From: Rheinheimera mangrovi
Lineage (GTDB): Bacteria; Pseudomonadota; Gammaproteobacteria; Enterobacterales; Alteromonadaceae
Direction: 5' to 3'
Length of the DNA: 64,000 nt
NCBI RefSeq assembly: GCF_003990335.1
Contig: NZ_CP034683.1
Location: 448,501-512,500, forward strand
Shown here: piece after piece, positions 1 through 64,000 of the stretch
How the letters are laid out: each line of letters opens with the position of its first letter
Numbering within the stretch: the first letter of the stretch is position 1
The notes under the pieces: generated by a model
Databases searched by the model: none
What the model was told of the DNA's origin: nothing
The model's input: the letters and a program-made list of their open reading frames with translations, nothing else
Made by a program: the position numbers and the translations under genes

Positions 1-2732
<2,732 letters not shown>

Positions 2733-2830
2733 TTAATTTTCAACAGAGCTTGGGAAAAGCGTGGACAGCCATCAACAGATGAGCCGAATGAGTGCGCCAA
2801 CAGGCAGACGGATCACCGCCACTGTTTGCG

Positions 2831-2932
2831 CTCTTGTTTCCCTCCGCAGGTATTATCCTGTTCAGGTTCCACGGATTCCGCCCAAGGGCGGTCTCAGCTG
2901 ACAAACCAGGTTTGTGCAGCACTCCGACAAGC
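2831..2932 (-). promoter_or_regulatory. TPP riboswitch (THI box) controlling thiC-thiO
   Basis: Read on the minus strand, the segment has the conserved CTGAGA pyrimidine-sensing box (around 2893-2898) and the ACCTGAACAGGATAATACC block with GCGGAGGGA (around 2841-2867). A closing P1 helix pairs CTTGT with ACAAG. These are the invariant parts of the thiamine pyrophosphate aptamer. It ends about 125 bases before the thiC ATG. I see no obvious intrinsic terminator in that spacer, so control may act on translation initiation or by Rho. Confidence 0.96.
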
Positions 2933-3075
2933 TAAGTGCAGCCAGCATAAACAGCTTTTTTTCAGGCGGCAAGGGGAAATTGGTGGGCTTGTTGTTTCAG
3001 GCTTGCGGTTTCTGCGAGCTAATTTGTGGTAATCACCGGCTTAAAGTTTCCCTAAAAGCTGATAAAAAATTGTAG

Positions 3076-3096
3076 GGGTCGGGTTTATCCCGACCC
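3076..3096. repeat. Short palindrome (8-bp stem), REP-like
   Basis: An inverted repeat with stem GGGTCGGG/CCCGACCC around a TTTAT loop. It lies in the gap between the thiC leader and the antitoxin gene. There is no T-run, so it is not a classical terminator. It could be a REP-type element; a genome-wide count would tell. The rest of 2933-3251 shows no gene. Confidence 0.4.
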
Positions 3097-3251
3097 GATC
3101 TGGGGCCAGTTTTACGCCGTGTTCCACGGATTAGTTTATGGATAGAGGAACTCGTATCTTAGTATTAAAAATCAATTAATTAACCTTTATGGATAATGCG
3201 TGGCAATCTGATGCTGATTGCGCCGGGCAATGTAATATGTTCTGGGAAAAC

Positions 3252-3527
3252 TCAAATCTTATGCGACTTAATCGAAAGCTCAAAACCACAGGCGTGGGCA
3301 TATTTCACCAGCGTAGACCAGCTGGGGTTGGAGTTACCTTTTTCTAAGCGGCTGATATTGCTCTTTTGTGTCTGCATCCTTTGTGCAACCTGTTCTTGCG
3401 TGAGCCCGGCTTTAGTGCGCATGGAGAGGAGTTGATCGATAAAGTTAAATTCAGCCTCCAATTGCTCGTATTCAGCTTTCACTTCAGGATTATCTAAAGC
3501 ACGTTGTTTTAGTTTTTGCAGACTCAT
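3252..3527 (-). CDS. XRE-family antitoxin (HigA-like)
   Basis: A 91-residue protein with a helix-turn-helix in its C-terminal half: AGLTQEQVAQRMQTQKSNISRLEKG, around residues 42-66, matches the Cro/C1 HTH. The ATG at 3527 shares one base with the TGA of the upstream toxin-like reading frame, the usual toxin-first higBA arrangement. A TTG one codon earlier is the other possible start. A palindrome (GTTATC-N6-GATAAC) upstream of the toxin start is a likely autoregulatory operator. The gene is intact although its toxin is broken. Confidence 0.85.
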   Translation of the reverse strand: MSLQKLKQRALDNPEVKAEYEQLEAEFNFIDQLLSMRTKAGLTQEQVAQRMQTQKSNISRLEKGNSNPSWSTLVKYAHACGFELSIKSHKI

Positions 3528-3847
3528 CAATGTTGAACCTCTTTTTGTCGTTCGCGAGCAAGTTCCAGCTCATTTTTAGGTGTTTTTTGAGACTTTTTTA
3601 CAAAGGCATGCAGCACATAGATATGCTTGCCTTTTAAGTAACAAAATAACCCGCGCCCAATCCCTTCCTGAGCTTTAGCTCATATTTCAAATAAGCCATT
3701 ACCCATAGACTAGGTATGCGGAGGGCCTTGATTTGCTACATGTTTTTCCATTAACTCTAATAGCCTAATCATCCTTGCCTGAATTTTGGCTGGCATGTCG
3801 AGGATCTGTTCTTCTACACCAGCATAAAAATCAATTTTCCAACTCAT
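3527..3847 (-). pseudogene. RelE/HigB-like toxin, broken by two in-frame stops
   Basis: From the ATG at 3847 one frame runs without any indel to a TGA at 3527. It is interrupted by TAG (after GPPHT) and TGA (after NGLFEI). The translated pieces (MSWKIDFYAGVEEQILDMP, then GIGRGLFCYLKG and HAFVKKSQKTP) fit the phage-derived Gp49-like/HigB toxin family (RelE superfamily). The C-terminal HAFVKKSQKTP is a family hallmark. Each stop is one substitution from the expected codon (AAG to TAG, CGA to TGA). It is therefore a recently silenced toxin beside an intact antitoxin. Confidence 0.8.
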
Positions 3848-3863
3848 AGGTAATCCCTACCTT

Positions 3864-3881
3864 GTTATCTTTTGTGATAAC
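3864..3881. promoter_or_regulatory. Candidate antitoxin operator (palindrome)
   Basis: The perfect 6-bp inverted repeat GTTATC/GATAAC with a 6-base spacer lies 17 bases upstream of the toxin-frame ATG. That is where XRE antitoxins of higBA operons usually bind. The assignment is inferred from position and symmetry. Confidence 0.5.
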
Positions 3882-4086
3882 TTTGATTGTGGGTATTGTC
3901 TAGGACTCTTGAGTTTATTGCACAAAGACTTAGTTTGATTGCGCTATCCTTTGTGACTCTATACCGTAGAGGCCGCAACAGAATCTTTTAGATTAAATTG
4001 AGGCAAAGCTTACCTATCAAAGCATAGTTTATTCCATAAGTTGCGTAAGAATACGACGATCTAACCAGTGTCCAACTCAACCAAGC

Positions 4087-4689
4087 CTACAAGGCTTTGT
4101 AGCTAACACCTTCCTCTAAACCGCAGCTATGATCGCTGGTGTTTTTAAAAGTGACAGGCAGGGTTTGGCCGCAGGGCATTTTGTTATAACCTGGAGGCAG
4201 GTTAGGGCCGCATTGCTGCACATCAAAATGTAGATGCTGGCTTAGAGTTTGGCCTGTATCACCACTGAGGGCGATCAGTTCACCGGCTTTGACTTTGTCA
4301 CCTTCGTTCACCAAAACCCCATTGTGGGTCAGATGAAAATAGCGGGCTACACTGCCGTCACTATGGCGAATAAAAACATAGTTTTCTTCTAAATCTTTGC
4401 CATTGCCATCATGAAAATTTTCGCGGACAGCCACTACTTCACCAGATCGCGAGGCCACTATTTTTGTGCCTATAGGCATATCAAAGTCGATCGCATAAAG
4501 ACCAACACCCTGATTTGCTGCCCGGTAATGCCCGGTCGAAACGACAACAGGAAAGGCTTCGCCCACCTGATAGGGCAATAGATAATCTGAGCTTTGTTGG
4601 TTGGGGTAGACTGTGCAATCTACTTCAGGTTTGGCGCAGGCTATGGTGGATGTTAGAAGTAATGCGTTGATTGTAATTAGTTTTTTCAT
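4087..4689 (-). CDS. Secreted M23 (LytM-type) peptidase
   Basis: A 200-residue protein with an N-terminal signal peptide (hydrophobic to about residue 19, ACA-K cleavage). It is followed by a single peptidase M23 domain. The second metal-binding motif HLHFDV is present near residue 152, and the Asp ligand is probably in YAIDF near residue 68. The domain sequence GDKVKAGELIALSGDTG is typical of M23 endopeptidases that cut peptidoglycan cross-links or act as amidase activators. It stands alone with no operon partner. Whether the upstream His ligand is intact was not established, so catalytic activity is uncertain. Confidence 0.82.
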   Translation of the reverse strand: MKKLITINALLLTSTIACAKPEVDCTVYPNQQSSDYLLPYQVGEAFPVVVSTGHYRAANQGVGLYAIDFDMPIGTKIVASRSGEVVAVRENFHDGNGKDLEENYVFIRHSDGSVARYFHLTHNGVLVNEGDKVKAGELIALSGDTGQTLSQHLHFDVQQCGPNLPPGYNKMPCGQTLPVTFKNTSDHSCGLEEGVSYKAL

Positions 4690-4903
4690 CTATTTTTATC
4701 CGAAGTAAAATAGCTTAGTCGTAGTATCAAGCCTGAAGGTTTAGATGGAGTTGTTAAAAATTCTTCTATTAAGGGAAAGCTCAAATCTGACGAGGCTATC
4801 AGTCATTTTTAAAGCCTTTGTTTGTCATTTCAACTAAGCCACAAGAAGATCCCTCCAATTTATGCTACTTTGCCTGCGGTTGTTATTTTGAAAAGACTTC
4901 ACT

Positions 4904-6415
4904 TTGGACAGACGTCATTTTTTAACTTTAAGCAGTGCAGCTGCCTTAGCTGCGGTATCGGGTTGCCAGTTCAGTCCTGCCCACTCTTTGCCTGAAAGCA
5001 GCGACTGGCAGCAGCTAAAAGCTGATTTTTCCGGTCAGTTATTGTTCCCTTCGGATGCTGGTTTTAGCCGATTTTATAAAGCCGCCAATTCCCGCTATGA
5101 CAGCATTATTCCTGCTGTGATAGCTCGCTGTGCTACTACCGCCGATGTACAGCAGGTGTTAGCTTTTGCCCGCAGGTTTCAACTGCCAATCACAGGCCGC
5201 AGCGGTGGTCATAACTATGCAGGTTATTCCAGCACCAAAGGAATTTTGCTGGATTTAGCTTTAATGGCGGATATTCAGCTTGAGCCGGAAGAGGATACTG
5301 CCTGGATAGGGGCAGGCGCTAAGCTGGGTGATATTTATGACCAGTTAAGTCAAAAAGGCCGCTCTATTCCGGGTGGTAGCTGTGTTGGCGTTGGCATTGC
5401 CGGTTTAACTCAGGGCGGGGGTTTTGGTATTGCTGACCGCTTGTATGGCTTAACTTGCGACGCCTTGCTTGAAGCTGAAGTAGTGACAGTAGATGGCGAC
5501 GTATTACGTTGTAATGAGCAACACAATGCCGATTTATTCTGGGGCTTAAGAGGAGGTGGCGGTGGTCAGTTTGGCATAGTCACCCGCCTGAAGTTTCAAA
5601 CCTTTGCTACGGCCGATATCTTAAGTTGTCATGCTTATTTTGCCTTAAAAGACGCTTTGCCCGTATTAAATTTATGGCAACACTGGAGTCGCCAGTTGCC
5701 TGAAGCTTTGTGGTCTCAGGCGGCTTTATGGTGGAGTGGTGAACAAGGCCATCAGCCCCAGTTGCAAATACGGGTGATCAGTGTAGGCCAGATTAAATTA
5801 TTACAGCAGCAATGGGTGAATTGGTTAAGACGATTACCTGTACAGCCCGTTGAGCAAGATGTGGTGCTGCATAATTACCGCGAATATATGCTGACCGACT
5901 GCGCAGGTTTGGAGATGCCAGAGTGCAAACTGCCGCATCAATCTGAACAGGCCAAACTGAAACGTGTGGCTATGGCAGGCAGCTCAGATTTTTTCAATAA
6001 AGTCATTAGCAGAGCAGGTTTGGAAGCTTTATTGGAGCAAGTGCAGCAACGCCAGCAACAAGGATTGTCCGGCGGTATTTTATTAACCCTGATGGGGGGC
6101 GCTATCAGCTCAGTACCTGCCGAACAGACAGCTTTTGCCCACAGAGATGCGCTTTTTAGTGCTCAGTATCTGGTTAGCCGGCCTGTTGGCAGTCCGGAGG
6201 CTGAACTTAAACGAGCCTCTGTTTGGGTAAACCAGATGCGAAGTATGATGCAGCCCTACAGTACGGGTGGCGCTTATTTAAATTACACTGATGCTTTGAT
6301 TAAAAACTGGTCTGCGGCTTATTATGGTGCTCATTATGAAAAACTGCAGCAGTTGAAAAGCCGTTACGACCCGGAACAGTTGTTGAGGTTCAGCCAGGGA
6401 ATTCAGCCCGCTTAA
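4904..6415 (+). CDS. Secreted FAD-linked oxidase, berberine-bridge/oligosaccharide-oxidase type
   Basis: A 503-residue flavoprotein. The N-terminus has a twin-arginine motif (RRHFL) and a VSGC lipobox at Cys21, so it looks like a Tat-exported lipoprotein. The PCMH-type FAD domain carries GRSGGH (His103) and GGSC (Cys160). The spacing matches the His and Cys that bind FAD bicovalently in gluco-oligosaccharide oxidases (CAZy AA7) and berberine bridge enzymes. The C-terminal BBE segment ends with YDPEQLLRFSQGI. The start is TTG; no better start is visible. The lactonase-like gene follows 19 bp later. Oxidation of a sugar C1 to a lactone is inferred from family and neighbour; the substrate is unknown. 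Confidence 0.82.
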   Translation: MDRRHFLTLSSAAALAAVSGCQFSPAHSLPESSDWQQLKADFSGQLLFPSDAGFSRFYKAANSRYDSIIPAVIARCATTADVQQVLAFARRFQLPITGRSGGHNYAGYSSTKGILLDLALMADIQLEPEEDTAWIGAGAKLGDIYDQLSQKGRSIPGGSCVGVGIAGLTQGGGFGIADRLYGLTCDALLEAEVVTVDGDVLRCNEQHNADLFWGLRGGGGGQFGIVTRLKFQTFATADILSCHAYFALKDALPVLNLWQHWSRQLPEALWSQAALWWSGEQGHQPQLQIRVISVGQIKLLQQQWVNWLRRLPVQPVEQDVVLHNYREYMLTDCAGLEMPECKLPHQSEQAKLKRVAMAGSSDFFNKVISRAGLEALLEQVQQRQQQGLSGGILLTLMGGAISSVPAEQTAFAHRDALFSAQYLVSRPVGSPEAELKRASVWVNQMRSMMQPYSTGGAYLNYTDALIKNWSAAYYGAHYEKLQQLKSRYDPEQLLRFSQGIQPA

Positions 6416-6434
6416 ACAGCAAAGGATAAAAGGA

Positions 6435-7283
6435 ATGAAGCATAAGTTACTGATTTTATTGTTGTCTATTTCCGGTTTGACCGCTCAGGCCACAACGCAG
6501 ATCGACAGTACCGACTTTGTGCCGGACGGCGTTTTCCATGCCACTATAGAAGGCCCTGCTACAGACAAAGACGGCAATTTATATGCAGTGAACTATGGTG
6601 TGGAAGGCACTATTGGCAAAGTCAGTACCAAAGGTGAGGTCAGTTTAGCCCTGACTTTACCTAAAGGCAGCATTGGCAATGGCATTCGTTTTGACCAGAA
6701 AGGCCAAATGTTTATAGCAGATTATACCGGCCACAATATCTGGCGTTATGACGGTAAAAAGCTGGAGTTACACGCTCATCAGCCTCAGATGTTTCAGCCG
6801 AACGATTTAACTATAGCGACTAATGGCGTTATTTTTGCCAGTGATCCGGACTGGAAAAACAACAAAGGTCAGTTATGGCGCATTGATACAGACGGCAGCT
6901 CCAGGCTGGTGGAAAAAGACATGGGGACCACTAATGGTGTAGAGATCAGCCCGGATCAACGCCTTTTGTATGTCAACGAAAGTGCGCAGCGTAAGGTCTG
7001 GGTCTACGATCTGGATGAGCAACTGAACGCCAGCAACAAAAGGCTGTTGATCCAGTTCCCGGATTTTGGTTTGGACGGCATGCGTACCGATGCCAACGGC
7101 AGTTTATATATAGCCCGTTATGGTAAAGCTGTTGTTGCCAAGGTCAGCCCGGATGGCAAGTTGCTGAAGGAATATAAGCTCAAAGGCGAGTTTCCGACTA
7201 ATGTCACTTTTTCGCAAAAAGACCCGACCTTACTTTATGTCACTATGCAAAAACGTGGTGCTGTGGAGCTGATTCAGCTTTAG
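6435..7283 (+). CDS. Secreted SMP-30/gluconolactonase-like beta-propeller
   Basis: A 282-residue protein with a clear signal peptide (MKHKLLILLLSISGLTAQA). It then has an SMP-30/LRE-like six-bladed propeller: EGPATDKDGNLYAVN, QPNDLTIATNG, TNGVEISPDQ and LDGMRTDANG. These carry the Glu, Asn and Asp residues that bind the catalytic divalent metal in this family. An AAAGGA ribosome site precedes the ATG. It follows the FAD oxidase in an apparent two-gene operon. A lactonase opening the lactone made by the oxidase would be a coherent pair, but strictosidine-synthase-like or non-enzymatic relatives also exist. Confidence 0.78.
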   Translation: MKHKLLILLLSISGLTAQATTQIDSTDFVPDGVFHATIEGPATDKDGNLYAVNYGVEGTIGKVSTKGEVSLALTLPKGSIGNGIRFDQKGQMFIADYTGHNIWRYDGKKLELHAHQPQMFQPNDLTIATNGVIFASDPDWKNNKGQLWRIDTDGSSRLVEKDMGTTNGVEISPDQRLLYVNESAQRKVWVYDLDEQLNASNKRLLIQFPDFGLDGMRTDANGSLYIARYGKAVVAKVSPDGKLLKEYKLKGEFPTNVTFSQKDPTLLYVTMQKRGAVELIQL

Positions 7284-7293
7284 CAGAATCTCT

Positions 7294-8049
7294 TTACTGC
7301 TGTCCTCTGAACTGTTGTGGGCTTTGTCCAAAAAGCTGCGAAAAACGCGCACTAAAGGCAGACGCCGATTGATAGCCGCATTCCAGAGCAATCTGCTGCA
7401 CTGCCAGATCAGAAAACAACACTAAAGTACGGCCGTGCTGCATTCGTAAAGACGTTAAATACTGGCCCGGGCTTCGGCCTAACTGCTGGCGAAACAGTTG
7501 TTTAAACTGACTTAAACTCAGGCTGGCTTTACTGGCTAGCTTCACTAAATCTAACTCTTCTGCCAGATGCTCCTGCATGTAGAGAAGAGCCAGACGTAAC
7601 CTTTTATCCACTGCTGGTGCTGGTTGTTCAGCGTCCAGCAACTGCAGGAAAAACTGCTGTGCTGCTGGCAACAATTGCTGATCCTGCTCTATTAACAACG
7701 CTTCCAATACCAATAAGTACGGTTGCATCCGGCCGGACAGCTGAAACACAGGTTGAGCTAACTGCAGCAAATGGGCGGGTAAATGGGTTAAATCTACAAC
7801 TAAAAACCTGCATTGTTCAGCGGCAGAAAAGCCGTGTTCAGTGCCTGCTGGGATCACCAGACATTCTGCAGTAGCGACCTGAAATTGTTGCTGATTAATC
7901 AGCAAATTGAGCCGGCCAGACAGAGGCAACACTAACTGATGGTGATCATGGCTGTGGCTCTGAAGTTCAGGGGTATAAGCGCGAATCGATATTCTCATCA
8001 TACTTGAAGCTGCTGCTTTGTTGACTGCATGCTCTCGCCCCAATCGCAT
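7294..8049 (-). CDS. AraC-family transcriptional regulator
   Basis: A 251-residue regulator. It has an N-terminal cupin-like effector domain (HDHHQLVLPLSGRLN, then VIPAGTEHGF). A C-terminal AraC double helix-turn-helix follows: LDLVKLASKASLSLSQFKQLFRQ, then IALECGYQSASAFSARFSQLFGQSP. It converges on the oxidase/lactonase pair, ending 10 bp from the lactonase stop. It could control that pair, but this is only positional. An internal start at the second Met cluster (MMRISIR) is possible; neither start has a strong ribosome site. Confidence 0.88.
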   Translation of the reverse strand: MRLGREHAVNKAAASSMMRISIRAYTPELQSHSHDHHQLVLPLSGRLNLLINQQQFQVATAECLVIPAGTEHGFSAAEQCRFLVVDLTHLPAHLLQLAQPVFQLSGRMQPYLLVLEALLIEQDQQLLPAAQQFFLQLLDAEQPAPAVDKRLRLALLYMQEHLAEELDLVKLASKASLSLSQFKQLFRQQLGRSPGQYLTSLRMQHGRTLVLFSDLAVQQIALECGYQSASAFSARFSQLFGQSPQQFRGQQ

Positions 8050-8099
8050 AGGTTAACTATGCTCATGGGGACTCATTCACTTGTCGCCGCGCTGCAACA

Positions 8100-8537
8100 T
8101 CAATTATTTTGAGAATAAGTTTTGGCATGGGTTACCGGGAAAAAATAGTCATAACCATAGTTATACAGGTAGGTGTACAGCAAAAACACGACAAAGATCA
8201 AGGCTTCACGCCATAAGGCCTGAGTCAGATTAAAGTCCAGCAGCCATAAGGTTAAAGGAATGCTAAGTGCTGCGCCGGCCAGTTCATAACTGACGCAATG
8301 CAAAAGCCGCACTTTGCCTGTTTTGGCTAAAGAGCCAGTGGAGCGCCATAAGAAGTAATCAAACACTTTAGTGTGAGTTAAGGTCAGCAAAAACACAGTA
8401 AATGAGCTGAATAACGAAAAAGCAGAAGCGCTACCAAGAGCTGTATCCGCCACAGCCAAAGTGCATAAAGTTCTCAGAACTATAGCGCCACATTCATAAG
8501 CAAAAGCATGACGAAACCAATCCAGGTTGCTTCGCAT
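8100..8537 (-). CDS. PACE-family (chlorhexidine efflux type) membrane protein
   Basis: About 145 residues with four hydrophobic helices arranged as two bacterial transmembrane pair domains. Repeat one has FRHAFAYECG and repeat two has RLLHCVSYELAG, matching the R..HA..(F/Y)E motif that opens each PACE repeat. The end NYGYDYFFPV matches the second-helix motif. The family (AceI type) exports biocides and short diamines. I chose the ATG at 8537 because PACE proteins begin right before the first motif (MRSNLDWFRHA) and GGTGA lies upstream. A start at 8594 would add 19 unusual residues. Confidence 0.75.
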   Translation of the reverse strand: MRSNLDWFRHAFAYECGAIVLRTLCTLAVADTALGSASAFSLFSSFTVFLLTLTHTKVFDYFLWRSTGSLAKTGKVRLLHCVSYELAGAALSIPLTLWLLDFNLTQALWREALIFVVFLLYTYLYNYGYDYFFPVTHAKTYSQNN

Positions 8538-8623
8538 CAGCGTCACCAGGTAATAAAATATAAGCAGCAGTGTAAAGGATTGAGCCAAAGCCAATGTTGG
8601 TCAAAAGCCTGACTTATAACGCA

Positions 8624-8646
8624 AAAAGCTGCTTTTCAGCAGCTTT
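8624..8646 (-). terminator. Intrinsic terminator after the 90-aa gene
   Basis: A 9-bp perfect stem (AAAGCTGCT/AGCAGCTTT) with a TTTC loop, followed on the minus strand by a run of Ts. It lies just after the stop of the 90-residue gene. Confidence 0.8.
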
Positions 8647-8664
8647 AGTCGGAACGCATTGTGG

Positions 8665-8937
8665 TTAATGCACCTGATAATGACGACAGAAAAAGTCGAT
8701 CACTTTGTCCGGATCAGGGCGGGTTTGCATATTGTGTTTCAAGGCAAGGCCTGTAGCTAAAGCTCGTAGGGTCACATCCAAAGGTGCGCCTGCAGGCTTT
8801 TCAATTTGATAGTTCTGGAACAAGAAGTTAATAGCTGCTCCGGCATAAGAGTTTACAGAATGTGAAGGCAGCAAACGCAGCTCCTGGAGACGTACTCCAA
8901 GTTCACGCATTCTTTGTAAGCGGCTGGCTTCGTTCAT
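8665..8937 (-). CDS. Hypothetical 90-aa protein
   Basis: A short soluble protein of 90 residues with no signal peptide or membrane segment. It has a near-consensus ribosome site (AAGGAG, 6 bases before the ATG) and its own terminator, so it is probably real. The sequence has an N-terminal basic helix (RLQRMRELGVRLQELRLL) and a C-terminal CRHYQVH. I do not recognise the family. It may be a single-gene transcription unit. Confidence 0.6.
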   Translation of the reverse strand: MNEASRLQRMRELGVRLQELRLLPSHSVNSYAGAAINFLFQNYQIEKPAGAPLDVTLRALATGLALKHNMQTRPDPDKVIDFFCRHYQVH

Positions 8938-9270
8938 TTGTATCTCCTTATCAACAGCAGTTAAACCTGATGCTTATGTATCTGCCGCAAACAAGAAAGC
9001 TTTAGCGAAATCACTGGGGGATGGTGTTTATTTCGGGTGATTCTTTGAATTGAAGACATAAATCTTCATTGTGGAAAACGCCGTCATGCATGAACATCGT
9101 GCTATGTGGTAGGTAAACGTCAGAGCGGCTCCTATTTTCACATGCGACGTAAAATTTCAAGCCATTAATTCATATGTGTTTTTAGGAACTTTGTTGTTGA
9201 TTTGGGTGAAATTGTTGATTAATGTTGCATGGTTGTTTTTTTCATTAACTTTAAATATGGAGTGTTTAGT
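8938..9270. other. Intergenic region between divergent genes
   Basis: About 330 bases between two divergently transcribed small genes. It becomes AT-rich towards the right and contains a tandem TTGTTGATT pair (near 9193-9219) that could be part of the promoter of the following gene. No coding frame, tRNA or clear hairpin was seen. Confidence 0.4.
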
Positions 9271-9969
9271 ATGAATATAATCAAGTTTTCTGCTTTTGTT
9301 TTAAGCATTGGCATTGCTTCAACATTGCAAGCTGCGCCAGTAAAGGAAACCTCTCTTTCCTCATATACACCTTATGCTACTTTTTTTGGTTTCTCTGATA
9401 CCGAGGCATATTTGCATTTTGCACAGTCGATGGAGAAACTCAAGGCTCAGCAATTACAGCCTGAGGTTGATCTTCTTGCTTTGCCTCAAGTAAGAAATGC
9501 GTTAAGTAAAAACTATCAGGATCTGAGTGCTGAAGAACAAATTGAATTAAAGCAACTATTAGATCAAAGGCAGCAAGAGTTAGCTGATGTGTTGGGTATC
9601 CAAGTTAAAGATTTGCAGCCATTGATGAATAAATATCTTGACTTCAGTAAGCTGCAAGAAGATTTGTATCGCAAGGGCGATTCTACTAGCAGTTATTTTG
9701 TTTTATCAGCGGACGATGGTGAAGAGGTTGAACGTATTGCCGTAAGTGGGCAATTGCTGGCATCTTTGGGGGGCTTTGGCTCGACATTGATGAGTGCTGG
9801 TTTGGCTGATATGGCTGCCGCCAGAGGGATCAGCCAATATCAAGAGTTTGAAGTGGTTTTTTCGTCTCGGGAAACAAAACAAATATATGCATATAACAAT
9901 TTTTCAGGTGCGACGCCTCGATCTGCAGAGAGACAGCTATTACCAAGTGAAAATGATTCAATTGAATAA
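9271..9969 (+). CDS. Hypothetical secreted protein (232 aa)
   Basis: The chosen ATG at 9271 has GGAG 9 bases upstream and begins a clean signal peptide (MNIIKFSAFVLSIGIASTLQA). An in-frame upstream start at 9229 would place 14 residues before it. The mature part has a Gln/Glu/Leu-rich helical middle (LKQLLDQRQQELADVLGI) and a Gly-rich hydrophobic patch (LLASLGGFGSTLMSAGLADM). Codon use is more AT-rich than the neighbours, and it sits next to IS remnants, both consistent with acquired DNA. The family was not recognised. Confidence 0.6.
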   Translation: MNIIKFSAFVLSIGIASTLQAAPVKETSLSSYTPYATFFGFSDTEAYLHFAQSMEKLKAQQLQPEVDLLALPQVRNALSKNYQDLSAEEQIELKQLLDQRQQELADVLGIQVKDLQPLMNKYLDFSKLQEDLYRKGDSTSSYFVLSADDGEEVERIAVSGQLLASLGGFGSTLMSAGLADMAAARGISQYQEFEVVFSSRETKQIYAYNNFSGATPRSAERQLLPSENDSIE

Positions 9970-10090
9970 TTTAACTCATGATCTTTGTAGGCAAGATATT
10001 TAATTGTCAATATTAAACCACCTCCTATGGAGGCGGTGATCGTTCGGTCGGGGCTATGTCCGTAGAGAACTAATGCTCACTAGATGCGTA

Positions 10091-10131
10091 TTTCGGTTTG
10101 TCCGGCCAGCTGTTTCGGTATCGTCCGGCCA
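10091..10131. repeat. IS21-type terminal repeats (two copies)
   Basis: Two near-identical blocks, TTTCGGTTTGTCCGGCCA and TTTCGGTATCGTCCGGCCA, in direct orientation 22 bp apart. They lie just downstream of the istB remnant. IS21-family ends carry such multiple transposase-binding repeats, so this is the surviving end of that element. Confidence 0.6.
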
Positions 10132-10165
10132 TCTGATCTTTTCTTCGTAACTCCTCACTTTTGAC

Positions 10166-10353
10166 TTACTTCAGTCGGTTCAGCCAGACTTTTTTCCGTT
10201 GCGATTCTTCTGTTAATTCCAGCCGATGGGCGTTGTGGATCAATCGATCTAACAGAGCATCCGCCACCGTTGGATTTTCCATTAATCCATACCATTTACT
10301 CACCGGTAATTGGCTGACGATCACTGTGCTGCGTTGCTGGTATCTATCTTCAA
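10166..10353 (-). pseudogene. IstB ATP-binding protein remnant (IS21 family), C-terminus only
   Basis: On the minus strand about 62 codons read [18 protein letters not shown], then [18 protein letters not shown] and RLELTEES, ending in a TAA. This is the C-terminal third of IstB, the AAA+ helper of IS21 transposases. The N-terminal part and istA are absent. The fragment is cut at about 10353 by an IS982 remnant on the opposite strand. Confidence 0.8.
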
Positions 10354-10584
10354 CAGGCCATATCCTTGTGGGACAGAGCTATGCTCTCCAGGCGCTTTAT
10401 CATCGAAATTATCAACGACCAGTTGAAAAATACCTCACAGATAGAACACTCCAGACACCGCAGCGTTCATGGCTTTATACTGAACATGATTGCAGGACTT
10501 ATTGCCTATCAATTGAAGGACAATAAGCCACAATCGAACATCACTAAAGCGGAGTTTAATGCGAACACAGTCATGGCTCGTTAA
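10354..10584 (+). pseudogene. IS982-family transposase remnant, C-terminus only
   Basis: About 73 codons ending at a TAA read RRFIIEIINDQLKNTSQ, IEHSRHRSVHGFILN and GLIAYQL, the conserved C-terminal part of IS982 transposases. The rest of the transposase is missing, and the fragment begins inside the IS21 remnant. It is a nested, decayed insertion. From 10585 to about 10800 I see nothing further that is coding. Confidence 0.8.
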
Positions 10585-10798
10585 ACCGATCTCAGGTTAA
10601 AAAGCTTCTTCAGCATTTGTGGGTAGGACTCAGTTAACAAACTTTTTCTCATTCATTGACATAAACTGAAAGTCAACTGGAGTAGAAAGCAAGTACTTTG
10701 GAAGTGCAAGTGTTTTGTTATCTGGAAAACGCCGCCATGAACCAGCAATGCAGGCAGAGGGGAGGTCTTGGAGGTACCTGTGCTCTGTGGCGGCTATC

Positions 10799-10836
10799 AA
10801 AAACCCCGTTCCGCGGGAATGACTACGAAACGGGGA
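10799..10836 (-). terminator. Intrinsic terminator of the CBS-domain gene
   Basis: The stem CCCCGTT/AACGGGG, with an 18-base loop, is followed on the minus strand by five Ts. It lies about 60 bases after the stop of the CBS-domain gene. Confidence 0.6.
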
Positions 10837-10892
10837 AAACCAGGAAGAAAACATGCTTTAACGGGCCGAGTTAACTACCCGCTAAAGGTTGA

Positions 10893-11453
10893 TCAGGCAT
10901 ACATACGGTCGAAAATATTTAAAAAAGTCGGTGCTTTTTCAATATGAACCGGAATATGCAAACGGCTGGCGATATCGCTTGCGGATATCACTCCCCTTAT
11001 GTGGTGAGATTCGGTATCGATCACTAAACAATACTGTTCGCCATTGTGTTGCAGAGTGTTCAGTACATCACCGATAGTGCAGTGTTTAATTTGTTGATAA
11101 GCCAGCGCTTTAATTTCGTCGCGTGGACGCATTAAATCGCCTACTGTCAGGTCAGTGCGGTTGACGCCTTTGCCTAAACGTTGCAGAACATTCTGGATAG
11201 ACAACTGTTCGTAGCTGATTAAACCAATCATTTCCTGATTGGCGTCTATCACCACTTTTAATTTGGTATGTTCATGATTCATCATATCCTCTGCTTCGAC
11301 TGCACAGGTACTGGCATCAATCATCATAGGGCTGTTGGTTTTAAAATCAGACAGGAAATCCAGCGCTGCTGAGTTTAAATTTGCTTCGGCAAATTCGGCT
11401 GGCTGAACTAAATGATCTATTACATCAACGTTGAATAAATTTAACTTTTTCAT
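10893..11453 (-). CDS. CBS-domain protein
   Basis: A 186-residue cytosolic protein. Two CBS motifs follow a roughly 45-residue N-terminal segment: residues around 55-115 (MMIDASTCAVEAEDMM, VIDANQEMIGLISY) and 120-180 (ALAYQQIKHCTIGDVLNTL, VIDTESHHIRGVISASDIA). A tandem CBS pair normally binds adenine nucleotides. There is no attached catalytic domain, so its partner is unknown. It is monocistronic with its own terminator. Confidence 0.8.
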   Translation of the reverse strand: MKKLNLFNVDVIDHLVQPAEFAEANLNSAALDFLSDFKTNSPMMIDASTCAVEAEDMMNHEHTKLKVVIDANQEMIGLISYEQLSIQNVLQRLGKGVNRTDLTVGDLMRPRDEIKALAYQQIKHCTIGDVLNTLQHNGEQYCLVIDTESHHIRGVISASDIASRLHIPVHIEKAPTFLNIFDRMYA

Positions 11454-11564
11454 AGAAACCTCTCATCAGTCCGCTCAGAGGCAGCGAACCGGATATCAAT
11501 ACAATTAATAGATGTCGTCAGATCTGGCGGCGGTAAAGCCTGAAACTCTGACTATTTCAATGAA

Positions 11565-11882
11565 TTAAGAGAGGTATAAAGGTGGGGCACGCGCTGCATA
11601 ACAGCTTTGCTGAACTGTATTGAAGCTAGTTTCTGGTTGTTGATAAAAACGATTCTGCGCTACAGGAAATTCAAAGCTATTCCAGCTGACAGAGCTTTTA
11701 TCGTCATCAGTTGGTGTTTCTGTTAAGTCTACCGAGGAATGGGTGGCTGATGCTACCAAGGCAACTGTGAAGTTTTTATTCGCTTGTTGTAAGTCTACCC
11801 AACTGCTGGATGCAGAGTGACCTGCCGTAGGAAACAGCAAACTCAGGTAAAACAACACTGCGATAAAACTTAAATACTTCAT
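11565..11882 (-). CDS. Hypothetical small secreted protein (105 aa)
   Basis: It starts MKYLSFIAVLFYLSLLFPTAGHSA, a good signal peptide with cleavage near residue 25. A GTG three codons earlier is an alternative start. The mature 80 residues are Ser/Thr- and Asp-rich and hold one cysteine. No family was recognised. The gene lies between the CBS gene and the cio operon on the same strand. Confidence 0.5.
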   Translation of the reverse strand: MKYLSFIAVLFYLSLLFPTAGHSASSSWVDLQQANKNFTVALVASATHSSVDLTETPTDDDKSSVSWNSFEFPVAQNRFYQQPETSFNTVQQSCYAARAPPLYLS

Positions 11883-11978
11883 CTTTCGCACCCAGTAAGG
11901 ACCAAAACAGCTCGGTCTTTACCTGACTATAGCAGCAGTGTTTTTTAAAATGCAAATAAAAAAAATGAAAAAAATGAA

Positions 11979-12036
11979 AATAACAGGCCTTTTGATCAAC
12001 ACTTTTTTTGTGTCAGATCAATAAAATCCTGTTATT
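11979..12036. terminator. Long compound hairpin after the cio operon
   Basis: The outer stem AATAACAGG/CCTGTTATT encloses an inner stem, GATC plus ACAC pairing with GTGT plus GATC, around a T7 loop. T-rich sequence flanks the outer stem on both strands. It probably terminates the minus-strand cioAB transcript. Confidence 0.55.
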
Positions 12037-12068
12037 TTTTGAGCAAAAATGCTTGATTTTTAAAGGCT

Positions 12069-12188
12069 CTATAAAAACTTCATTCCTTGTTTTAGTAGCC
12101 AGGCAATTAAAGTTAAAGTTAAAAAGCCGGACAGGTATAAAACGACAAACCACTGGGTTTGAGACAACTTTTTACCAACGAATTTCAT
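12069..12188 (-). CDS. Small membrane subunit of bd-type oxidase (DUF2474-like)
   Basis: A 39-residue protein with one transmembrane helix (WFVVLYLSGFLTLTLIAWLL) after a basic N-terminus. The ATG overlaps the stop of cioB by one base (TGATG), so it is translated with the oxidase. DUF2474 proteins occupy exactly this place after cioAB and are analogous to CydX, which stabilises the haems in cytochrome bd. The functional role here is inferred from that position. Confidence 0.75.
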   Translation of the reverse strand: MKFVGKKLSQTQWFVVLYLSGFLTLTLIAWLLKQGMKFL

Positions 12189-13231
12189 CAATAGCCCTCC
12201 TGATAATCTTCTACTTTGCCGGCGAAAATTTTGTAACCCCACAACGTATAGGCGCAAATCAGTGGCACAAAAATGAAGATGCCAGGCAACATAAATATCA
12301 AACTGCTATCTGGTGCTGCGGCCTCCATATAGGTTAACTGGCGTGGTAACAGGTAAGGGAATACGCTAACCAATAAGCCAACAAAGGCCAGTAGGAATAA
12401 TCCAGACGCCAGCCAGAATGGCCGTTCTTCATGGCGTTCATGCACTGCAGTTTCCGCTTTATGGCTGCGATTCACCCGGCCTAAGTCACGGAATAATAAA
12501 CGGGCGGCAAGCACCGACAACAGAGGCAGTGGGATTAACCATAAAGCATGCCAGCCGCCAAACCAACGAGCCCGGATCTCCGGCTCAATCCAGACTGTCC
12601 ATAAGCTGACCAGCAGCATGGATAGCATCACAATCAGTAGTAAACGTTGGCCATAACGCGCTGCTTTTTGTTGCAGCTCACCACGGCTTTTCATCACCAG
12701 ATAACAACAGGCCAGCAGTGCATAGCCTGCCATCACAGCTAAACCACAAAACAAGCTGAACGGGCTAAGCCAATTGAAACTGGACTGATGAATAAAATCA
12801 GCCGGTACACCTTGCACTAAAGTACCCAGCATCAAGCCCTGGCAAAAAGCGGCCAGGCTGGATCCAACAGCAAAGGCAGTATTCCAATATCTTTTTGAAG
12901 TATCTGATTTAAAACGGTATTCAAAAGCTACACCTCGGAAAATCAAACCTATCAGCATCAGCATAATTGGCAGATAAAACGTAGAGGCGATAGAGGCATA
13001 AGCTGCAGGGAAAGCACCAAATAAAATCACGCCACCAAAGACCAGCCAGGTTTCATTGCCATCCCAGACGTGTGCTATGGAACGCATTAAATGATCGTGT
13101 TCTGCGTCTGTATCAAACCATGGATACAAAATACCCATACCCAGGTCAAAACCATCCAGCAGCACATACATCAGAATGGCAAAGCCAAGCAGTAGCAAAT
13201 AAAACAGGCCTAAACTCAGTTCCAGCTCCAT
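12188..13231 (-). CDS. cioB: Cytochrome bd-type quinol oxidase subunit II
   Basis: A 347-residue inner-membrane protein with about eight helices. It has the N-terminal block LLDGFDLGMGILYPW and HVWDGNETWLVFGG, the most conserved stretches of CydB/CioB. It forms a heterodimer with subunit I and helps bind haem and quinol. It overlaps subunit I by one base (TAATG) and the small subunit gene likewise. The short-loop subunit I makes CioB a better name than CydB. Confidence 0.93.
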   Translation of the reverse strand: MELELSLGLFYLLLLGFAILMYVLLDGFDLGMGILYPWFDTDAEHDHLMRSIAHVWDGNETWLVFGGVILFGAFPAAYASIASTFYLPIMLMLIGLIFRGVAFEYRFKSDTSKRYWNTAFAVGSSLAAFCQGLMLGTLVQGVPADFIHQSSFNWLSPFSLFCGLAVMAGYALLACCYLVMKSRGELQQKAARYGQRLLLIVMLSMLLVSLWTVWIEPEIRARWFGGWHALWLIPLPLLSVLAARLLFRDLGRVNRSHKAETAVHERHEERPFWLASGLFLLAFVGLLVSVFPYLLPRQLTYMEAAAPDSSLIFMLPGIFIFVPLICAYTLWGYKIFAGKVEDYQEGY

Positions 13232-14655
13232 TAGTTGGCTCCTTTTGTTGAAGTTGCATCAGCGTCAGTTGCTAAAGCTTTGGTAAAGGACAAGGCGTAA
13301 CCAGAGGCTTTGACACCGATGCGTTGTTGTTCCAGATGTTCTATAGGGGCTGGGCCTTTTTTGATCAGCTTGCGCATAAAGTACAGATAGACACCAAACA
13401 GCAGGCTGTAGGTCAAGACAAACAAGGTCAGCGAAAACAGCACCCGCTCAGCAGGTAAGGGGCTGACAATCTCACTGGTACGCACCAACCCATAAATAAT
13501 CCAGGGCTGACGACCAATTTCCACCACATACCAGCCGGCTAACACAGCAATCACACCTGTGGGAGCCATAAAGCTGACAGGCCAGAGGAACCAGTTGCTT
13601 TGATATAAAGTGCCACGCCAGCGCAGATAAGCCCCCAGCACTGCAACACCTATCATTAACATGCCAAGACCGACCATAATGCGGAAGCTAAAGAACACCA
13701 TAGGCACATTAGGTCTGTCCTCTGCCGGAACAGATTTTAAACCTTGTAATTCACCGTGCCAGTCGTGGGTTAAGATCAGGCTGGCTACACCAGGCACTGC
13801 AACTTCATAGTGGTTTTCTTCGGCTTTCATATCAGGCAATGCAAACAGTAGCAGCGGTACATTGGCTTCTTTTTCTGGCCAGATCCCTTCCATTGCAGCC
13901 AGTTTCACCGGTTGATGTTCTTTCACGTTTAAGCCATGTAAGTCACCCACCCAGGCTTGCAGTGGTGTCAGCACTAAAGCGAACCACAACATCATCGATA
14001 AACCTTTGCGGCCAAATTCTTTATGCTGGCCTTTTCGTAAATACCAGGCGTGAGTGGCCATCACCACAAAAGTTGCGGTGATTAAAGCGGCCAGTAACAT
14101 ATGCACTAAACGATAGGGCATAGAGGGGTTAAAAATGACTTCAAGCCAGCTGACGACTTCAAATTTACCGTCGACTATCTGATGGCCCTGTGGCGTTTGC
14201 ATCCAGGAGTTGGCAGCGATGATCCAAAAAGCAGAAATCCAGGTGCCTATAGCTACTGTGACTGTGGCGAAAAAGTGCATTTTGGCGCTAACACGTTGCC
14301 AGCCAAATAGCATCACACCTAAAAAGCCTGCTTCGAGGAAAAAAGCCGTCAGTACTTCGTAAGCCATCAGAGGCCCAAGCACAGCGCCTGCGATTTCAGA
14401 AAATTTAGAGAAGTTGGTACCAAACTCATATGACAGCACTATGCCGGATACCACGCCCATACCAAAGGTAATAGCAAAAGGTTTGATCCAGAACTTGGCC
14501 AGTTGCAGATACTGTGGGTTACCGGTTTTCAGCCATAAGCCTTCCCAAATCGCAATCAGCGTGGCTAAACCTATGGTGATGGACGGAAAAATAATATGGA
14601 AGCTTACGGTAAAGGCAAACTGGATACGCGAGAGGATACTGACATCAAGTTCCAT
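13231..14655 (-). CDS. cioA: Cytochrome bd-type quinol oxidase subunit I (CioA-like)
   Basis: A 474-residue subunit I that carries haems b558, b595 and d and oxidises quinol without pumping protons. The haem ligand His is in [13 protein letters not shown], and a second candidate lies in YRLVHMLLA. The quinol-loop side carries [18 protein letters not shown]. The protein is about 50 residues shorter than E. coli CydA, as expected for the short-Q-loop, often cyanide-insensitive CIO class. It has about nine membrane helices. Confidence 0.93.
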
Positions 14656-14665
14656 ACAAACCTCG

Positions 14666-14770
14666 TTATTTAGGGGCTTTGACTCGGCTTAGCACAGATG
14701 GCGCAAGCGCCACAGACAATAACAGCAACATGGTCAGCAGTTCGGCAGCAAGAATAGACAGGTCTGGCAT
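14666..14770 (-). CDS. Tiny membrane ORF upstream of cioA (34 aa)
   Basis: This reads MPDLSILAAELLTMLLLLSV and ends SRVKAPK: one hydrophobic helix with a basic tail, the right topology for an N-out/C-in mini-subunit. AAGAGA stands 6-7 bases before the ATG, and the stop is only 10 bases from the cioA start. It looks like the first gene of the cio operon. I do not recognise a family, and a 34-residue ORF could arise by chance, so this is a candidate only. Confidence 0.5.
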   Translation of the reverse strand: MPDLSILAAELLTMLLLLSVALAPSVLSRVKAPK

Positions 14771-14958
14771 AATGTTCTCTTTGTTGACAAGTTATGCAGC
14801 AAGAACGCTGCTTATCCCTGTATTGCCAGAATCAGGCCATAATTTTATTTATTTGTAACTTTATGATTCTAAATCAATAAAATTTAAGATTTGCAGTGGG
14901 TGTTAACTTGATTTACGATTTAAAGCCAAAGTGATGACAACAACGTTGACGGTGAGCT

Positions 14959-16839
14959 GTGGATTTGATTTTAGCTTTTGAGTTGATGATGTTAGTCAGC
15001 AGTGGCTGCGCTGCATTGATGTCGGGTTGGCTCTGGTGGCATTCCCGTTATCAGCAGACACTGGCAGGTTTAGCAGGCTTTGGTGCCATGATGGCGCTTT
15101 GGTGTTTAGGTCATGTTTTTGTCATACACGACCAGCCAGAGCTGGGACGTTACCTGTTATTGGCCAATCCACTGATGCCGACCTTTTTCCTGCATTTTGC
15201 CTTGAGGTTTGTTGAACAGGATCAGGTAAAAGCCCCCTGGTTAAGCTGGGCGCGACGCCATATTGGCTGGTTGTATTTTCTGACCGCATTGGTTGTGCTA
15301 CTGAGCTGGAGTCTGGACGCCGGTGATGTGCTGCAAAGCATAGCTTTGGGCCAGGTTTTTGTATTTCATTCCTATGGTTTTTTAAATCTGCTGTATACAG
15401 TCGCTCTGGGTATTTTGGCCCACGCTGTGTTGTGGTATGGCTGGCGTTATCATCAGGGTAATAAAAAACGCTCTATTGTCGCGATGTTTTTAGCAGGCGG
15501 TTGGGGTTTATTGCTGGCTACTCCTGTGGTCTTCCCTTCTTTTGGCCTGGATTGGTTCCCTTATCCTATGTTGTTGTTGCCCAGCTATCCGGTATTGCTG
15601 GTCTATGGCGTAGTGCGTTACCAGATGCTGGCGGTAAATGCGTTGGCAAACAGAGCTTTACTTTGGCTGGTGATGTCCTTGTTATTGCTGTTACTGATGG
15701 CTTTGGTCAGCTCCATTTTTGGTCAGTTAGGTATGAAAGCGCTGGCAAACGTGCCTGGATGGCAGTTGTGGTTGTATTCCAGTCTGGTGTTATTACTTAC
15801 TGCAGCCTGTTACCGGCCTGTCGCCAAACTGGCTGAACGATTAATTTACCCTGGAGCTACTTTGGATCAGGCCTTGATCAACACCTGGCGTCAGCAATTG
15901 GGGTTGTGTCAAAACTGGCTCGGGTTAAGTGAAAAAGCATCAGAGTTGCTCTCTGCTGCGCTTAAGCAAAATGTACAAGTCGAATTGCCGGCAGCTTCAG
16001 GTCTGTTTGCCAGTGAAAGCCAATTAAAAATCCGTTGTTATACCCAACAGGGGCGATGGCAGGTGGATTTGCTGGGCTGGGATGATATGACGCCCGGTAT
16101 CCGTTTAGTCGCTCAGGTGTTTGGTTCATTGCTTGGTAGTAGCTGTGAGCTATTGGCGCAGTCGTTGCAGCTGGCCGAAGCTGAAAAGCAGCAGTTGTCG
16201 CAGCAGCATCTGGTGGAAATGGGCGCGCTGGCAGCTTCGATGGCGCACGAATTACGTAACCCGCTGAATATTATTTCTATGGCATCCGCTGGTGTTGATG
16301 CTGAATTGCGAGGCCATATTCAGCAGCAACTGAAAAGAGCTGACAGGTTAATTTCCGATATGCTGGTGTACTCAGGCCGTTTGCAGTTGCAATACAGCCA
16401 GATTGAGCTGGAGCCTTTGCTGCAAAGCTTGTTGCAACAGTTTGACTGGCAGCAGGTCAAACTGGAGCTGAAGGTTCCATCTGGTTTGATGCTGCGGGCT
16501 GATCAGCACAGAGTGCAGCAGGTGTTCTTAAACTTGTTTGATAACGCCAATGCTTTTTTACGTAATCAGGCCGATGCAACCTTGAGTGTCGAAGTGGCCT
16601 TAGTCGGGGATGTGATCCGGGTGCAGGTGCATAACAATGGCCCTGCTTTGGATCTCAGCTTAACCACCGAACAATTATTCCGGCCTTTTATCAGTAAACG
16701 CAGTGGTGGCAGCGGTTTAGGCTTAGCCATTGTCAAACGTATTATGGATGCCCATCAGGGCCAGATCAGCTTCCGTACTGATTTGGGTTGGCCTGTCAGT
16801 TTTGAACTTTTGTTTCCAAAGGATATCCACCATGTTTAG
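14959..16839 (+). CDS. Membrane sensor histidine kinase (NtrB/AtoS-type partner)
   Basis: 626 residues. Residues 1-300 hold about eight to nine hydrophobic helices resembling a 7TM-type sensor. A linker domain follows, then the HisKA H-box AASMAHELRNPLN near residue 430. The HATPase_c domain has an N-box (NLFDNANAFL) and G-box (GGSGLGLAIVK). Its stop lies 8 bases inside the response-regulator gene, so the two are coupled. It is divergent from the cio operon. A GTG start is used here; a TTG two codons later has better ribosome-site spacing (GGTGAG). The architecture is close to PrsK-like kinases, but no PEP-CTERM genes are visible. Confidence 0.85.
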   Translation: MDLILAFELMMLVSSGCAALMSGWLWWHSRYQQTLAGLAGFGAMMALWCLGHVFVIHDQPELGRYLLLANPLMPTFFLHFALRFVEQDQVKAPWLSWARRHIGWLYFLTALVVLLSWSLDAGDVLQSIALGQVFVFHSYGFLNLLYTVALGILAHAVLWYGWRYHQGNKKRSIVAMFLAGGWGLLLATPVVFPSFGLDWFPYPMLLLPSYPVLLVYGVVRYQMLAVNALANRALLWLVMSLLLLLLMALVSSIFGQLGMKALANVPGWQLWLYSSLVLLLTAACYRPVAKLAERLIYPGATLDQALINTWRQQLGLCQNWLGLSEKASELLSAALKQNVQVELPAASGLFASESQLKIRCYTQQGRWQVDLLGWDDMTPGIRLVAQVFGSLLGSSCELLAQSLQLAEAEKQQLSQQHLVEMGALAASMAHELRNPLNIISMASAGVDAELRGHIQQQLKRADRLISDMLVYSGRLQLQYSQIELEPLLQSLLQQFDWQQVKLELKVPSGLMLRADQHRVQQVFLNLFDNANAFLRNQADATLSVEVALVGDVIRVQVHNNGPALDLSLTTEQLFRPFISKRSGGSGLGLAIVKRIMDAHQGQISFRTDLGWPVSFELLFPKDIHHV

Positions 16840-18235
16840 CGCAACAACGCCTAATCAGGCGCGCATTTTAATTGTCGATGATGAGCCAGCCTTTCGTTTA
16901 TTAGCGGAACGTTTTTTACAGCAACAGGGGTATCAGGTGGCCGGAGCCGCTAATCTGGACGAAACCCGCACTAAACTACAGCAGTTTGATGCAGATTTAA
17001 TTTTGCTCGATCTGGCTTTACCTCCTCAATTTGACCCGGCTCATACCTTGGCTTCAGTGCCAGAGTTTTCCACACGGCCTGTGATTATTTTAACTGGCCA
17101 TGCTGATCGGGAGCTGGCATTGCAGGCCATAGCGCAAGGTGCATGGGATTTTATTGCCAAGCCAATAGACCCGGAATTACTGGCTGTAGTGGTGAAACGC
17201 GCTATCACTAAACATCAGCTGGAGAAAGAAGTACGGCAGTTAAAGCAAGGCTTGCAACAACATAGTTTTTTGCCGAAGTTAGCTGGTCATTCGCGGCATA
17301 TGGAGACGGTTCGTACCTTAGTGCAACGTATAGCACCAACCGAAGTTCGGGTGTTGGTGACAGGACCGTCCGGTACTGGTAAAGAAGTGATTTCGCGAGC
17401 TTTGCATGAACTCAGCCCTCGCGCAGACAAGGCTTTTGTCTCAGTGCATTGTGGCGCTATTCCGGCTGATTTATTAGAAAGTGAGCTGTTTGGTTATGTC
17501 AAAGGGGCTTTTACCGGCGCAGATAAAGACCGGCAGGGCTTATTAAAACTGGCCGATGGCGGCACTTTGTTTCTCGATGAAATAGGTGAAATGCCATTGG
17601 CGATGCAGGTGAAACTGCTGCGGGTGTTGCAGGAAGGTACTTTTTATCCGGTCGGTGGACGAGAGCAGCAAAAAATTGATATCCGCTTAGTGTCTGCGAC
17701 TAACGCCAATCTGCCGGATTTAGTCAAACAAGGTAAATTTCGCGAAGATCTGTATTACCGCATCAAAGGTGTCACTATCGAAACTGTGGCTTTGGATGAG
17801 CGACGCGAAGATATTCCACTGCTAATTCAGTTTTTCCTGGAGCAACTCAGTGCGCAGTATGGTCAGAAGCTTCAGCTGGAGTCGGCTGCGATCAGCTGGT
17901 TTTTGCAAAAGCACTGGCCTGGTAATGTACGCGAATTAAAGAATACGCTGGAAAGTGTCGCTGCTATAGCACAGCAAGGTGTGATCCGGGTTGCCGATAT
18001 TCAGTTGCTGCATCTGGAGCATCAAAGCATGGATACAGACACTGAACTGGTACTTGGATCTGACTTAAGCAGTCTGGATGAGCAGGTGAAAGCTTTGGAG
18101 ATCCGTTTAATTCAGCAGGCGATGACCCAATATAAAGGCAATAAGAGCCAGGCCTCGCGAGCTTTGGGTATTTCCCGTCAGGGGTTACTGAAGAAAATTG
18201 AACGTTATGCGCTGACTGATTTGGGTGATGACTAA
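16832..18235 (+). CDS. Sigma-54-dependent response regulator (NtrC family)
   Basis: 467 residues from the ATG at 16832 (AAGGAT, 9 bases upstream). The order is receiver (ILIVDDEP with phospho-acceptor in ILLDLALP), AAA+ domain and Fis-type HTH. The AAA+ domain has Walker A GPSGTGKE, the sigma-54 contact loop GAFTGA, and Walker [14 protein letters not shown]. The HTH is [20 protein letters not shown]. It activates RpoN promoters when phosphorylated by the adjacent kinase. The receiver loop [10 protein letters not shown] is slightly unusual. The target promoters are unknown. Confidence 0.93.
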
Positions 18236-18277
18236 AGCTGTCTATACTCAAATGGTTAGTGAACAGGAGCAGTACCA

Positions 18278-18667
18278 ATGACCGATTCTATTGCCCATGG
18301 TAAATTCAGTGTCACACCTCAAGGCGAAGTTTTGTTGTGTGAAATTCAGGGAGCCTGGAATAAAGAAGGCTCAGAGCAACTCATTGAAGATTTAAAAGCT
18401 GCGGTACAAGGATTCGCTGGTAAAAAATGGGCCAGGGTTATGGATATGCAAGGCTGGGAGCTGGCAACGCCAGATGCCATCAGTATGATGACAGACTTTA
18501 GTGGATGGGAAGATCAACATGGCTGCGTGTTACGCTGTTTTATTGGCCTAAACCCTATTCAGCAGCAGTTGTTGGAGATGAAATACCAGCATTCGCACAA
18601 GCCACAACATTTTAACCACACCGACACAGCGCTGAGCTACGCCAAACAATTTTTGCAGCGCCTCTGA
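18278..18667 (+). CDS. STAS-like hypothetical protein (129 aa)
   Basis: A soluble 129-residue protein with an AGGAG ribosome site, starting 42 bases after the response regulator. The fold-like pattern GEVLLCEIQGAWNKEG, a helix, and WARVMDMQGWELATPDA resembles STAS/SpoIIAA-like domains. The family is not certain. Its position suggests an accessory role with the two-component pair or co-transcription with it. Confidence 0.6.
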   Translation: MTDSIAHGKFSVTPQGEVLLCEIQGAWNKEGSEQLIEDLKAAVQGFAGKKWARVMDMQGWELATPDAISMMTDFSGWEDQHGCVLRCFIGLNPIQQQLLEMKYQHSHKPQHFNHTDTALSYAKQFLQRL

Positions 18668-18688
18668 TCCACCTTTTAGAAAACCAAT

Positions 18689-18728
18689 ACAGAGCAAAAG
18701 CTTAACGATATTTTGTTATTGCTCTGTG
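18689..18728. repeat. Inverted repeat between two small genes
   Basis: ACAGAGCAA and TTGCTCTGT are separated by about 21 bases, and no T-run follows. It may be a weak terminator for the STAS-like gene or a regulatory stem. Confidence 0.35.
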
Positions 18729-18778
18729 ATACGGGCTGCTTTAAAGTCATGTAATGATCATGTAAATAAGACTTTGCC

Positions 18779-19573
18779 ATGGATGAGTTAAAACGGACGA
18801 CGGACACTACTGACTTGCCTGCCGAAGTGGCCAAGCTAAGTTATGGCCAGCAAATGGACCAACAGTCTGATGCTGAACTAAGAAATTTACGCCGCTTTTT
18901 CCTAAAGCATCCTAGTTTGGCTTTAACCTTTGGTTATTTGACCGCGAGCATTATGGGGCTGATTTTTACTATATCCTTACTGGATAAGTTTCAGTTTAAT
19001 GCCTTGCCTTATCTTGAGTTAAGTGACTTTTTGCTGGCAGCTATTGCTCATCCACAAACCGCAATTTATTTAATGACAGGAATTTGTTCTGTGGCATTTA
19101 CCGTTTGGTTTGAGCGCCTAAGCAGGAAAAAGTACCAGCGGTATGCCTTATGGATAGATAAGTACTATCGTTCAAGCTCGTTTCTGCCGAATTGGGTGTG
19201 GGGGTTAAGTGCTTTTGTCTTTTATTTGGTGTTTTTTAGTAGCTCAGACACACCAAAAATAAGCCAAGCCATTAAAGCCCATCAAACCGGACAATATCAG
19301 CTCAGCCTGATTTATCCTATCCACCCCGGTGGCAAAGAAATCCGGCAGTTGAATGAAGTACAGATTATTACCCGCACCGTCAGCTACTTATGGATTTACC
19401 ATCAGGATCAGGTCAAGCTGATCCCCCATGCCAATGTGGCAGCTTTAATTCCTGTTTTGGATAAAAAGCCGGACAAACAACCGGATAAAAAGCCTGAACC
19501 GAATGCAGAGAAACCCGTTGTTGCTCAGGAAGCAGTAGCTAGAGAACCTGCTGCAGTTCCAGGGAAAAACTAA
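18779..19573 (+). CDS. Hypothetical membrane protein with Lys/Pro-rich tail
   Basis: 264 residues. It has a charged cytosolic N-terminus, then three hydrophobic segments (around residues 48-66, 90-107 and 140-156). A soluble domain follows, and the tail is low-complexity with Lys-Pro-Asp repeats (KKPDKQPDKKPEP). No family was recognised. It is probably an inner-membrane protein whose soluble part sits in the periplasm. Confidence 0.55.
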   Translation: MDELKRTTDTTDLPAEVAKLSYGQQMDQQSDAELRNLRRFFLKHPSLALTFGYLTASIMGLIFTISLLDKFQFNALPYLELSDFLLAAIAHPQTAIYLMTGICSVAFTVWFERLSRKKYQRYALWIDKYYRSSSFLPNWVWGLSAFVFYLVFFSSSDTPKISQAIKAHQTGQYQLSLIYPIHPGGKEIRQLNEVQIITRTVSYLWIYHQDQVKLIPHANVAALIPVLDKKPDKQPDKKPEPNAEKPVVAQEAVAREPAAVPGKN

Positions 19574-19576
19574 GGG

Positions 19577-20164
19577 TTATTCAGCAAAAGAAGCGTAATA
19601 AGCTTTGGTTAACACTTTTTCCAATGCAGCTGCTGTCGCTTGTTTAATCGGCATATTTTCTTTGCTGAGCTCATAATCCAGCTGAGCAATTTGGGCTTTG
19701 TGGTTACGCATCATAGGTGGGGTTTCGCTGCTCAAGCTTTGTTGTGTCGCTATCACTGCGTCTGGTTCATCAGAGCGTATCACTTTGCAAATCGACAGCA
19801 AAACTTCGCCTTCACGGCCACGATAGCCTGCAGCACCAAACATACGACATACTGCCGGGCGGTAAGGGTAAACACCACACTGGCCACTTTTACGATCTTC
19901 GGAGGAAGCCTGATAAAAAAAACAGCCATCCTGCTCATGCTGTTGCAAAGCCTCCAGTGTGCTTTCTGCAAGGCCTGCATCGTACAAATACACCGCCAAA
20001 GGCAACATTTCCAGCACTGAAGCTTCAATGCCCGGATGCAGGCAACATTCACCACAACCACTGCGGCAAAACAGCTTGCGATCGTTTTGATAACGACTAT
20101 AAGTCTGGGCAATTTCGTCGTTAAGGATCATTAACCGGGAAGCGGTGTCGCGCAGCTGCTGCAT
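19577..20164 (-). CDS. YkgJ-family Cys-cluster protein
   Basis: 195 residues with the UPF0153/YkgJ zinc- or iron-chelating pattern: CRSGCGECC early, then CGVYPYRPAVCRMFG. The family is thought to bind a metal through these cysteines; its biochemical role is not known. The ATG at 20164 is preceded by CGGAG at good spacing, so the upstream in-frame TTG is not needed. It converges with the membrane protein gene. Confidence 0.85.
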   Translation of the reverse strand: MQQLRDTASRLMILNDEIAQTYSRYQNDRKLFCRSGCGECCLHPGIEASVLEMLPLAVYLYDAGLAESTLEALQQHEQDGCFFYQASSEDRKSGQCGVYPYRPAVCRMFGAAGYRGREGEVLLSICKVIRSDEPDAVIATQQSLSSETPPMMRNHKAQIAQLDYELSKENMPIKQATAAALEKVLTKAYYASFAE

Positions 20165-20289
20165 AGGTTCTCCGAACAAACAGCATTACCCCTCTGGGGC
20201 GGGGCGCTATTGTAATGACAGCTCTTGAGACTCAGCAATAGGGGCAAACAAATATAGTTTTTATGGCAAAAACAGCAGCGAATAAACCG

Positions 20290-23172
20290 TTATTCCTGCT
20301 GGTATAAAGGGCGGGGTTTGGCCAGACCATAACCTTGAGCGAAGTCGATTCCCATATCGGTCAGCTTGTGACAAATCTCCATGTTTTCAACGTATTCGGC
20401 TACGGTTTGAATTTTCATAGCGCGGGCAATATCGTGAATAGACTGCACTATGGCGCAGTCAAAAGGATCGATCAGTAAGTCGCGGACAAAGCTGCCATCA
20501 ATTTTGACAAAATCGACCGGGAAATTTTTCAGGTACCCATAAGAAGAAAAACCACTGCCAAAGTCGTCTAAAGCAAACTTACAGCCCAGATTTCTGAAGT
20601 GGGAAATAAAATCCAGTGTCTGGTGCACATTTAAAATCGCCATACTTTCGGTGATTTCAAAACACACCTTAGAAAAAGGAATGCGATACTCACGGAACAA
20701 TGAGCTGACATAAGCTTTGAATAGCGGGTCAGTTAACGAAGCGCCGGATAAATTGATATTGGCCAAATTCAACTCCGCCAGATGGGCAGGTTGTTGTGCC
20801 AGCCAACGGAAATAGTTGCGGATCACCCAGCGGTCTATTTGTGGCATCAGACCATAACGCTCGGCCGAGCTTAAGAAATTGCCCGGTGCTATTAAACCTT
20901 GCTCTGGTAAAGATAAACGCAGCAACAACTCATAATGCAAACCAGACTGAGCTTGCTGAATTGCAGTAATAGGCTGCATAAAGAGCACAAAGTTATCTTG
21001 CTCCAGTGCCTGGCGTAAGGTTTTTAACCACTGAATTTCAGACTGATGGCGCTGTAATTCTTCGTCCTCTGCATTAAACATATGAATGCGGTTACGGCCT
21101 TTTTCCTTGGCGACAAAGCAGGCTGAATCTGCCTGTTTTAACCAATGTTCTGTATTTTTATTGCCGTCTGAGTTTTCTGCCAGACCAATACTTACACTAA
21201 TGCGAAACACACTATCCAGCCAGATAAAACGGAATTCTTTCACTGTATCCAGCAGTTGATGGGCTATAGCAAAAGCCTCATTACTGGTTAAGTGAGGTAA
21301 CAACACGACAAATTCATCGCTTTCCAGTCGGGCTAAAATACCTCTGCCATCCAGTACCCGCTGCATCTGATTACTGATTTGGCATAACAAGGCGTCACCC
21401 GCTGTGTGATCGCAGGTGGTATTGATCAGCTTAAACTGGTCTATATCCAGATAAAGCAGTGTGGCTTTATGCTCAAATCGCAGCGTCTGTTCCAGCTGTT
21501 CAATAAAATAATGCCGGTTGTATAAAGAGGTGAGCGGGTCGTGAGTTGCTAAGTAAGCCAGCTGTTCAGTATTTTGTTTATGGGCAGTGATATCCACTAT
21601 AGACCCATGCACATAAGCACTTTGTGCACCGTCACCTTCGGCCAGCCGTGCTGACATTAAAGCCCAAAATGCCGAGCCATCAGCACGTAAACCCCGTATT
21701 TCAAAGTTCTTATTATCACCCAGTTGCAATTGTTTCAGTATTTGGGCTCTGTCTTCCGGGTTGGCGTAATAACGCGCCATGCCGGTTTTTGCTACATCCA
21801 GTTGCATTTGTTGCAGGCTTTGATAACCCAGCATGCTCAGCAGTGCCTGATTGGCAGTAATTAACTGGCCTTGCAAGGTACTGGTAAACATACCTTCAAC
21901 GGCATTGTGGTAGATGTCGTAATACTGCTGTAAATGTGCGTTGGCGAGACGTTGATGATCAATACTTTGTTGTTGGGCGCCTTTGATATTTTGCAGCAAG
22001 CTAAAACTCATCAGTGCCATGCTACCCATGACTGCCATTAACAGCAGGTATTGCCATGCCTGAGCTGTTGGTAAGTAACCTATCTGGGATAGCGCCAGCA
22101 CCACTATACAGCCAAAGAAAAAAGACCAGCCTAAAGCAAAGGTTTTAGCGGTGCGATCCCCTTTGATGGCATAAACCAGTGCAAACATGGTGTTGACGCC
22201 AAGACACAAAGCGGTGACAACCAACAAACCCCAGAACCTTAATTGGCTGCTGGCATAGAGTGGGCTGAACAGCAATAACAAGGCGCTGATTAAACACAGG
22301 TAAAAACCAAACCGTCCCAGAATACCCCCTTGTTGCTTGCGTACATGCCAACTAAAGAGGGTCAGGCACGTGAAGGTCGCCCCTGCTGCAACATACAAAA
22401 TTGCCTGATTAATTTCCGGGTAATCAGGCCATAACATCGCAAAAGCCAAACCATTTAAAATTGCCAGCACCAAAGCGCAATTAATAAAAAAACCGGAATA
22501 ATACAAATACAGCCGTTGTTTCAAGGAAAAAAACAAAAACAGGTTGTAGATAGCCATCAGCAATAAAACACCACACAACAGGCCATCCAGAATGTTTTTA
22601 TAGAGTTGATCCAACACGAAATTATTGTGTTGCCATAATGTCAGCTCTACAGGGGCGATAGCCGCATCCTGTATTTTGATAAACAAGTCCAGTTCCTGAC
22701 CTGGTTCAAAATTCAGTGGAAAAGCAAAGCTGCGGTAGGCGAGGGCACGTTGATAAAAAGGCACTGAAGCGCCGGTACTGCTCAATAGCTGCAAGTCATT
22801 TTTTGCTCTGTTGTAGCTATACACCTGCACAACATCAGCTAATGGAAAATCGTAGTGCACAAGGGTCTGAATGGGGGTCTGGCCTGTGTAATGTAAACGG
22901 GTAAACAACCACAGCGACTGATCGGCGCTTTGCAGCGATTTTTTGTATTCGCTGACCAAACGAAAAGCGTGATGTCTTTCGGGGTCAAAAATAAGTTCTT
23001 CCAGCGGTAAGGCTTTATGAGTCTGTTGAAAATACAACGCAGGACCCAGCTCCTGGCGGGTCAGCAGTTTATCAAAACTATTGACCTGAGCATGAAAAGC
23101 AAAAGCACCATTACAAAACATCAGCAGCATAAGCCACCATAGCTTTAATCCATGCTGCAGTTTTACTGTCAT
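20290..23172 (-). CDS. 7TMR-DISM / PAS / degenerate GGDEF / EAL signalling protein
   Basis: 960 residues. A signal peptide and 7TMR-DISM extracellular domain (to about 185) are followed by seven membrane helices (about 195-395) and a PAS domain (about 420-535). A GGDEF domain (about 545-705) and a C-terminal EAL domain follow. The GGDEF site reads ESDEF and the upstream substrate motif is FKLINTTCDHTAGD, so the cyclase is probably inactive. The EAL domain keeps YELLLR, NINLSG, FEITES, DDFGSG, KIDGSF and AEYVE, so it should hydrolyse c-di-GMP. The last four bases overlap the upstream 103-aa gene. Confidence 0.9.
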   Translation of the reverse strand: MTVKLQHGLKLWWLMLLMFCNGAFAFHAQVNSFDKLLTRQELGPALYFQQTHKALPLEELIFDPERHHAFRLVSEYKKSLQSADQSLWLFTRLHYTGQTPIQTLVHYDFPLADVVQVYSYNRAKNDLQLLSSTGASVPFYQRALAYRSFAFPLNFEPGQELDLFIKIQDAAIAPVELTLWQHNNFVLDQLYKNILDGLLCGVLLLMAIYNLFLFFSLKQRLYLYYSGFFINCALVLAILNGLAFAMLWPDYPEINQAILYVAAGATFTCLTLFSWHVRKQQGGILGRFGFYLCLISALLLLFSPLYASSQLRFWGLLVVTALCLGVNTMFALVYAIKGDRTAKTFALGWSFFFGCIVVLALSQIGYLPTAQAWQYLLLMAVMGSMALMSFSLLQNIKGAQQQSIDHQRLANAHLQQYYDIYHNAVEGMFTSTLQGQLITANQALLSMLGYQSLQQMQLDVAKTGMARYYANPEDRAQILKQLQLGDNKNFEIRGLRADGSAFWALMSARLAEGDGAQSAYVHGSIVDITAHKQNTEQLAYLATHDPLTSLYNRHYFIEQLEQTLRFEHKATLLYLDIDQFKLINTTCDHTAGDALLCQISNQMQRVLDGRGILARLESDEFVVLLPHLTSNEAFAIAHQLLDTVKEFRFIWLDSVFRISVSIGLAENSDGNKNTEHWLKQADSACFVAKEKGRNRIHMFNAEDEELQRHQSEIQWLKTLRQALEQDNFVLFMQPITAIQQAQSGLHYELLLRLSLPEQGLIAPGNFLSSAERYGLMPQIDRWVIRNYFRWLAQQPAHLAELNLANINLSGASLTDPLFKAYVSSLFREYRIPFSKVCFEITESMAILNVHQTLDFISHFRNLGCKFALDDFGSGFSSYGYLKNFPVDFVKIDGSFVRDLLIDPFDCAIVQSIHDIARAMKIQTVAEYVENMEICHKLTDMGIDFAQGYGLAKPRPLYQQE

Positions 23173-23480
23173 CTAATCTCCAAGTTGCTGAATTCTTTTG
23201 CTAATTCTGACAGTAGCATAGCGCCACCAGCACTGTCAGCTGTGACCCAAAAACTTTCGCTATAGTCTTCGTAACAAAAGGTAAACACTTCATTAGCAAA
23301 GTTTAATCCCAGCTCCACTCTGTCTGCACCATAAGCTAAAGTACCGGCTTTGATCGCGCTGTGTTCAAACCACTCTTTACATCGCTGTACTTGCTCAAAA
23401 CCCATTGGCCATAAAGGCGTCAGTAGCAGCTGTTTATCTTCAATTTGTACAATAAAGCTGTTGATAGCGGAGTTGCTCAT
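23169..23480 (-). CDS. Hypothetical 103-aa protein (DUF3630-like)
   Basis: A small acidic soluble protein. The run FTFCYEDYSESFWVTADSAGG in the middle resembles DUF3630 proteins of related genera; I am not certain. Its ATG overlaps the TGA of a 24-codon leader ORF, and its stop overlaps the start of the EAL protein gene. The three are therefore read as one coupled unit. No function is known. Confidence 0.6.
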   Translation of the reverse strand: MSNSAINSFIVQIEDKQLLLTPLWPMGFEQVQRCKEWFEHSAIKAGTLAYGADRVELGLNFANEVFTFCYEDYSESFWVTADSAGGAMLLSELAKEFSNLEIR

Positions 23481-23551
23481 CGTATTTTCGCAAGCAACAG
23501 CTGCGTCTCATCAGTTGGTACAATAAAACTGTTCGTTGTTTCGTTATTCAT
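23477..23551 (-). CDS. 24-codon leader ORF resembling the start of the next gene
   Basis: This reads MNNETTNSFIVPTDETQLLLAKIR on split inspection: NSFIV and QLLL align with NSFIV and QLLL at the start of the following 103-aa protein. About three quarters of the DNA over 45 bases also matches. Its stop overlaps the next ATG (ATGA). It looks like a tandem duplication of the gene's 5' end that now serves as a coupled leader, or is simply a decaying copy. Confidence 0.45.
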   Translation of the reverse strand: MNNETTNSFIVPTDETQLLLAKIR

Positions 23552-23561
23552 AAAACTTCCG

Positions 23562-25010
23562 TTAGCTGCTGCAGGATATATCCATACCTTTGCCCCAATC
23601 TGGTGGTGGAGCGGCAAAGGCTTCCTTACCAGGCTGCAGCTGATAAGGCTGTTGTAGCACCTGCATCAGTTCATGCAATGGTGCTGTATCCCCTTGTTCT
23701 GCTGCTTCAATTACTTGCTGGGCCAGATAGTTCCGCAGTATATACAAAGGGTTGATGCTGTTCATTTGGGTTTTACGTTCAGCTGCTGTAGCAGATTCCT
23801 TCGCCAGGCGCGCGCGGTATAATTCTGCCCATTGGTCAAAAGCCTCCAGGTCCAGCATATGATCGCGGATGGAGGAGCCTTTGGCGTCATCAGAGAAATC
23901 AGCCAGACGGCGAAAGCTTAAAGTGTAGTCTTGTTTTTGTTGCTGTAATAACGCCAGCCATTGACCTATTAAAGCGCGATCCGTCGGCTCTGTGCTGACA
24001 AGGCCCAGCTTTTTTCCCATCAAAGCCATGTAATGGCTGACCAGTGTCGGTTCATACAAGCCAAGCGCAGTGCGCAAGTCGTCCACCTTAATTAAAGGTG
24101 ATAAGGCATGAGCCAAGGCGTTAAGATTCCACAAGCCTATACCAGGCTGTTCGTCAAAGGCATAACGGCCGCTGTGATCGGAGTGATTGCAGATATAACC
24201 TGGTTCGTAATCGTCCAGGAAGGCATAAGGGCCATAATCAAAACTGAGGCTTAAAATCGACATATTGTCGGTATTCATCACACCATGGTTAAAGCCAACA
24301 GCCTGCCATTGGCTTATTAGTTCTGCCGTGCGCACTACCACTTGTTGTAGCATAGCCAAAGCTGGATTCTCTGTGTTCAGGCAATCCGGAAAATGCTGCT
24401 GCAGCGTAAAATCGACCAAGCGCTGTAACTGGTTTTTATCGCCGGTATAAAAGCAGTGTTCAAAATGGCCAAAGCGGATATGGCTGGGGCAAACCCGGAT
24501 CACCATGGCGCCTTGTTCTATGGTTTCTCGTTGTACAGGCTCGTTGCTACCGACCAGGCTTAATGCTCTGCTAGTTGGAATACCCAAATGGTACATAGCT
24601 TCGGAGGCTAAAAATTCGCGAATGCTGGAGCGTAATACAGCACGGCCATCACCAAAACGTGAATAAGGGGTGCGACCAGCGCCTTTTAAATGCAGGTCAT
24701 AGCTTTTACCATCAGAGCCTTTAACATCCCCTAATAACAAACCCCGGCCATCACCTAATTCGGGATTGTATTGACCAAACTGGTGGCCAGCATACTTTTG
24801 CGCTATCGGCTTGCTGCCTGCAAACAACTTTTTGCCACTTAAGTAATCAGCCGCATCTGTCTGCTGAAAAAATGCAGCGGGGAGTTGTAACAAAGCGGCG
24901 GTGTCAGCGCTGTAGGCTAAAAGTGTTGGCTGCTCAAAAGCAGTAACGCTGACTGCGCTGACTAAATCGGGTAAAGCTGATGCATAGGTGGAACTTAAAA
25001 GAAGTGGCAT
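23562..25010 (-). CDS. selO: Protein adenylyltransferase SelO (YdiU)
   Basis: 482 residues from the ATG at 25010 (GGGG upstream); a TTG four codons earlier is the longer option. Family blocks include YAGHQFGQ, LGDGRGLLLGD, LHLKGAGRTPYSRFGDGRAVLRSS and GVMNTDNMS. This is a pseudokinase fold that transfers AMP to Ser/Thr/Tyr of client proteins under redox control. The C-terminus ends SCSS, where some SelO proteins have selenocysteine. Here it is plain cysteine, as in E. coli. Confidence 0.95.
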   Translation of the reverse strand: MPLLLSSTYASALPDLVSAVSVTAFEQPTLLAYSADTAALLQLPAAFFQQTDAADYLSGKKLFAGSKPIAQKYAGHQFGQYNPELGDGRGLLLGDVKGSDGKSYDLHLKGAGRTPYSRFGDGRAVLRSSIREFLASEAMYHLGIPTSRALSLVGSNEPVQRETIEQGAMVIRVCPSHIRFGHFEHCFYTGDKNQLQRLVDFTLQQHFPDCLNTENPALAMLQQVVVRTAELISQWQAVGFNHGVMNTDNMSILSLSFDYGPYAFLDDYEPGYICNHSDHSGRYAFDEQPGIGLWNLNALAHALSPLIKVDDLRTALGLYEPTLVSHYMALMGKKLGLVSTEPTDRALIGQWLALLQQQKQDYTLSFRRLADFSDDAKGSSIRDHMLDLEAFDQWAELYRARLAKESATAAERKTQMNSINPLYILRNYLAQQVIEAAEQGDTAPLHELMQVLQQPYQLQPGKEAFAAPPPDWGKGMDISCSS

Positions 25011-25189
25011 AACAAACCCCAAAACGGCAATGGCCCATTGTCCTTGCTGTATCTGCTTAGCTCAAGCGCTTTTTATTGATGCTTTGGCTGAATTTTGTCA
25101 TCCAGCTTGTATAAACAAGTACTTAGGTCTTTAATGGAAAAAACATAGTAAAAATAAACCCAAGTCCATCGTCAGGGAGAATAACAATA

Positions 25190-25498
25190 ATGCGATTTAT
25201 ACCTTTGATAATCTTAGTGTTAGTAGGGCTGTCTGCACCGGTTTTAGCTCAGGATGCAGTAGCTGGAAAAACCAAAGCTGCGGTGTGTTCGGCTTGTCAT
25301 GGTGCTGAAGGAATTTCGGTTTTGCCGGATTACCCCAATTTGGCAGGTCAAAAACAGAAGTATCTGGAGACATCCATTAAAGCTTACCGTGATGGCGGAC
25401 GTAAACATGCGGTGATGTCGCCAATGGCGGCAGGCTTGTCTGATGCCGATATTCTGGATTTAGCAGCGTATTTTTCAGGGTTAAATGCCGGGAAATAA
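25190..25498 (+). CDS. Periplasmic class I cytochrome c
   Basis: 102 residues: a signal peptide (MRFIPLIILVLVGLSAPVLA) and one haem-binding motif, CSACH, at residues 35-39. The axial Met is probably in HAVMSPMAAGLSD. The pattern NLAGQKQKYLE matches half of a cytochrome c4 or a c553-type protein. It is monocistronic with its own terminator and acts as an electron carrier in the periplasm; its partner is unknown. Confidence 0.92.
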   Translation: MRFIPLIILVLVGLSAPVLAQDAVAGKTKAAVCSACHGAEGISVLPDYPNLAGQKQKYLETSIKAYRDGGRKHAVMSPMAAGLSDADILDLAAYFSGLNAGK

Positions 25499-25520
25499 TC
25501 TTGTCTGTGATCTTGATCCC

Positions 25521-25561
25521 ATTTGCCTGAACGGAGATTCAGGCAAATGCTCAATTTTTTG
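25521..25561 (+). terminator. Intrinsic terminator of the cytochrome c gene
   Basis: A perfect 11-bp stem (ATTTGCCTGAA/TTCAGGCAAAT) with a 7-base loop, followed by a T6 run. The T-run overlaps the end of the converging lipoprotein gene. Confidence 0.88.
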
Positions 25562-25808
25562 TGGTCGTTTGTCCTAACGAACTTAACCATTGAAAACCAA
25601 CATATAAACCACCCACTATGCCGTCGGCTATTAATGAATGCTCTGTATCTTGTTGATGTTGTGTTGTATTTTTTCCGTTGGGTTCAGAATTATTGTTTGC
25701 TGCTTCGAAAAAATCATCAGCAGCCTGCTTAGGGGCGTAGCTACTGCATCCAGCCATCAATACCACACTCGTCAACAGAACAATGAAACGAAAACTATGT
25801 TTTTGCAT
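25551..25808 (-). CDS. Small lipoprotein, function unknown
   Basis: 85 residues from the ATG at 25808: a signal peptide with lipobox LMAGC (Cys near residue 20). A Ser/Asn/Gln-rich mature part follows, then a hydrophobic C-terminal stretch (IADGIVGGLYVGFQWL). GGAT lies 6 bases upstream. An in-frame start 11 codons earlier would spoil the signal peptide. No family was recognised. Confidence 0.65.
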   Translation of the reverse strand: MQKHSFRFIVLLTSVVLMAGCSSYAPKQAADDFFEAANNNSEPNGKNTTQHQQDTEHSLIADGIVGGLYVGFQWLSSLGQTTTKN

Positions 25809-25853
25809 ACCTCTATCCTTAGCTTTTTGGGTTACATCCATCTGTCAATAGGG

Positions 25854-27653
25854 TTAATCGCCTGCTAAATAATCACTAATTAAATCAAGGAAATCAGCGC
25901 CATAACGGCCCAGTTTGGTTTGGCCAACACCACTGATGGCTAAAAACTCCACGCTGTTGGTTGGGCACGCCTGCGCCATTTCTATCAGCGTGGCGTCTGA
26001 GAACACCACAAAAGGCGGTACGTCGTCTCGTTCTGCAATAGCTTTACGCAGCACTTTTAAGCGGGCAAACAGCTTACGGTCGTAGTTTTGAGGCGCTGTG
26101 GTTTTACTGCTGCTACTGGCTTTGGTTTGAACTAAGCGTGGCACTGCCAGCTGCAGAGTTTGCTCGGCGCGTAGCACAGCGCGGGCTGCTTCCTGTAGCT
26201 TTAGCACCGAATGCTGGCTGATATCTTGTTGTAATAAACCGCAATGTACTAACTGGCGCAAAATACTCAGCCAATAATCGTGGGATTCATCTTTGCCTAT
26301 GGCATAAGTAGATAACTTGTCGTGGCCCAGTTCATGAATACGACTGGTTTGACTGCCACGTAACACGTCGATCACATGGTTCATACCAAAACTTTGATTA
26401 ACCCGATACACGCAGGACAGCGCTTTTCTGGCCAGTTCAGTGCCATCAAATTGTTTGGGTGGGTCTATACAAATATCGCAGTTGCCACAAGGTTTCTGGC
26501 TGGACTCACCAAAATAATTCAGCAGCACTAAACGCCGGCAGGTTTGGGCTTGTGCAAAAGCAGCCATTTGGTTAAAGCGTTGCAAAGCCACTTCTGTTCT
26601 GCTGTTGTTTTCATCTTTTTCTATCCAGCTGCGCATTCTGGCTATATCTGCAGGGTCAACCAGCATCAAAGCTTCGGCTGGCACACCGTCACGGCCAGCC
26701 CGGCCTGTTTCCTGATAATATGCTTCGATAGTGCGCGGCAGCTCAAAGTGGATCACAAAGCGTATATTGGATTTATTGACGCCCATACCAAAAGCCACTG
26801 TGGCGATAATCAGCTGAATTTGGTCTTTTTTAAAGGCTTCCTGTACTGAGTTGCGCTGCTCATTGGTTAAGCCTGCATGATAAGCCGCCACCTGAAAACC
26901 TTTGCCCGAAAGTTGTTCTGTCAGTTCATCCACTTTGCGGCGTGAAGCACAATAAATAATGCCACTTTGTTGTTCTTGTTGTTTCAGGTAATTGACCACC
27001 TGCTCCAGCGGACGGAATTTCTCCTGTACTGTGTAACGGATATTGGGTCTGTCAAAGCTACCTATGGAGACATAAGGCTGCTGTAAATTCAGCTGACGAC
27101 TGATGTCCTTTTGCGTGGCCGGATCTGCTGTGGCTGTCAGCGCCATCATAGGCACATGCGGGAAATACTGCTTGAGCTGCGCCAGTTCAGTGTAATGAGG
27201 CCTGAAGTCATGGCCCCACTGCGAAATACAATGTGCTTCGTCTATGGCAAATAAACTGACACCCACTTCCGCAAGGCGTGCCATAAAGTCCGGTTGCAAC
27301 AAACGCTCTGGCGCCAGATACAACAGTTTTAGCTGCTGCTGGCGTAAACGCCGGATCACATCCTGAATTTCTTCTCTGCTTTGGCTGCTGTTTATAAACT
27401 CAGCCGCTATGCCATTGGCCTGCAAAGCGTCGACCTGATCTTTCATCAGCGACATTAAGGGCGAAACTACTACAGTCACATAAGGCAATAACAACGCAGG
27501 TAACTGATAACACAGCGATTTTCCGCCACCTGTTGGCATTAACACAAAACTGTCCTGACCGCTCAGGCAAGCCTGGATCACCTCCAGTTGTCCATGACGG
27601 AACTGGCTGTAACCAAAAGCTTGTTTTAAGGTGTCGAACAATAGTTGTGGCAA
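25854..27653 (-). CDS. recQ: ATP-dependent DNA helicase RecQ
   Basis: 599 residues, the normal size. The helicase core has Walker [19 protein letters not shown] box [13 protein letters not shown], motif III TATAD and motif [12 protein letters not shown]. The zinc-binding RQC domain carries [12 protein letters not shown] and CGNCDIC. A C-terminal HRDC domain (from about 520) ends FLDLISDY. It is a 3'-5' helicase in recombination and fork repair. Confidence 0.97.
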
Positions 27654-27782
27654 AGTGCGCTGCTGCGTTACGAAAAAACTGGCGCATTGTAATCAAAACT
27701 ACAGATGCTGTCTTGGGCATTGTGTCATTGGCTCTGCTGGAGTAGATTGCATACTGCTCTTACCAGTGAAGTTGAGAACCTT

Positions 27783-28235
27783 ATGCACACCGATCAGTTA
27801 TTACCTTTTATCGCCGATACTTTTGATCAAATGCCTTTTAATCGTTTATTAGGTTTAAAAGTTACCCGTTTTGATGAGCAACAAGCGGAAGTGCGTTTCG
27901 ACTGGGCAGGCCAGTTGGTGGGTAATCCGGTGCAGCAAATTTTACATGGTGGCGTTATAGCCTCAGTGTTGGATGTGGTGGGCGGATTAATGGCTGTGTC
28001 CAGTGCCTTAACCCGATTGGGCGATATAGCTGACACTGAACTAGCAGAAAAGCTCGGAAAAATGAGCACTATCGATATTCGCACCGACTACTTAAGACCT
28101 GGTCGTGGCCAGCAGTTTATTGCCACAGCCCAGGTGATCCGCACTGGTAATAAAGTTTGTGTGTGCCGTATGGAATTGCACAACGAGCAGGGCACTCACA
28201 TCGCTTTGGGTACCGGTACTTATCTGGTGGGTTGA
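27783..28235 (+). CDS. yigI: YigI-family hotdog thioesterase
   Basis: 150 residues from the ATG at 27783. MPFNRLLGL, ILHGGVIASVLDVVGGL and IDIRTDYLRPGRG are the hallmarks of the YigI branch of PaaI-like hotdog acyl-CoA thioesterases. The catalytic Asp is expected in SVLDV. The 26 residues before this ATG in the same frame do not resemble the family. It is divergent from recQ. Confidence 0.88.
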   Translation: MHTDQLLPFIADTFDQMPFNRLLGLKVTRFDEQQAEVRFDWAGQLVGNPVQQILHGGVIASVLDVVGGLMAVSSALTRLGDIADTELAEKLGKMSTIDIRTDYLRPGRGQQFIATAQVIRTGNKVCVCRMELHNEQGTHIALGTGTYLVG

Positions 28236-28429
28236 GTTTTTTCTCCTACGCTGCGCAGTACTGTTTTATCCACTCGATATTCCAGAATCTCACAAGCTGA
28301 CATATAGCTTTTATATTACCTATCTGAATCTCCATGATTTATTTCCACTGCGCTCTGTTTCCATGAGCTATACCTAATATTCGTAACCTTTTTTATTACG
28401 AGTTATCCATATGCCCTTGCTGCTTTCTG

Positions 28430-28457
28430 TTGACAAATAGGACAAATTGATAATAAT
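28430..28457 (+). promoter_or_regulatory. Sigma-70 promoter of the chemoreceptor gene
   Basis: TTGACA, a 16-base spacer and AATAAT form a near-consensus promoter. It implies a leader of about 110 bases before the chemoreceptor ATG. The rest of the 28236-28572 gap has no coding frame that I can support. Confidence 0.65.
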
Positions 28458-28572
28458 GAAACCTGTGCTAGATGAAAAGCAAAACAGCATGGTTGTTTTG
28501 TTGTACCACTTTCCATTACTTAGTCGGTTTTGCATGGATGTGATCGATCAATTTTAAGATGAAGGAGGTTAT

Positions 28573-30246
28573 ATGCAGCTGTCTATCAGACAAAGACTGA
28601 TGCTATCTGTTGGCGTGATTTGTGTCGGAGTAGTTGTCATGACTGCTTTTGTGTTTATACAGCTGGCTAAAATAGAAGCCCATCTCGCTGATGTAGTGCA
28701 CAGAGATACTCCCGCTATTGATAAACTGACGGAAATTACCGAGCAGCAATACGCTCAGGAGTTGTTGTTACAAAAAGAACTGCGTTATATCCCTCATCAG
28801 TCCTCACAAAGCACCTCAGAGTTTCAGCACATCAAGGCAGAATTTAACGATCGCTCTGCGCAGCTTAAAAATGCATTACGCGAAGCTGAGCCATATCTGA
28901 AACCTTCCGCAAGCATGACGGAACAACAGCTGGTTATGGTGGAGAAAAACACAGCATTGCTGCATTCGATAAAGACTTTGTCCACAGAGTGGGACCTTCT
29001 TGCTGAACAGTTAATTCAGCGAGCAGGGGCAGGGCAGCAAGCCCAGGACCTGGAAGCGGAGCTGGCACAGATAGATAACAAGTTAATGACTGATATTAAA
29101 ACCTTGCTGCATAATGTAGAAAGTTTCACAGCAGCCGAAATTCAAAGTATTGACGAGCAAACTAAATCTTTAGAGCAGCAGGTGGTGATCGCCGCTGTGT
29201 TGGTCATGCTGATTTCTGTGCTGATCAGTCGCTCCACTCGCAAAGCTATTCAAAGAGGCCTGGCGAAGGCTATGGCAGCGCTAAAAGAGTTGCAGCGGGG
29301 GAATCTCAGCCAGGTTGTAGTGGCCGATGAGCCTGCAGAAATTGGCGAAATGCTAAAGCTAATGGAGCAAACCAGACAAGACCTGGCACAGTTGTTAACT
29401 TTAGTTCAGCGCTCTACAGTTGAAGTCACAGGTGCAGCCACTGTTTTAGCAGATAGCAGTTTGGGCGTGCAGGACAATGTGCAGCAACAAAGTTTGCAGA
29501 TGGAACAAATTGCTGCTGCTATGCATGAAATGTCGGCGACAGCACATGAAGTCGCACAAAGTGTTTCCACTACCCATTGTGCAAGCGAAGAAGCGGCACA
29601 GAATTCTGTTTCCAGTCAGGCCATCAATACGCAAGCAGTGCAAAGTACTGAATTGCTGGTGAAAAGCCTCGCTGAAAGCTCTGCCTCTTTATCCGAGCTT
29701 GAGAAAAACAGTGAGAACATTGGTGCCGTATTGGTGGTGATTAAGGCCATAGCGGATCAAACCAATTTACTGGCTTTAAACGCTGCTATTGAAGCGGCCA
29801 GAGCGGGTGAACAAGGGCGAGGTTTCTCCGTAGTTGCGGATGAGGTCAGGCATCTAGCTCAGCGCACTCAAACCTCAACCACTGAAATAGAAGCTATGAT
29901 CAGTGCCTTCCGTCACAGTGCTCAGCAAGCTGTGCTAAAGATGCAGCAAAGCAGCGAATTAGGCGGCAAAACTATTACATTCTCAGGTCAATCCAGTGCT
30001 CTGATGCAACAGGTGAATATGTCGATTGATAAGGTACGGGATATGAGCCTGCAGATAGCCAGTGCAGCGGAACAGCAAAGCAGTGCTATTGAAGAGATTA
30101 ATGTCAGTGTCAGTGTGGTGCATCAGGCTGCTGAACATAATGCAGAGTTGGTGACACAAGTGGCCGCTGCCAGTCAGCAGCTGACTAGTATGGCCGGGAC
30201 ATTGGATACTGCAGTTAAAAGATTTCAACTACCTGCCACAGCCTGA
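28573..30246 (+). CDS. Methyl-accepting chemotaxis protein
   Basis: 557 residues. TM1 is at about 9-30, then a periplasmic four-helix-type sensor, TM2 at about 198-215, HAMP and the cytoplasmic signalling hairpin. The conserved tip reads [26 protein letters not shown], then [13 protein letters not shown]. It signals to CheA/CheW. A strong AAGGAGG lies 5 bases before the ATG. The ligand is unknown and no che genes are near. Confidence 0.94.
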
Positions 30247-30474
30247 GCTCTCTGGCTGTTTTGACTAAAAAAAACGGTGATGCTCCCTACAGGGGGCTTG
30301 CCGTCCCTGTTATTAGTTTCAAAAAGAACTGCGTTATGCATAGGTTTAAGCCTGTTTTGATCAGTTTGCGGCCAAGAGTGCAACCACTGGCTTGAGTTGA
30401 CTTACCTTTGTCATTGGCGTCACGTACAATGCGCGGCATAAACCGGAGCTGTCCGGCGGACCGAGGGGATACTG

Positions 30475-31380
30475 ATGACGTTAAGTCCTGCGCAAAAACT
30501 GGGTGGTGCTTTTGCCGCTGGCGCTTATACCTTGTGGGGCATAGCTCCGCTTTATTTTAAACAAATCGATTTTGTGCCTGCGCAGGAAATATTGATCCAC
30601 CGCGTGGTTTGGTCTTTTGTCTTGCTGGTGTTGATCGTATTTGCAATGCAACAGTGGAACAAAGTGCAGCAGATTTTAGCCCAGCCTAAACTGGTGCTGG
30701 CGTTGTTAGGGACTTCGCTGATTTTAGGCGGAAACTGGGGCTTATTTATCTGGGCTGTGAATAACCATCATATGCTGGATGCCAGTCTTGGCTATTACAT
30801 TAATCCCTTGCTGAATGTATTGCTGGGCATGTTTTTCCTCGGCGAGCGTTTGCGCAAATTTCAGTGGCTGGCTTTATCACTGGCTGTCACAGGCGTTGTC
30901 ATTCAATTGGTGACTTTTGGTTCTGTGCCCTGGATAGCCCTGACTTTGGCCGGTACTTTTGCGCTTTATGGTTTGTTTCGGAAAAAGCTGGCGATCGATG
31001 CTATTACCGGGCTTTTTGTTGAATCTTTATTGTTGTTGCCGTTGGCTTTGTATTACTGGTGGCAGTTTGCCGACAGCAGTGCGGCTGATTTGAGTCAAAA
31101 CAGCTGGAGTTTAAACTTATGGCTGATGGCCGCAGGTTTTGTCACTACAGTGCCTTTATTGCTATTTATCGCGGCGGCGAAGCGGTTGCAACTGTCAACT
31201 ATGGGCTTTTTCCAGTACATAGGCCCAAGTTTTATGTTTGTATTTGGGGTTTGGCTTTATAACGAACCGCTGACGGCGGCAAAACTGGTGACCTTTGGTT
31301 TTATCTGGTTGGCGCTGATTGTTTATTCACTGGATGCCTATCTGGCTTTACGGAAAAAACCAGCAGTTCAGGTCCTTTAA
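30475..31380 (+). CDS. rarD: EamA-family transporter RarD
   Basis: 301 residues with ten predicted helices in two EamA halves. It carries the RarD-type start GAYTLWGIAPLYFKQI and IQYIGPSFMFV-like motifs (FFQYIGPSFMF) near 245. GAGGGGA lies before the ATG. In E. coli the family is annotated as a chloramphenicol-sensitivity permease; the physiological substrate is uncertain. Confidence 0.9.
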   Translation: MTLSPAQKLGGAFAAGAYTLWGIAPLYFKQIDFVPAQEILIHRVVWSFVLLVLIVFAMQQWNKVQQILAQPKLVLALLGTSLILGGNWGLFIWAVNNHHMLDASLGYYINPLLNVLLGMFFLGERLRKFQWLALSLAVTGVVIQLVTFGSVPWIALTLAGTFALYGLFRKKLAIDAITGLFVESLLLLPLALYYWWQFADSSAADLSQNSWSLNLWLMAAGFVTTVPLLLFIAAAKRLQLSTMGFFQYIGPSFMFVFGVWLYNEPLTAAKLVTFGFIWLALIVYSLDAYLALRKKPAVQVL

Positions 31381-31490
31381 ATTACCCAAATTAATTAAAG
31401 CAGCAGCTAGGCGACAAGCGATGGCGACCCCAAGAGCATAGTGGTCTTATGCGACTGGGGCGACAGAGAGTAGTCAACAACGCTGCGGGT

Positions 31491-31904
31491 TTAAGTAAGA
31501 AGGGTGGGCGGACCTTTAATTTCGATTGTATTGCCTTCAGGGTCCTGAATATAAATCGACGGACCCTTACCTTCGGCACCATAACGTGATTCCACTGGCC
31601 CTGCTGTGACGCCTTTACTTCTAAAATGCTGCTGCAGAGTTTCTGATTCAAAAGGCTCGATACGTAAACACAAATGGTCCATATTGTGGCCTTCTGCACC
31701 TGGCGCTTTTCCACCTTGTTGCCCCAGTGGCTGTTCGACCGGCACTAAGTCAATCAGGCTGTTGCCTGCTCTTAGCTGATATAAACCTAAGTCGGTTTCC
31801 TGTCGCTCCAGAGTACAGCCTAATACCTGCTGATAAAAATCCAGCATCAGCTGCAGGTTTTTCACTCTGAGTACCACATGGTCTATCTGCGCAATTCGGA
31901 ACAT
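31491..31904 (-). CDS. VOC-family (glyoxalase/bleomycin-resistance fold) protein
   Basis: 137 residues forming one vicinal-oxygen-chelate module pair. Metal-ligand positions are visible in IDHVVLRV (His), MDHLCLRI (His) and QDPEGNTIEI (Glu). The substrate cannot be told from sequence; many such proteins are uncharacterised. The ATG follows directly after the stop of the upstream secreted-protein gene. Confidence 0.85.
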   Translation of the reverse strand: MFRIAQIDHVVLRVKNLQLMLDFYQQVLGCTLERQETDLGLYQLRAGNSLIDLVPVEQPLGQQGGKAPGAEGHNMDHLCLRIEPFESETLQQHFRSKGVTAGPVESRYGAEGKGPSIYIQDPEGNTIEIKGPPTLLT

Positions 31905-32597
31905 TTAGAAGTCATCATTGCTGTTGTCAGGTACATACAATAACAAAGCTGCGACCAATGCTGCCAGCTCCAGCTGTATATTCCCGGGTAAAGAGGGATC
32001 GATCCAGACTTTACCGCTATTAATCACTTCGACCTGAGCCAGTGGCCCTTGGTGATCTGACAACAAGTAGCCGACAGGATCCATACTGTCAAAAGCTGCG
32101 CCTTTCAGCTGATGTAAGGAGTTGATACGGACTACACGATCAGAGAGTTGAGAGGTCCCTTCCAGCTTATTATCCCACTTGGCTTTTAGCTGCATAGTTG
32201 AATTCACTTTTCCCTGAATACCACAGGCAAAAACGGGTTTTTCTCCCAGACTCAGATCCAAAGTCCAGCCATCTTTAGTTCCCGTCACAGCGGCGCTGAT
32301 ACATTCCATATGTTGCCAGTCTTTGCCATCGGTCAGACTCAGCTGATAGGCCTGGCTGCTATAGCCAAGTGAAACACCAAGTAACTTCAGGCCAAAGCCT
32401 AAAGTGGGTCCCTGTACTGCTTTGGCGCTATGCCATGGACCAAAACTCAGAGTGGATGTCCAGGCTCTGGGGTTAGCGCCACTGACGGAAAAAGGCTGCA
32501 CGGACGAGAAAGCTTGCGCTGAAACTAGTTCAGCGTCCTTTGCCAAAGCAACAGCGGAAAAGAGGCTTAATACAAGCCATAGCGCACTGTGTTTCAT
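31905..32597 (-). CDS. Hypothetical secreted protein (230 aa)
   Basis: It has a signal peptide (MKHSALWLVLSLFSAVALA) and a mature domain rich in beta-prone stretches with a Cys pair (MECISAA and FACGIQG). A hydrophobic stretch near the C-terminus (LELAALVAALLLYVP) could be a membrane anchor. AGAGGA lies before the ATG. It is immediately upstream of the VOC gene in an apparent pair. The family was not recognised. Confidence 0.65.
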   Translation of the reverse strand: MKHSALWLVLSLFSAVALAKDAELVSAQAFSSVQPFSVSGANPRAWTSTLSFGPWHSAKAVQGPTLGFGLKLLGVSLGYSSQAYQLSLTDGKDWQHMECISAAVTGTKDGWTLDLSLGEKPVFACGIQGKVNSTMQLKAKWDNKLEGTSQLSDRVVRINSLHQLKGAAFDSMDPVGYLLSDHQGPLAQVEVINSGKVWIDPSLPGNIQLELAALVAALLLYVPDNSNDDF

Positions 32598-32715
32598 CTG
32601 ATAATCCTCTGAGTAAATTTCAGCCGTTGAGCCGGGCTGAATCCTATCATCGGGCGTTCTGCAATGAAGTTGTGTAATTAACTGTTGTTGTGGTGTTTCA
32701 GAAAATTACAACAGA

Positions 32716-34797
32716 TCAGGCTTGGGCATAAATTTCTTTAAAACCCAGCCAACGGCGGATTAGCGGAGCACAATTTGGTTGATACTGCTGCCATAGCAAT
32801 GCAGCGGCCTGTTGAGCTGCTGGAATGAGCTGTGCATCCCTGCTCAAATCGGCGATGCGGTAACTGACCTGGCCTGTTTGTTTGGTGCCGAGTAGCTCAC
32901 CTGGACCTCTAATTTCTAAATCGCGTTGCGCTATGACAAAACCATCATTACTTTCTCTAAGCACTGACAAGCGGGCCTGAGCTGTGGGCGATAAAGGCGC
33001 GTGATAAAGCAAAACACAATGCGAGACTGCACTGCCACGACCGACCCGGCCTCGTAACTGGTGCAATTGAGCTAAACCTAAACGCTCCGGGTTTTCGATA
33101 ATCATTAAACTGGCGTTTGGCACATCTACACCCACTTCAATCACAGTAGTGGCCACCAGTAAATCCAGTTCACCGGCTTTAAAATCGGCCATCACTTGTT
33201 GTTTTTCAGCGGCTTTTAACCGGCCATGCACTAAACCTATGCGTAAATCCGGTAAAGCTGCAGTCAGTTCAACTGCTGTCATTTCTGCCGCCTGACATTG
33301 CAGCTGTTCTGACTCTTCGATCAAAGTACATACCCAATAGGCTTGCCTGCCCTGATTCTGCACCACCTGACGCACCCTCTCTGTGACTTCAGCACGGCGG
33401 CTGTCTGGCAATACCACAGTAGTGACAGGAGTGCGACCCGGTGGCAGTTCATCTATTACAGAGGTATCTAAGTCAGCATAAGCTGTCATGGCTAAAGTGC
33501 GGGGTATAGGTGTGGCTGTCATTACTAGTTGATGAGGGTAAAAACCAGTATCAGCGCCTTTTTCCCGCAGTTCCAGCCGCTGGTGTACACCAAATCTGTG
33601 CTGCTCATCGATAATGACTAAGGCCAGTTGCTGAAACTGCACCTGCTGCTGAAACAAGGCATGAGTGCCGATCACCATTTTCGCGTCGCCACTCTGAATG
33701 GCAGAGAGTTGCAGTTGTTTTTGTTTGGCTGAGGCTTTACCTGCCAGCCAAGCAATTTGATAACCCAAAGGTTCCAGCCAGGCTTTAAAGGTATTGGCAT
33801 GCTGTTCTGCCAACAGCTCTGTGGGCGCCATCAGCGCAACCTGAGCTCCACGGCTCAACACAGTTAAAGCCGATAAAGCCGCAACCAGCGTTTTACCAGA
33901 GCCGACGTCGCCCTGGACTAAACGTAACATAGGTTCGGTTTGGGCTAAATCATGACGGATTTCGTTAATAACCCGCTGTTGGGCACCAGTCGGTGCAAAA
34001 GGCAAAGCGGCTAAAAACTCTTGGTTCTGGGTTTCATCCACTACAAAACTGCGGCCTTGTTGCACGCGGCATTGTTGGCGTAATTGCAGCATCGACAGCT
34101 GCTGAGCGACTAATTCTTCAAAAATCAGTCGCTGCTGCGCCGGATGTTGGCCTTGTTCCAGTAGTTGCAAGGATGCATCTGGTGGTGGCCTGTGCAGATA
34201 AAATAACGCATCGGACAAAGACCAGCTGTTCTGGCCCAACACTGGCGCTAAGTATTCAGTTGGGCTGCTGCGTTGTAATACCTGCAAAGCAGCGTCTGTT
34301 AAATTGCGCCAGCTGTTTTGTTTTAAACCTTCGGTGCTTGGGTACACAGGAGTCAGGGTTTCTGCCACATCCTGAGCCTGCTCGTCTTTTAATACTTTGT
34401 ATTCGGGGTGCATCATTTCAAAACCGCGCATGCCCCGTTTGACTTCACCAAACACTCTTAAGGTGACGCCTGGAGTGACGGCATTTTTTTGTGCTGCATT
34501 AAAATGGAAAAAGCGCAGGGTTAAATGACCTGAACCATCACGAATGGACACCAGCCAGCTACGTCTTTTACCAAAGGTAATTTCACTACTGATCACTTCG
34601 CCTTGTACTGTGGCGCTTTGCTGCGGCCATAAATCGGCGATGGGGTAGAGGCGGGTGCGGTCTTCGTAACGTAAAGGCAAGTGGAACAGCAAATCCTGCA
34701 CACTCTGAATACCCAGCTTATGCAGCAGTTCACTGACTTTGGCGCCAACACCTTTTAGCTGGCTGACGGATAGGCTATCCAGTGCTGTTACTGTCAA
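32716..34797 (-). CDS. recG: ATP-dependent DNA helicase RecG
   Basis: 693 residues. The N-terminal wedge domain has an OB fold (LPLRYEDRTRLYPI, VQGEVISSEITFG). The helicase domains carry Walker A GDVGSGKTLVA, DEQH box IIDEQHRFGV, TATPIPRT and motif VI QLRGRVGRG. It remodels stalled forks and branches Holliday junctions. The start is a TTG in the right place for the family (LDSLSVSQLKGVG). It ends the gmk-rpoZ-spoT-ridA cluster, but an SBP gene intervenes. Confidence 0.97.
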   Translation of the reverse strand: MTVTALDSLSVSQLKGVGAKVSELLHKLGIQSVQDLLFHLPLRYEDRTRLYPIADLWPQQSATVQGEVISSEITFGKRRSWLVSIRDGSGHLTLRFFHFNAAQKNAVTPGVTLRVFGEVKRGMRGFEMMHPEYKVLKDEQAQDVAETLTPVYPSTEGLKQNSWRNLTDAALQVLQRSSPTEYLAPVLGQNSWSLSDALFYLHRPPPDASLQLLEQGQHPAQQRLIFEELVAQQLSMLQLRQQCRVQQGRSFVVDETQNQEFLAALPFAPTGAQQRVINEIRHDLAQTEPMLRLVQGDVGSGKTLVAALSALTVLSRGAQVALMAPTELLAEQHANTFKAWLEPLGYQIAWLAGKASAKQKQLQLSAIQSGDAKMVIGTHALFQQQVQFQQLALVIIDEQHRFGVHQRLELREKGADTGFYPHQLVMTATPIPRTLAMTAYADLDTSVIDELPPGRTPVTTVVLPDSRRAEVTERVRQVVQNQGRQAYWVCTLIEESEQLQCQAAEMTAVELTAALPDLRIGLVHGRLKAAEKQQVMADFKAGELDLLVATTVIEVGVDVPNASLMIIENPERLGLAQLHQLRGRVGRGSAVSHCVLLYHAPLSPTAQARLSVLRESNDGFVIAQRDLEIRGPGELLGTKQTGQVSYRIADLSRDAQLIPAAQQAAALLWQQYQPNCAPLIRRWLGFKEIYAQA

Positions 34798-34890
34798 AAG
34801 AAAGACCGTGCTAAGTGGCTGATAACAGGCAGTTTAACCTGTGATTGACAGGAGGCATAGCCACAGAGCTGTTTTAGCTATGTTTCGGGA

Positions 34891-35694
34891 CTACTTTTGC
34901 TGTTCAGGTTGTGAACCAGCGAGGTAGGTAGGCCCATGTTTGAGTGGATCAAAAGCGTAGAGTTTTTTTACTGTGCCGTCTTGCACCATAGATGCTATGG
35001 CTTGTTCGATGCGGTCTTTTAGTGCCAGGTGCCGACTCTTTTTCGACAAACCAATATTGATAAAACGCTTTTCGACCACTGAAAAATCGACAGGCGCTCT
35101 TTGAAACTGAAAATGCATATCTGCGTGGCTTGCAATCACATCCAGCGAGCTTTGCGTGGGGGCCACCAATGCATCCACTCTGCCACGTTGTAACATTTCA
35201 AAGCCAGTTTCTATACTGTCAATTTCAACATGGCGCTTAGAGGTTTTAATCAGTTGCATCAGGCTGGGGTGATAGGCGTAATTACGTACAGTCGCCAGAG
35301 TTAAAGAGGGCAGTTGGTTGAAGTTACGGATGTGGCGCTGGTCACCAGCTTGTAAATATAAAGACTCAGGAATGCGTTCGTTGTAGGGCAGCAGAAACAT
35401 ATAGTCTGCCCTTTCCTCAGTAAAATTCAGATTAGTCATTAAATCCGCTTCGCCCGTCTGCATTTGGCGGAAGCAGCGGGCTGAAGGGGTTTTAGGACTG
35501 AATTGCAGTTGAAACGTTGCGCGTTTGGCCAACTCTTGCATTAAATCAACAGAAGGCCCATACGGAGCTTTGCCTGTTTCATAGGCATGAAAGCGTGAAA
35601 AATGATCCAGACACCAGGTGAGGACTGGTATCTCTGTTGCGGCTGCCAGACGAGGAAAAACTAACAGCAATAGACAACATAGGATTTTATTCAC
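34891..35694 (-). CDS. Periplasmic solute-binding protein (amino-acid type)
   Basis: 267 residues: a signal peptide (to about residue 19) and an SBP_bac_3-type fold. It starts VLTWCLDHFSRFHAY and carries YGPSVDLMQELAKRA, LNFTEERADYMFLLPY and VDALVAPTQSSLDVI. No ABC permease genes adjoin, so it may be an orphan receptor-type binding protein. A GTG start is used. It lies between ridA and recG, where E. coli has trmH. Confidence 0.8.
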   Translation of the reverse strand: MNKILCCLLLLVFPRLAAATEIPVLTWCLDHFSRFHAYETGKAPYGPSVDLMQELAKRATFQLQFSPKTPSARCFRQMQTGEADLMTNLNFTEERADYMFLLPYNERIPESLYLQAGDQRHIRNFNQLPSLTLATVRNYAYHPSLMQLIKTSKRHVEIDSIETGFEMLQRGRVDALVAPTQSSLDVIASHADMHFQFQRAPVDFSVVEKRFINIGLSKKSRHLALKDRIEQAIASMVQDGTVKKLYAFDPLKHGPTYLAGSQPEQQK

Positions 35695-35734
35695 TCAGTT
35701 TTGCCTTACAGGACTAAAACAGCTGCTATCCCTG

Positions 35735-36127
35735 TTAATTTGTAGACGGCACTTCCATCACGCCGTCAATTTCCACCTGAGCACCACGGGGTAAAGCACT
35801 GACCTGCACTGCGGCACGCGCCGGATAAGGGGCGCTGAAATGTTTACTCATAATTTCATTAACTGTAGCGAAGTTGGATAGATCAGTCAGGAAGATATTT
35901 ACTTTGACCATATCATTTAAGCTGCCACCGGCGGCTTGGCAAACGGCAGTCAGGTTTTCAAATACCTGCTGGGTTTGTTCAGCGAAATTTTCAGACACCA
36001 TCTGCATCGTTTCTGGTACTAAAGGGATCTGGCCAGATAAATACACAGTAGTGCCAATTTTAACGGCCTGACTGTAAGTACCTATAGCGGCAGGGGCTTT
36101 ATCTGTACTGATGATCACTTTTGACAT
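35735..36127 (-). CDS. ridA: RidA enamine/imine deaminase
   Basis: 130 residues of the YjgF/YER057c/UK114 family. It has the catalytic Arg in [16 protein letters not shown] and the family signature around it. It hydrolyses reactive 2-aminoacrylate and other enamines from PLP enzymes. It follows spoT by six bases. Confidence 0.96.
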
Positions 36128-36132
36128 AACAG

Positions 36133-38256
36133 CTATTTCCTTCTGTAAACTTTAAGTACTTCAGGCAAGACACGGATTTTGCGCATGACGTTGGCTAAAT
36201 TAATACGGTCACGCACAGACAAAGTGATTTTAATCACATATTCGCCAGTGTCTCTGTCGTCGGTCGACAAGTCCTGAATATTGGAATCCTGTGAGGCTAT
36301 CACTGTTGTTAGTTTAGCCAACACGCCGGGTTGGTTGACAATAAAGACCCGGATATCACATAAAAACTGTTTGTCGCCTGTTTTATCCCACTTCACCGGG
36401 AAGTATTTACCCGGCTCTTTTTCCCAGCCACGAATATTGCGGCATTCAACACGATGCACGTTCAGGCCTTTGCCTGGCGTGGCGTTAGCGGCAATTTCAT
36501 CACCCGGAATAGGACGGCAACACTTGGCGAAGGTCAGTAACATACCTTCAGAGCCAATAATAAAAGCTTTGGTTTTTTGATTCGCCGGATTTTCAGCTGG
36601 CAAAGCTTCTTCGCCAGAATCAAAACCACCCATTAAACGACGGGCCACAGCGATAGGCAGTTGATTACCTAAACCAATTTCAACCAGCAGTTCATCCAGC
36701 GATTTTTGCGTGGTGCTTTGCAGTACCTGCTCAATACGTTCTGGCGGAATATTCTCCAGCTTTACATCACCTAAAGCTGAAGTTAGCAAACGGCGACCTA
36801 AGCCAACAGCCTCGCTGAGTTGCTGTTTTTTCAGATAATTACGAATACCTAAAATAGCGCGGCTGGTGACGACATGGTTCAGCCAGTTGGCATTAGGTTT
36901 TCCACCAGGGCTGGTAATAATTTCTACCGTCTGGCCTGTTTCTAAAGGTTTGTTCAGTGGGTAAGGTTTACGATCCACCCGTGCGCCTACGCATCTGTTG
37001 CCTATGTCGGTATGCACTGTGTAGGCAAAATCGACCGCATTGGCACCTATAGGTAATTCAACAATCTGACCTTTAGGGCTGAATACATACAGCTCGTCCG
37101 GATACAGCTCGGATTTAACGTTTTCAACAAATTCGTAAGTGTTGCCGGAGCTTTGTTGCAGCTCAAGTAAACTTTGCATCCAGCGCTGGGCACGAATTTG
37201 CGCAGTGGTATTTTTGTTTTCGCCTGCGCCTTTGTATGACCAGTGAGCGGCAATACCTTTATCGGCCATTTCATCCATTTCGCGGGTACGCATCTGAATT
37301 TCCACCGGAATACCGTGTGGACCAATCAGGGAGGTGTGCAAAGACTGGTAACCGTTTTGTTTTGGAATGGCGATATAGTCTTTAAAGCGGCTTTCTATTG
37401 GCTTAAACAGGTTATGCACTACACCCAGTACGCGGTAGCAGTTGTCTATGCTATTGATAATGACTCTGAAGCCATAAATATCCATCACATCGTTAAACAT
37501 CAGCTCTTTGCTTTTCATCTTACGATAGATGCTATACAGATGTTTTTCACGACCAGCTACTTCAGCTTCAATACCAGCGGCTTTAATACGCTGTTCTATT
37601 TCTGACTGAATGCGTTCAATAATTTCTTTGCGGTTACCACGAGCCTGTTTGACTGCAGTTTCTAAAGCGCGATACCGCATTGGGTATAAAGCGCGGAAGC
37701 CCCAGTTTTCCAGCTCGTTTTTAATGTTGTGAATACCCAACCTGTTGGCGATAGGAGCATAGAGTTCTAAAGTTTCACGGGCAATACGACGGCGTTTTTC
37801 TGGTTTGAGTGCACCTATAGTGCGCATGTTATGAGTGCGGTCGGCCAGTTTAATCAGAATAACGCGGATATCCTGCGTCATTGCCATAAACATTTTTTGC
37901 AGGTTAGTAACTTCGAACTCTTTGATATCTTTGAATTTTACTTTGTCGAGTTTACTGACACCCTGCACCAGTTCGGCTACTGTTTCGCCAAACATTCGGG
38001 TTAAGTCTTCTTTGCTGACCGGTGTATCTTCAATCACATCATGCAGTAACGCGGCCATTAAGGTTTCGTAATCCATCCGCATTTCAGCGAGGATACTGGT
38101 GACTGCAACAGGATGAGTAATATAAGGTTCGCCGCTGGAGCGAATTTGTGGCGCGTGCGCGTCGCGGGCGACAACATAAGCCTGTTGCACCAGAACGACC
38201 TGCTCAGGTGGCAGGTAAGCACTGATTTGATTTTTCAGGCCTTCAAACAGATACAT
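36133..38256 (-). CDS. spoT: Bifunctional (p)ppGpp synthetase/hydrolase SpoT
   Basis: 707 residues from the Met of MYLFEGLK, the usual SpoT N-terminus; a start seven codons earlier is possible. The HD hydrolase has [12 protein letters not shown]. The synthetase region has [17 protein letters not shown] and [19 protein letters not shown] (residues about 390-450) and C-terminal ACT (about 635-707) domains follow. It controls the stringent response. Order: rpoZ, spoT, ridA. Confidence 0.97.
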
Positions 38257-38322
38257 CCGAAACTCCCCAATACGCACAACGCTTTGGCGTGTTCCTTTGA
38301 ATATACGTGGATTTCAAACTAT

Positions 38323-38346
38323 TGCCAACGGCCGGATACCGTTGGC
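38323..38346 (-). other. Hairpin between rpoZ and spoT
   Basis: TGCCAACGG/CCGTTGGCA with a 6-base loop. It has no following T-run on the minus strand, so it is more likely an mRNA processing or attenuation stem than a full terminator. Confidence 0.45.
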
Positions 38347-38364
38347 AGAGGGTACAAGCTCAGA

Positions 38365-38640
38365 TTATTCGTCAGAACCGATAATTGCAGCCACTGCTGC
38401 CATTTCTGACGCTTCTTGCTGTAACTGTTCACGACGTTCCTGCTGGTCCAGAATGTTGTTGGTGATAAAACCTTTTTCGATTTCACGTAAGGCAACCACG
38501 GTAGACTTATCGTTTTCCGGATCAACCATTGGCTCTTTGCCTTCAACAGCTAACTGACGGGCACGACGTGAGGCCACCAGAATTAAATCAAAGCGGTTAC
38601 CAATTTTATTTACTGCATCTTCAACTGTTACGCGAGCCAT
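38365..38640 (-). CDS. rpoZ: RNA polymerase omega subunit
   Basis: 91 residues starting [30 protein letters not shown] on split reading, the standard omega N-terminus. CGGAG precedes the ATG by 6-7 bases. It assembles with the beta' subunit and contributes to ppGpp binding. It lies between gmk and spoT as in most gammaproteobacteria. Confidence 0.97.
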
Positions 38641-38688
38641 CTGCCACTCCGGTTAATCTGGGTCTGAATAAAGACCGCATAGTCTACT

Positions 38689-39321
38689 CTATTTCGTTTC
38701 GTTCGCCAACAGGCCAGAAATTAACTTCTGTTGCCGTATCGCCTGCTTCTGTTGTTTTAAGCGTTGAGTCTGGATAATGCCGGAAAACTGCTGCAGCGCC
38801 AGCTGCAGATCATCATTCACCACCCAATAATCGTATTCATCGGCATGACTGATCTCATCCCGGGCTTTGGCCATGCGGCCAGCAATGACTTCGGCACTAT
38901 CCTGACCACGTTGATTCAGCCGTTGCTCTAAAGCGTCAACACTGGGCGGCAGAATAAAAATGCTGGTGACAAAAGGCAGTTGCTGTTTAATCTGACGGGC
39001 GCCTTGCCAGTCGATATCTAAAAACACATCTATACCCTGCGCCAGCTTATCAGCCAAAGCAGCTTTAGATGTGCCGTAATAATTGCCAAAGACTTCAGCC
39101 CATTCAATAAACTGGTCTTCTGCAATCAGTTGTTTAAAGCTTGGCACATCAGTGAAATGGTACTGTACACCATTGGTTTCGCCCGGACGCGGCGAACGGG
39201 TAGTGTGAGACACACTCAGCTGCATATCGGCATGTTGCTGTAACAGCGCGTTAATCAGCGTGGATTTTCCCGCCCCGCTTGGCGCTGAAATAATAAATAA
39301 GTTACCTAATAAGTCCTGCAT
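38689..39321 (-). CDS. gmk: Guanylate kinase
   Basis: 210 residues. The P-loop [12 protein letters not shown] is near residue 15, then [11 protein letters not shown] and GVQYHFTD for GMP binding. The ATG at 39321 has GAAGG at good spacing; a GTG three codons earlier is in frame. It phosphorylates GMP to GDP. First gene of the gmk-rpoZ-spoT run. Confidence 0.97.
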
Positions 39322-39396
39322 GCCTGCCACCTTCTACAATCAAAAGGCGATTTTAGCCTTGTCCGGGCTGAGCTGCAAACAAGGCTTGGTGTTGGT

Positions 39397-39876
39397 TCAG
39401 GATTTCTTTTTCGCTTTCACCGACAAAGTTAAAGTGAATTTCGCCATTAACTCGTCGCCATGCAAGGAAGGGCAGGTGACATTAATAGTGACGGGTTGAT
39501 TAATCCGCTCCCCTGTATCCAGTGATTGCTGGATGATCTGATCGATTAAAGCTCCATCGTCACTGGTGAAATGCACTGCTGCTTCCGGGCGTTTTAAAAA
39601 CTCGCCTTGTACGTCTTTAAAGGCAAAATGGATATTCAGCTTTTTCTGCCGCGCCTTGTAAAACACTAAAAAAGCACCGGCTAAATCTGCGCCTATGGCC
39701 AGAGCACCAAAATAAATACTGCCCAGATGGTTTTTGGTATGACGGTGGTGTGGCATCCGGATCACAGTGCGTTCGTCTGTTAATTCCAGAATTTTTGGTT
39801 TGCAAAAACCTATCAGCGGAATATAACGAAATCCAAACCACCAGAGTTGTAAGTTGGCTTTTGTTAAGGCGTTCAT
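39397..39876 (-). CDS. Hotdog-fold DUF4442-type protein
   Basis: 159 residues with the pattern NHLGSIYFGALAIGADLAGAF (helix packing against the beta-sheet), as in PaaI-like and DUF4442 thioesterase relatives. No catalytic assignment is possible from sequence. GGAG lies 9 bases before the ATG. Confidence 0.75.
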   Translation of the reverse strand: MNALTKANLQLWWFGFRYIPLIGFCKPKILELTDERTVIRMPHHRHTKNHLGSIYFGALAIGADLAGAFLVFYKARQKKLNIHFAFKDVQGEFLKRPEAAVHFTSDDGALIDQIIQQSLDTGERINQPVTINVTCPSLHGDELMAKFTLTLSVKAKKKS

Positions 39877-39912
39877 AAAAGTAAGCTCCAGAGTTCAACT
39901 GGTCGGAGCTTA

Positions 39913-40437
39913 TCATTCTGGTTGCGATAGTGCGAATTTTTGCTGCCATTGTCGCTCAAAATTCGCTTTGGCTTGTTGACGTTGCTCCACGCACCAGACC
40001 ATTTGCCGGCTGTCCCGCACTCCAAAACATTGTTTAGGTTCGGAGTAATACTCCAGCCATGCCTGTAGTTTTTTGCCCTGATAAGGGGCTTTGACCGACA
40101 CTGAGCTGACATAAAGCTGTGGGCCTTTGGCTATGTCGGCCAAAGGATCTGCCGCAGCTTTTACTTTGGCCGTCTTTTTTGCCTCTGATTTTTTGGCTTT
40201 GGGTTTTTGCGGGTCTGAGGCTAAGACAGGTTTTTGGCAAAACTGGTCCAGCTGTTTTTCCAGCAGACGTTGATCCAGGCTTAATTGCTCTGCTTCTTTT
40301 AGGCTGTAACCCGAGCTGATTTTTTGTTCCAGCTGCTGCAGTTTTTTTACGGTTTTATCGCACTCCGCCGCTGGCCATTGTTGTTGCGCCAACAGGGTAA
40401 AACTGCAGAAAAACAACAAATACAAAAGCGGTTTCAT
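39913..40437 (-). CDS. Hypothetical periplasmic protein (174 aa)
   Basis: Signal peptide (MKPLLYLLFFCSFTLLAQQ), then a Gln/Leu helical region. A Lys/Ala-rich linker (PKAKKSEAKKTAKVKAAAD) precedes a C-terminal domain with a Cys pair (KQCFGVRDSRQMVWCVE). The family was not recognised. It follows the same orientation as the hotdog gene but has a separate gap. Confidence 0.6.
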   Translation of the reverse strand: MKPLLYLLFFCSFTLLAQQQWPAAECDKTVKKLQQLEQKISSGYSLKEAEQLSLDQRLLEKQLDQFCQKPVLASDPQKPKAKKSEAKKTAKVKAAADPLADIAKGPQLYVSSVSVKAPYQGKKLQAWLEYYSEPKQCFGVRDSRQMVWCVEQRQQAKANFERQWQQKFALSQPE

Positions 40438-40719
40438 CCCGAACTCCGCCTGTTAATAAATGGTTAAATAACTATAGCGGATCTTTTGGGTTTTACAGCT
40501 GAGTAAATGCCGCTGTGAAACAATCTTCTGCTGGTCTGCTATTTTTTGCACCTGACCGCATTGGCTGATCCTTAGTGGAGCCCAAATCGTTTAGCTTGTC
40601 AGAATGCTACAAAATATTGAATCAACACAAGAAACAGTGCTGTCACTTATGCTGGTATTCGCTATGCTAAGCTGGCCTGATCAGGCTGTTTGTACTACAG
40701 AATTAAACGGAGTTTTTGC

Positions 40720-41829
40720 ATGAAATTGGTAAAGCTAGTGATGATATCCGGCCTTTGGCTGAGCTGTGCTGTGGTGGCGCAACAAGGCCCGGCTGTGCCG
40801 GTCAAAACGGCTTTAGTGCAACAGCAGAGCGTGCCTGTCTGGATCCGGGCCATAGGACAAGTCAAAGCGCAGCAAAGTGTTGAAATTCGCCCTCAGGTGG
40901 ACGGCATATTGCAGCGTATTCTGGTGGAAGAAGGCCAGTTGGTGAAAGCAGGTGACTTGTTGGCGGTGATTGATGATCGCAGTATTAAAGCCGCTTATGA
41001 ACAAGCCAAAGCTCAGTTAGCTGTAGTGCAAGCTCAGCTGGATGTGGCGAAGCTTGATTTAAAACGTTATCAGAATTTACGTAAAGATCAGGCGGTGTCG
41101 GCGCAGATGGCCGACCAGCAACAAGCCACAGTGCAGCAATTGGAAGCACAACTGCGCAGCGTGCAGGCGACTATCAATGCACAGCAGGTGGAGTTGTCTT
41201 ATACCCAAATTCTGTCGCCTATTTCAGGTCAGGTCGGTATACGTAATGTGGATGCCGGCAACTATGTCAGAACCAGTGATGCCAGTAGTTTATTTTCTGT
41301 AGTGCAGCTGGACCCTATTAGTATTGAAATTGCCTTGCCACAGTCGCGTTTGCCTGAACTGCAACAACTGACCCAACAAATCCGCCAAAACCAAACTGTG
41401 CCAGTCTTAGCTTATTTAAAGGAAGGTGCAGAGCCTTTAGCTCAGGGCCAGCTCAAAGTGGTAGACAACAGAGTGGCCGCTGCGACTGGCACTATCAGGG
41501 TGAAAGCCGATTTTGCCAACCCGGATATGGCTTTATGGCCAAGTCAGTCCGTGGTTATTGCCTTGCAAAGCAAGGTGCTGGAACAGGCTTTAACTATTCC
41601 GGCCAAAGCATTACAACAAGGGCCTGAAGGGGCTTTTGTCTGGTTTAACGAACAAGGTAAAGCCGCCACTGCTGCTGTTGAAGTGGTATTGCAGGACAAA
41701 AACCAGGTGGTAGTCACAGGCATAAAAACAGGTCAGCAAGTGATAGTGGATGGTCAAAGCAGGCTACGCAAAGGTGCTGAGTTGAAAATATTAACTGAAG
41801 CCCCGCAAACTGCTGCTGTGGAGCAATAA
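40720..41829 (+). CDS. RND efflux periplasmic adaptor (MFP)
   Basis: 369 residues from the ATG at 40720 (ACGGAG 8 bases before); the ten upstream in-frame residues do not fit a signal peptide. N-terminal export signal, then lipoyl/barrel-sandwich halves (VEIRPQVDGILQRI, ISGQVGIRNVDAGNYV) around an alpha-hairpin rich in Gln/Ala. It bridges the RND pump to an outer-membrane channel. The permease gene follows three bases later; no TolC gene is adjacent. Confidence 0.93.
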   Translation: MKLVKLVMISGLWLSCAVVAQQGPAVPVKTALVQQQSVPVWIRAIGQVKAQQSVEIRPQVDGILQRILVEEGQLVKAGDLLAVIDDRSIKAAYEQAKAQLAVVQAQLDVAKLDLKRYQNLRKDQAVSAQMADQQQATVQQLEAQLRSVQATINAQQVELSYTQILSPISGQVGIRNVDAGNYVRTSDASSLFSVVQLDPISIEIALPQSRLPELQQLTQQIRQNQTVPVLAYLKEGAEPLAQGQLKVVDNRVAAATGTIRVKADFANPDMALWPSQSVVIALQSKVLEQALTIPAKALQQGPEGAFVWFNEQGKAATAAVEVVLQDKNQVVVTGIKTGQQVIVDGQSRLRKGAELKILTEAPQTAAVEQ

Positions 41830-41832
41830 AGC

Positions 41833-44800
41833 ATGAAAAGCCGCAGTATATTTGCCTGGTGTATGGACCACCCTATAGGCACAGTATTATTAACCTTCGC
41901 CTTAATTTTATTGGGCGTATTGGCTTTCCCCCGTTTATCCATAGCGCCTTTACCTGAGGCTGATTTTCCAACTATTCAGGTTAATGCGCGCTTGCCTGGT
42001 GCCAGTGCAGAAACTATGGCCTCATCCGTTGCTACGCCTTTGGAAGTGGCCTTAAGTTCAGTGCCTGGTATTACCGAAATGACTTCAAGCAGCGCTTTGG
42101 GCTCAGTCGACATTACGCTGCAGTTTGTGCTGGAAAAAAATATCGATACTGCAGCGCAGGAAGTACAGGCAGCATTGAATCAGGCGGCAGGTCGTTTGCC
42201 TGATATGCCCAACTTACCGACCTGGCGTAAAGTAAACCCGGCTGACAGTCCTATCTTAATTATTGGGGTCACCTCTGAAACCTTATCCCGCACTGAAATC
42301 AGCGATTTAGCTGAAACTGTGTTGGCGCGCCAAATGACCCAAATCAACGGCGTGGGTGAAGTATTTATTGGTGGTCAGCAAAAACCAGCCATTCGTATTC
42401 AGGCCAAACCCGAAGTTCTGGCTGCTGCTGGCATTACATTGGCGGATATTCGTGCCGCAGTGCAACGCGCCAGCGTCAACTTACCTAAAGGGGCTTTATT
42501 TGGCTCGAACAGAGTGTCCACTCTTACTGTGAATGACCAGATTTTTTCTGCCGATGAATATGCTGATCTAATCGTCAGTTATAACAACGGTGCCCCTGTG
42601 TATTTGCGCGATGTAGCCACTGTGAAACTTGGCGCAGAAAACGATTTTGTGCAGATTTGGCCGAATGGCGAATCAGGTGTGGCTTTGATTATTCGCCGTC
42701 AGCCTGGTGCCAATATAGTAGCCACAGCAGACCGGATCAGAGCAGCTTTACCTCAACTGACCGCTGCTTTACCTGCAGACGTCAAAGTTGAAGTATTTAA
42801 CGACAGAACCCGGACTATCCGCTCTTCCTTGCATGAAGTGGAGCTGACGCTGGCTATCGCTGTGATACTGGTGATAGCTGTGATGGCGGCGTTTTTACGC
42901 CAGTGGTCCGCTACCTTAATAGTGTCTGCTGTGCTTGGTGTGTCCTTGATTGGCACCTGCGCTTTTATGTATCTGGCAGGTTTTAGCCTGAACAACCTCA
43001 CTTTGGTGGCCATCGTCATAGCCGTAGGTTTTATTGTTGATGACGCCATAGTGGTGATTGAAAACATACACAGGCATTTAGAGGCGGGTGAGACCAAACG
43101 AATGGCAGCACTGAAAGGGGCGCAGGAAATTGGTTTTACTGTAGTTTCTATCAGCGTGTCTTTAGTGGCTGCTTTTATTCCGTTGCTGTTCATGGGCGGC
43201 ATTATCGGCAAGTTGTTTTTAGAGTTTTCGTTAACAGCCACAGCAGCCATTTTGATTTCAGTAGTGGTGTGTTTAACGCTGGCGCCGACTTTAGCTTCTA
43301 TTTTTATGGATAAAGCACCGGCTCATGACCCAAATAATCCTGGTTTTTTTGATCTCTTAGTCAAAGGTTATGACAAAGTGCTGAGCTGGGCTTTGGATCA
43401 TCAGCGCATTATGCTTGGCGTGTTTTTCCTGACAGTGGCAGGTAGTGTCGCCAGTTTTATGGCGATACCCAAAGGCTTTTTCCCACTGCAGGACACAGGT
43501 TTTGTCATAGGGATCACTCAGGCCGCTTCTGATATCTCTTATGAAGATATGGTGGCCAAACATAAACAGCTGGAAGCCATACTGAAAAAGGATCCCGATA
43601 TCACAGGCTTTAACCATTTGGTTGGGGGCAATAATTCCACAGGTTCTGGCCGGGTCTGGATAGTCTTAAACGACCCGGACGACCGGGATGCCAGCGCCAG
43701 TGAAATTATCGATAGGTTAAGACCGCAATTTGCCCAAATACCAGGCTTGCAGGTGTTTTTGCGGGCAGCGCAGGATATCAACCTTGGCGCAGGCCCAGGC
43801 CGTGCTCAATACAGTTATGTGCTTAAGGCGTTAAGTAGTGAAGAGTTGGCGACCTGGACTCAGGCTTTAACAGCTAAGCTCAGACAAAATCCGATCTTTA
43901 CCGACTTATCCAATGATCTGCAGTGGGACGCCAATATTATTAAGCTGGAGCTGGACCGGCAGGAAGCCGCGCGTTTAGGTTTTGCCGCTGCTGATTTGGA
44001 TCAGGCCTTGTACGATGCCTTTGGTCAGCGCCAGATTAACGAATACCAGACAGAAACCAACCAATACAATGTGATACTGGAGCTGGACCCAGCGCAGCGT
44101 GGTACAGCGGACAGCTTAAACTATTTCCACTTACGTTCACCCACTACAGGGGATATGGTGCCTTTGCTAGCCTTTGCCAAAATATTACCAGCGACCAGTG
44201 GCCCGGTAGTTATTGCGCACAATGGTATGCAGCCTGCGGCGAATTTATCCTTTAACCTGGCTGCTGGTGTGGCTTTGGGCGATGCAGTGAATGCGTTAGA
44301 GCAAGCCAGAGCAGAGCTACAAATGCCAGCCTCTGTGTCCGGATCTTTTCAGGGTGCAGCTCAGGCCTTTCAGGATTCTCTGGCGACGCAACCTTTACTG
44401 ATTTTCACAGCTTTACTAGCGGTGTATATCATTTTAGGTGTGTTGTACGAGAGTTTTGTCCACCCTCTGACTATTTTGTCTACTCTGCCTTCGGCTGCTA
44501 TAGGTGCCATTTTATTGCTGTGGGCCTGGCAGCTGGATTTCTCCATTATGGCGCTTATTGGCATTATTCTGCTGATAGGCATAGTGAAGAAAAACGGTAT
44601 TCTGATGGTCGACTTCGCGTTGCAAGCCCAACGCGAACAAGGCATGTCAGCCAAAGACGCGATACATCAGGCCTGCTTAGTGCGTTTCCGCCCTATTATG
44701 ATGACCACGCTGGCAGCTATTTTAGGTGCTGTGCCTTTAATGATGGGCTTTGGTACTGGTGCAGAACTGCGGGTACCTTTAGGCGTGGCAGTGGTAGGGG

Positions 44801-44886
44801 GTTTGGCCTTTAGCCAGGTATTAACTCTGCTGACGACTCCAGTGGTATTTCTGGCGCTGGATAAAGCCTTTTTGCAGAAAAAATAA
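41833..44886 (+). CDS. RND efflux permease (HAE1/AcrB-type)
   Basis: 1017 residues with twelve membrane helices and two large periplasmic loops. The TM4 region IAVGFIVDDAIVVIENI carries the two Asp residues of the proton relay. FPRLSIAPLPEADFPTI is a family start motif. It resembles the MdtB/MexK-like subgroup more than AcrB itself. The drug range is not deducible. Confidence 0.94.
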   Translation: MKSRSIFAWCMDHPIGTVLLTFALILLGVLAFPRLSIAPLPEADFPTIQVNARLPGASAETMASSVATPLEVALSSVPGITEMTSSSALGSVDITLQFVLEKNIDTAAQEVQAALNQAAGRLPDMPNLPTWRKVNPADSPILIIGVTSETLSRTEISDLAETVLARQMTQINGVGEVFIGGQQKPAIRIQAKPEVLAAAGITLADIRAAVQRASVNLPKGALFGSNRVSTLTVNDQIFSADEYADLIVSYNNGAPVYLRDVATVKLGAENDFVQIWPNGESGVALIIRRQPGANIVATADRIRAALPQLTAALPADVKVEVFNDRTRTIRSSLHEVELTLAIAVILVIAVMAAFLRQWSATLIVSAVLGVSLIGTCAFMYLAGFSLNNLTLVAIVIAVGFIVDDAIVVIENIHRHLEAGETKRMAALKGAQEIGFTVVSISVSLVAAFIPLLFMGGIIGKLFLEFSLTATAAILISVVVCLTLAPTLASIFMDKAPAHDPNNPGFFDLLVKGYDKVLSWALDHQRIMLGVFFLTVAGSVASFMAIPKGFFPLQDTGFVIGITQAASDISYEDMVAKHKQLEAILKKDPDITGFNHLVGGNNSTGSGRVWIVLNDPDDRDASASEIIDRLRPQFAQIPGLQVFLRAAQDINLGAGPGRAQYSYVLKALSSEELATWTQALTAKLRQNPIFTDLSNDLQWDANIIKLELDRQEAARLGFAAADLDQALYDAFGQRQINEYQTETNQYNVILELDPAQRGTADSLNYFHLRSPTTGDMVPLLAFAKILPATSGPVVIAHNGMQPAANLSFNLAAGVALGDAVNALEQARAELQMPASVSGSFQGAAQAFQDSLATQPLLIFTALLAVYIILGVLYESFVHPLTILSTLPSAAIGAILLLWAWQLDFSIMALIGIILLIGIVKKNGILMVDFALQAQREQGMSAKDAIHQACLVRFRPIMMTTLAAILGAVPLMMGFGTGAELRVPLGVAVVGGLAFSQVLTLLTTPVVFLALDKAFLQKK

Positions 44887-44895
44887 ATAGTTAGG

Positions 44896-44936
44896 TCAGA
44901 GTCAAATTTATAGCTGTAGCTTTAATTTGGCTCTGA
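44896..44936. terminator. Hairpin after the RND operon
   Basis: The stem TCAGAGTCAAATT/AATTTGGCTCTGA (one U-G pair) is followed by a T-rich stretch. It is likely the terminator of the efflux operon, or a dispersed palindrome. Confidence 0.55.
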
Positions 44937-44946
44937 TTTAATGAAT

Positions 44947-44960
44947 TGATAGCGCTATCA
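44947..44960. promoter_or_regulatory. LacI-family operator 1 (TonB receptor)
   Basis: A perfect 14-bp palindrome, TGATAGCGCTATCA, with the central GCGC typical of LacI-family half-site junctions. It matches two other sites in the window (see 45102 and 51210). Confidence 0.7.
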
Positions 44961-45101
44961 TTTTTGATTTTTTTCCTTCTCACCTGCCTGCTTGCTGAAA
45001 ACTCAAACAACAATTGCCTATTATTTCGGCTGTTGCCTCGTTCGTATTCTGTCGTAAAAGATCCGGATCCCAGCTTATTTTCACAAAAAAGATCTAAATA
45101 A

Positions 45102-45115
45102 TGGTTGCGCAATCA
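45102..45115. promoter_or_regulatory. LacI-family operator 2 (TonB receptor)
   Basis: TGGTTGCGCAATCA followed by TTTATCTGA. The site before gluconokinase differs by one base in the core and has the same flank. It lies about 200 bases upstream of the TonB receptor start. Confidence 0.7.
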
Positions 45116-45310
45116 TTTATCTGAGGCTAATTTAACGCCCAGGCTTAGCCTTGGTATGAAAAACAAGCGGAAGAAATCAATTCAAACAGCAATTCCGAGA
45201 GGATATGCCCTGGATTTCCTATCGCTTGAACTGATACCAAATAAAAAAAATCAACAGGTGTTAGCGCTGTCATGCTGACAAAAACATCCAGACAGGATAG
45301 GGGATTCATA

Positions 45311-47773
45311 GTGAAAGTTTTAAAATTAAAACCGGCGTATTTACTCACCACTCTGGCACTCTGCAGCGCTTTTGGTGTGGCTGCACAAGTGGCTGAAAGC
45401 ACAAAGAGCAGCGATGGCAAAGATGATGAAGGCCGTGCTATTGAAGTGATTCAAATCAGCGCGACCAAAAGGGTAACCACCTTACGTGAAACCCCACTGG
45501 CAGTAACAGCCTTTGACCAGAAAACTCTGGACGAAAACCATGTGGCACAACTGGATGATTTGCAGGGCATAGTTCCAAGTTTACAAATTGCGCAAAACGG
45601 CACCCAAAATACCCCTATGGTGTATGTGCGTGGTATTGGTTCTTCTGACCAAACCGAAAGTGGTGACCCTGCCGTCGCTTTCCATATAGATGGTGTCTAT
45701 TCAGCCCGCTCGCAGGGCGCCTCTGCCTTGATGTTTGATTTGGAAGGCGCTGAAATTTTACGTGGCCCACAAGGCACTTTATTCGGCCGTAATGCCACTG
45801 GTGGTGTAGTGAACTTACACACTGCCAAAGCCCGTCTGGATGGTTTTGATGCCAACGCCGAAATCACTTTAGGCAACTACGACCGTCGTGCTATGCGTGG
45901 TATGGTCAATATTCCATTAAGCGATACTTTAGCTGTGCGTGTTGCTGCTGCTGTGGACCAATCTGAAGGTGTGGTTGATTTCCTGCCAGGTTCAGCTATG
46001 GGTGAAAAATACGGTTCTACCGATCTGGCTGCTGCGCGTTTCAGTGCTTTTTACCAGCCGTCAGACAAGTTTGATTTAACCTTCTCCTACGAAAACTTTA
46101 CCGACAATGGCACTGGTAATATCCCAACCATCAGCGGTGGTTCGGATCGCAGCTCTTATGTACAAGAGCCAGGTTTTAACGACGCAACCAGCGATAGCTT
46201 CCGTACCAGAGCCAACTACAACTTTGACTCGGGCCTGCAATTGTCTTACATAGGCGGTTACACAGATACGTCTCGTGTTTCGGTATGGGACAGAACCTGG
46301 AGCCTGACCAAGTATGAATGGGGTGGTTGTGTGGAATGTACCCACGAAGCCACTCAGCACGAATTACAGTTTAAAAATGACGACGCTGAACGTTTACAGT
46401 GGATGGTGGGTTACTTCTACTTCAAAGAAAACAACAGCACTAATTTTGACATAGTGCACCCTGATGTTGATTACGAAGGTGGTACTACCCCAAATAAAAA
46501 CTTATGGTCCACTTACCGTCAGCCTGACCGTGGTTTAGAGTCCAACAGTATTTATGCTCAGTCGACTTACAAGCTGACTGATGACTGGCGTGTAAGCGCT
46601 GGCTTACGTTACACCAACGATAAACGTTGGGACAAAGGTGGCCGTAACATCATGTGTCCTGATGTAAAACGTACTGAAGTGATGGACCCTAATCAGGACA
46701 ACCTGGGGTACATGGATCCGGAAGGCATCCTCAATGGTCTTGGCCCGAACAAAAACCTGGTGCAACCTGGTCAATGTTGGGTTGATACCTACAACGACAC
46801 CAGCCCGGAGTGGAGCAAAACGACAGGTATGGCTCGTGTTGAATGGGACATGACAGACGATGTGATGTTCTACAGCTCCTACGCCACTGGCTTTAAGTCC
46901 GGTACTATTCAGGATGGCGGTAAATATACGGGCACTGGTCCATTCACCCAGGCTGACCTGGATGCCATTATCGCTGGCAACAATAACGAAGCTGCGGGAA
47001 CTGCCGCTTACGTAGCACCTGAAGAAAACAGCAGTATTGAACTGGGTATGAAAGGTTTATTCCTGGATGGCACCTTGCAGTTATTTGCTGCACTGTTCAG
47101 TACTGAATACACAGACTTACAGGTGACCAGTAACGTGGTCACCAACACTGGCGCTGACTTGCTGCGTAAAACTAACGCCGGTAAAGCCACTATTAATGGT
47201 CTGGAATTAGAAGCCCGTTGGTTAGTGATTGAAAATGGCGAGTTAAGTGGTTCTATGTCTGTACTGGATGCAACTTACGATGACTTCCTGACCACAGATT
47301 CTAAATATGGCCGTGATGGTTTAGCTTTTAACCCGTCTGCAGGTAACCCTGCTTTACCTAACCTGCTGGATTTCAGCGGTAACCATTTAGTGATGGCTCC
47401 GGAATTCTCAGCTTCTGTGAATTACGAACATTTTGTTGGTCTGGAAAGCGGCGCTACGTTAAAGCCAAGAATTCGTGTGGGTTACACCAGCGAAGTATGG
47501 TTTGACCCGGCCAACCGTGGTGACAGACCTGAAGGTTTCAAAAATCTGCCTTATGCTGCTGATATCGACCGTCAGGATGCCTATACCAAAGTGGACTTAA
47601 GCCTGACGTTTGAACCTTCAGAAGGCAACTGGTCTACAGAAGCTTTTGTGAATAACGTCACTGACCGCGATATTAAGAGCGATCAAGGCCGTACTCACGG
47701 TGACGCAGTACCTAACTTTATGTGGCAATCACCACGTACCTTTGGTGTGCGTTTTAACGTAGCTTTTGAATAA
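45311..47773 (+). CDS. TonB-dependent outer-membrane receptor
   Basis: 820 residues from the GTG at 45311 (GGGGA 6 bases before). It starts with a clean signal peptide (KVLKLKPAYLLTTLALCSAFGVAAQ on split reading); an ATG 13 codons earlier is the longer option. A plug domain (RETPLAVTAFDQ, VRGIGSSDQTESGDP, LRGPQGTLFGRNATGG) is followed by a 22-strand-type barrel ending FGVRFNVAFE. The family imports siderophores or oligosaccharides. Operators shared with the gluconokinase operon suggest a sugar acid such as cellobionate. Confidence 0.93.
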   Translation: MKVLKLKPAYLLTTLALCSAFGVAAQVAESTKSSDGKDDEGRAIEVIQISATKRVTTLRETPLAVTAFDQKTLDENHVAQLDDLQGIVPSLQIAQNGTQNTPMVYVRGIGSSDQTESGDPAVAFHIDGVYSARSQGASALMFDLEGAEILRGPQGTLFGRNATGGVVNLHTAKARLDGFDANAEITLGNYDRRAMRGMVNIPLSDTLAVRVAAAVDQSEGVVDFLPGSAMGEKYGSTDLAAARFSAFYQPSDKFDLTFSYENFTDNGTGNIPTISGGSDRSSYVQEPGFNDATSDSFRTRANYNFDSGLQLSYIGGYTDTSRVSVWDRTWSLTKYEWGGCVECTHEATQHELQFKNDDAERLQWMVGYFYFKENNSTNFDIVHPDVDYEGGTTPNKNLWSTYRQPDRGLESNSIYAQSTYKLTDDWRVSAGLRYTNDKRWDKGGRNIMCPDVKRTEVMDPNQDNLGYMDPEGILNGLGPNKNLVQPGQCWVDTYNDTSPEWSKTTGMARVEWDMTDDVMFYSSYATGFKSGTIQDGGKYTGTGPFTQADLDAIIAGNNNEAAGTAAYVAPEENSSIELGMKGLFLDGTLQLFAALFSTEYTDLQVTSNVVTNTGADLLRKTNAGKATINGLELEARWLVIENGELSGSMSVLDATYDDFLTTDSKYGRDGLAFNPSAGNPALPNLLDFSGNHLVMAPEFSASVNYEHFVGLESGATLKPRIRVGYTSEVWFDPANRGDRPEGFKNLPYAADIDRQDAYTKVDLSLTFEPSEGNWSTEAFVNNVTDRDIKSDQGRTHGDAVPNFMWQSPRTFGVRFNVAFE

Positions 47774-47807
47774 TTCGTCCAACATTATTGATGTTTTACC
47801 CTTGTCT

Positions 47808-47829
47808 CCCGGACTTGTGCGAGTCCGGG
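47808..47829 (+). other. Hairpin after the TonB receptor gene
   Basis: CCCGGACT/AGTCCGGG with a 6-base loop, 24 bases upstream of the stronger terminator. It has no T-run. Confidence 0.45.
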
Positions 47830-47852
47830 TCCTCCCGGTAATTGGGGGTATC

Positions 47853-47879
47853 AGTACCAGCTTCGGCTGGTACTTTTTT
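47853..47879 (+). terminator. Intrinsic terminator of the TonB receptor gene
   Basis: The stem AGTACCAGC/GCTGGTACT is closed by a stable TTCG tetraloop and followed by six Ts. From here to 48090 there is AT-rich DNA with no recognised gene; it should contain the promoter of the interrupted gene that follows. Confidence 0.92.
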
Positions 47880-48090
47880 ATGATGTTTTGTTATTAGTAC
47901 AACTGTGCCATTCTTTTCGCCGTTCAATAAACCGCAGTTAATGCGTGTCGCCCTGCAGCTGTTCCTTTTTTTGTTGACGCCTCATTCCTCGGTAAGGTAT
48001 GTTGATGTTGTTACTGTGTTTTTAAGTAATAGTACATTAGTTTACATAATTTAAACTAATGTTATTTAGCTTCAGTTCAGAGGATGAAAA

Positions 48091-48224
48091 ATGTATAAAA
48101 TATACATTTTTTTTACATTATTAGTTTTTGCAAGTTGTAAAGTGTCGGCAGATACCGTAAAGATCAATAATGTTGGTATTCTAGAGTCTGGTGATGGAGG
48201 GATATATACTTTCTTTCCCTTGAA
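48091..48224 (+). pseudogene. Secreted Cys-rich poly-Gly protein, 5' fragment (interrupted by IS)
   Basis: The ATG at 48091 has GAGGA before it and begins a signal peptide (MYKIYIFFTLLVFASCKVSA; a VFASC lipobox is possible). It then reads DTVKINNVGILESGDGGIY before an IS3 element cuts it. Joining base 48224 to 49449 restores one open frame of 179 codons with the 3' fragment. The family is not recognised. Confidence 0.65.
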
Positions 48225-48238
48225 TCGACCAGACTTTC

Positions 48239-49072
48239 TTAGACAGTTTGTTGCCTCATAAAGTACTGCTTTTCAAATACAGCAGGAGGCAGATCACCAC
48301 TGTACCCATGTTTGCGTTTGATGTTATAGAACATTTCGATGTAATTAAAGATATCCGACTTCGCTTCTTCTCTGGTTACATACACTTTTCGCCTGACCCG
48401 CTCTCGCTTTAACAACTGGAAAAAGCTTTCTGCACACGCATTGTCATGGCAATTACCGCGACGACTCATACTGGCTTTGAGGTTGTGTTCTTTTAAAAAG
48501 CCTTGCCATTCGTAGCCAGTAAACTGGCTGCCTTGGTCGGAATGAACAAGGACTTCCTGCTTGGGTTTTCTGCGCCAGATCGCCATTAGTAACGCTTTGA
48601 GCACCACATCCGCATCCATTCTCGGCTGCATCGACCAACCAACAACCTGACGCGAGAACAAGTCCAGTACGACCGCCAGATACAGAAAGCCTTCATGGGT
48701 TTTGATGTAAGTTATATCGGTGACCCAAACCCGATTCGGTTCTGTGACATCAAACTCGCGTTGCAACACATTCTGCGCCACCACCGCAGGCTTGCCATGG
48801 TAGTGGCCTTTCCGTCTGCGGTATCCCACTTGCGCACTCAGCGTTTCCTGCTTCATCAGCCTGGCCACGCGGTTTTTACTGCATCGTTCGCCTAAATCTT
48901 TCAAATCGCTGGTGACTTTGCGATAGCCATAAACACAGCCACTTTCCAGCCACGAATGCTTAATTAACCCTAACAAGCGGTTGTCTTCCAAGGTCCGGCC
49001 AGAATGTGGCTGTTTTAACCATGCATACAACCCGCTGCGCTGAATATTCAGCACCTGACACATCAGTTGCAC
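48239..49072 (-). CDS. IS3-family transposase OrfB
   Basis: 277 residues with an HTH_21 segment, then an rve integrase core. The DDE residues are in VTDITYIKT, VHSDQGSQFT and CAESFFQLLK. The protein is normally made as an OrfAB fusion: the -1 frame from the end of orfA reads straight into it (KEKYTFIKSRLAHYPVQ) through an A-rich stretch near 49110. The listed start is a GTG. It is intact, so the element may still be active. Confidence 0.92.
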   Translation of the reverse strand: MQLMCQVLNIQRSGLYAWLKQPHSGRTLEDNRLLGLIKHSWLESGCVYGYRKVTSDLKDLGERCSKNRVARLMKQETLSAQVGYRRRKGHYHGKPAVVAQNVLQREFDVTEPNRVWVTDITYIKTHEGFLYLAVVLDLFSRQVVGWSMQPRMDADVVLKALLMAIWRRKPKQEVLVHSDQGSQFTGYEWQGFLKEHNLKASMSRRGNCHDNACAESFFQLLKRERVRRKVYVTREEAKSDIFNYIEMFYNIKRKHGYSGDLPPAVFEKQYFMRQQTV

Positions 49073-49095
49073 CGGATAGTGAGCCAGTCTGGATT

Positions 49096-49389
49096 TTATG
49101 AACGTGTACTTTTCTTTGACTCCACGGCAAAGTACACGGCGGCCTCCTTTAATATATCGCGTTCCATCGTCACCCGTTTCAGTTGTTTCTCTAACTCACG
49201 GATCTTGGCTTCCTGCTCAGAAACCTGTTGATAATGTTCGCTGTTGCTGCCGTATTTTTTAAGCCACAGGTAAAGACTGTTTGTAGAGATGTCTAAACGC
49301 TTCGCAACGCTCGCCACAGAATGGCCGCGCTCCGTAATTTGCTTGACTGCTTCAATCTTAAATTCTTCTGGAAACCGTTTTGTCGTCAT
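49096..49389 (-). CDS. IS3-family transposase OrfA
   Basis: 97 residues with an HTH_Tnp_1 domain (PEEFKIEAVKQITERGHSVASVAKRL) and a leucine-zipper-like C-terminus (EQEAKIRELEKQLKRVTMERDILKEA). It binds the IS ends and precedes OrfB with a frameshift overlap. Confidence 0.92.
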   Translation of the reverse strand: MTTKRFPEEFKIEAVKQITERGHSVASVAKRLDISTNSLYLWLKKYGSNSEHYQQVSEQEAKIRELEKQLKRVTMERDILKEAAVYFAVESKKSTRS

Positions 49390-49448
49390 TTGTCCCCCTT
49401 AACACACTGCATTGTAATGCTATTTTGTGTCTAGGAAACTCTGGTCGA

Positions 49449-49854
<406 letters not shown>

Positions 49855-49874
49855 TTTGACAGGAATCTTCACTA

Positions 49875-50078
49875 ATGAAAGCTTTTATTATGAGATTTAT
49901 CCATCCGGTTTATCGAGAGCAACCTGGTGTGTTGGCCTTAATGATTTTCACTGTGTTGTGCTTTGGGTATCAATGCTATCTAACAGACCAATTTTTCGCC
50001 TTTGTTGGGGCCATAGTGTATGCGTCGTTGGCTATTCGCTGTGTCTATCACTATATCGAGAAAAAAACAGAGAAATAA
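49875..50078 (+). CDS. Small two-helix membrane protein (67 aa)
   Basis: It starts MKAFIMRFIHPVYREQPG and has two hydrophobic segments (VLALMIFTVLCFGYQC and FFAFVGAIVYASLAIRCVY). AGGAA lies 9 bases before the ATG and the stop of the poly-Gly gene is 20 bases upstream, so they were probably co-transcribed. Unknown family. A membrane partner or immunity-like protein for the secreted peptide is possible but unproven. Confidence 0.6.
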   Translation: MKAFIMRFIHPVYREQPGVLALMIFTVLCFGYQCYLTDQFFAFVGAIVYASLAIRCVYHYIEKKTEK

Positions 50079-50150
50079 CTTTAATTGTATAGTTGCTCAG
50101 GTTGAATTTCGAACTCCATCTGAGCACTTTTAGCACCGAATTTGCTTGTG

Positions 50151-51152
50151 TCAGGTTGAAGCCCTTTCCACTATGCGATAACCCACATCTATAGGTGGCT
50201 TATGGGTTTTGTCCTCGCCCGATGCTGTCATCAGTAATTCAACCGCTTGCTGGCCCATCTCAAAACGAGGTGAGGCGACGCTGGTAATGGCGGGTTCGAC
50301 CAAAGCTGAAGCTTCTAAATCGTTAAAACCACAAATGGCGATATCTGCCGGCACTTTCAGGTTCATCCGCTTGGTTTCAAACAAAGCTCCCAAAGCCAAA
50401 TCGTCGTTACAGCAGAACACCGCATCACACTGCCCTTGAGATTCTGCCATCACAGCCTGCAATAACTGACCGCCTAAACGTATCGAGGAAGACTGAGTGG
50501 TGGTGACTACATAACTCTGACAAGGCTGCTTAAAATCCGCTATCGCCTTTTTAAAACCCGCTAAACGTTGCTGGGTACGGGTATCCATGCGGGCGCCCAG
50601 AAAGCCTAGTTTGCGATAGCCTTTTTGCAGCAAGTGGTTAGTGATATCCACCCCGGCATTAAAGTGCGAAAAGCCAATATTCATATCAATAGGGCAGTCG
50701 CTGAGTTCCATCAGCTGCACTATAGGAATGCCGGATTGTTGCAGTAATTTACGGGCATAATCGGTTTGATCTGTGCCGGTTAAAATAAAACCTTCAGGCG
50801 ACTGACTGAGTAAAGTGGCGATCAGTTTTTCTTCTTCCAAAGGCGAATAATGGCAATCCCCCAATACCACCTGAAGATGATGTTGTTTCACTGCACTATA
50901 AATACCCTGCAAAACATCATTAAAAACTATGTTAGATAATGATGGAATGATAACCGCAATCACACCTGAACGACGGGAAGCCAATGCACTGGCCGCATGG
51001 TTACGGATATAACCAATTTCATGCACAGCCTGTTCAACTTTTGCCCGCAGTTTTTCTGAGACTTTATCAGGATTACTAAGCACGCGGGACACAGTAATAG
51101 CACTGACCCCTGCTACTTTAGCCACATCTTTCAGGTTAGGTTTTTTGTTCAT
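50151..51152 (-). CDS. LacI-family repressor (GntR-like)
   Basis: 333 residues from the Met of MNKKPNLKDVAKVAGVS; ten codons upstream are also open. The N-terminal LacI HTH is LKDVAKVAGVSAITVSRVLSN, followed by a periplasmic-binding-like effector domain. Effector by analogy with GntR: gluconate or a related acid. It is divergent from gluconokinase; the shared operator lies in the 125-base gap. It is the likely reader of the three TGNTNGCGCNATCA sites. Confidence 0.92.
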   Translation of the reverse strand: MNKKPNLKDVAKVAGVSAITVSRVLSNPDKVSEKLRAKVEQAVHEIGYIRNHAASALASRRSGVIAVIIPSLSNIVFNDVLQGIYSAVKQHHLQVVLGDCHYSPLEEEKLIATLLSQSPEGFILTGTDQTDYARKLLQQSGIPIVQLMELSDCPIDMNIGFSHFNAGVDITNHLLQKGYRKLGFLGARMDTRTQQRLAGFKKAIADFKQPCQSYVVTTTQSSSIRLGGQLLQAVMAESQGQCDAVFCCNDDLALGALFETKRMNLKVPADIAICGFNDLEASALVEPAITSVASPRFEMGQQAVELLMTASGEDKTHKPPIDVGYRIVERAST

Positions 51153-51209
51153 CACACCATTCTCATTATTTTTGAAAAACAATAACTGAAAGCTCAGTTT
51201 GAGTCAAAA

Positions 51210-51223
51210 TGGTTGCGCTATCA
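51210..51223. promoter_or_regulatory. LacI-family operator 3 (gluconokinase operon)
   Basis: TGGTTGCGCTATCA sits between the divergent repressor and gluconokinase genes and is followed by TTTTATCTGA. It is one base away from operator 2 in the core. Confidence 0.75.
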
Positions 51224-51277
51224 TTTTATCTGAATTAAGCTGAGGCCACATTTTTATGGAAGGTGTGATCGTATCTG

Positions 51278-51829
51278 ATGCAACAGGATCTAACAGCTCA
51301 GAAGCAGGCAAGCAATACAACACAATGCCAAAGTCTGATCATTATGGGCGTGGCCGGCAGCGGCAAATCTACGCTGGCTTTGCGCCTTGCAGAGCAACTG
51401 GGTTGGCATTATCTGGAAGGTGATGATTTTCACAGCCTTGAAGCCAAACAGATGATGGCGTCAGGCACGCCTATTACCAGTGAAATGCGTGACCAATGGG
51501 TCGGCCGTTTATGTGCAGCTTTACAAGAGTGCGCAACAAAACAACTTGCAGTGGTATTAAGTTATTCAGGTTTAATCCGCAAGCATCGTGAGCGCATTCG
51601 TCAGGCGGCTTCCAACCCACAGTTCATTTATTTACAAGGCAGCGCTGAATTGCTGGCCGAACGCCTGGCGCAGCGGCAAAACCATTTTATGCCTGTGTCT
51701 ATGCTGCAAAGCCAGCTGGCTACTATGGAATCGGTAGAGCAGGAAGCTGATGTGCTGTGTCTGGATATCAGTCAAAGCGTCAACGAACTGATGCTGCAAG
51801 TCATTTTAAAAATAGAGCAACGACTATAA
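51278..51829 (+). CDS. gntK: Gluconokinase
   Basis: 183 residues. P-loop GVAGSGKST at about 25-33, then YLEGDDFHS and FIYLQGSAELLAERLAQR, the GntK family blocks. It phosphorylates gluconate to 6-phosphogluconate. First gene of the operon under operator 3, and the only one that fixes the pathway product (gluconate). Confidence 0.93.
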   Translation: MQQDLTAQKQASNTTQCQSLIIMGVAGSGKSTLALRLAEQLGWHYLEGDDFHSLEAKQMMASGTPITSEMRDQWVGRLCAALQECATKQLAVVLSYSGLIRKHRERIRQAASNPQFIYLQGSAELLAERLAQRQNHFMPVSMLQSQLATMESVEQEADVLCLDISQSVNELMLQVILKIEQRL

Positions 51830-51915
51830 CAAGTGATCACGACTGGCCATCATTGGCTGGCGCATGGTCAATAAATCTTTAAATCAAAACAACAAAACAA
51901 CGACAGGGTGACAAA

Positions 51916-53313
51916 GTGACAACAGAAACTGCGGTACCTCAAGACAAGCTAAAGCTGCGCGAAAAGCTCGGTTACGGCGTCGGCGATATGGGTTTTAATT
52001 TCTATTGGGCTAATATTTCGGCCTTTTTATTGATTTTTTATACCGATGTATTTGGTATCTCAGCGGCTGCCGCTGGCACCATGATGCTGATCACTAAAAT
52101 CATCGATGCGTTTACCGACCCTATGATGGGCGCTTTAGCGGACAGAACCAAAAGCCGTTTTGGTAAATTCCGGCCTTATTTATTGTGGCTCGCTTTACCT
52201 CTTGCTGGTGCTGGTGTGTTGACCTACAGCACGCCGGATTTAGGCCCAGGCGGTAAACTGGTATGGGCTTATTGCACTTATAGCCTGCTGATGCTGACGT
52301 ACACAGCTATCAATATTCCTTATTCAGCCTTGTCTGGTGTGATGACCCGTAATAGCCAGGACAGAACTACTTTAGTCAGCTTCCGTTTTATCGGTGGTTT
52401 TACCGGCGGTATTCTGGTGACTTATTTAACCCCTAAGCTGGTGGTGTTGTTAGGCCAAGGCGATGAAATCTTAGGCTGGCAGCTGACTATGGGCGTCTTT
52501 GGTATAGCTGCTGCTTTGCTGTTTTTATTCACCTTTGCCAGCACCAAAGAGCGTATTCAGCCTGTCAGTGAAACCAACAATGCCGTGAAACAGGATTTGC
52601 TCGATTTAAAAAACAACAAACCCTGGCTGGTGCTGTTCAGTTTGGCGCTGATCATTATGATCACTATTACCATGCGCGCCAGCAGTGGTACTTATTACTT
52701 TAAATATTATGTAATGCGGCCTGAGCTGGTCGGCGAGTTTTTATCTTCTTATATGTTTGCTTTGGCTTTAGGTGCTGCATCTACGCCATTAATGACCAAG
52801 TTTATGGATAAAAAGCCATTGATGATGCTGCTCATGAGCCTGGCCGGATTATTCTCTATCAGCTTGTTTTTTGTGCCAGCTGATCAGGTGGGTTTAATTT
52901 TTGCCATCAACCTGGCTATAGGTTTTGTATTAGGGCCTAAATCGCCACTGGCTTTTTCTATGTATGCCGATACCGCAGATTACAATGAATGGCGCACTGG
53001 CCGTCGTGCCACAGCTATGACCTTTTCAGCCGCTACCTTTTCGCAAAAACTCGGCGGTGCTATTGCCTCAGCTGTAATTGGCTGGTTATTGGCATTGATA
53101 GGTTATGTCGCCAACACTGAACAAAGTGCGGGCTCACAAATGGGTATTTTACTCATGGTTTCAGTGATCCCTGGCTTAGTGGCCTTTTTAGCTGCTTTTG
53201 TCATGCGCTTTTACCATTTAGATGAAAAACAATTGCTGACCATTCAACAGGAATTGGATCAGCGCAAAGCAGCACCTTTTAAACAAACTGCAGTAGTCGG
53301 AGTGTCGGAGTAA
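51916..53313 (+). CDS. GPH-type MFS sugar/cation symporter
   Basis: 465 residues with twelve helices. GYGVGDMGFNFYW and DAFTDPMMGALADRTKSRFGKFRPY are the glycoside-pentoside-hexuronide family hallmarks. GTG start with AGGGTGA five bases before. It probably carries the disaccharide acid across the inner membrane. It is followed by the phosphorylase after two bases. Confidence 0.9.
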   Translation: MTTETAVPQDKLKLREKLGYGVGDMGFNFYWANISAFLLIFYTDVFGISAAAAGTMMLITKIIDAFTDPMMGALADRTKSRFGKFRPYLLWLALPLAGAGVLTYSTPDLGPGGKLVWAYCTYSLLMLTYTAINIPYSALSGVMTRNSQDRTTLVSFRFIGGFTGGILVTYLTPKLVVLLGQGDEILGWQLTMGVFGIAAALLFLFTFASTKERIQPVSETNNAVKQDLLDLKNNKPWLVLFSLALIIMITITMRASSGTYYFKYYVMRPELVGEFLSSYMFALALGAASTPLMTKFMDKKPLMMLLMSLAGLFSISLFFVPADQVGLIFAINLAIGFVLGPKSPLAFSMYADTADYNEWRTGRRATAMTFSAATFSQKLGGAIASAVIGWLLALIGYVANTEQSAGSQMGILLMVSVIPGLVAFLAAFVMRFYHLDEKQLLTIQQELDQRKAAPFKQTAVVGVSE

Positions 53314-53315
53314 CT

Positions 53316-55691
53316 ATGAAGAAGTTGATGCAAGCCACAGAAAACGGCCAGCGTTATGAATTGTACAGCGCCACTGCGATGCCACAGGCTGCGGGCTTTT
53401 TATGGAACAAGGTGATGATGATCCAGCAAAACTGCCGTGGTTATGCCACAGCGCAGTTTATGCAGCCAGAACCAGCTAAATATGCTCATGCGCCGAACTT
53501 AGAAGCCAAAACTTTTATGCAGCCGGAGCAGCCGTATTACGCTCATCATCCGGGCCGTTTTGTGTATATCAAAGATGAAAACAGCGGTGAAATCTGGTCT
53601 GTGCCTTACGAGCCGGTGCGCAAAGAAGCAAAGAACTTTGTGTTTTCAGCAGGCCAGTCGGATATCCGCTGGCAGCTGACACTGGACTGTGGTTTAACTG
53701 TGGAATGGTTATTAACCTTAACTCCGGATCAACCGCTGGAGTTATGGCAGCTGACGGTACGCAACGATTCAAATCAGAACCGTTCTTTAAGCCTGTATCC
53801 GTATTTCCCGGTTGGTTATATGTCCTGGATGAACCAGTCTGGCCGTTATGATGCCGATTTAAAAGCCATTATCTGCTCTTCAGTGACGCCTTATCAAAAG
53901 TACCCTGATTACTTTAAAAACAAGTTCTTAAAAGACAAAACCTTCTTATTGGCCGAGCGCACACCGGATTTCTGGGAAGTGAACCAGCAAGCATTCGAAG
54001 GGCAGGGCGGTTTACATGCGCCTTCAGCTGTACAACAGCCGTTTTTAGCTTGTGGTGATTCAGACTACGAAACGCCAGCTTGTGTGATGCAATACAGAGC
54101 TTCTTTAGCTGCAGGCCAGTCAGAGCAGTATCGTTTTGTGTTTGGGCCGGCTTATGACAAAGCTGAAGTAGCACAAATTCGACAGCAGGTGTTTGGCACA
54201 TCAGAGAGCTTCGGCCAGATCCAACAGGCTTATGCCGCTTATGTTGCGCAAGCTGTGCCTTGCTTAGAAATAGATACGCCGGATCAGGAGCTGAATAACT
54301 ATGTCAACCACTGGCTGGCGCGTCAGGTGTATTACCATGGCGACGTCAACCGCTTAACCACAGATCCACAAACCCGTAATTATCTGCAGGACAATATGGG
54401 TATGAGCTATCTGGCTCCTGCTGTGGCACGTCAGGCCTTTTTAACAGCTTTATCGCAGCAGCATCTATCGGGTGAAATGCCAGACGGTATCCTGCTGCAC
54501 AAAGACGCCGAACTGAAATACATCAATCAGGTGCCTCATACCGACCAATGTGTCTGGTTACCTGTCTGTATCAGCGCTTATCTGGCAGAAACCAACGATT
54601 ACGCGCTGTTAAACGAAAAAGTCGCCTTCAAAGATTCTGCCGAACAACATACGGTGGCTGAGCATATTCACCGTGCTATGGGCTGGTTATGGCTGAAAAA
54701 AGACGAACGTTGCTTAAGTTACATTGAGCAGGGCGACTGGTGTGACCCAATGAATATGGTGGGTTACAAAGGCAAAGGTGTGTCGGGCTGGTTAAGTCTG
54801 GCAGCAGCTTATGCGCTGAAGGTGTGGGCGCAAATTTGCCGTGATGCAGGCCGTACTGAGCATGTGGCTTTATACGAAGAACAAGCAGCCGCTTTTAATG
54901 CCGCAGTGAACCAATATTTATGGGACGGTAACTGGTACGGCCGTGGTATCACAGACGACAATGTCGTCTTTGGTATCAGCAAAGACATCGAAGGCCGCAT
55001 TTACCTGAACCCACAAAGCTGGGCTTTATTAAGTGGTGCCGCCAACAGCGAACAACAGCAACAGCTGTTAAAAGCAGTAGAGCAGCAATTGCATACGCCT
55101 TATGGCCCACAAATGCTGGCACCTGCTTATACAGCTATGCGTGAAGACGTGGGCCGTGTCACGCAAAAGTATCCGGGCTCGGCAGAAAACGGTTCAGTCT
55201 ATAACCACGCTGCAGCCTTCTACCTCTTTGCTTTGTATCAGGTTAATCAGGCCGACAAAGCTTATCAGGTATTAAAACAAATGCTGCCGTCGGACGATCC
55301 ACAGGATCAGTTACAACGGGGTCAGTTGCCGGTATTTATTCCAAATTATTACCGTGGCGCATACCAGACCTTACCGCGCACTGCAGGCCGCTCCAGCCAG
55401 TTATTTAATACAGGCACAGTGCACTGGGTGTATCGTTGTTTGGTCGAAGGTTTGTTTGGTGTGAAGGGCGACCAGCATGGTTTAACCATAGCGCCGCAAT
55501 TGCCGGCCAGCTGGAACAAGGCGTCCGTATTACGCCGTTTTCGTGGCGCAGACTTCCATATCCGTTTTGAGCGGGTTGCTGATGTCAAAGCGCCAACACT
55601 CTGGCTGGATGAAGTGCAACAGGAAGAGTTAGCGGTGCGCACTATCACTGCAGGCCAAAGTTATCAGTTGCTGGTGCAATTGCCGCTGTAA
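53316..55691 (+). CDS. GH94 phosphorylase, probably cellobionic acid phosphorylase
   Basis: 791 residues, close to the known cellobionate phosphorylases. Domains: N-terminal beta-sandwich (1-270), helical linker, (alpha/alpha)6 barrel (about 330-700) and C-terminal sheet. The putative general acid is Asp474 in QGDWCDPMNM. Arg614 and Lys618, four residues apart, could be the carboxylate-binding pair of that subfamily; this is from memory and unaligned. The gluconokinase neighbour argues for cellobionate (glucose-1-phosphate plus gluconate) over cellobiose or chitobiose. Confidence 0.8.
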   Translation: MKKLMQATENGQRYELYSATAMPQAAGFLWNKVMMIQQNCRGYATAQFMQPEPAKYAHAPNLEAKTFMQPEQPYYAHHPGRFVYIKDENSGEIWSVPYEPVRKEAKNFVFSAGQSDIRWQLTLDCGLTVEWLLTLTPDQPLELWQLTVRNDSNQNRSLSLYPYFPVGYMSWMNQSGRYDADLKAIICSSVTPYQKYPDYFKNKFLKDKTFLLAERTPDFWEVNQQAFEGQGGLHAPSAVQQPFLACGDSDYETPACVMQYRASLAAGQSEQYRFVFGPAYDKAEVAQIRQQVFGTSESFGQIQQAYAAYVAQAVPCLEIDTPDQELNNYVNHWLARQVYYHGDVNRLTTDPQTRNYLQDNMGMSYLAPAVARQAFLTALSQQHLSGEMPDGILLHKDAELKYINQVPHTDQCVWLPVCISAYLAETNDYALLNEKVAFKDSAEQHTVAEHIHRAMGWLWLKKDERCLSYIEQGDWCDPMNMVGYKGKGVSGWLSLAAAYALKVWAQICRDAGRTEHVALYEEQAAAFNAAVNQYLWDGNWYGRGITDDNVVFGISKDIEGRIYLNPQSWALLSGAANSEQQQQLLKAVEQQLHTPYGPQMLAPAYTAMREDVGRVTQKYPGSAENGSVYNHAAAFYLFALYQVNQADKAYQVLKQMLPSDDPQDQLQRGQLPVFIPNYYRGAYQTLPRTAGRSSQLFNTGTVHWVYRCLVEGLFGVKGDQHGLTIAPQLPASWNKASVLRRFRGADFHIRFERVADVKAPTLWLDEVQQEELAVRTITAGQSYQLLVQLPL

Positions 55692-55740
55692 GGCCTTGGG
55701 CGAAGAGCAAAAGGCAAAGGGCTAAATAAAAGGAATAGCT

Positions 55741-56733
55741 ATGATCCGTATAGGTTTGTTAGGTGCAGCACGCATTGCCGATCGGGCTATTATTCAGCCC
55801 GCTGCCTTGCGCTCTGATGTAGTCATTGCAGCAGTGGCTGCATCCTCTCTGGAAAAGGCTCAGGCTTTTGCCCAGCAGTTTGATATAGAACTGGCATTAG
55901 GCAGCTATGACGAGCTGCTGGCCCGTGATGATATCGACCTGATTTACAACGCTTTACCACCTTCTATGCATGCAGAGTGGTCGATTAAAGCTTTGCAACA
56001 AGGTAAGCATGTGTTGTGCGAAAAGCCTTTTGCCATGGATGCTACAGAAGCGCAAGCCATGGTCGCGGCCGCAGAAAGCAGTGGCCGTTTACTGATTGAA
56101 GGGTATCACTACCGCTTTCATCCGGTTTTTGCCGAAGTTCAGCGTTTAGTGGCCAGTGGCGAACTTGGCACTATTCACACAGTACGCAGCAATTTTTCAG
56201 TGCGTATTGCCGAAACACCAGGTTCGTTGCGTCATAACGCGCCTTTAGGTGGTGGCGCTTTAATGGATTTAGGTTGCTACCCACTGCACTGGTTACGCTC
56301 TTTATTCGCCAGCACACCGCAAATTTTATGGGCCGACGCTATTTGCCCTAAACCTCAACTCGATAGCAGCTTCGAGCTTCGTCTACAGTTCGAAAACGGC
56401 CCGCTGTGTTATGTCGGCTGCGCTATGAGCGAACATTTAAGCCGCCACCACGATGCGTCTTTCTATCTCGAAGGTGACAAAGCTCAGCTGGAAGTGCTGA
56501 ACCTGGTCGCCCCACATCAAGGCCACAAGTTATGCTTGACCAAAAACGGCGAGGCTCATGACTATCAAATCAACGGCGACTCCACCTACGACCATCAACT
56601 GGCGCACGTCGTCGCCTGCATCAAAGGCGAAAGCAAACCGCTGACAGGTGGCCGCGACGCAATAGATCAGATGCAACTGATTGATGATGCTTATATAGCG
56701 GCGGGGTTATTGCCGCGGGGGCTTTGTAAGTAG
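55741..56733 (+). CDS. Gfo/Idh/MocA-family oxidoreductase
   Basis: 330 residues. The Rossmann start is IGLLGAARIADRAI; the signature EKPFAMDATEAQAM is near residue 97, and the C-terminal domain has LGGGALMDLGCYPLHWL. NAD(P)-dependent, probably acting on a sugar or sugar acid. It ends the operon; a diverged copy of its 3' end recurs after hipB. Confidence 0.88.
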   Translation: MIRIGLLGAARIADRAIIQPAALRSDVVIAAVAASSLEKAQAFAQQFDIELALGSYDELLARDDIDLIYNALPPSMHAEWSIKALQQGKHVLCEKPFAMDATEAQAMVAAAESSGRLLIEGYHYRFHPVFAEVQRLVASGELGTIHTVRSNFSVRIAETPGSLRHNAPLGGGALMDLGCYPLHWLRSLFASTPQILWADAICPKPQLDSSFELRLQFENGPLCYVGCAMSEHLSRHHDASFYLEGDKAQLEVLNLVAPHQGHKLCLTKNGEAHDYQINGDSTYDHQLAHVVACIKGESKPLTGGRDAIDQMQLIDDAYIAAGLLPRGLCK

Positions 56734-56757
56734 CTTTGGGGGTTAATTCTGAATTTG

Positions 56758-56788
56758 AAGGCCGCTTTTATAGCGGCTTTTTGTTTTT
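56758..56788 (+). terminator. Intrinsic terminator of the gntK operon
   Basis: The stem GCCGCT/AGCGGC with a short loop is followed by TTTTTGTTTTT. It lies just after the Gfo/Idh gene. Confidence 0.85.
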
Positions 56789-56813
56789 ATGAGCATAAAA
56801 GTGTAGTGACGTT

Positions 56814-58052
56814 CTAATCGAGTATAAAGCAGCCCCTCAATAGCTCTCTTTCTTCTTTGCGGATACCAGCTTGTTGGGCAAGGCTTTCCCACTTTGACAC
56901 GGCCTTTAACAATCTTTGATGGATAGCCTTTGCTTTATCAGCATTAACGTGAAAATACTCCGCAACTTCAAATGCCAAGTCTACAAAGAGCGCGTTACTC
57001 ACATCATCAATATTAAGGTGTAAGCCGGTGGCATATAACATGGGGTTGATATCGTAGGCGGGAGATAGCCGCCAGCCTGTGGGCTCCAGAATGAATCCGT
57101 GATTTCTCAGATGATCATCACAATTAGAGACCATGATGTTAAACAGCATTCTTGTCCAAAGTTGTTCAAGGTCTTGCTGAGTGTTGGAGCCGTGCTGTAT
57201 CAGAAACTCAGCCAGTTCTAAGTAACTTGCACCATCATCCTGACCATCAAAGTACTCAAGCTGAGTCATTGCAGAACTGAAGTGAAGCCGCTTGCCAGAC
57301 TCGGTGCGGTCGAACCTTTTTGTTAAAAAAATATGATGACTGCCAATGGCTTCAACTTTGGACTCTGCCATTTCGATGCCTGACTCAATGGCCATTTGGT
57401 AAACAATGAACTCCCATAAGCCAATATCGTAATCGTCATGACGACTGGGGAACTTGACCAACCACAAACTGTTATCATGATTTCTTATTGACGCCTTTGG
57501 CCTGGCACCACCTAAAGATGAACCTGGTGAGATCAGCATATTGAGCCATTTCAGATAATCTGGATTATCTAAATCTGGTGCTTCTTCTATTTTATGTGCG
57601 GCTTGTTGCAGCTCGGGCAGGCTGGTTATTGGGGGGGCAGACAGCTCATGGCTATCGTCTAAAAATGGACCTGTTGGTGATGTGCGAAAGCGCAGTGCAC
57701 CCATGCGGAATGAGTCATGAACACCCAGTAAGTAATCTGTTTCGTACAGAGTTCTTGTTCGTCGCTTCTCTTGTCGGGCGATCACCGCTTCTCTGCGTTG
57801 CATCAGCAACCGTCCCCAACGATCAGGGCATGAGTCGAGAAATGTTTTGAAGTTTTTATCGCCCTGCGCATGTTGCTCTCCAACGAATAACTTTAGAGAG
57901 GGATCGATCTGACGAACATAGTCAGAGGCCAGCCACTTATCATCATAACTAAAGCTGAAATGCTCTTTGCCTCTGATTTCTGTGGAGCGTAAAGTACCGA
58001 CCAATATAGGGTCAGTTGACTCAGTCCAATCAGCGTAAACGTAGATTTCCAT
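56814..58052 (-). CDS. hipA: HipA-family toxin kinase
   Basis: 412 residues. The Ser/Thr kinase-like fold carries GSSLGGARPKAS (phosphate-binding loop with candidate autophosphorylated Ser), NIMVSNCDDHLRNHGF (catalytic loop) and SPAYDINP (metal-binding). HipA kinases phosphorylate glutamyl-tRNA synthetase or other targets and cause growth arrest. hipB lies 12 bases upstream. It is intact. Confidence 0.92.
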   Translation of the reverse strand: MEIYVYADWTESTDPILVGTLRSTEIRGKEHFSFSYDDKWLASDYVRQIDPSLKLFVGEQHAQGDKNFKTFLDSCPDRWGRLLMQRREAVIARQEKRRTRTLYETDYLLGVHDSFRMGALRFRTSPTGPFLDDSHELSAPPITSLPELQQAAHKIEEAPDLDNPDYLKWLNMLISPGSSLGGARPKASIRNHDNSLWLVKFPSRHDDYDIGLWEFIVYQMAIESGIEMAESKVEAIGSHHIFLTKRFDRTESGKRLHFSSAMTQLEYFDGQDDGASYLELAEFLIQHGSNTQQDLEQLWTRMLFNIMVSNCDDHLRNHGFILEPTGWRLSPAYDINPMLYATGLHLNIDDVSNALFVDLAFEVAEYFHVNADKAKAIHQRLLKAVSKWESLAQQAGIRKEERELLRGCFILD

Positions 58053-58064
58053 AATCCGGCGCTC

Positions 58065-58379
58065 TTATTTTTTGTTCAGCAATTGGATGTCTTGCAGCTT
58101 TCTTCCCAGCTCGTCATCAAAGGCAACTTTAGTTAGGTCGTCCACCAGGCCGAGGCAGGCTAATACATTGACGTAGTGCCCAAGCGAAACAGAAGGGTCG
58201 CCTTTTAAGATTTTTCGTAGCGTCGGTTTAGAGAGCCCTGTTCTGCTATGCATCATATCTTGAGTAATGCCGCGCCGCTTCATCGCCAGCGTTAAGTTTT
58301 CACCCAGGATGCTTAACACCTTTTTGTGTTTTGGGAAAACGACAGCGGTGCGCTTTGTTTTTGATTCGACAGCACTCAT
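58065..58379 (-). CDS. hipB: HipB-family antitoxin (XRE)
   Basis: 104 residues with a central HTH (LAMKRRGITQDMMHSRTGLSKPTLRKILKG). Neutralises HipA and represses the operon through the palindromic operators found at 58383-58524. Its start is adjacent to the first operator. Confidence 0.88.
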   Translation of the reverse strand: MSAVESKTKRTAVVFPKHKKVLSILGENLTLAMKRRGITQDMMHSRTGLSKPTLRKILKGDPSVSLGHYVNVLACLGLVDDLTKVAFDDELGRKLQDIQLLNKK

Positions 58380-58382
58380 AGT

Positions 58383-58524
58383 GAAACTATATTTTCTCTA
58401 ATCAGTAATTAGTGAAATTATAGTTTCATTTTTAACTTTAGGCAAAGTGACAAATCGAGATGCTTAACTGAATTGATGTGAAACTAAAATTACCTTTTCT
58501 GTTTGATTGTGAAACTATAGTTTC
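58383..58524. promoter_or_regulatory. Four HipB operators (two pairs spaced 31 bp)
   Basis: Sites at 58383, 58414, 58480 and 58511, each about 14 bases. The last is the perfect palindrome GAAACTATAGTTTC; the second is GAAATTATAGTTTC, and the other two are decayed versions. Within each pair the repeat is 31 bp (about three turns), and the pairs start 97 bp apart. Such layouts bring HipB dimers onto one DNA face. Confidence 0.75.
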
Positions 58525-58555
58525 CTTTTTTTCCAGTTTTAAGCTGTAAATCATC

Positions 58556-58615
58556 AAATTGCTGACAGGTGACCGTGACGCGGTAGATAAGATGCAACTG
58601 ATTGATGATGCTTAT
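58556..58615 (+). repeat. Diverged copy of the Gfo/Idh gene 3' end
   Basis: About 60 bases match 56635-56694. They encode LTGDRDAVDKMQLIDDAY, against LTGGRDAIDQMQLIDDAY in the intact gene. The differences are mostly third-position or conservative, so this is the tail of a homologue and not a recent copy. The 205 bases after it, up to the helicase start, show nothing recognisable. Confidence 0.65.
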
Positions 58616-58820
58616 AAAACCATGAATCGTCGTCTAGTGCTGTATTATTCGCAGGTTTGGATCGTACATCGACTGAACGCCAAGCCGTTTTTTATGTCGT
58701 ATCAGTCGCTATTATTTTACGGCGTAGCAGCTAGTACGATATCCTGGAACAACTTGCTAAACCCCAAATCTTTATGCAGAGCATTCACTACGCCACCGCC
58801 AGAATTAAAAGGATTTTTTA

Positions 58821-61800
58821 ATGCAGCAAATTGGCCTTTACGAGCAATTGATCACTCAGTTGGTTGAACGGAACTTGGACCGAACACGATTTTACGTCGG
58901 TGAGCGAGAGCTATCTTCTAACGAGGCCTCAGTTTGGTTATCCCGCTTTTTCAGTAAAATTATGGAATTTGCTGTAGCCTCAGTTCCAACGGGTGACGAT
59001 CGGTTAAAGCTGCAAATTGAGCTCGCTAACCAGATGCTTATGTGGCTGAAGGATAAAATTCAAGATGATGGTTTTATTGAAGAAAATTTACTAAGTAGCA
59101 GAGGAAAAATTCTGACAGCGTTGTACACGCTGGATAACCCAATAGCTGCCGATTTACAGAAGTATGTTGAGGACATATTCCCGCTGACAGGTTTGACTGA
59201 GAGCGAGTTGTTTTGCGGTAGCAATGCAGGATTGTCGCTTGAGTCTGAGCTAAAGCGTGAGATTTTGTCAGCAGATAAAATTTGCTGGCTGGTGTCTTTT
59301 ATCAAGTGGACTGGTATTCGTGTATTTCGCAACGAGTTGGAATCCTTTACGCGTAGTGGCCGCGAGTTGAAAATTATTACCACGTCTTACATGGGAGCTA
59401 CAGATGCTAAAGCGGTTGAGTATCTGGCAAGCTTACCTAACACTGAAGTGAAATTGAGCTACAACACTGAACGTGAGCGGCTACATGCCAAAAGTTATCT
59501 ATTTTTACGCCATACAGGTTTCCACACAGGATACATTGGTTCATCCAATCTATCGCACTCAGCACTGACGAATGGCCTTGAGTGGAATCTGAAAATCACA
59601 TCGCAGGAAATTCCACATATTATTGATAAGTCACTGAACACTTTTGAAACCTATTGGCAATCCAGCGAGTTTGAACTATTCGATGGTCAAGTCGAGAGTC
59701 GTGAGAAGCTCAAGGTTGCATTAAAGACTGCCCGCGGTAGTGTTAGTGAGGATCATCAGCATTATTTCGATCTAAAACCCTTTCAACATCAACTCGAGAT
59801 TTTGGAACAACTTAGTATCGAGCGACAAATCCATAATAGGTTTCGTAATTTAGTGGTCGCAGCAACCGGCACAGGCAAGACTTTAATTTCCGCATTTGAT
59901 TTCGCCCGATTTATCAAAGAAAAACCAGATGCTAAGTTTTTGTTTATTGCACATAAAGAGGAAATCTTAATTCAAGCGCGTCAGGTTTATCGTGGAGTGT
60001 TGAAACGCGGCCAGTTTGGTGAGTTATGGGTTGGCGGTCACAGACCAGAGCATCATCATCAGCTATTTGTGTCGATCCAGACACTGAATAATCAATTAGA
60101 TTCTATAAAGTTGTCTGCAGACTTTTATGACTATTTGGTGATTGATGAAGTGCATCATATCGCTGCTAATAGCTACCGAGCTGTGCTTGATTACTTCCAG
60201 CCTAAAATCCTCTTAGGATTGACTGCTACGCCGGAACGTCATGACGGTGCAAATATTTTAGAGGATTTTTGTGGTGTCATAGCTGCGGAAATGCGATTGC
60301 CTGAAGCGATCAACCGCCGGCATCTCTGCCCATTCCAGTATTTTGGGATTGACGATGATACGGATCTCCGGAGCATTAGTTGGAATCGTGGCCGCTATGA
60401 TATTTCGCAGCTAAGCAATCTTTACACTCATAATCAAAGCCGCGTAAATAAGATTTTGCAAAGCATGCAGCAAATCATCACAGATATTGGCAACATGAAA
60501 GCTCTGGCCTTTTGTGTGAGCCGTGAACACGCCACATATATGTGTAGCCAATTTTTATTAAAAGGTATCAAAAGTGACGTATTGATCAGTGATAACAGTC
60601 ATGATCGGCAGCAAAAGCAGAAGGCGATCCGATCAGGTTCAATCAATGTGTTATGTGTGGTTGATATCTTTAATGAAGGGGTAGATATTCCAGAAATTGA
60701 TACATTGTTATTGTTACGCCCTACCGAAAGCTTGACTATTTTCCTGCAACAGTTGGGGCGAGGCTTGCGTCTAGCCGATGATAAAGAGTGTTGTACTGTA
60801 TTGGATTTTGTGGGTAATTCACGAGCTGAATATGATTTTTCCAATAAATTCCGTGCGCTGATTGGTAAAACAAATAAAGCGATTAGCGACGAAATTAAAC
60901 AAGGTTTCCCGCACGCACCACTTGGCTGTCGGATTGAGCTATCGAAAATCACGCAAGAGATCGTCCTGAACAATATTCGTCAGGCGACACTGACGAGTAA
61001 CAGGTTAGTCGGGCTTATCAGGCAATACCCTCATAATTTCGAATTGCCATTAACCCTTGGTAATTTCCTGAAATTACATCCACATATTGGTATCCGTGAC
61101 TTATATCAACGAGGTGGGTGGGGCGAATTAGTCTCGCGTTCATTTGATGAGGTCAGAGAAACAGGTGCCGATGATGTATTGGTTGAAGTATACAAACGGG
61201 CTATCAAACTCAGGATTTTGACCTGTGACGACTATCACTATTTGGTATTCCTGAAAAAGCTCGTCTCGCACCATTTTGTTGTTGAAGGATCTCAGAACCC
61301 ACGGTTGGCGTTAATGTGTCATTACGACTTTTGGCAAAAGCCGGGTCCTGCATTAGGTTTTGAAACACTTGAGCAAAGTTTAAAGGCTTTAAACTGCCTA
61401 TCTCTTAGAAATGAGTTGCTCGACGTTTTGGAGTGGCAAATCGCGCGGACTAAGCATGAACAGTTAGCTTTGGCAGGTCTACCAGAAGTGCCACTGCGAC
61501 TTCATGCCCGCTATACACGTGAGCAAATATTAACTGGTTTTGGAGCCATAACTTTCGAGCGACAACCTCCAGCGAGGGAAGGTGTGTATGTTATTCAAGA
61601 TCAAAATATTGAGCTGTTATTTGTCACTTTAATTAAGAATGAAAAACAATTTTCTCCGACGACCATGTATCACGATTACGCCATTAATGAATCGCTGTTT
61701 CATTGGCAGTCACAAAATAGTGCGCGTCCAGATCGTGGCCGAGGTTTGGATTATCTACAGCATAAAATGACGGGCAAGAGGATTTTCTTGTTTGTTCGTG

Positions 61801-61964
61801 AGCAAACAGACGATGAATATGGCCGTACTATGGGCTTTGTTAACTTTGGTGAAGTTGAATATGTATCACATACTGGCTCACAGCCCATGAGCATTACCTG
61901 GAAGCTTCAGTCGCCTATGCCGAGTTTTATGTGGCAACAAGCGGCGAAGTTAGCCGTAGGGTAA
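58821..61964 (+). CDS. PLD-nuclease-like / superfamily 2 helicase / DUF3427 protein
   Basis: 1047 residues. The N-terminal PLDc_2-type module has HAKSYLFL (His222, Lys224) and GSSNLSHSAL but lacks the usual Asp. The helicase core follows: Walker A ATGTGKT (about 348), DEVH box LVIDEVHHI (about 441), TATPER, and motif VI QQLGRGLRLA. A C-terminal DUF3427 region (from about 850) includes LDYLQHKMTGKRIFLF. The domain set is common in defence islands, but no named system is assigned with confidence. AAAGGA lies before the ATG. Confidence 0.85.
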   Translation: MQQIGLYEQLITQLVERNLDRTRFYVGERELSSNEASVWLSRFFSKIMEFAVASVPTGDDRLKLQIELANQMLMWLKDKIQDDGFIEENLLSSRGKILTALYTLDNPIAADLQKYVEDIFPLTGLTESELFCGSNAGLSLESELKREILSADKICWLVSFIKWTGIRVFRNELESFTRSGRELKIITTSYMGATDAKAVEYLASLPNTEVKLSYNTERERLHAKSYLFLRHTGFHTGYIGSSNLSHSALTNGLEWNLKITSQEIPHIIDKSLNTFETYWQSSEFELFDGQVESREKLKVALKTARGSVSEDHQHYFDLKPFQHQLEILEQLSIERQIHNRFRNLVVAATGTGKTLISAFDFARFIKEKPDAKFLFIAHKEEILIQARQVYRGVLKRGQFGELWVGGHRPEHHHQLFVSIQTLNNQLDSIKLSADFYDYLVIDEVHHIAANSYRAVLDYFQPKILLGLTATPERHDGANILEDFCGVIAAEMRLPEAINRRHLCPFQYFGIDDDTDLRSISWNRGRYDISQLSNLYTHNQSRVNKILQSMQQIITDIGNMKALAFCVSREHATYMCSQFLLKGIKSDVLISDNSHDRQQKQKAIRSGSINVLCVVDIFNEGVDIPEIDTLLLLRPTESLTIFLQQLGRGLRLADDKECCTVLDFVGNSRAEYDFSNKFRALIGKTNKAISDEIKQGFPHAPLGCRIELSKITQEIVLNNIRQATLTSNRLVGLIRQYPHNFELPLTLGNFLKLHPHIGIRDLYQRGGWGELVSRSFDEVRETGADDVLVEVYKRAIKLRILTCDDYHYLVFLKKLVSHHFVVEGSQNPRLALMCHYDFWQKPGPALGFETLEQSLKALNCLSLRNELLDVLEWQIARTKHEQLALAGLPEVPLRLHARYTREQILTGFGAITFERQPPAREGVYVIQDQNIELLFVTLIKNEKQFSPTTMYHDYAINESLFHWQSQNSARPDRGRGLDYLQHKMTGKRIFLFVREQTDDEYGRTMGFVNFGEVEYVSHTGSQPMSITWKLQSPMPSFMWQQAAKLAVG

Positions 61965-61987
61965 AAAAGATAATCGCTATAAAAAAT

Positions 61988-62023
61988 AAAGCCCTGAATT
62001 TACGAAAATGCAGGGCTTTTTTG
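61988..62023 (+). terminator. Intrinsic terminator of the helicase gene
   Basis: GCCCTG/CAGGGC with a 14-base loop, followed by six Ts. Confidence 0.8.
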
Positions 62024-62178
62024 TTTCAATGTATTGATGCTACTCAATATTCTGTATCTGTTAATTGATTGATTTCTATAAGTTATTTTAAATCAATTGC
62101 TTGCGTGTGAATTCGATGTTTATTTTTGTGTTTTACTCACCGATTTACCCGCCAATTTTACTTCGCTTAAGATATGCA

Positions 62179-63171
62179 TTAACTGCTTACTTTCGCAAGT
62201 AGGTCATCAAATTGTTGCTCCACATAATCCAACACGTCATTCGATAGCTTTATAAAAACAGTTAACGCCTCCAGCCATTGAGTGGGGGTTTCAGCATACA
62301 CCATAGGGCTAACATAGCTGTTGTATCGCTGCTCGAACTTAGGGTTGTCAGCTAAAAGCTGCAATCCGAAGCGTAACTCTTCAATAGGGGATTCAACCAT
62401 TTGTGGATGTTGATTACCGTAGCGCTCAACATCTGTGCGGATTGCTTTAGCCACAAGTGCACCCAGTTGCTCGATATCTGAAGGTTGGGCGAGCTGGATA
62501 TGGTAAGTATCGTAGATATGCCGAACTAAGGTCTCGTCATCATCCCGTTCGCTGTTGCGCTCTACACTAGCTGTTCTGCGCATCATTGACAGCAGTTTTT
62601 CGGCTTGTGTCTCAATAATCGCAGCGCAGGATAACTGGTTAATCTCGACATCACTTTTCAGCATGCGCGAAAAAATAGACTGAATACTCCGTGGCTCAGA
62701 GGCGCTGAGTAAATCAGATTCGATAAACTCCAGTTTGATAAATGGACGCAAACAGGGCGCTTGCTGATACTCCTGTGGGTAACGGATTTCGAAACTGAAA
62801 TATCTATATTCATCCAACACTAGAGGCGCAGTTTCAACAGAAAAAATTTCACTCTGTGCAATAACTGACTCAACCAGTTGCTTAGCGGCCTTGCGTGCAT
62901 TTCTTTTGGCATTTCGAGAGATGAGGTCGGAAAAAGCTGGCTTTGGGACCAGCTTTAGATCGACGTCTTCAGACATGCGATAGGTTTTGATTGCAGATTT
63001 CGCCAGTGCTGTTCCACCAGAGAACACGATGTGGTGATATTCGAGTTCAAGTGCAGATATCTGCTGCAGCAATTGCACTACGTAATAGTCTTTTTCAACA
63101 ATGGCAGTGTTGCCAAGCCCTAAAGCATTCGCAACATCGACAAAGAGTGAGCTATCGAACTTCGTTGACAC
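62179..63171 (-). CDS. AbiEii-type nucleotidyltransferase toxin
   Basis: 330 residues. VEKDYYVVQLL, FSGGTALAKS and MSEDVDLKL give the G-[GS]-x-DxD nucleotidyltransferase site of the AbiEii/AbiGii family. These toxins add nucleotides to tRNA or other targets and act in abortive phage infection. It overlaps the antitoxin gene by 20 bases. Confidence 0.9.
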   Translation of the reverse strand: MSTKFDSSLFVDVANALGLGNTAIVEKDYYVVQLLQQISALELEYHHIVFSGGTALAKSAIKTYRMSEDVDLKLVPKPAFSDLISRNAKRNARKAAKQLVESVIAQSEIFSVETAPLVLDEYRYFSFEIRYPQEYQQAPCLRPFIKLEFIESDLLSASEPRSIQSIFSRMLKSDVEINQLSCAAIIETQAEKLLSMMRRTASVERNSERDDDETLVRHIYDTYHIQLAQPSDIEQLGALVAKAIRTDVERYGNQHPQMVESPIEELRFGLQLLADNPKFEQRYNSYVSPMVYAETPTQWLEALTVFIKLSNDVLDYVEQQFDDLLAKVSS

Positions 63172-63556
63172 GCTGTTTCCCTACCGCAATCTTGCGGGTA
63201 AAGCGCGAACTCTTAGGAATAATCTTCACATTTGCCGGAATTTGAGTGCTTTCGCCTGACAAATTTTTCAGAGACAAGTCATCAAGTTGATAATCAACAC
63301 CTAACCTTTCCATAGCCTCTATCATTACACCGTCATTACCGGCAGGGTTGTCCGGCATTAGCTGACCAGTGATGCGATTGATTCTGGCGCGCACATACAG
63401 GCCGTAGCCAATTTTCAATAACAAGCCTTCGCGTACCAGGCTTCTGAGCCCACGGCCAACCTGGTCATAATCAGCGATATCAGTAAAATCAGAACGTAGA
63501 AAAACAGAACGCTTAGAGCGCTTCACTCTGGTTTGTATTCTGTCTTGTATCGTCAT
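63152..63556 (-). CDS. AbiEi-type antitoxin (DUF6088-like)
   Basis: 134 residues from the ATG at 63556 (GGGAGA before); 7 extra codons are open upstream. The N-terminal winged HTH is VFLRSDFTDIADYDQVGRGLRSLVREG, and the C-terminal domain is typical of DUF6088/AbiEi. It probably represses the operon via the direct repeats at 63591-63630. Confidence 0.85.
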   Translation of the reverse strand: MTIQDRIQTRVKRSKRSVFLRSDFTDIADYDQVGRGLRSLVREGLLLKIGYGLYVRARINRITGQLMPDNPAGNDGVMIEAMERLGVDYQLDDLSLKNLSGESTQIPANVKIIPKSSRFTRKIAVGKQRVNEVR

Positions 63557-63590
63557 CTGATATCTCCCGTTTATCATAGTTGTAGCATAA

Positions 63591-63630
63591 GCAAAAATAC
63601 GACAATGATCAAATGCAAAAATACGACAAT
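63591..63630. promoter_or_regulatory. Direct repeats upstream of the AbiE operon
   Basis: GCAAAAATACGACAAT occurs twice, 24 bp apart, 35 bases upstream of the antitoxin ATG. These are probable antitoxin-binding sites. Confidence 0.6.
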
Positions 63631-63930
63631 TAAATGAAGTTTTATCCAGTATTAATAAGTGCTTCAGAGGAGTACTTAATTCTAATTTTTTGTAAATCGT
63701 TGATTAGTGGAGAGGATAAAACATTGCCTGAAATAACCCTAACGTCGTAGAGACTAATAAGATGAATTGCATCTGTGTCAGACGTTTGAGGTGGAAAGCC
63801 CAATGGTATGTTTAGGGTATGACATAAAGCATTTTGCGAGGGACTGGCAGAAAGGGTCTTTGCTTGAGCTAAGATCAAGCAAAGACTTTAATCAGTTTTA
63901 TGAGTAGAGGTTTGATTTAAACTACTGATT
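63631..63930. other. Unassigned stretch before the last gene
   Basis: About 300 AT-rich bases. A minus-strand ORF of 78 codons (63642-63878) is open but has no supporting ribosome site or recognised family; I do not call it. Confidence 0.4.
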
Positions 63931-64000
63931 TTATTCTATATTCTGGATCTGCTCTCTCATCTGTTCAATCAAAACCTTAAGCTCCACCGCCGTATTGGTG
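63931..64000 (-). CDS. C-terminal end of an unidentified protein (partial)
   Basis: On the minus strand the last 22 codons before a TAA are visible, reading TNTAVELKVLIEQMREQIQNIE across the edge, a helical tail. A restriction-modification subunit is one possibility in this context, but nothing proves it. Confidence 0.4.
   Translation of the reverse strand, partial: TNTAVELKVLIEQMREQIQNIE

What the first reader, a model, noticed from the sequence alone, without database searches (positions are those of the whole stretch)
44887..56733. Regulon for an aldobionate, probably cellobionate: TonB receptor plus gntK-MFS-GH94-Gfo/Idh
Seen: divergent LacI-family repressor, gluconokinase, GPH symporter, GH94 phosphorylase and Gfo/Idh oxidoreductase in one run, and a TonB receptor behind the same operator motif. 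Known: GH94 includes cellobionic acid phosphorylases that yield glucose-1-phosphate and gluconate. Inference: gluconokinase makes sense only if the phosphorylase releases gluconate, so the imported sugar is an oxidised disaccharide such as cellobionate, the product of LPMOs or cellobiose dehydrogenases. A receptor and transporter dedicated to it would be an oxidised-cellulose scavenging system.
Basis: partly seen in the sequence, partly recalled or inferred. Interest (0 to 1): 0.75.

Follow-up and report, generated by a model that had tools for sequence, protein, structure and literature searches.

The report
Cellobionate uptake and breakdown regulon
This is a set of co-regulated bacterial genes that very probably imports cellobionate, an oxidised two-sugar fragment of cellulose, and splits it into glucose phosphate and gluconate; the key enzyme is known, but its bacterial importers and control circuit were not described in the papers I could search.

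Summary
The GH94 protein matches the solved cellobionic acid phosphorylase (CBAP, 4zle) along its whole length at 1174 bits; the best GH94 of another specificity gives 189. Carboxylate-pocket residues Q194, R614 and K618 are invariant in all 16 aligned sequences, while a cellobiose phosphorylase has R, E and Y. The operator TGRTWGCGCWAYCA lies at operon genes in 24 of 24 unique loci with this GntR-type repressor, against 2 of 57 without it; both exceptions fit the model. Here it precedes the TonB receptor and gntK. New: all 81 CBAP-linked symporters have a lysine (K342) that 0 of 12 comparison symporters have; a weaker operator precedes a gluconolactonase gene elsewhere in the genome. Corrections: the genome has no AA10 LPMO, and CBAP is not linked to AA10 in the family (12 of 57 versus 28 of 139), so the substrate is scavenged or made otherwise. 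Only 9 of 16 CBAP-bearing genomes of the genus have the receptor. The Gfo/Idh enzyme stays unassigned. All functions are predicted from sequence; nothing was assayed.

The parts
44947..44960 (.). operator TGATAGCGCTATCA upstream of the TonB receptor
   Evidence: matrix score 27.5
45102..45115 (.). operator TGGTTGCGCAATCA upstream of the TonB receptor
   Evidence: matrix score 29.3
45259..45272 (.). weak operator-like site TGTTAGCGCTGTCA at the start of the TonB receptor gene
   Evidence: matrix score only 10.1
45272..47773 (+). TonB-dependent outer-membrane receptor, proposed receptor for cellobionate or oxidised cello-oligosaccharides (real start may be GTG at 45311, by eye)
   Evidence: same family next to the phosphorylase in 14 of 136 loci
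50151..51182 (-). LacI-family repressor of the GntR (gluconate) type; start may be ATG at 51152 (by eye)
   Evidence: passes the NCBIfam GntR cut-off, 407.7 versus 400 bits; closest solved structure 3h5o 'GntR'
51210..51223 (.). operator TGGTTGCGCTATCA between lacI and gntK
   Evidence: matrix score 30.7; a site lies 3-98 bases before the called lacI start in 29 of 29 loci listed (24 unique)
51278..51829 (+). gluconokinase GntK
   Evidence: TIGR01313 144 bits, cut-off 113.75
51916..53313 (+). GPH (MelB-type) symporter, proposed cellobionate importer; K342 codon at 52939-52941
   Evidence: TIGR00792 over the cut-off; K342 in 81 of 81 linked proteins and 0 of 12 others
53316..55691 (+). GH94 cellobionic acid phosphorylase; R614 codon 55155-55157, K618 codon 55167-55169
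   Evidence: 1174 bits to 4zle over residues 6-790; Q194, R614, K618 invariant in 16 sequences
55741..56733 (+). Gfo/Idh/MocA oxidoreductase of unknown substrate, last gene of the run
   Evidence: next to the phosphorylase in 25 of 136 loci: Rheinheimera relatives and three gammaproteobacterial MAGs at 30-37% identity

Best explanation
The locus is a cellobionate-utilisation regulon in a Rheinheimera relative. Proposed route: C1-oxidised cellulose fragments reach the cell as lactones or acids; a gluconolactonase with a signal-like N-terminus (encoded elsewhere in the genome, weak operator) opens the lactone; the TonB receptor brings the acid across the outer membrane; the GPH symporter carries cellobionate across the inner membrane, K342 perhaps meeting the carboxylate; the GH94 enzyme splits it with phosphate into glucose-1-phosphate and gluconate; GntK makes 6-phosphogluconate, which enters the Entner-Doudoroff path (edd is present). 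A LacI-family repressor of the GntR type binds TGRTWGCGCWAYCA upstream of lacI/gntK and of the receptor gene, and is probably released by gluconate or a product of it. Shown by sequence: gene identities, phosphorylase orthology, pocket residues, shared conserved operator. Inferred: substrate of the receptor and symporter, ligand and binding of the repressor, place of the lactonase, origin of the cellobionate.
For: GH94: 1174 bits to 4zle, listed as SdCBAP in a review table; the other GH94 structures score 189 bits or fewer; a cellobiose phosphorylase from a relative scores the other way round (1165 to 3qde, 152 to 4zle), is 21% identical to the window protein and has R, E, Y at Q194, R614, K618. 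Operator: 59 of 60 sites with at most one mismatch lie between 400 bp upstream and 60 bp inside an operon gene, in 24 of 24 unique loci with the repressor (20 single-base shuffles: mean 1.2 sites), against 2 of 57 GPH-phosphorylase loci without it. The two are L178, whose contig ends 100 bp after the phosphorylase, where related L148 and L174 have the repressor, and Rugamonas L188, where a 41% LacI, operator, gntK, TonB receptor, GPH, GH94 and a GH3 follow in one run. The receptor has a site upstream in 13 of 13 repressor loci that carry it (L056 and L121 are the same stretch). Symporter: K342 in 81 of 81 versus 0 of 12. Receptor: in 9 of 16 phosphorylase-positive and 0 of 6 negative genomes of the genus. 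Repressor: no paralogue above 31% identity in the genome. edd: 1000 bits. Cello-oligosaccharide context in relatives: GH3 and, in L061, a cellobiose phosphorylase near the phosphorylase gene.
Against: No AA10 LPMO in this genome, one weak GH5-type hit, and no link between phosphorylase and AA10 across 196 genomes of the family (Fisher p 1.0), so the link to oxidised cellulose rests on the enzyme's specificity. Seven of 16 phosphorylase-positive genomes of the genus lack the receptor. 17 of the 24 repressor loci are Rheinheimera relatives, so they are not independent. The lactonase operator scores 17.1, at the low end of the training sites (15.7-31.2) and within the range of the other one-mismatch genome sites (9.1-17.7), and is absent at the lactonase of two phosphorylase-positive genomes. 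Nothing was assayed.
Confidence: 0.85

Rival explanations
1. The same phosphorylase pathway, but the cellobionate is made by the cell itself: cellobiose is oxidised in the periplasm by a dehydrogenase and imported as the acid, so no oxidised cellulose is scavenged.
For: The genome has a GSDH-family sugar dehydrogenase (446 bits) with a signal-like N-terminus by eye (L191), a gluconolactonase with a weak operator, and no AA10 LPMO. A review reports maltobionic acid production by a periplasmic glucose-fructose oxidoreductase/gluconolactonase complex of Zymomonas (PMC10239384, passages).
Against: No operator with at most one mismatch lies near the dehydrogenase gene, which is 1.3 Mb away; its substrate and PQQ supply were not tested. 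The only PQQ_2-domain protein found is 397 aa long, the size of BamB (the name is my inference).
Confidence: 0.25
2. The regulon is mainly a gluconate regulon: the repressor and GntK serve gluconate, and the phosphorylase and receptor are passengers or accept another aldobionate or a glucosyl-uronic acid.
For: The repressor passes the GntR model; in Marinimicrobium (L174) a GntP gluconate permease follows gntK. Acceptance of other acceptors such as glucuronate by CBAPs is recalled, not tested.
Against: In the window no gluconate permease is in the run; the GPH symporter, not GntP, is the regular partner of the phosphorylase (80 of 136 loci), and the receptor shares the operator.
Confidence: 0.12
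3. The GH94 enzyme is an ordinary cellobiose, laminaribiose or chitobiose phosphorylase.
For: Same Pfam family.
Against: 189 bits or fewer to all those structures versus 1174 to CBAP; carboxylate residues present.
Confidence: 0.02

Closest known systems
Cellobionic acid phosphorylase of Saccharophagus degradans (Sde_0906, 4zle-4zli) and Xanthomonas XCC4077
   Same: Full-length GH94 match to the Saccharophagus enzyme with the same pocket residues
   Different: I saw those reports only through a review table; the papers themselves were not held, so I cannot say what they show of gene neighbourhoods. Here the enzyme sits in a defined regulon with an outer-membrane receptor
Neurospora cellobionate pathway CBT-1 / CAP / GnK (PMC4537572, passages)
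   Same: Same logic: acid-specific MFS importer, phosphorylase, gluconokinase
   Different: Different transporter family (GPH here), bacterial repressor and TonB receptor
Carbohydrate utilisation loci with TonB-dependent receptors (e.g. the GH149 type II clusters of Alteromonadales, PMC5827456, passages)
   Same: TonB receptor next to a phosphorylase and a regulator
   Different: Substrate here is an oxidised disaccharide; gluconokinase and GntR-type control
E. coli YagG (putative D-xylonate transporter, yagEFG-yagH)
   Same: Highest-scoring NCBIfam model for the symporter (421 bits, below its own cut-off of 610) and also beside sugar-acid genes
   Different: 34% identity, threonine in place of K342

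Membership tests
GH94 cellobionic acid phosphorylase | closest to characterised CBAP over its full length | tested here: met
   1174 bits to 4zle, residues 6-790
GH94 cellobionic acid phosphorylase | carboxylate-binding residues Q190, R609, K613 of SdCBAP (residues recalled; paper not held) | tested here: met
   Q194, R614, K618 in the window, invariant in 16 sequences; R, E, Y in the one cellobiose phosphorylase aligned
GH94 cellobionic acid phosphorylase | phosphorolysis of cellobionate to Glc1P and gluconate | not testable with these tools
   needs an assay
LacI-family GntR (gluconate) repressor | passes the curated equivalog model | tested here: met
   407.7 versus cut-off 400
LacI-family GntR (gluconate) repressor | binds gluconate or 6-phosphogluconate | not testable with these tools
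   needs a binding assay
Regulon of this repressor | conserved palindromic operator upstream of member genes across species | tested here: met
   24 of 24 unique loci at operon genes; upstream of the receptor in 13 of 13 repressor loci that carry it, one stretch counted twice
Regulon of this repressor | the gluconolactonase is a member | tested here: inconclusive
   TGGTTGCGCTAACA before 12 of 19 orthologues, a different one-mismatch site in two, none in five; matrix score within the range of other one-mismatch genome sites
GPH symporter family | TIGR00792 above the cut-off | tested here: met
   400.6 versus 231.35
Cellobionate symporter | transport of cellobionate | not testable with these tools
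   the K342 signature is suggestive only
TonB-dependent receptor | plug and barrel domains | tested here: met
   PF07715 and PF00593
Organism that makes cellobionate with its own LPMO | own AA10 LPMO | tested here: not met
   0 matches in the own genome, one contig, 100% complete

The most novel reading that the evidence does not exclude
The regulon handles the whole range of LPMO products: the lactonase opens C1 lactones, and the Gfo/Idh enzyme, which resembles sugar 3-ketoreductases as well as C1 aldose oxidoreductases, reduces the 4-keto end of doubly oxidised (C1/C4) fragments back to glucose so that the phosphorylase can use them. This would make bacteria without LPMOs specialised consumers of other organisms' oxidised cellulose.
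Probability: 0.08. Interest if true: 0.8.

Novelty: new variant of a known kind. Interest (0 to 1): 0.5.

Why it matters
Cellobionate is a soluble product of LPMOs and cellobiose dehydrogenases, yet how it enters E. coli was called unknown in 2015 (PMC4403981, passages). This gives testable candidates: a GPH subfamily with a diagnostic lysine, a TonB receptor, and a repressor with a known operator that might serve as a cellobionate or gluconate sensor. It also shows that in this family the trait is spread independently of AA10 LPMOs, so oxidised cellulose may feed organisms that did not make it.

Tried and rejected
Considered and rejected: ordinary cellobiose, chitobiose or laminaribiose phosphorylase. 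Tested whether the phosphorylase tracks AA10 LPMOs: it does not. Looked for further regulon members among the nine one-mismatch genome sites outside the cluster: six lie inside open frames; two are intergenic without a fitting gene (window 3936 = L004, and L007); only the lactonase site (L012) lies just before a gene with a fitting function. Of the two-mismatch sites I read six: five inside open frames, one (L240) between a 268-aa and a 126-aa frame with no visible link to sugar use; the listing of two-mismatch sites was cut and the rest were not read for context, so this screen is incomplete. No tree of GH94 families was built; score comparison was used instead. No structure was predicted. 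A first guess that the gene after gntK in L148 was edd was wrong (an alpha-amylase domain protein). The Gfo/Idh substrate could not be decided. A literature search for LacI-family regulons of Alteromonadales found nothing.
Full report
Observation. The window lies in a one-contig 4.63-Mb genome; the closest records found for its GH94 are Rheinheimera strains and gammaproteobacterial MAGs at 93-97% identity (L109-L118). An IS3-family transposase (48239-49072) sits between the receptor and the repressor.

Phosphorylase. The GH94 protein matches 4zle over residues 6-790 with 1174 bits; chitobiose phosphorylase gives 189, cellobiose phosphorylase 127, laminaribiose phosphorylase 32. A review table lists 4zle as SdCBAP, Sde_0906 (PMC8950772, passages). 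Residues Q190, R609 and K613 of SdCBAP, which I recall as contacting the gluconate carboxylate (paper not held), align with Q194, R614 and K618 here, invariant in all 16 aligned sequences, the window and 15 relatives that I picked from the 30 loci. A cellobiose phosphorylase from a relative (L061) scores 1165 bits to 3qde and 152 to 4zle, is 21% identical to the window protein, and reads R, E and Y at the three positions. That relative carries both enzymes within 5 kb.

Neighbourhood. I searched 196 genomes of the family; 85 have some GH94 match, 57 a strong one (over 830 bits). Neighbourhoods of the 56 outside the window plus the 80 loci kept from 513 relatives in the named collection were compared, 136 in all, partly duplicates. 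A GPH symporter of this family was counted in 80 of 136 loci and a gluconokinase in 61 (open frames called mechanically, so these are lower bounds); the loci without a GPH are mostly Firmicutes. The TonB receptor family of the window is near the phosphorylase in 14 loci, the Gfo/Idh family in 25. In a Rugamonas MAG (L188) lacI, operator, gntK, TonB receptor, GPH, GH94 and GH3 form one run, an arrangement different from that in Rheinheimera. GH3 proteins also lie close to the phosphorylase in two other groups of relatives (one representative of each scanned).

Operator. The 14-base pattern TGRTWGCGCWAYCA was derived from the window sites and relatives. After removing loci with identical phosphorylases (136 to 129), the pattern with at most one mismatch occurs 60 times in the 24 loci whose repressor is more than 50% identical; 59 of these lie between 400 bp upstream and 60 bp inside a lacI, gntK, GPH or receptor gene, in 24 of 24 loci; 20 single-base shuffles give 1.2 sites on average. 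In 57 loci with GPH and phosphorylase but no such repressor, 2 have such a site. These are L178, whose site lies 37 bp before GPH on a contig that ends 100 bp after the phosphorylase, and L188 with its 41% LacI and a site 55 bp before gntK. Other sites in that group, such as those of L072 and L086, lie away from the operon. The pattern was partly learned from the same loci, and 17 of the 24 are Rheinheimera relatives, so the contrast between the groups and the seven loci of other genera matter more than the count. The receptor has an upstream site in 13 of 13 listed repressor loci that carry it, L056 and L121 being the same stretch. In the own genome TGRTWGCGCWATCA without mismatch occurs at three places, all in this cluster. 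On a matrix from 33 distinct relatives' sites (training scores 15.7-31.2) the window sites score 30.7 (gntK), 29.3 and 27.5 (receptor) and 10.1 (third receptor site); a further window site, at 3936, scores 17.1 and has no evident target.

Repressor. It passes the NCBIfam model for Pseudomonas GntR by a small margin (407.7 versus 400); its paralogues in the genome are at most 31% identical.

Symporter. Of 87 linked GPH frames found, 80 remained after removing identical ones and ones of odd length; with the window's own this gives 81 rows. In a screen for polar columns conserved in these and rare in others, K342 was lysine in 81 of 81; in 7 unlinked GPH proteins (six from the loci, one from the own genome, one further dropped for length) and five E. 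coli GPH proteins (YagG, UidB, YicJ, YihO, YihP) it is never lysine. By the alignment, K342 pairs with F341 of MelB, next to W342, which I recall as lining the sugar site. The 12 comparators are few, one is only 19% identical, the column was picked after the fact, and the lysine may mark a clade rather than a contact.

Lactonase. Of nine one-mismatch genome sites outside the cluster, one lies 43-56 bases before the likely start of a 332-aa SMP-30/gluconolactonase with a signal-like N-terminus by eye; nearest solved structures 3e5z and 3dr2, 'exported gluconolactonase'. All 22 genomes of the genus searched have some match, 19 an orthologue over 390 bits. TGGTTGCGCTAACA is kept before 12 of these 19; two have a different one-mismatch site (TGAAAGCGCTACCA), five have none. 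The 12 and the 2 all have the phosphorylase; of the five, two have it and three do not. The 12 are close relatives (88-100% identity), and the site's score (17.1) is in the range of the other one-mismatch sites (9.1-17.7). I give about an even chance that it belongs.

Receptor. At E 1e-150 or better it is in 9 of 22 genomes of the genus, all among the 16 with the phosphorylase; 7 with the phosphorylase lack it.

Source of the substrate. No AA10 LPMO in the genome; one PQQ_2 protein of BamB size; one GSDH; one weak GH5 hit (30 bits). Across 196 genomes AA10 is in 12 of 57 with and 28 of 139 without the phosphorylase. AA10 enzymes may act on chitin, so this is a coarse test. Either the cell scavenges cellobionate or it oxidises cellobiose itself.

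Downstream. edd is present (1000 bits, cut-off 708), so 6-phosphogluconate can enter the Entner-Doudoroff path.

Literature. Searches of the held library: 'cellobionic acid phosphorylase' 27 papers, of which I opened passages of eight and saw the rest only as a listing; with 'Saccharophagus degradans' and 'phosphorylase' 8 papers (listing); 'cellobionate' with 'TonB' 0; 'cellobionic acid' with 'TonB-dependent' 4, passages read of two, neither about such a system, two not opened; with 'gluconokinase' and 'operon' 0; 'Rheinheimera' with 'cellobionic' 0; uptake terms 54 papers, 10 listed; with 'Cellvibrio japonicus' 6, one opened. Subscription papers, among them the two founding CBAP papers, were not readable, so novelty of the gene cluster itself is not established.

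Verdict.

Noticed in passing
window 48060-49860: The IS3-family element (transposase 48239-49072 on -, with a second small frame towards about 49390 by eye) seems to lie inside a small glycine-rich reading frame between the receptor and the repressor.
   Followed up: no
window 3936-3949: An intergenic operator-like site TGATTGCGCTATCC (score 17.1) with no evident target gene.
   Followed up: partly
L053-L108 (56 Alteromonadaceae-family loci): A family whose one scanned member is a CBM9-like protein (255 aa, L061) is near the phosphorylase in 40 of 56 loci; a tryptophan-halogenase-like family is in 27 of 56 and a large TonB receptor family of another type in 23 of 56.
   Followed up: partly
window 56814-58052: HipA-family gene next to the operon; a different HipA (53% identity) lies near the same place in several relatives in the opposite direction.
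   Followed up: no
L127-L187, those titled Paenibacillus and other Firmicutes: CBAP relatives at about 60% identity without a relative of this GPH symporter or gluconokinase found nearby, so these may use other importers.
   Followed up: no
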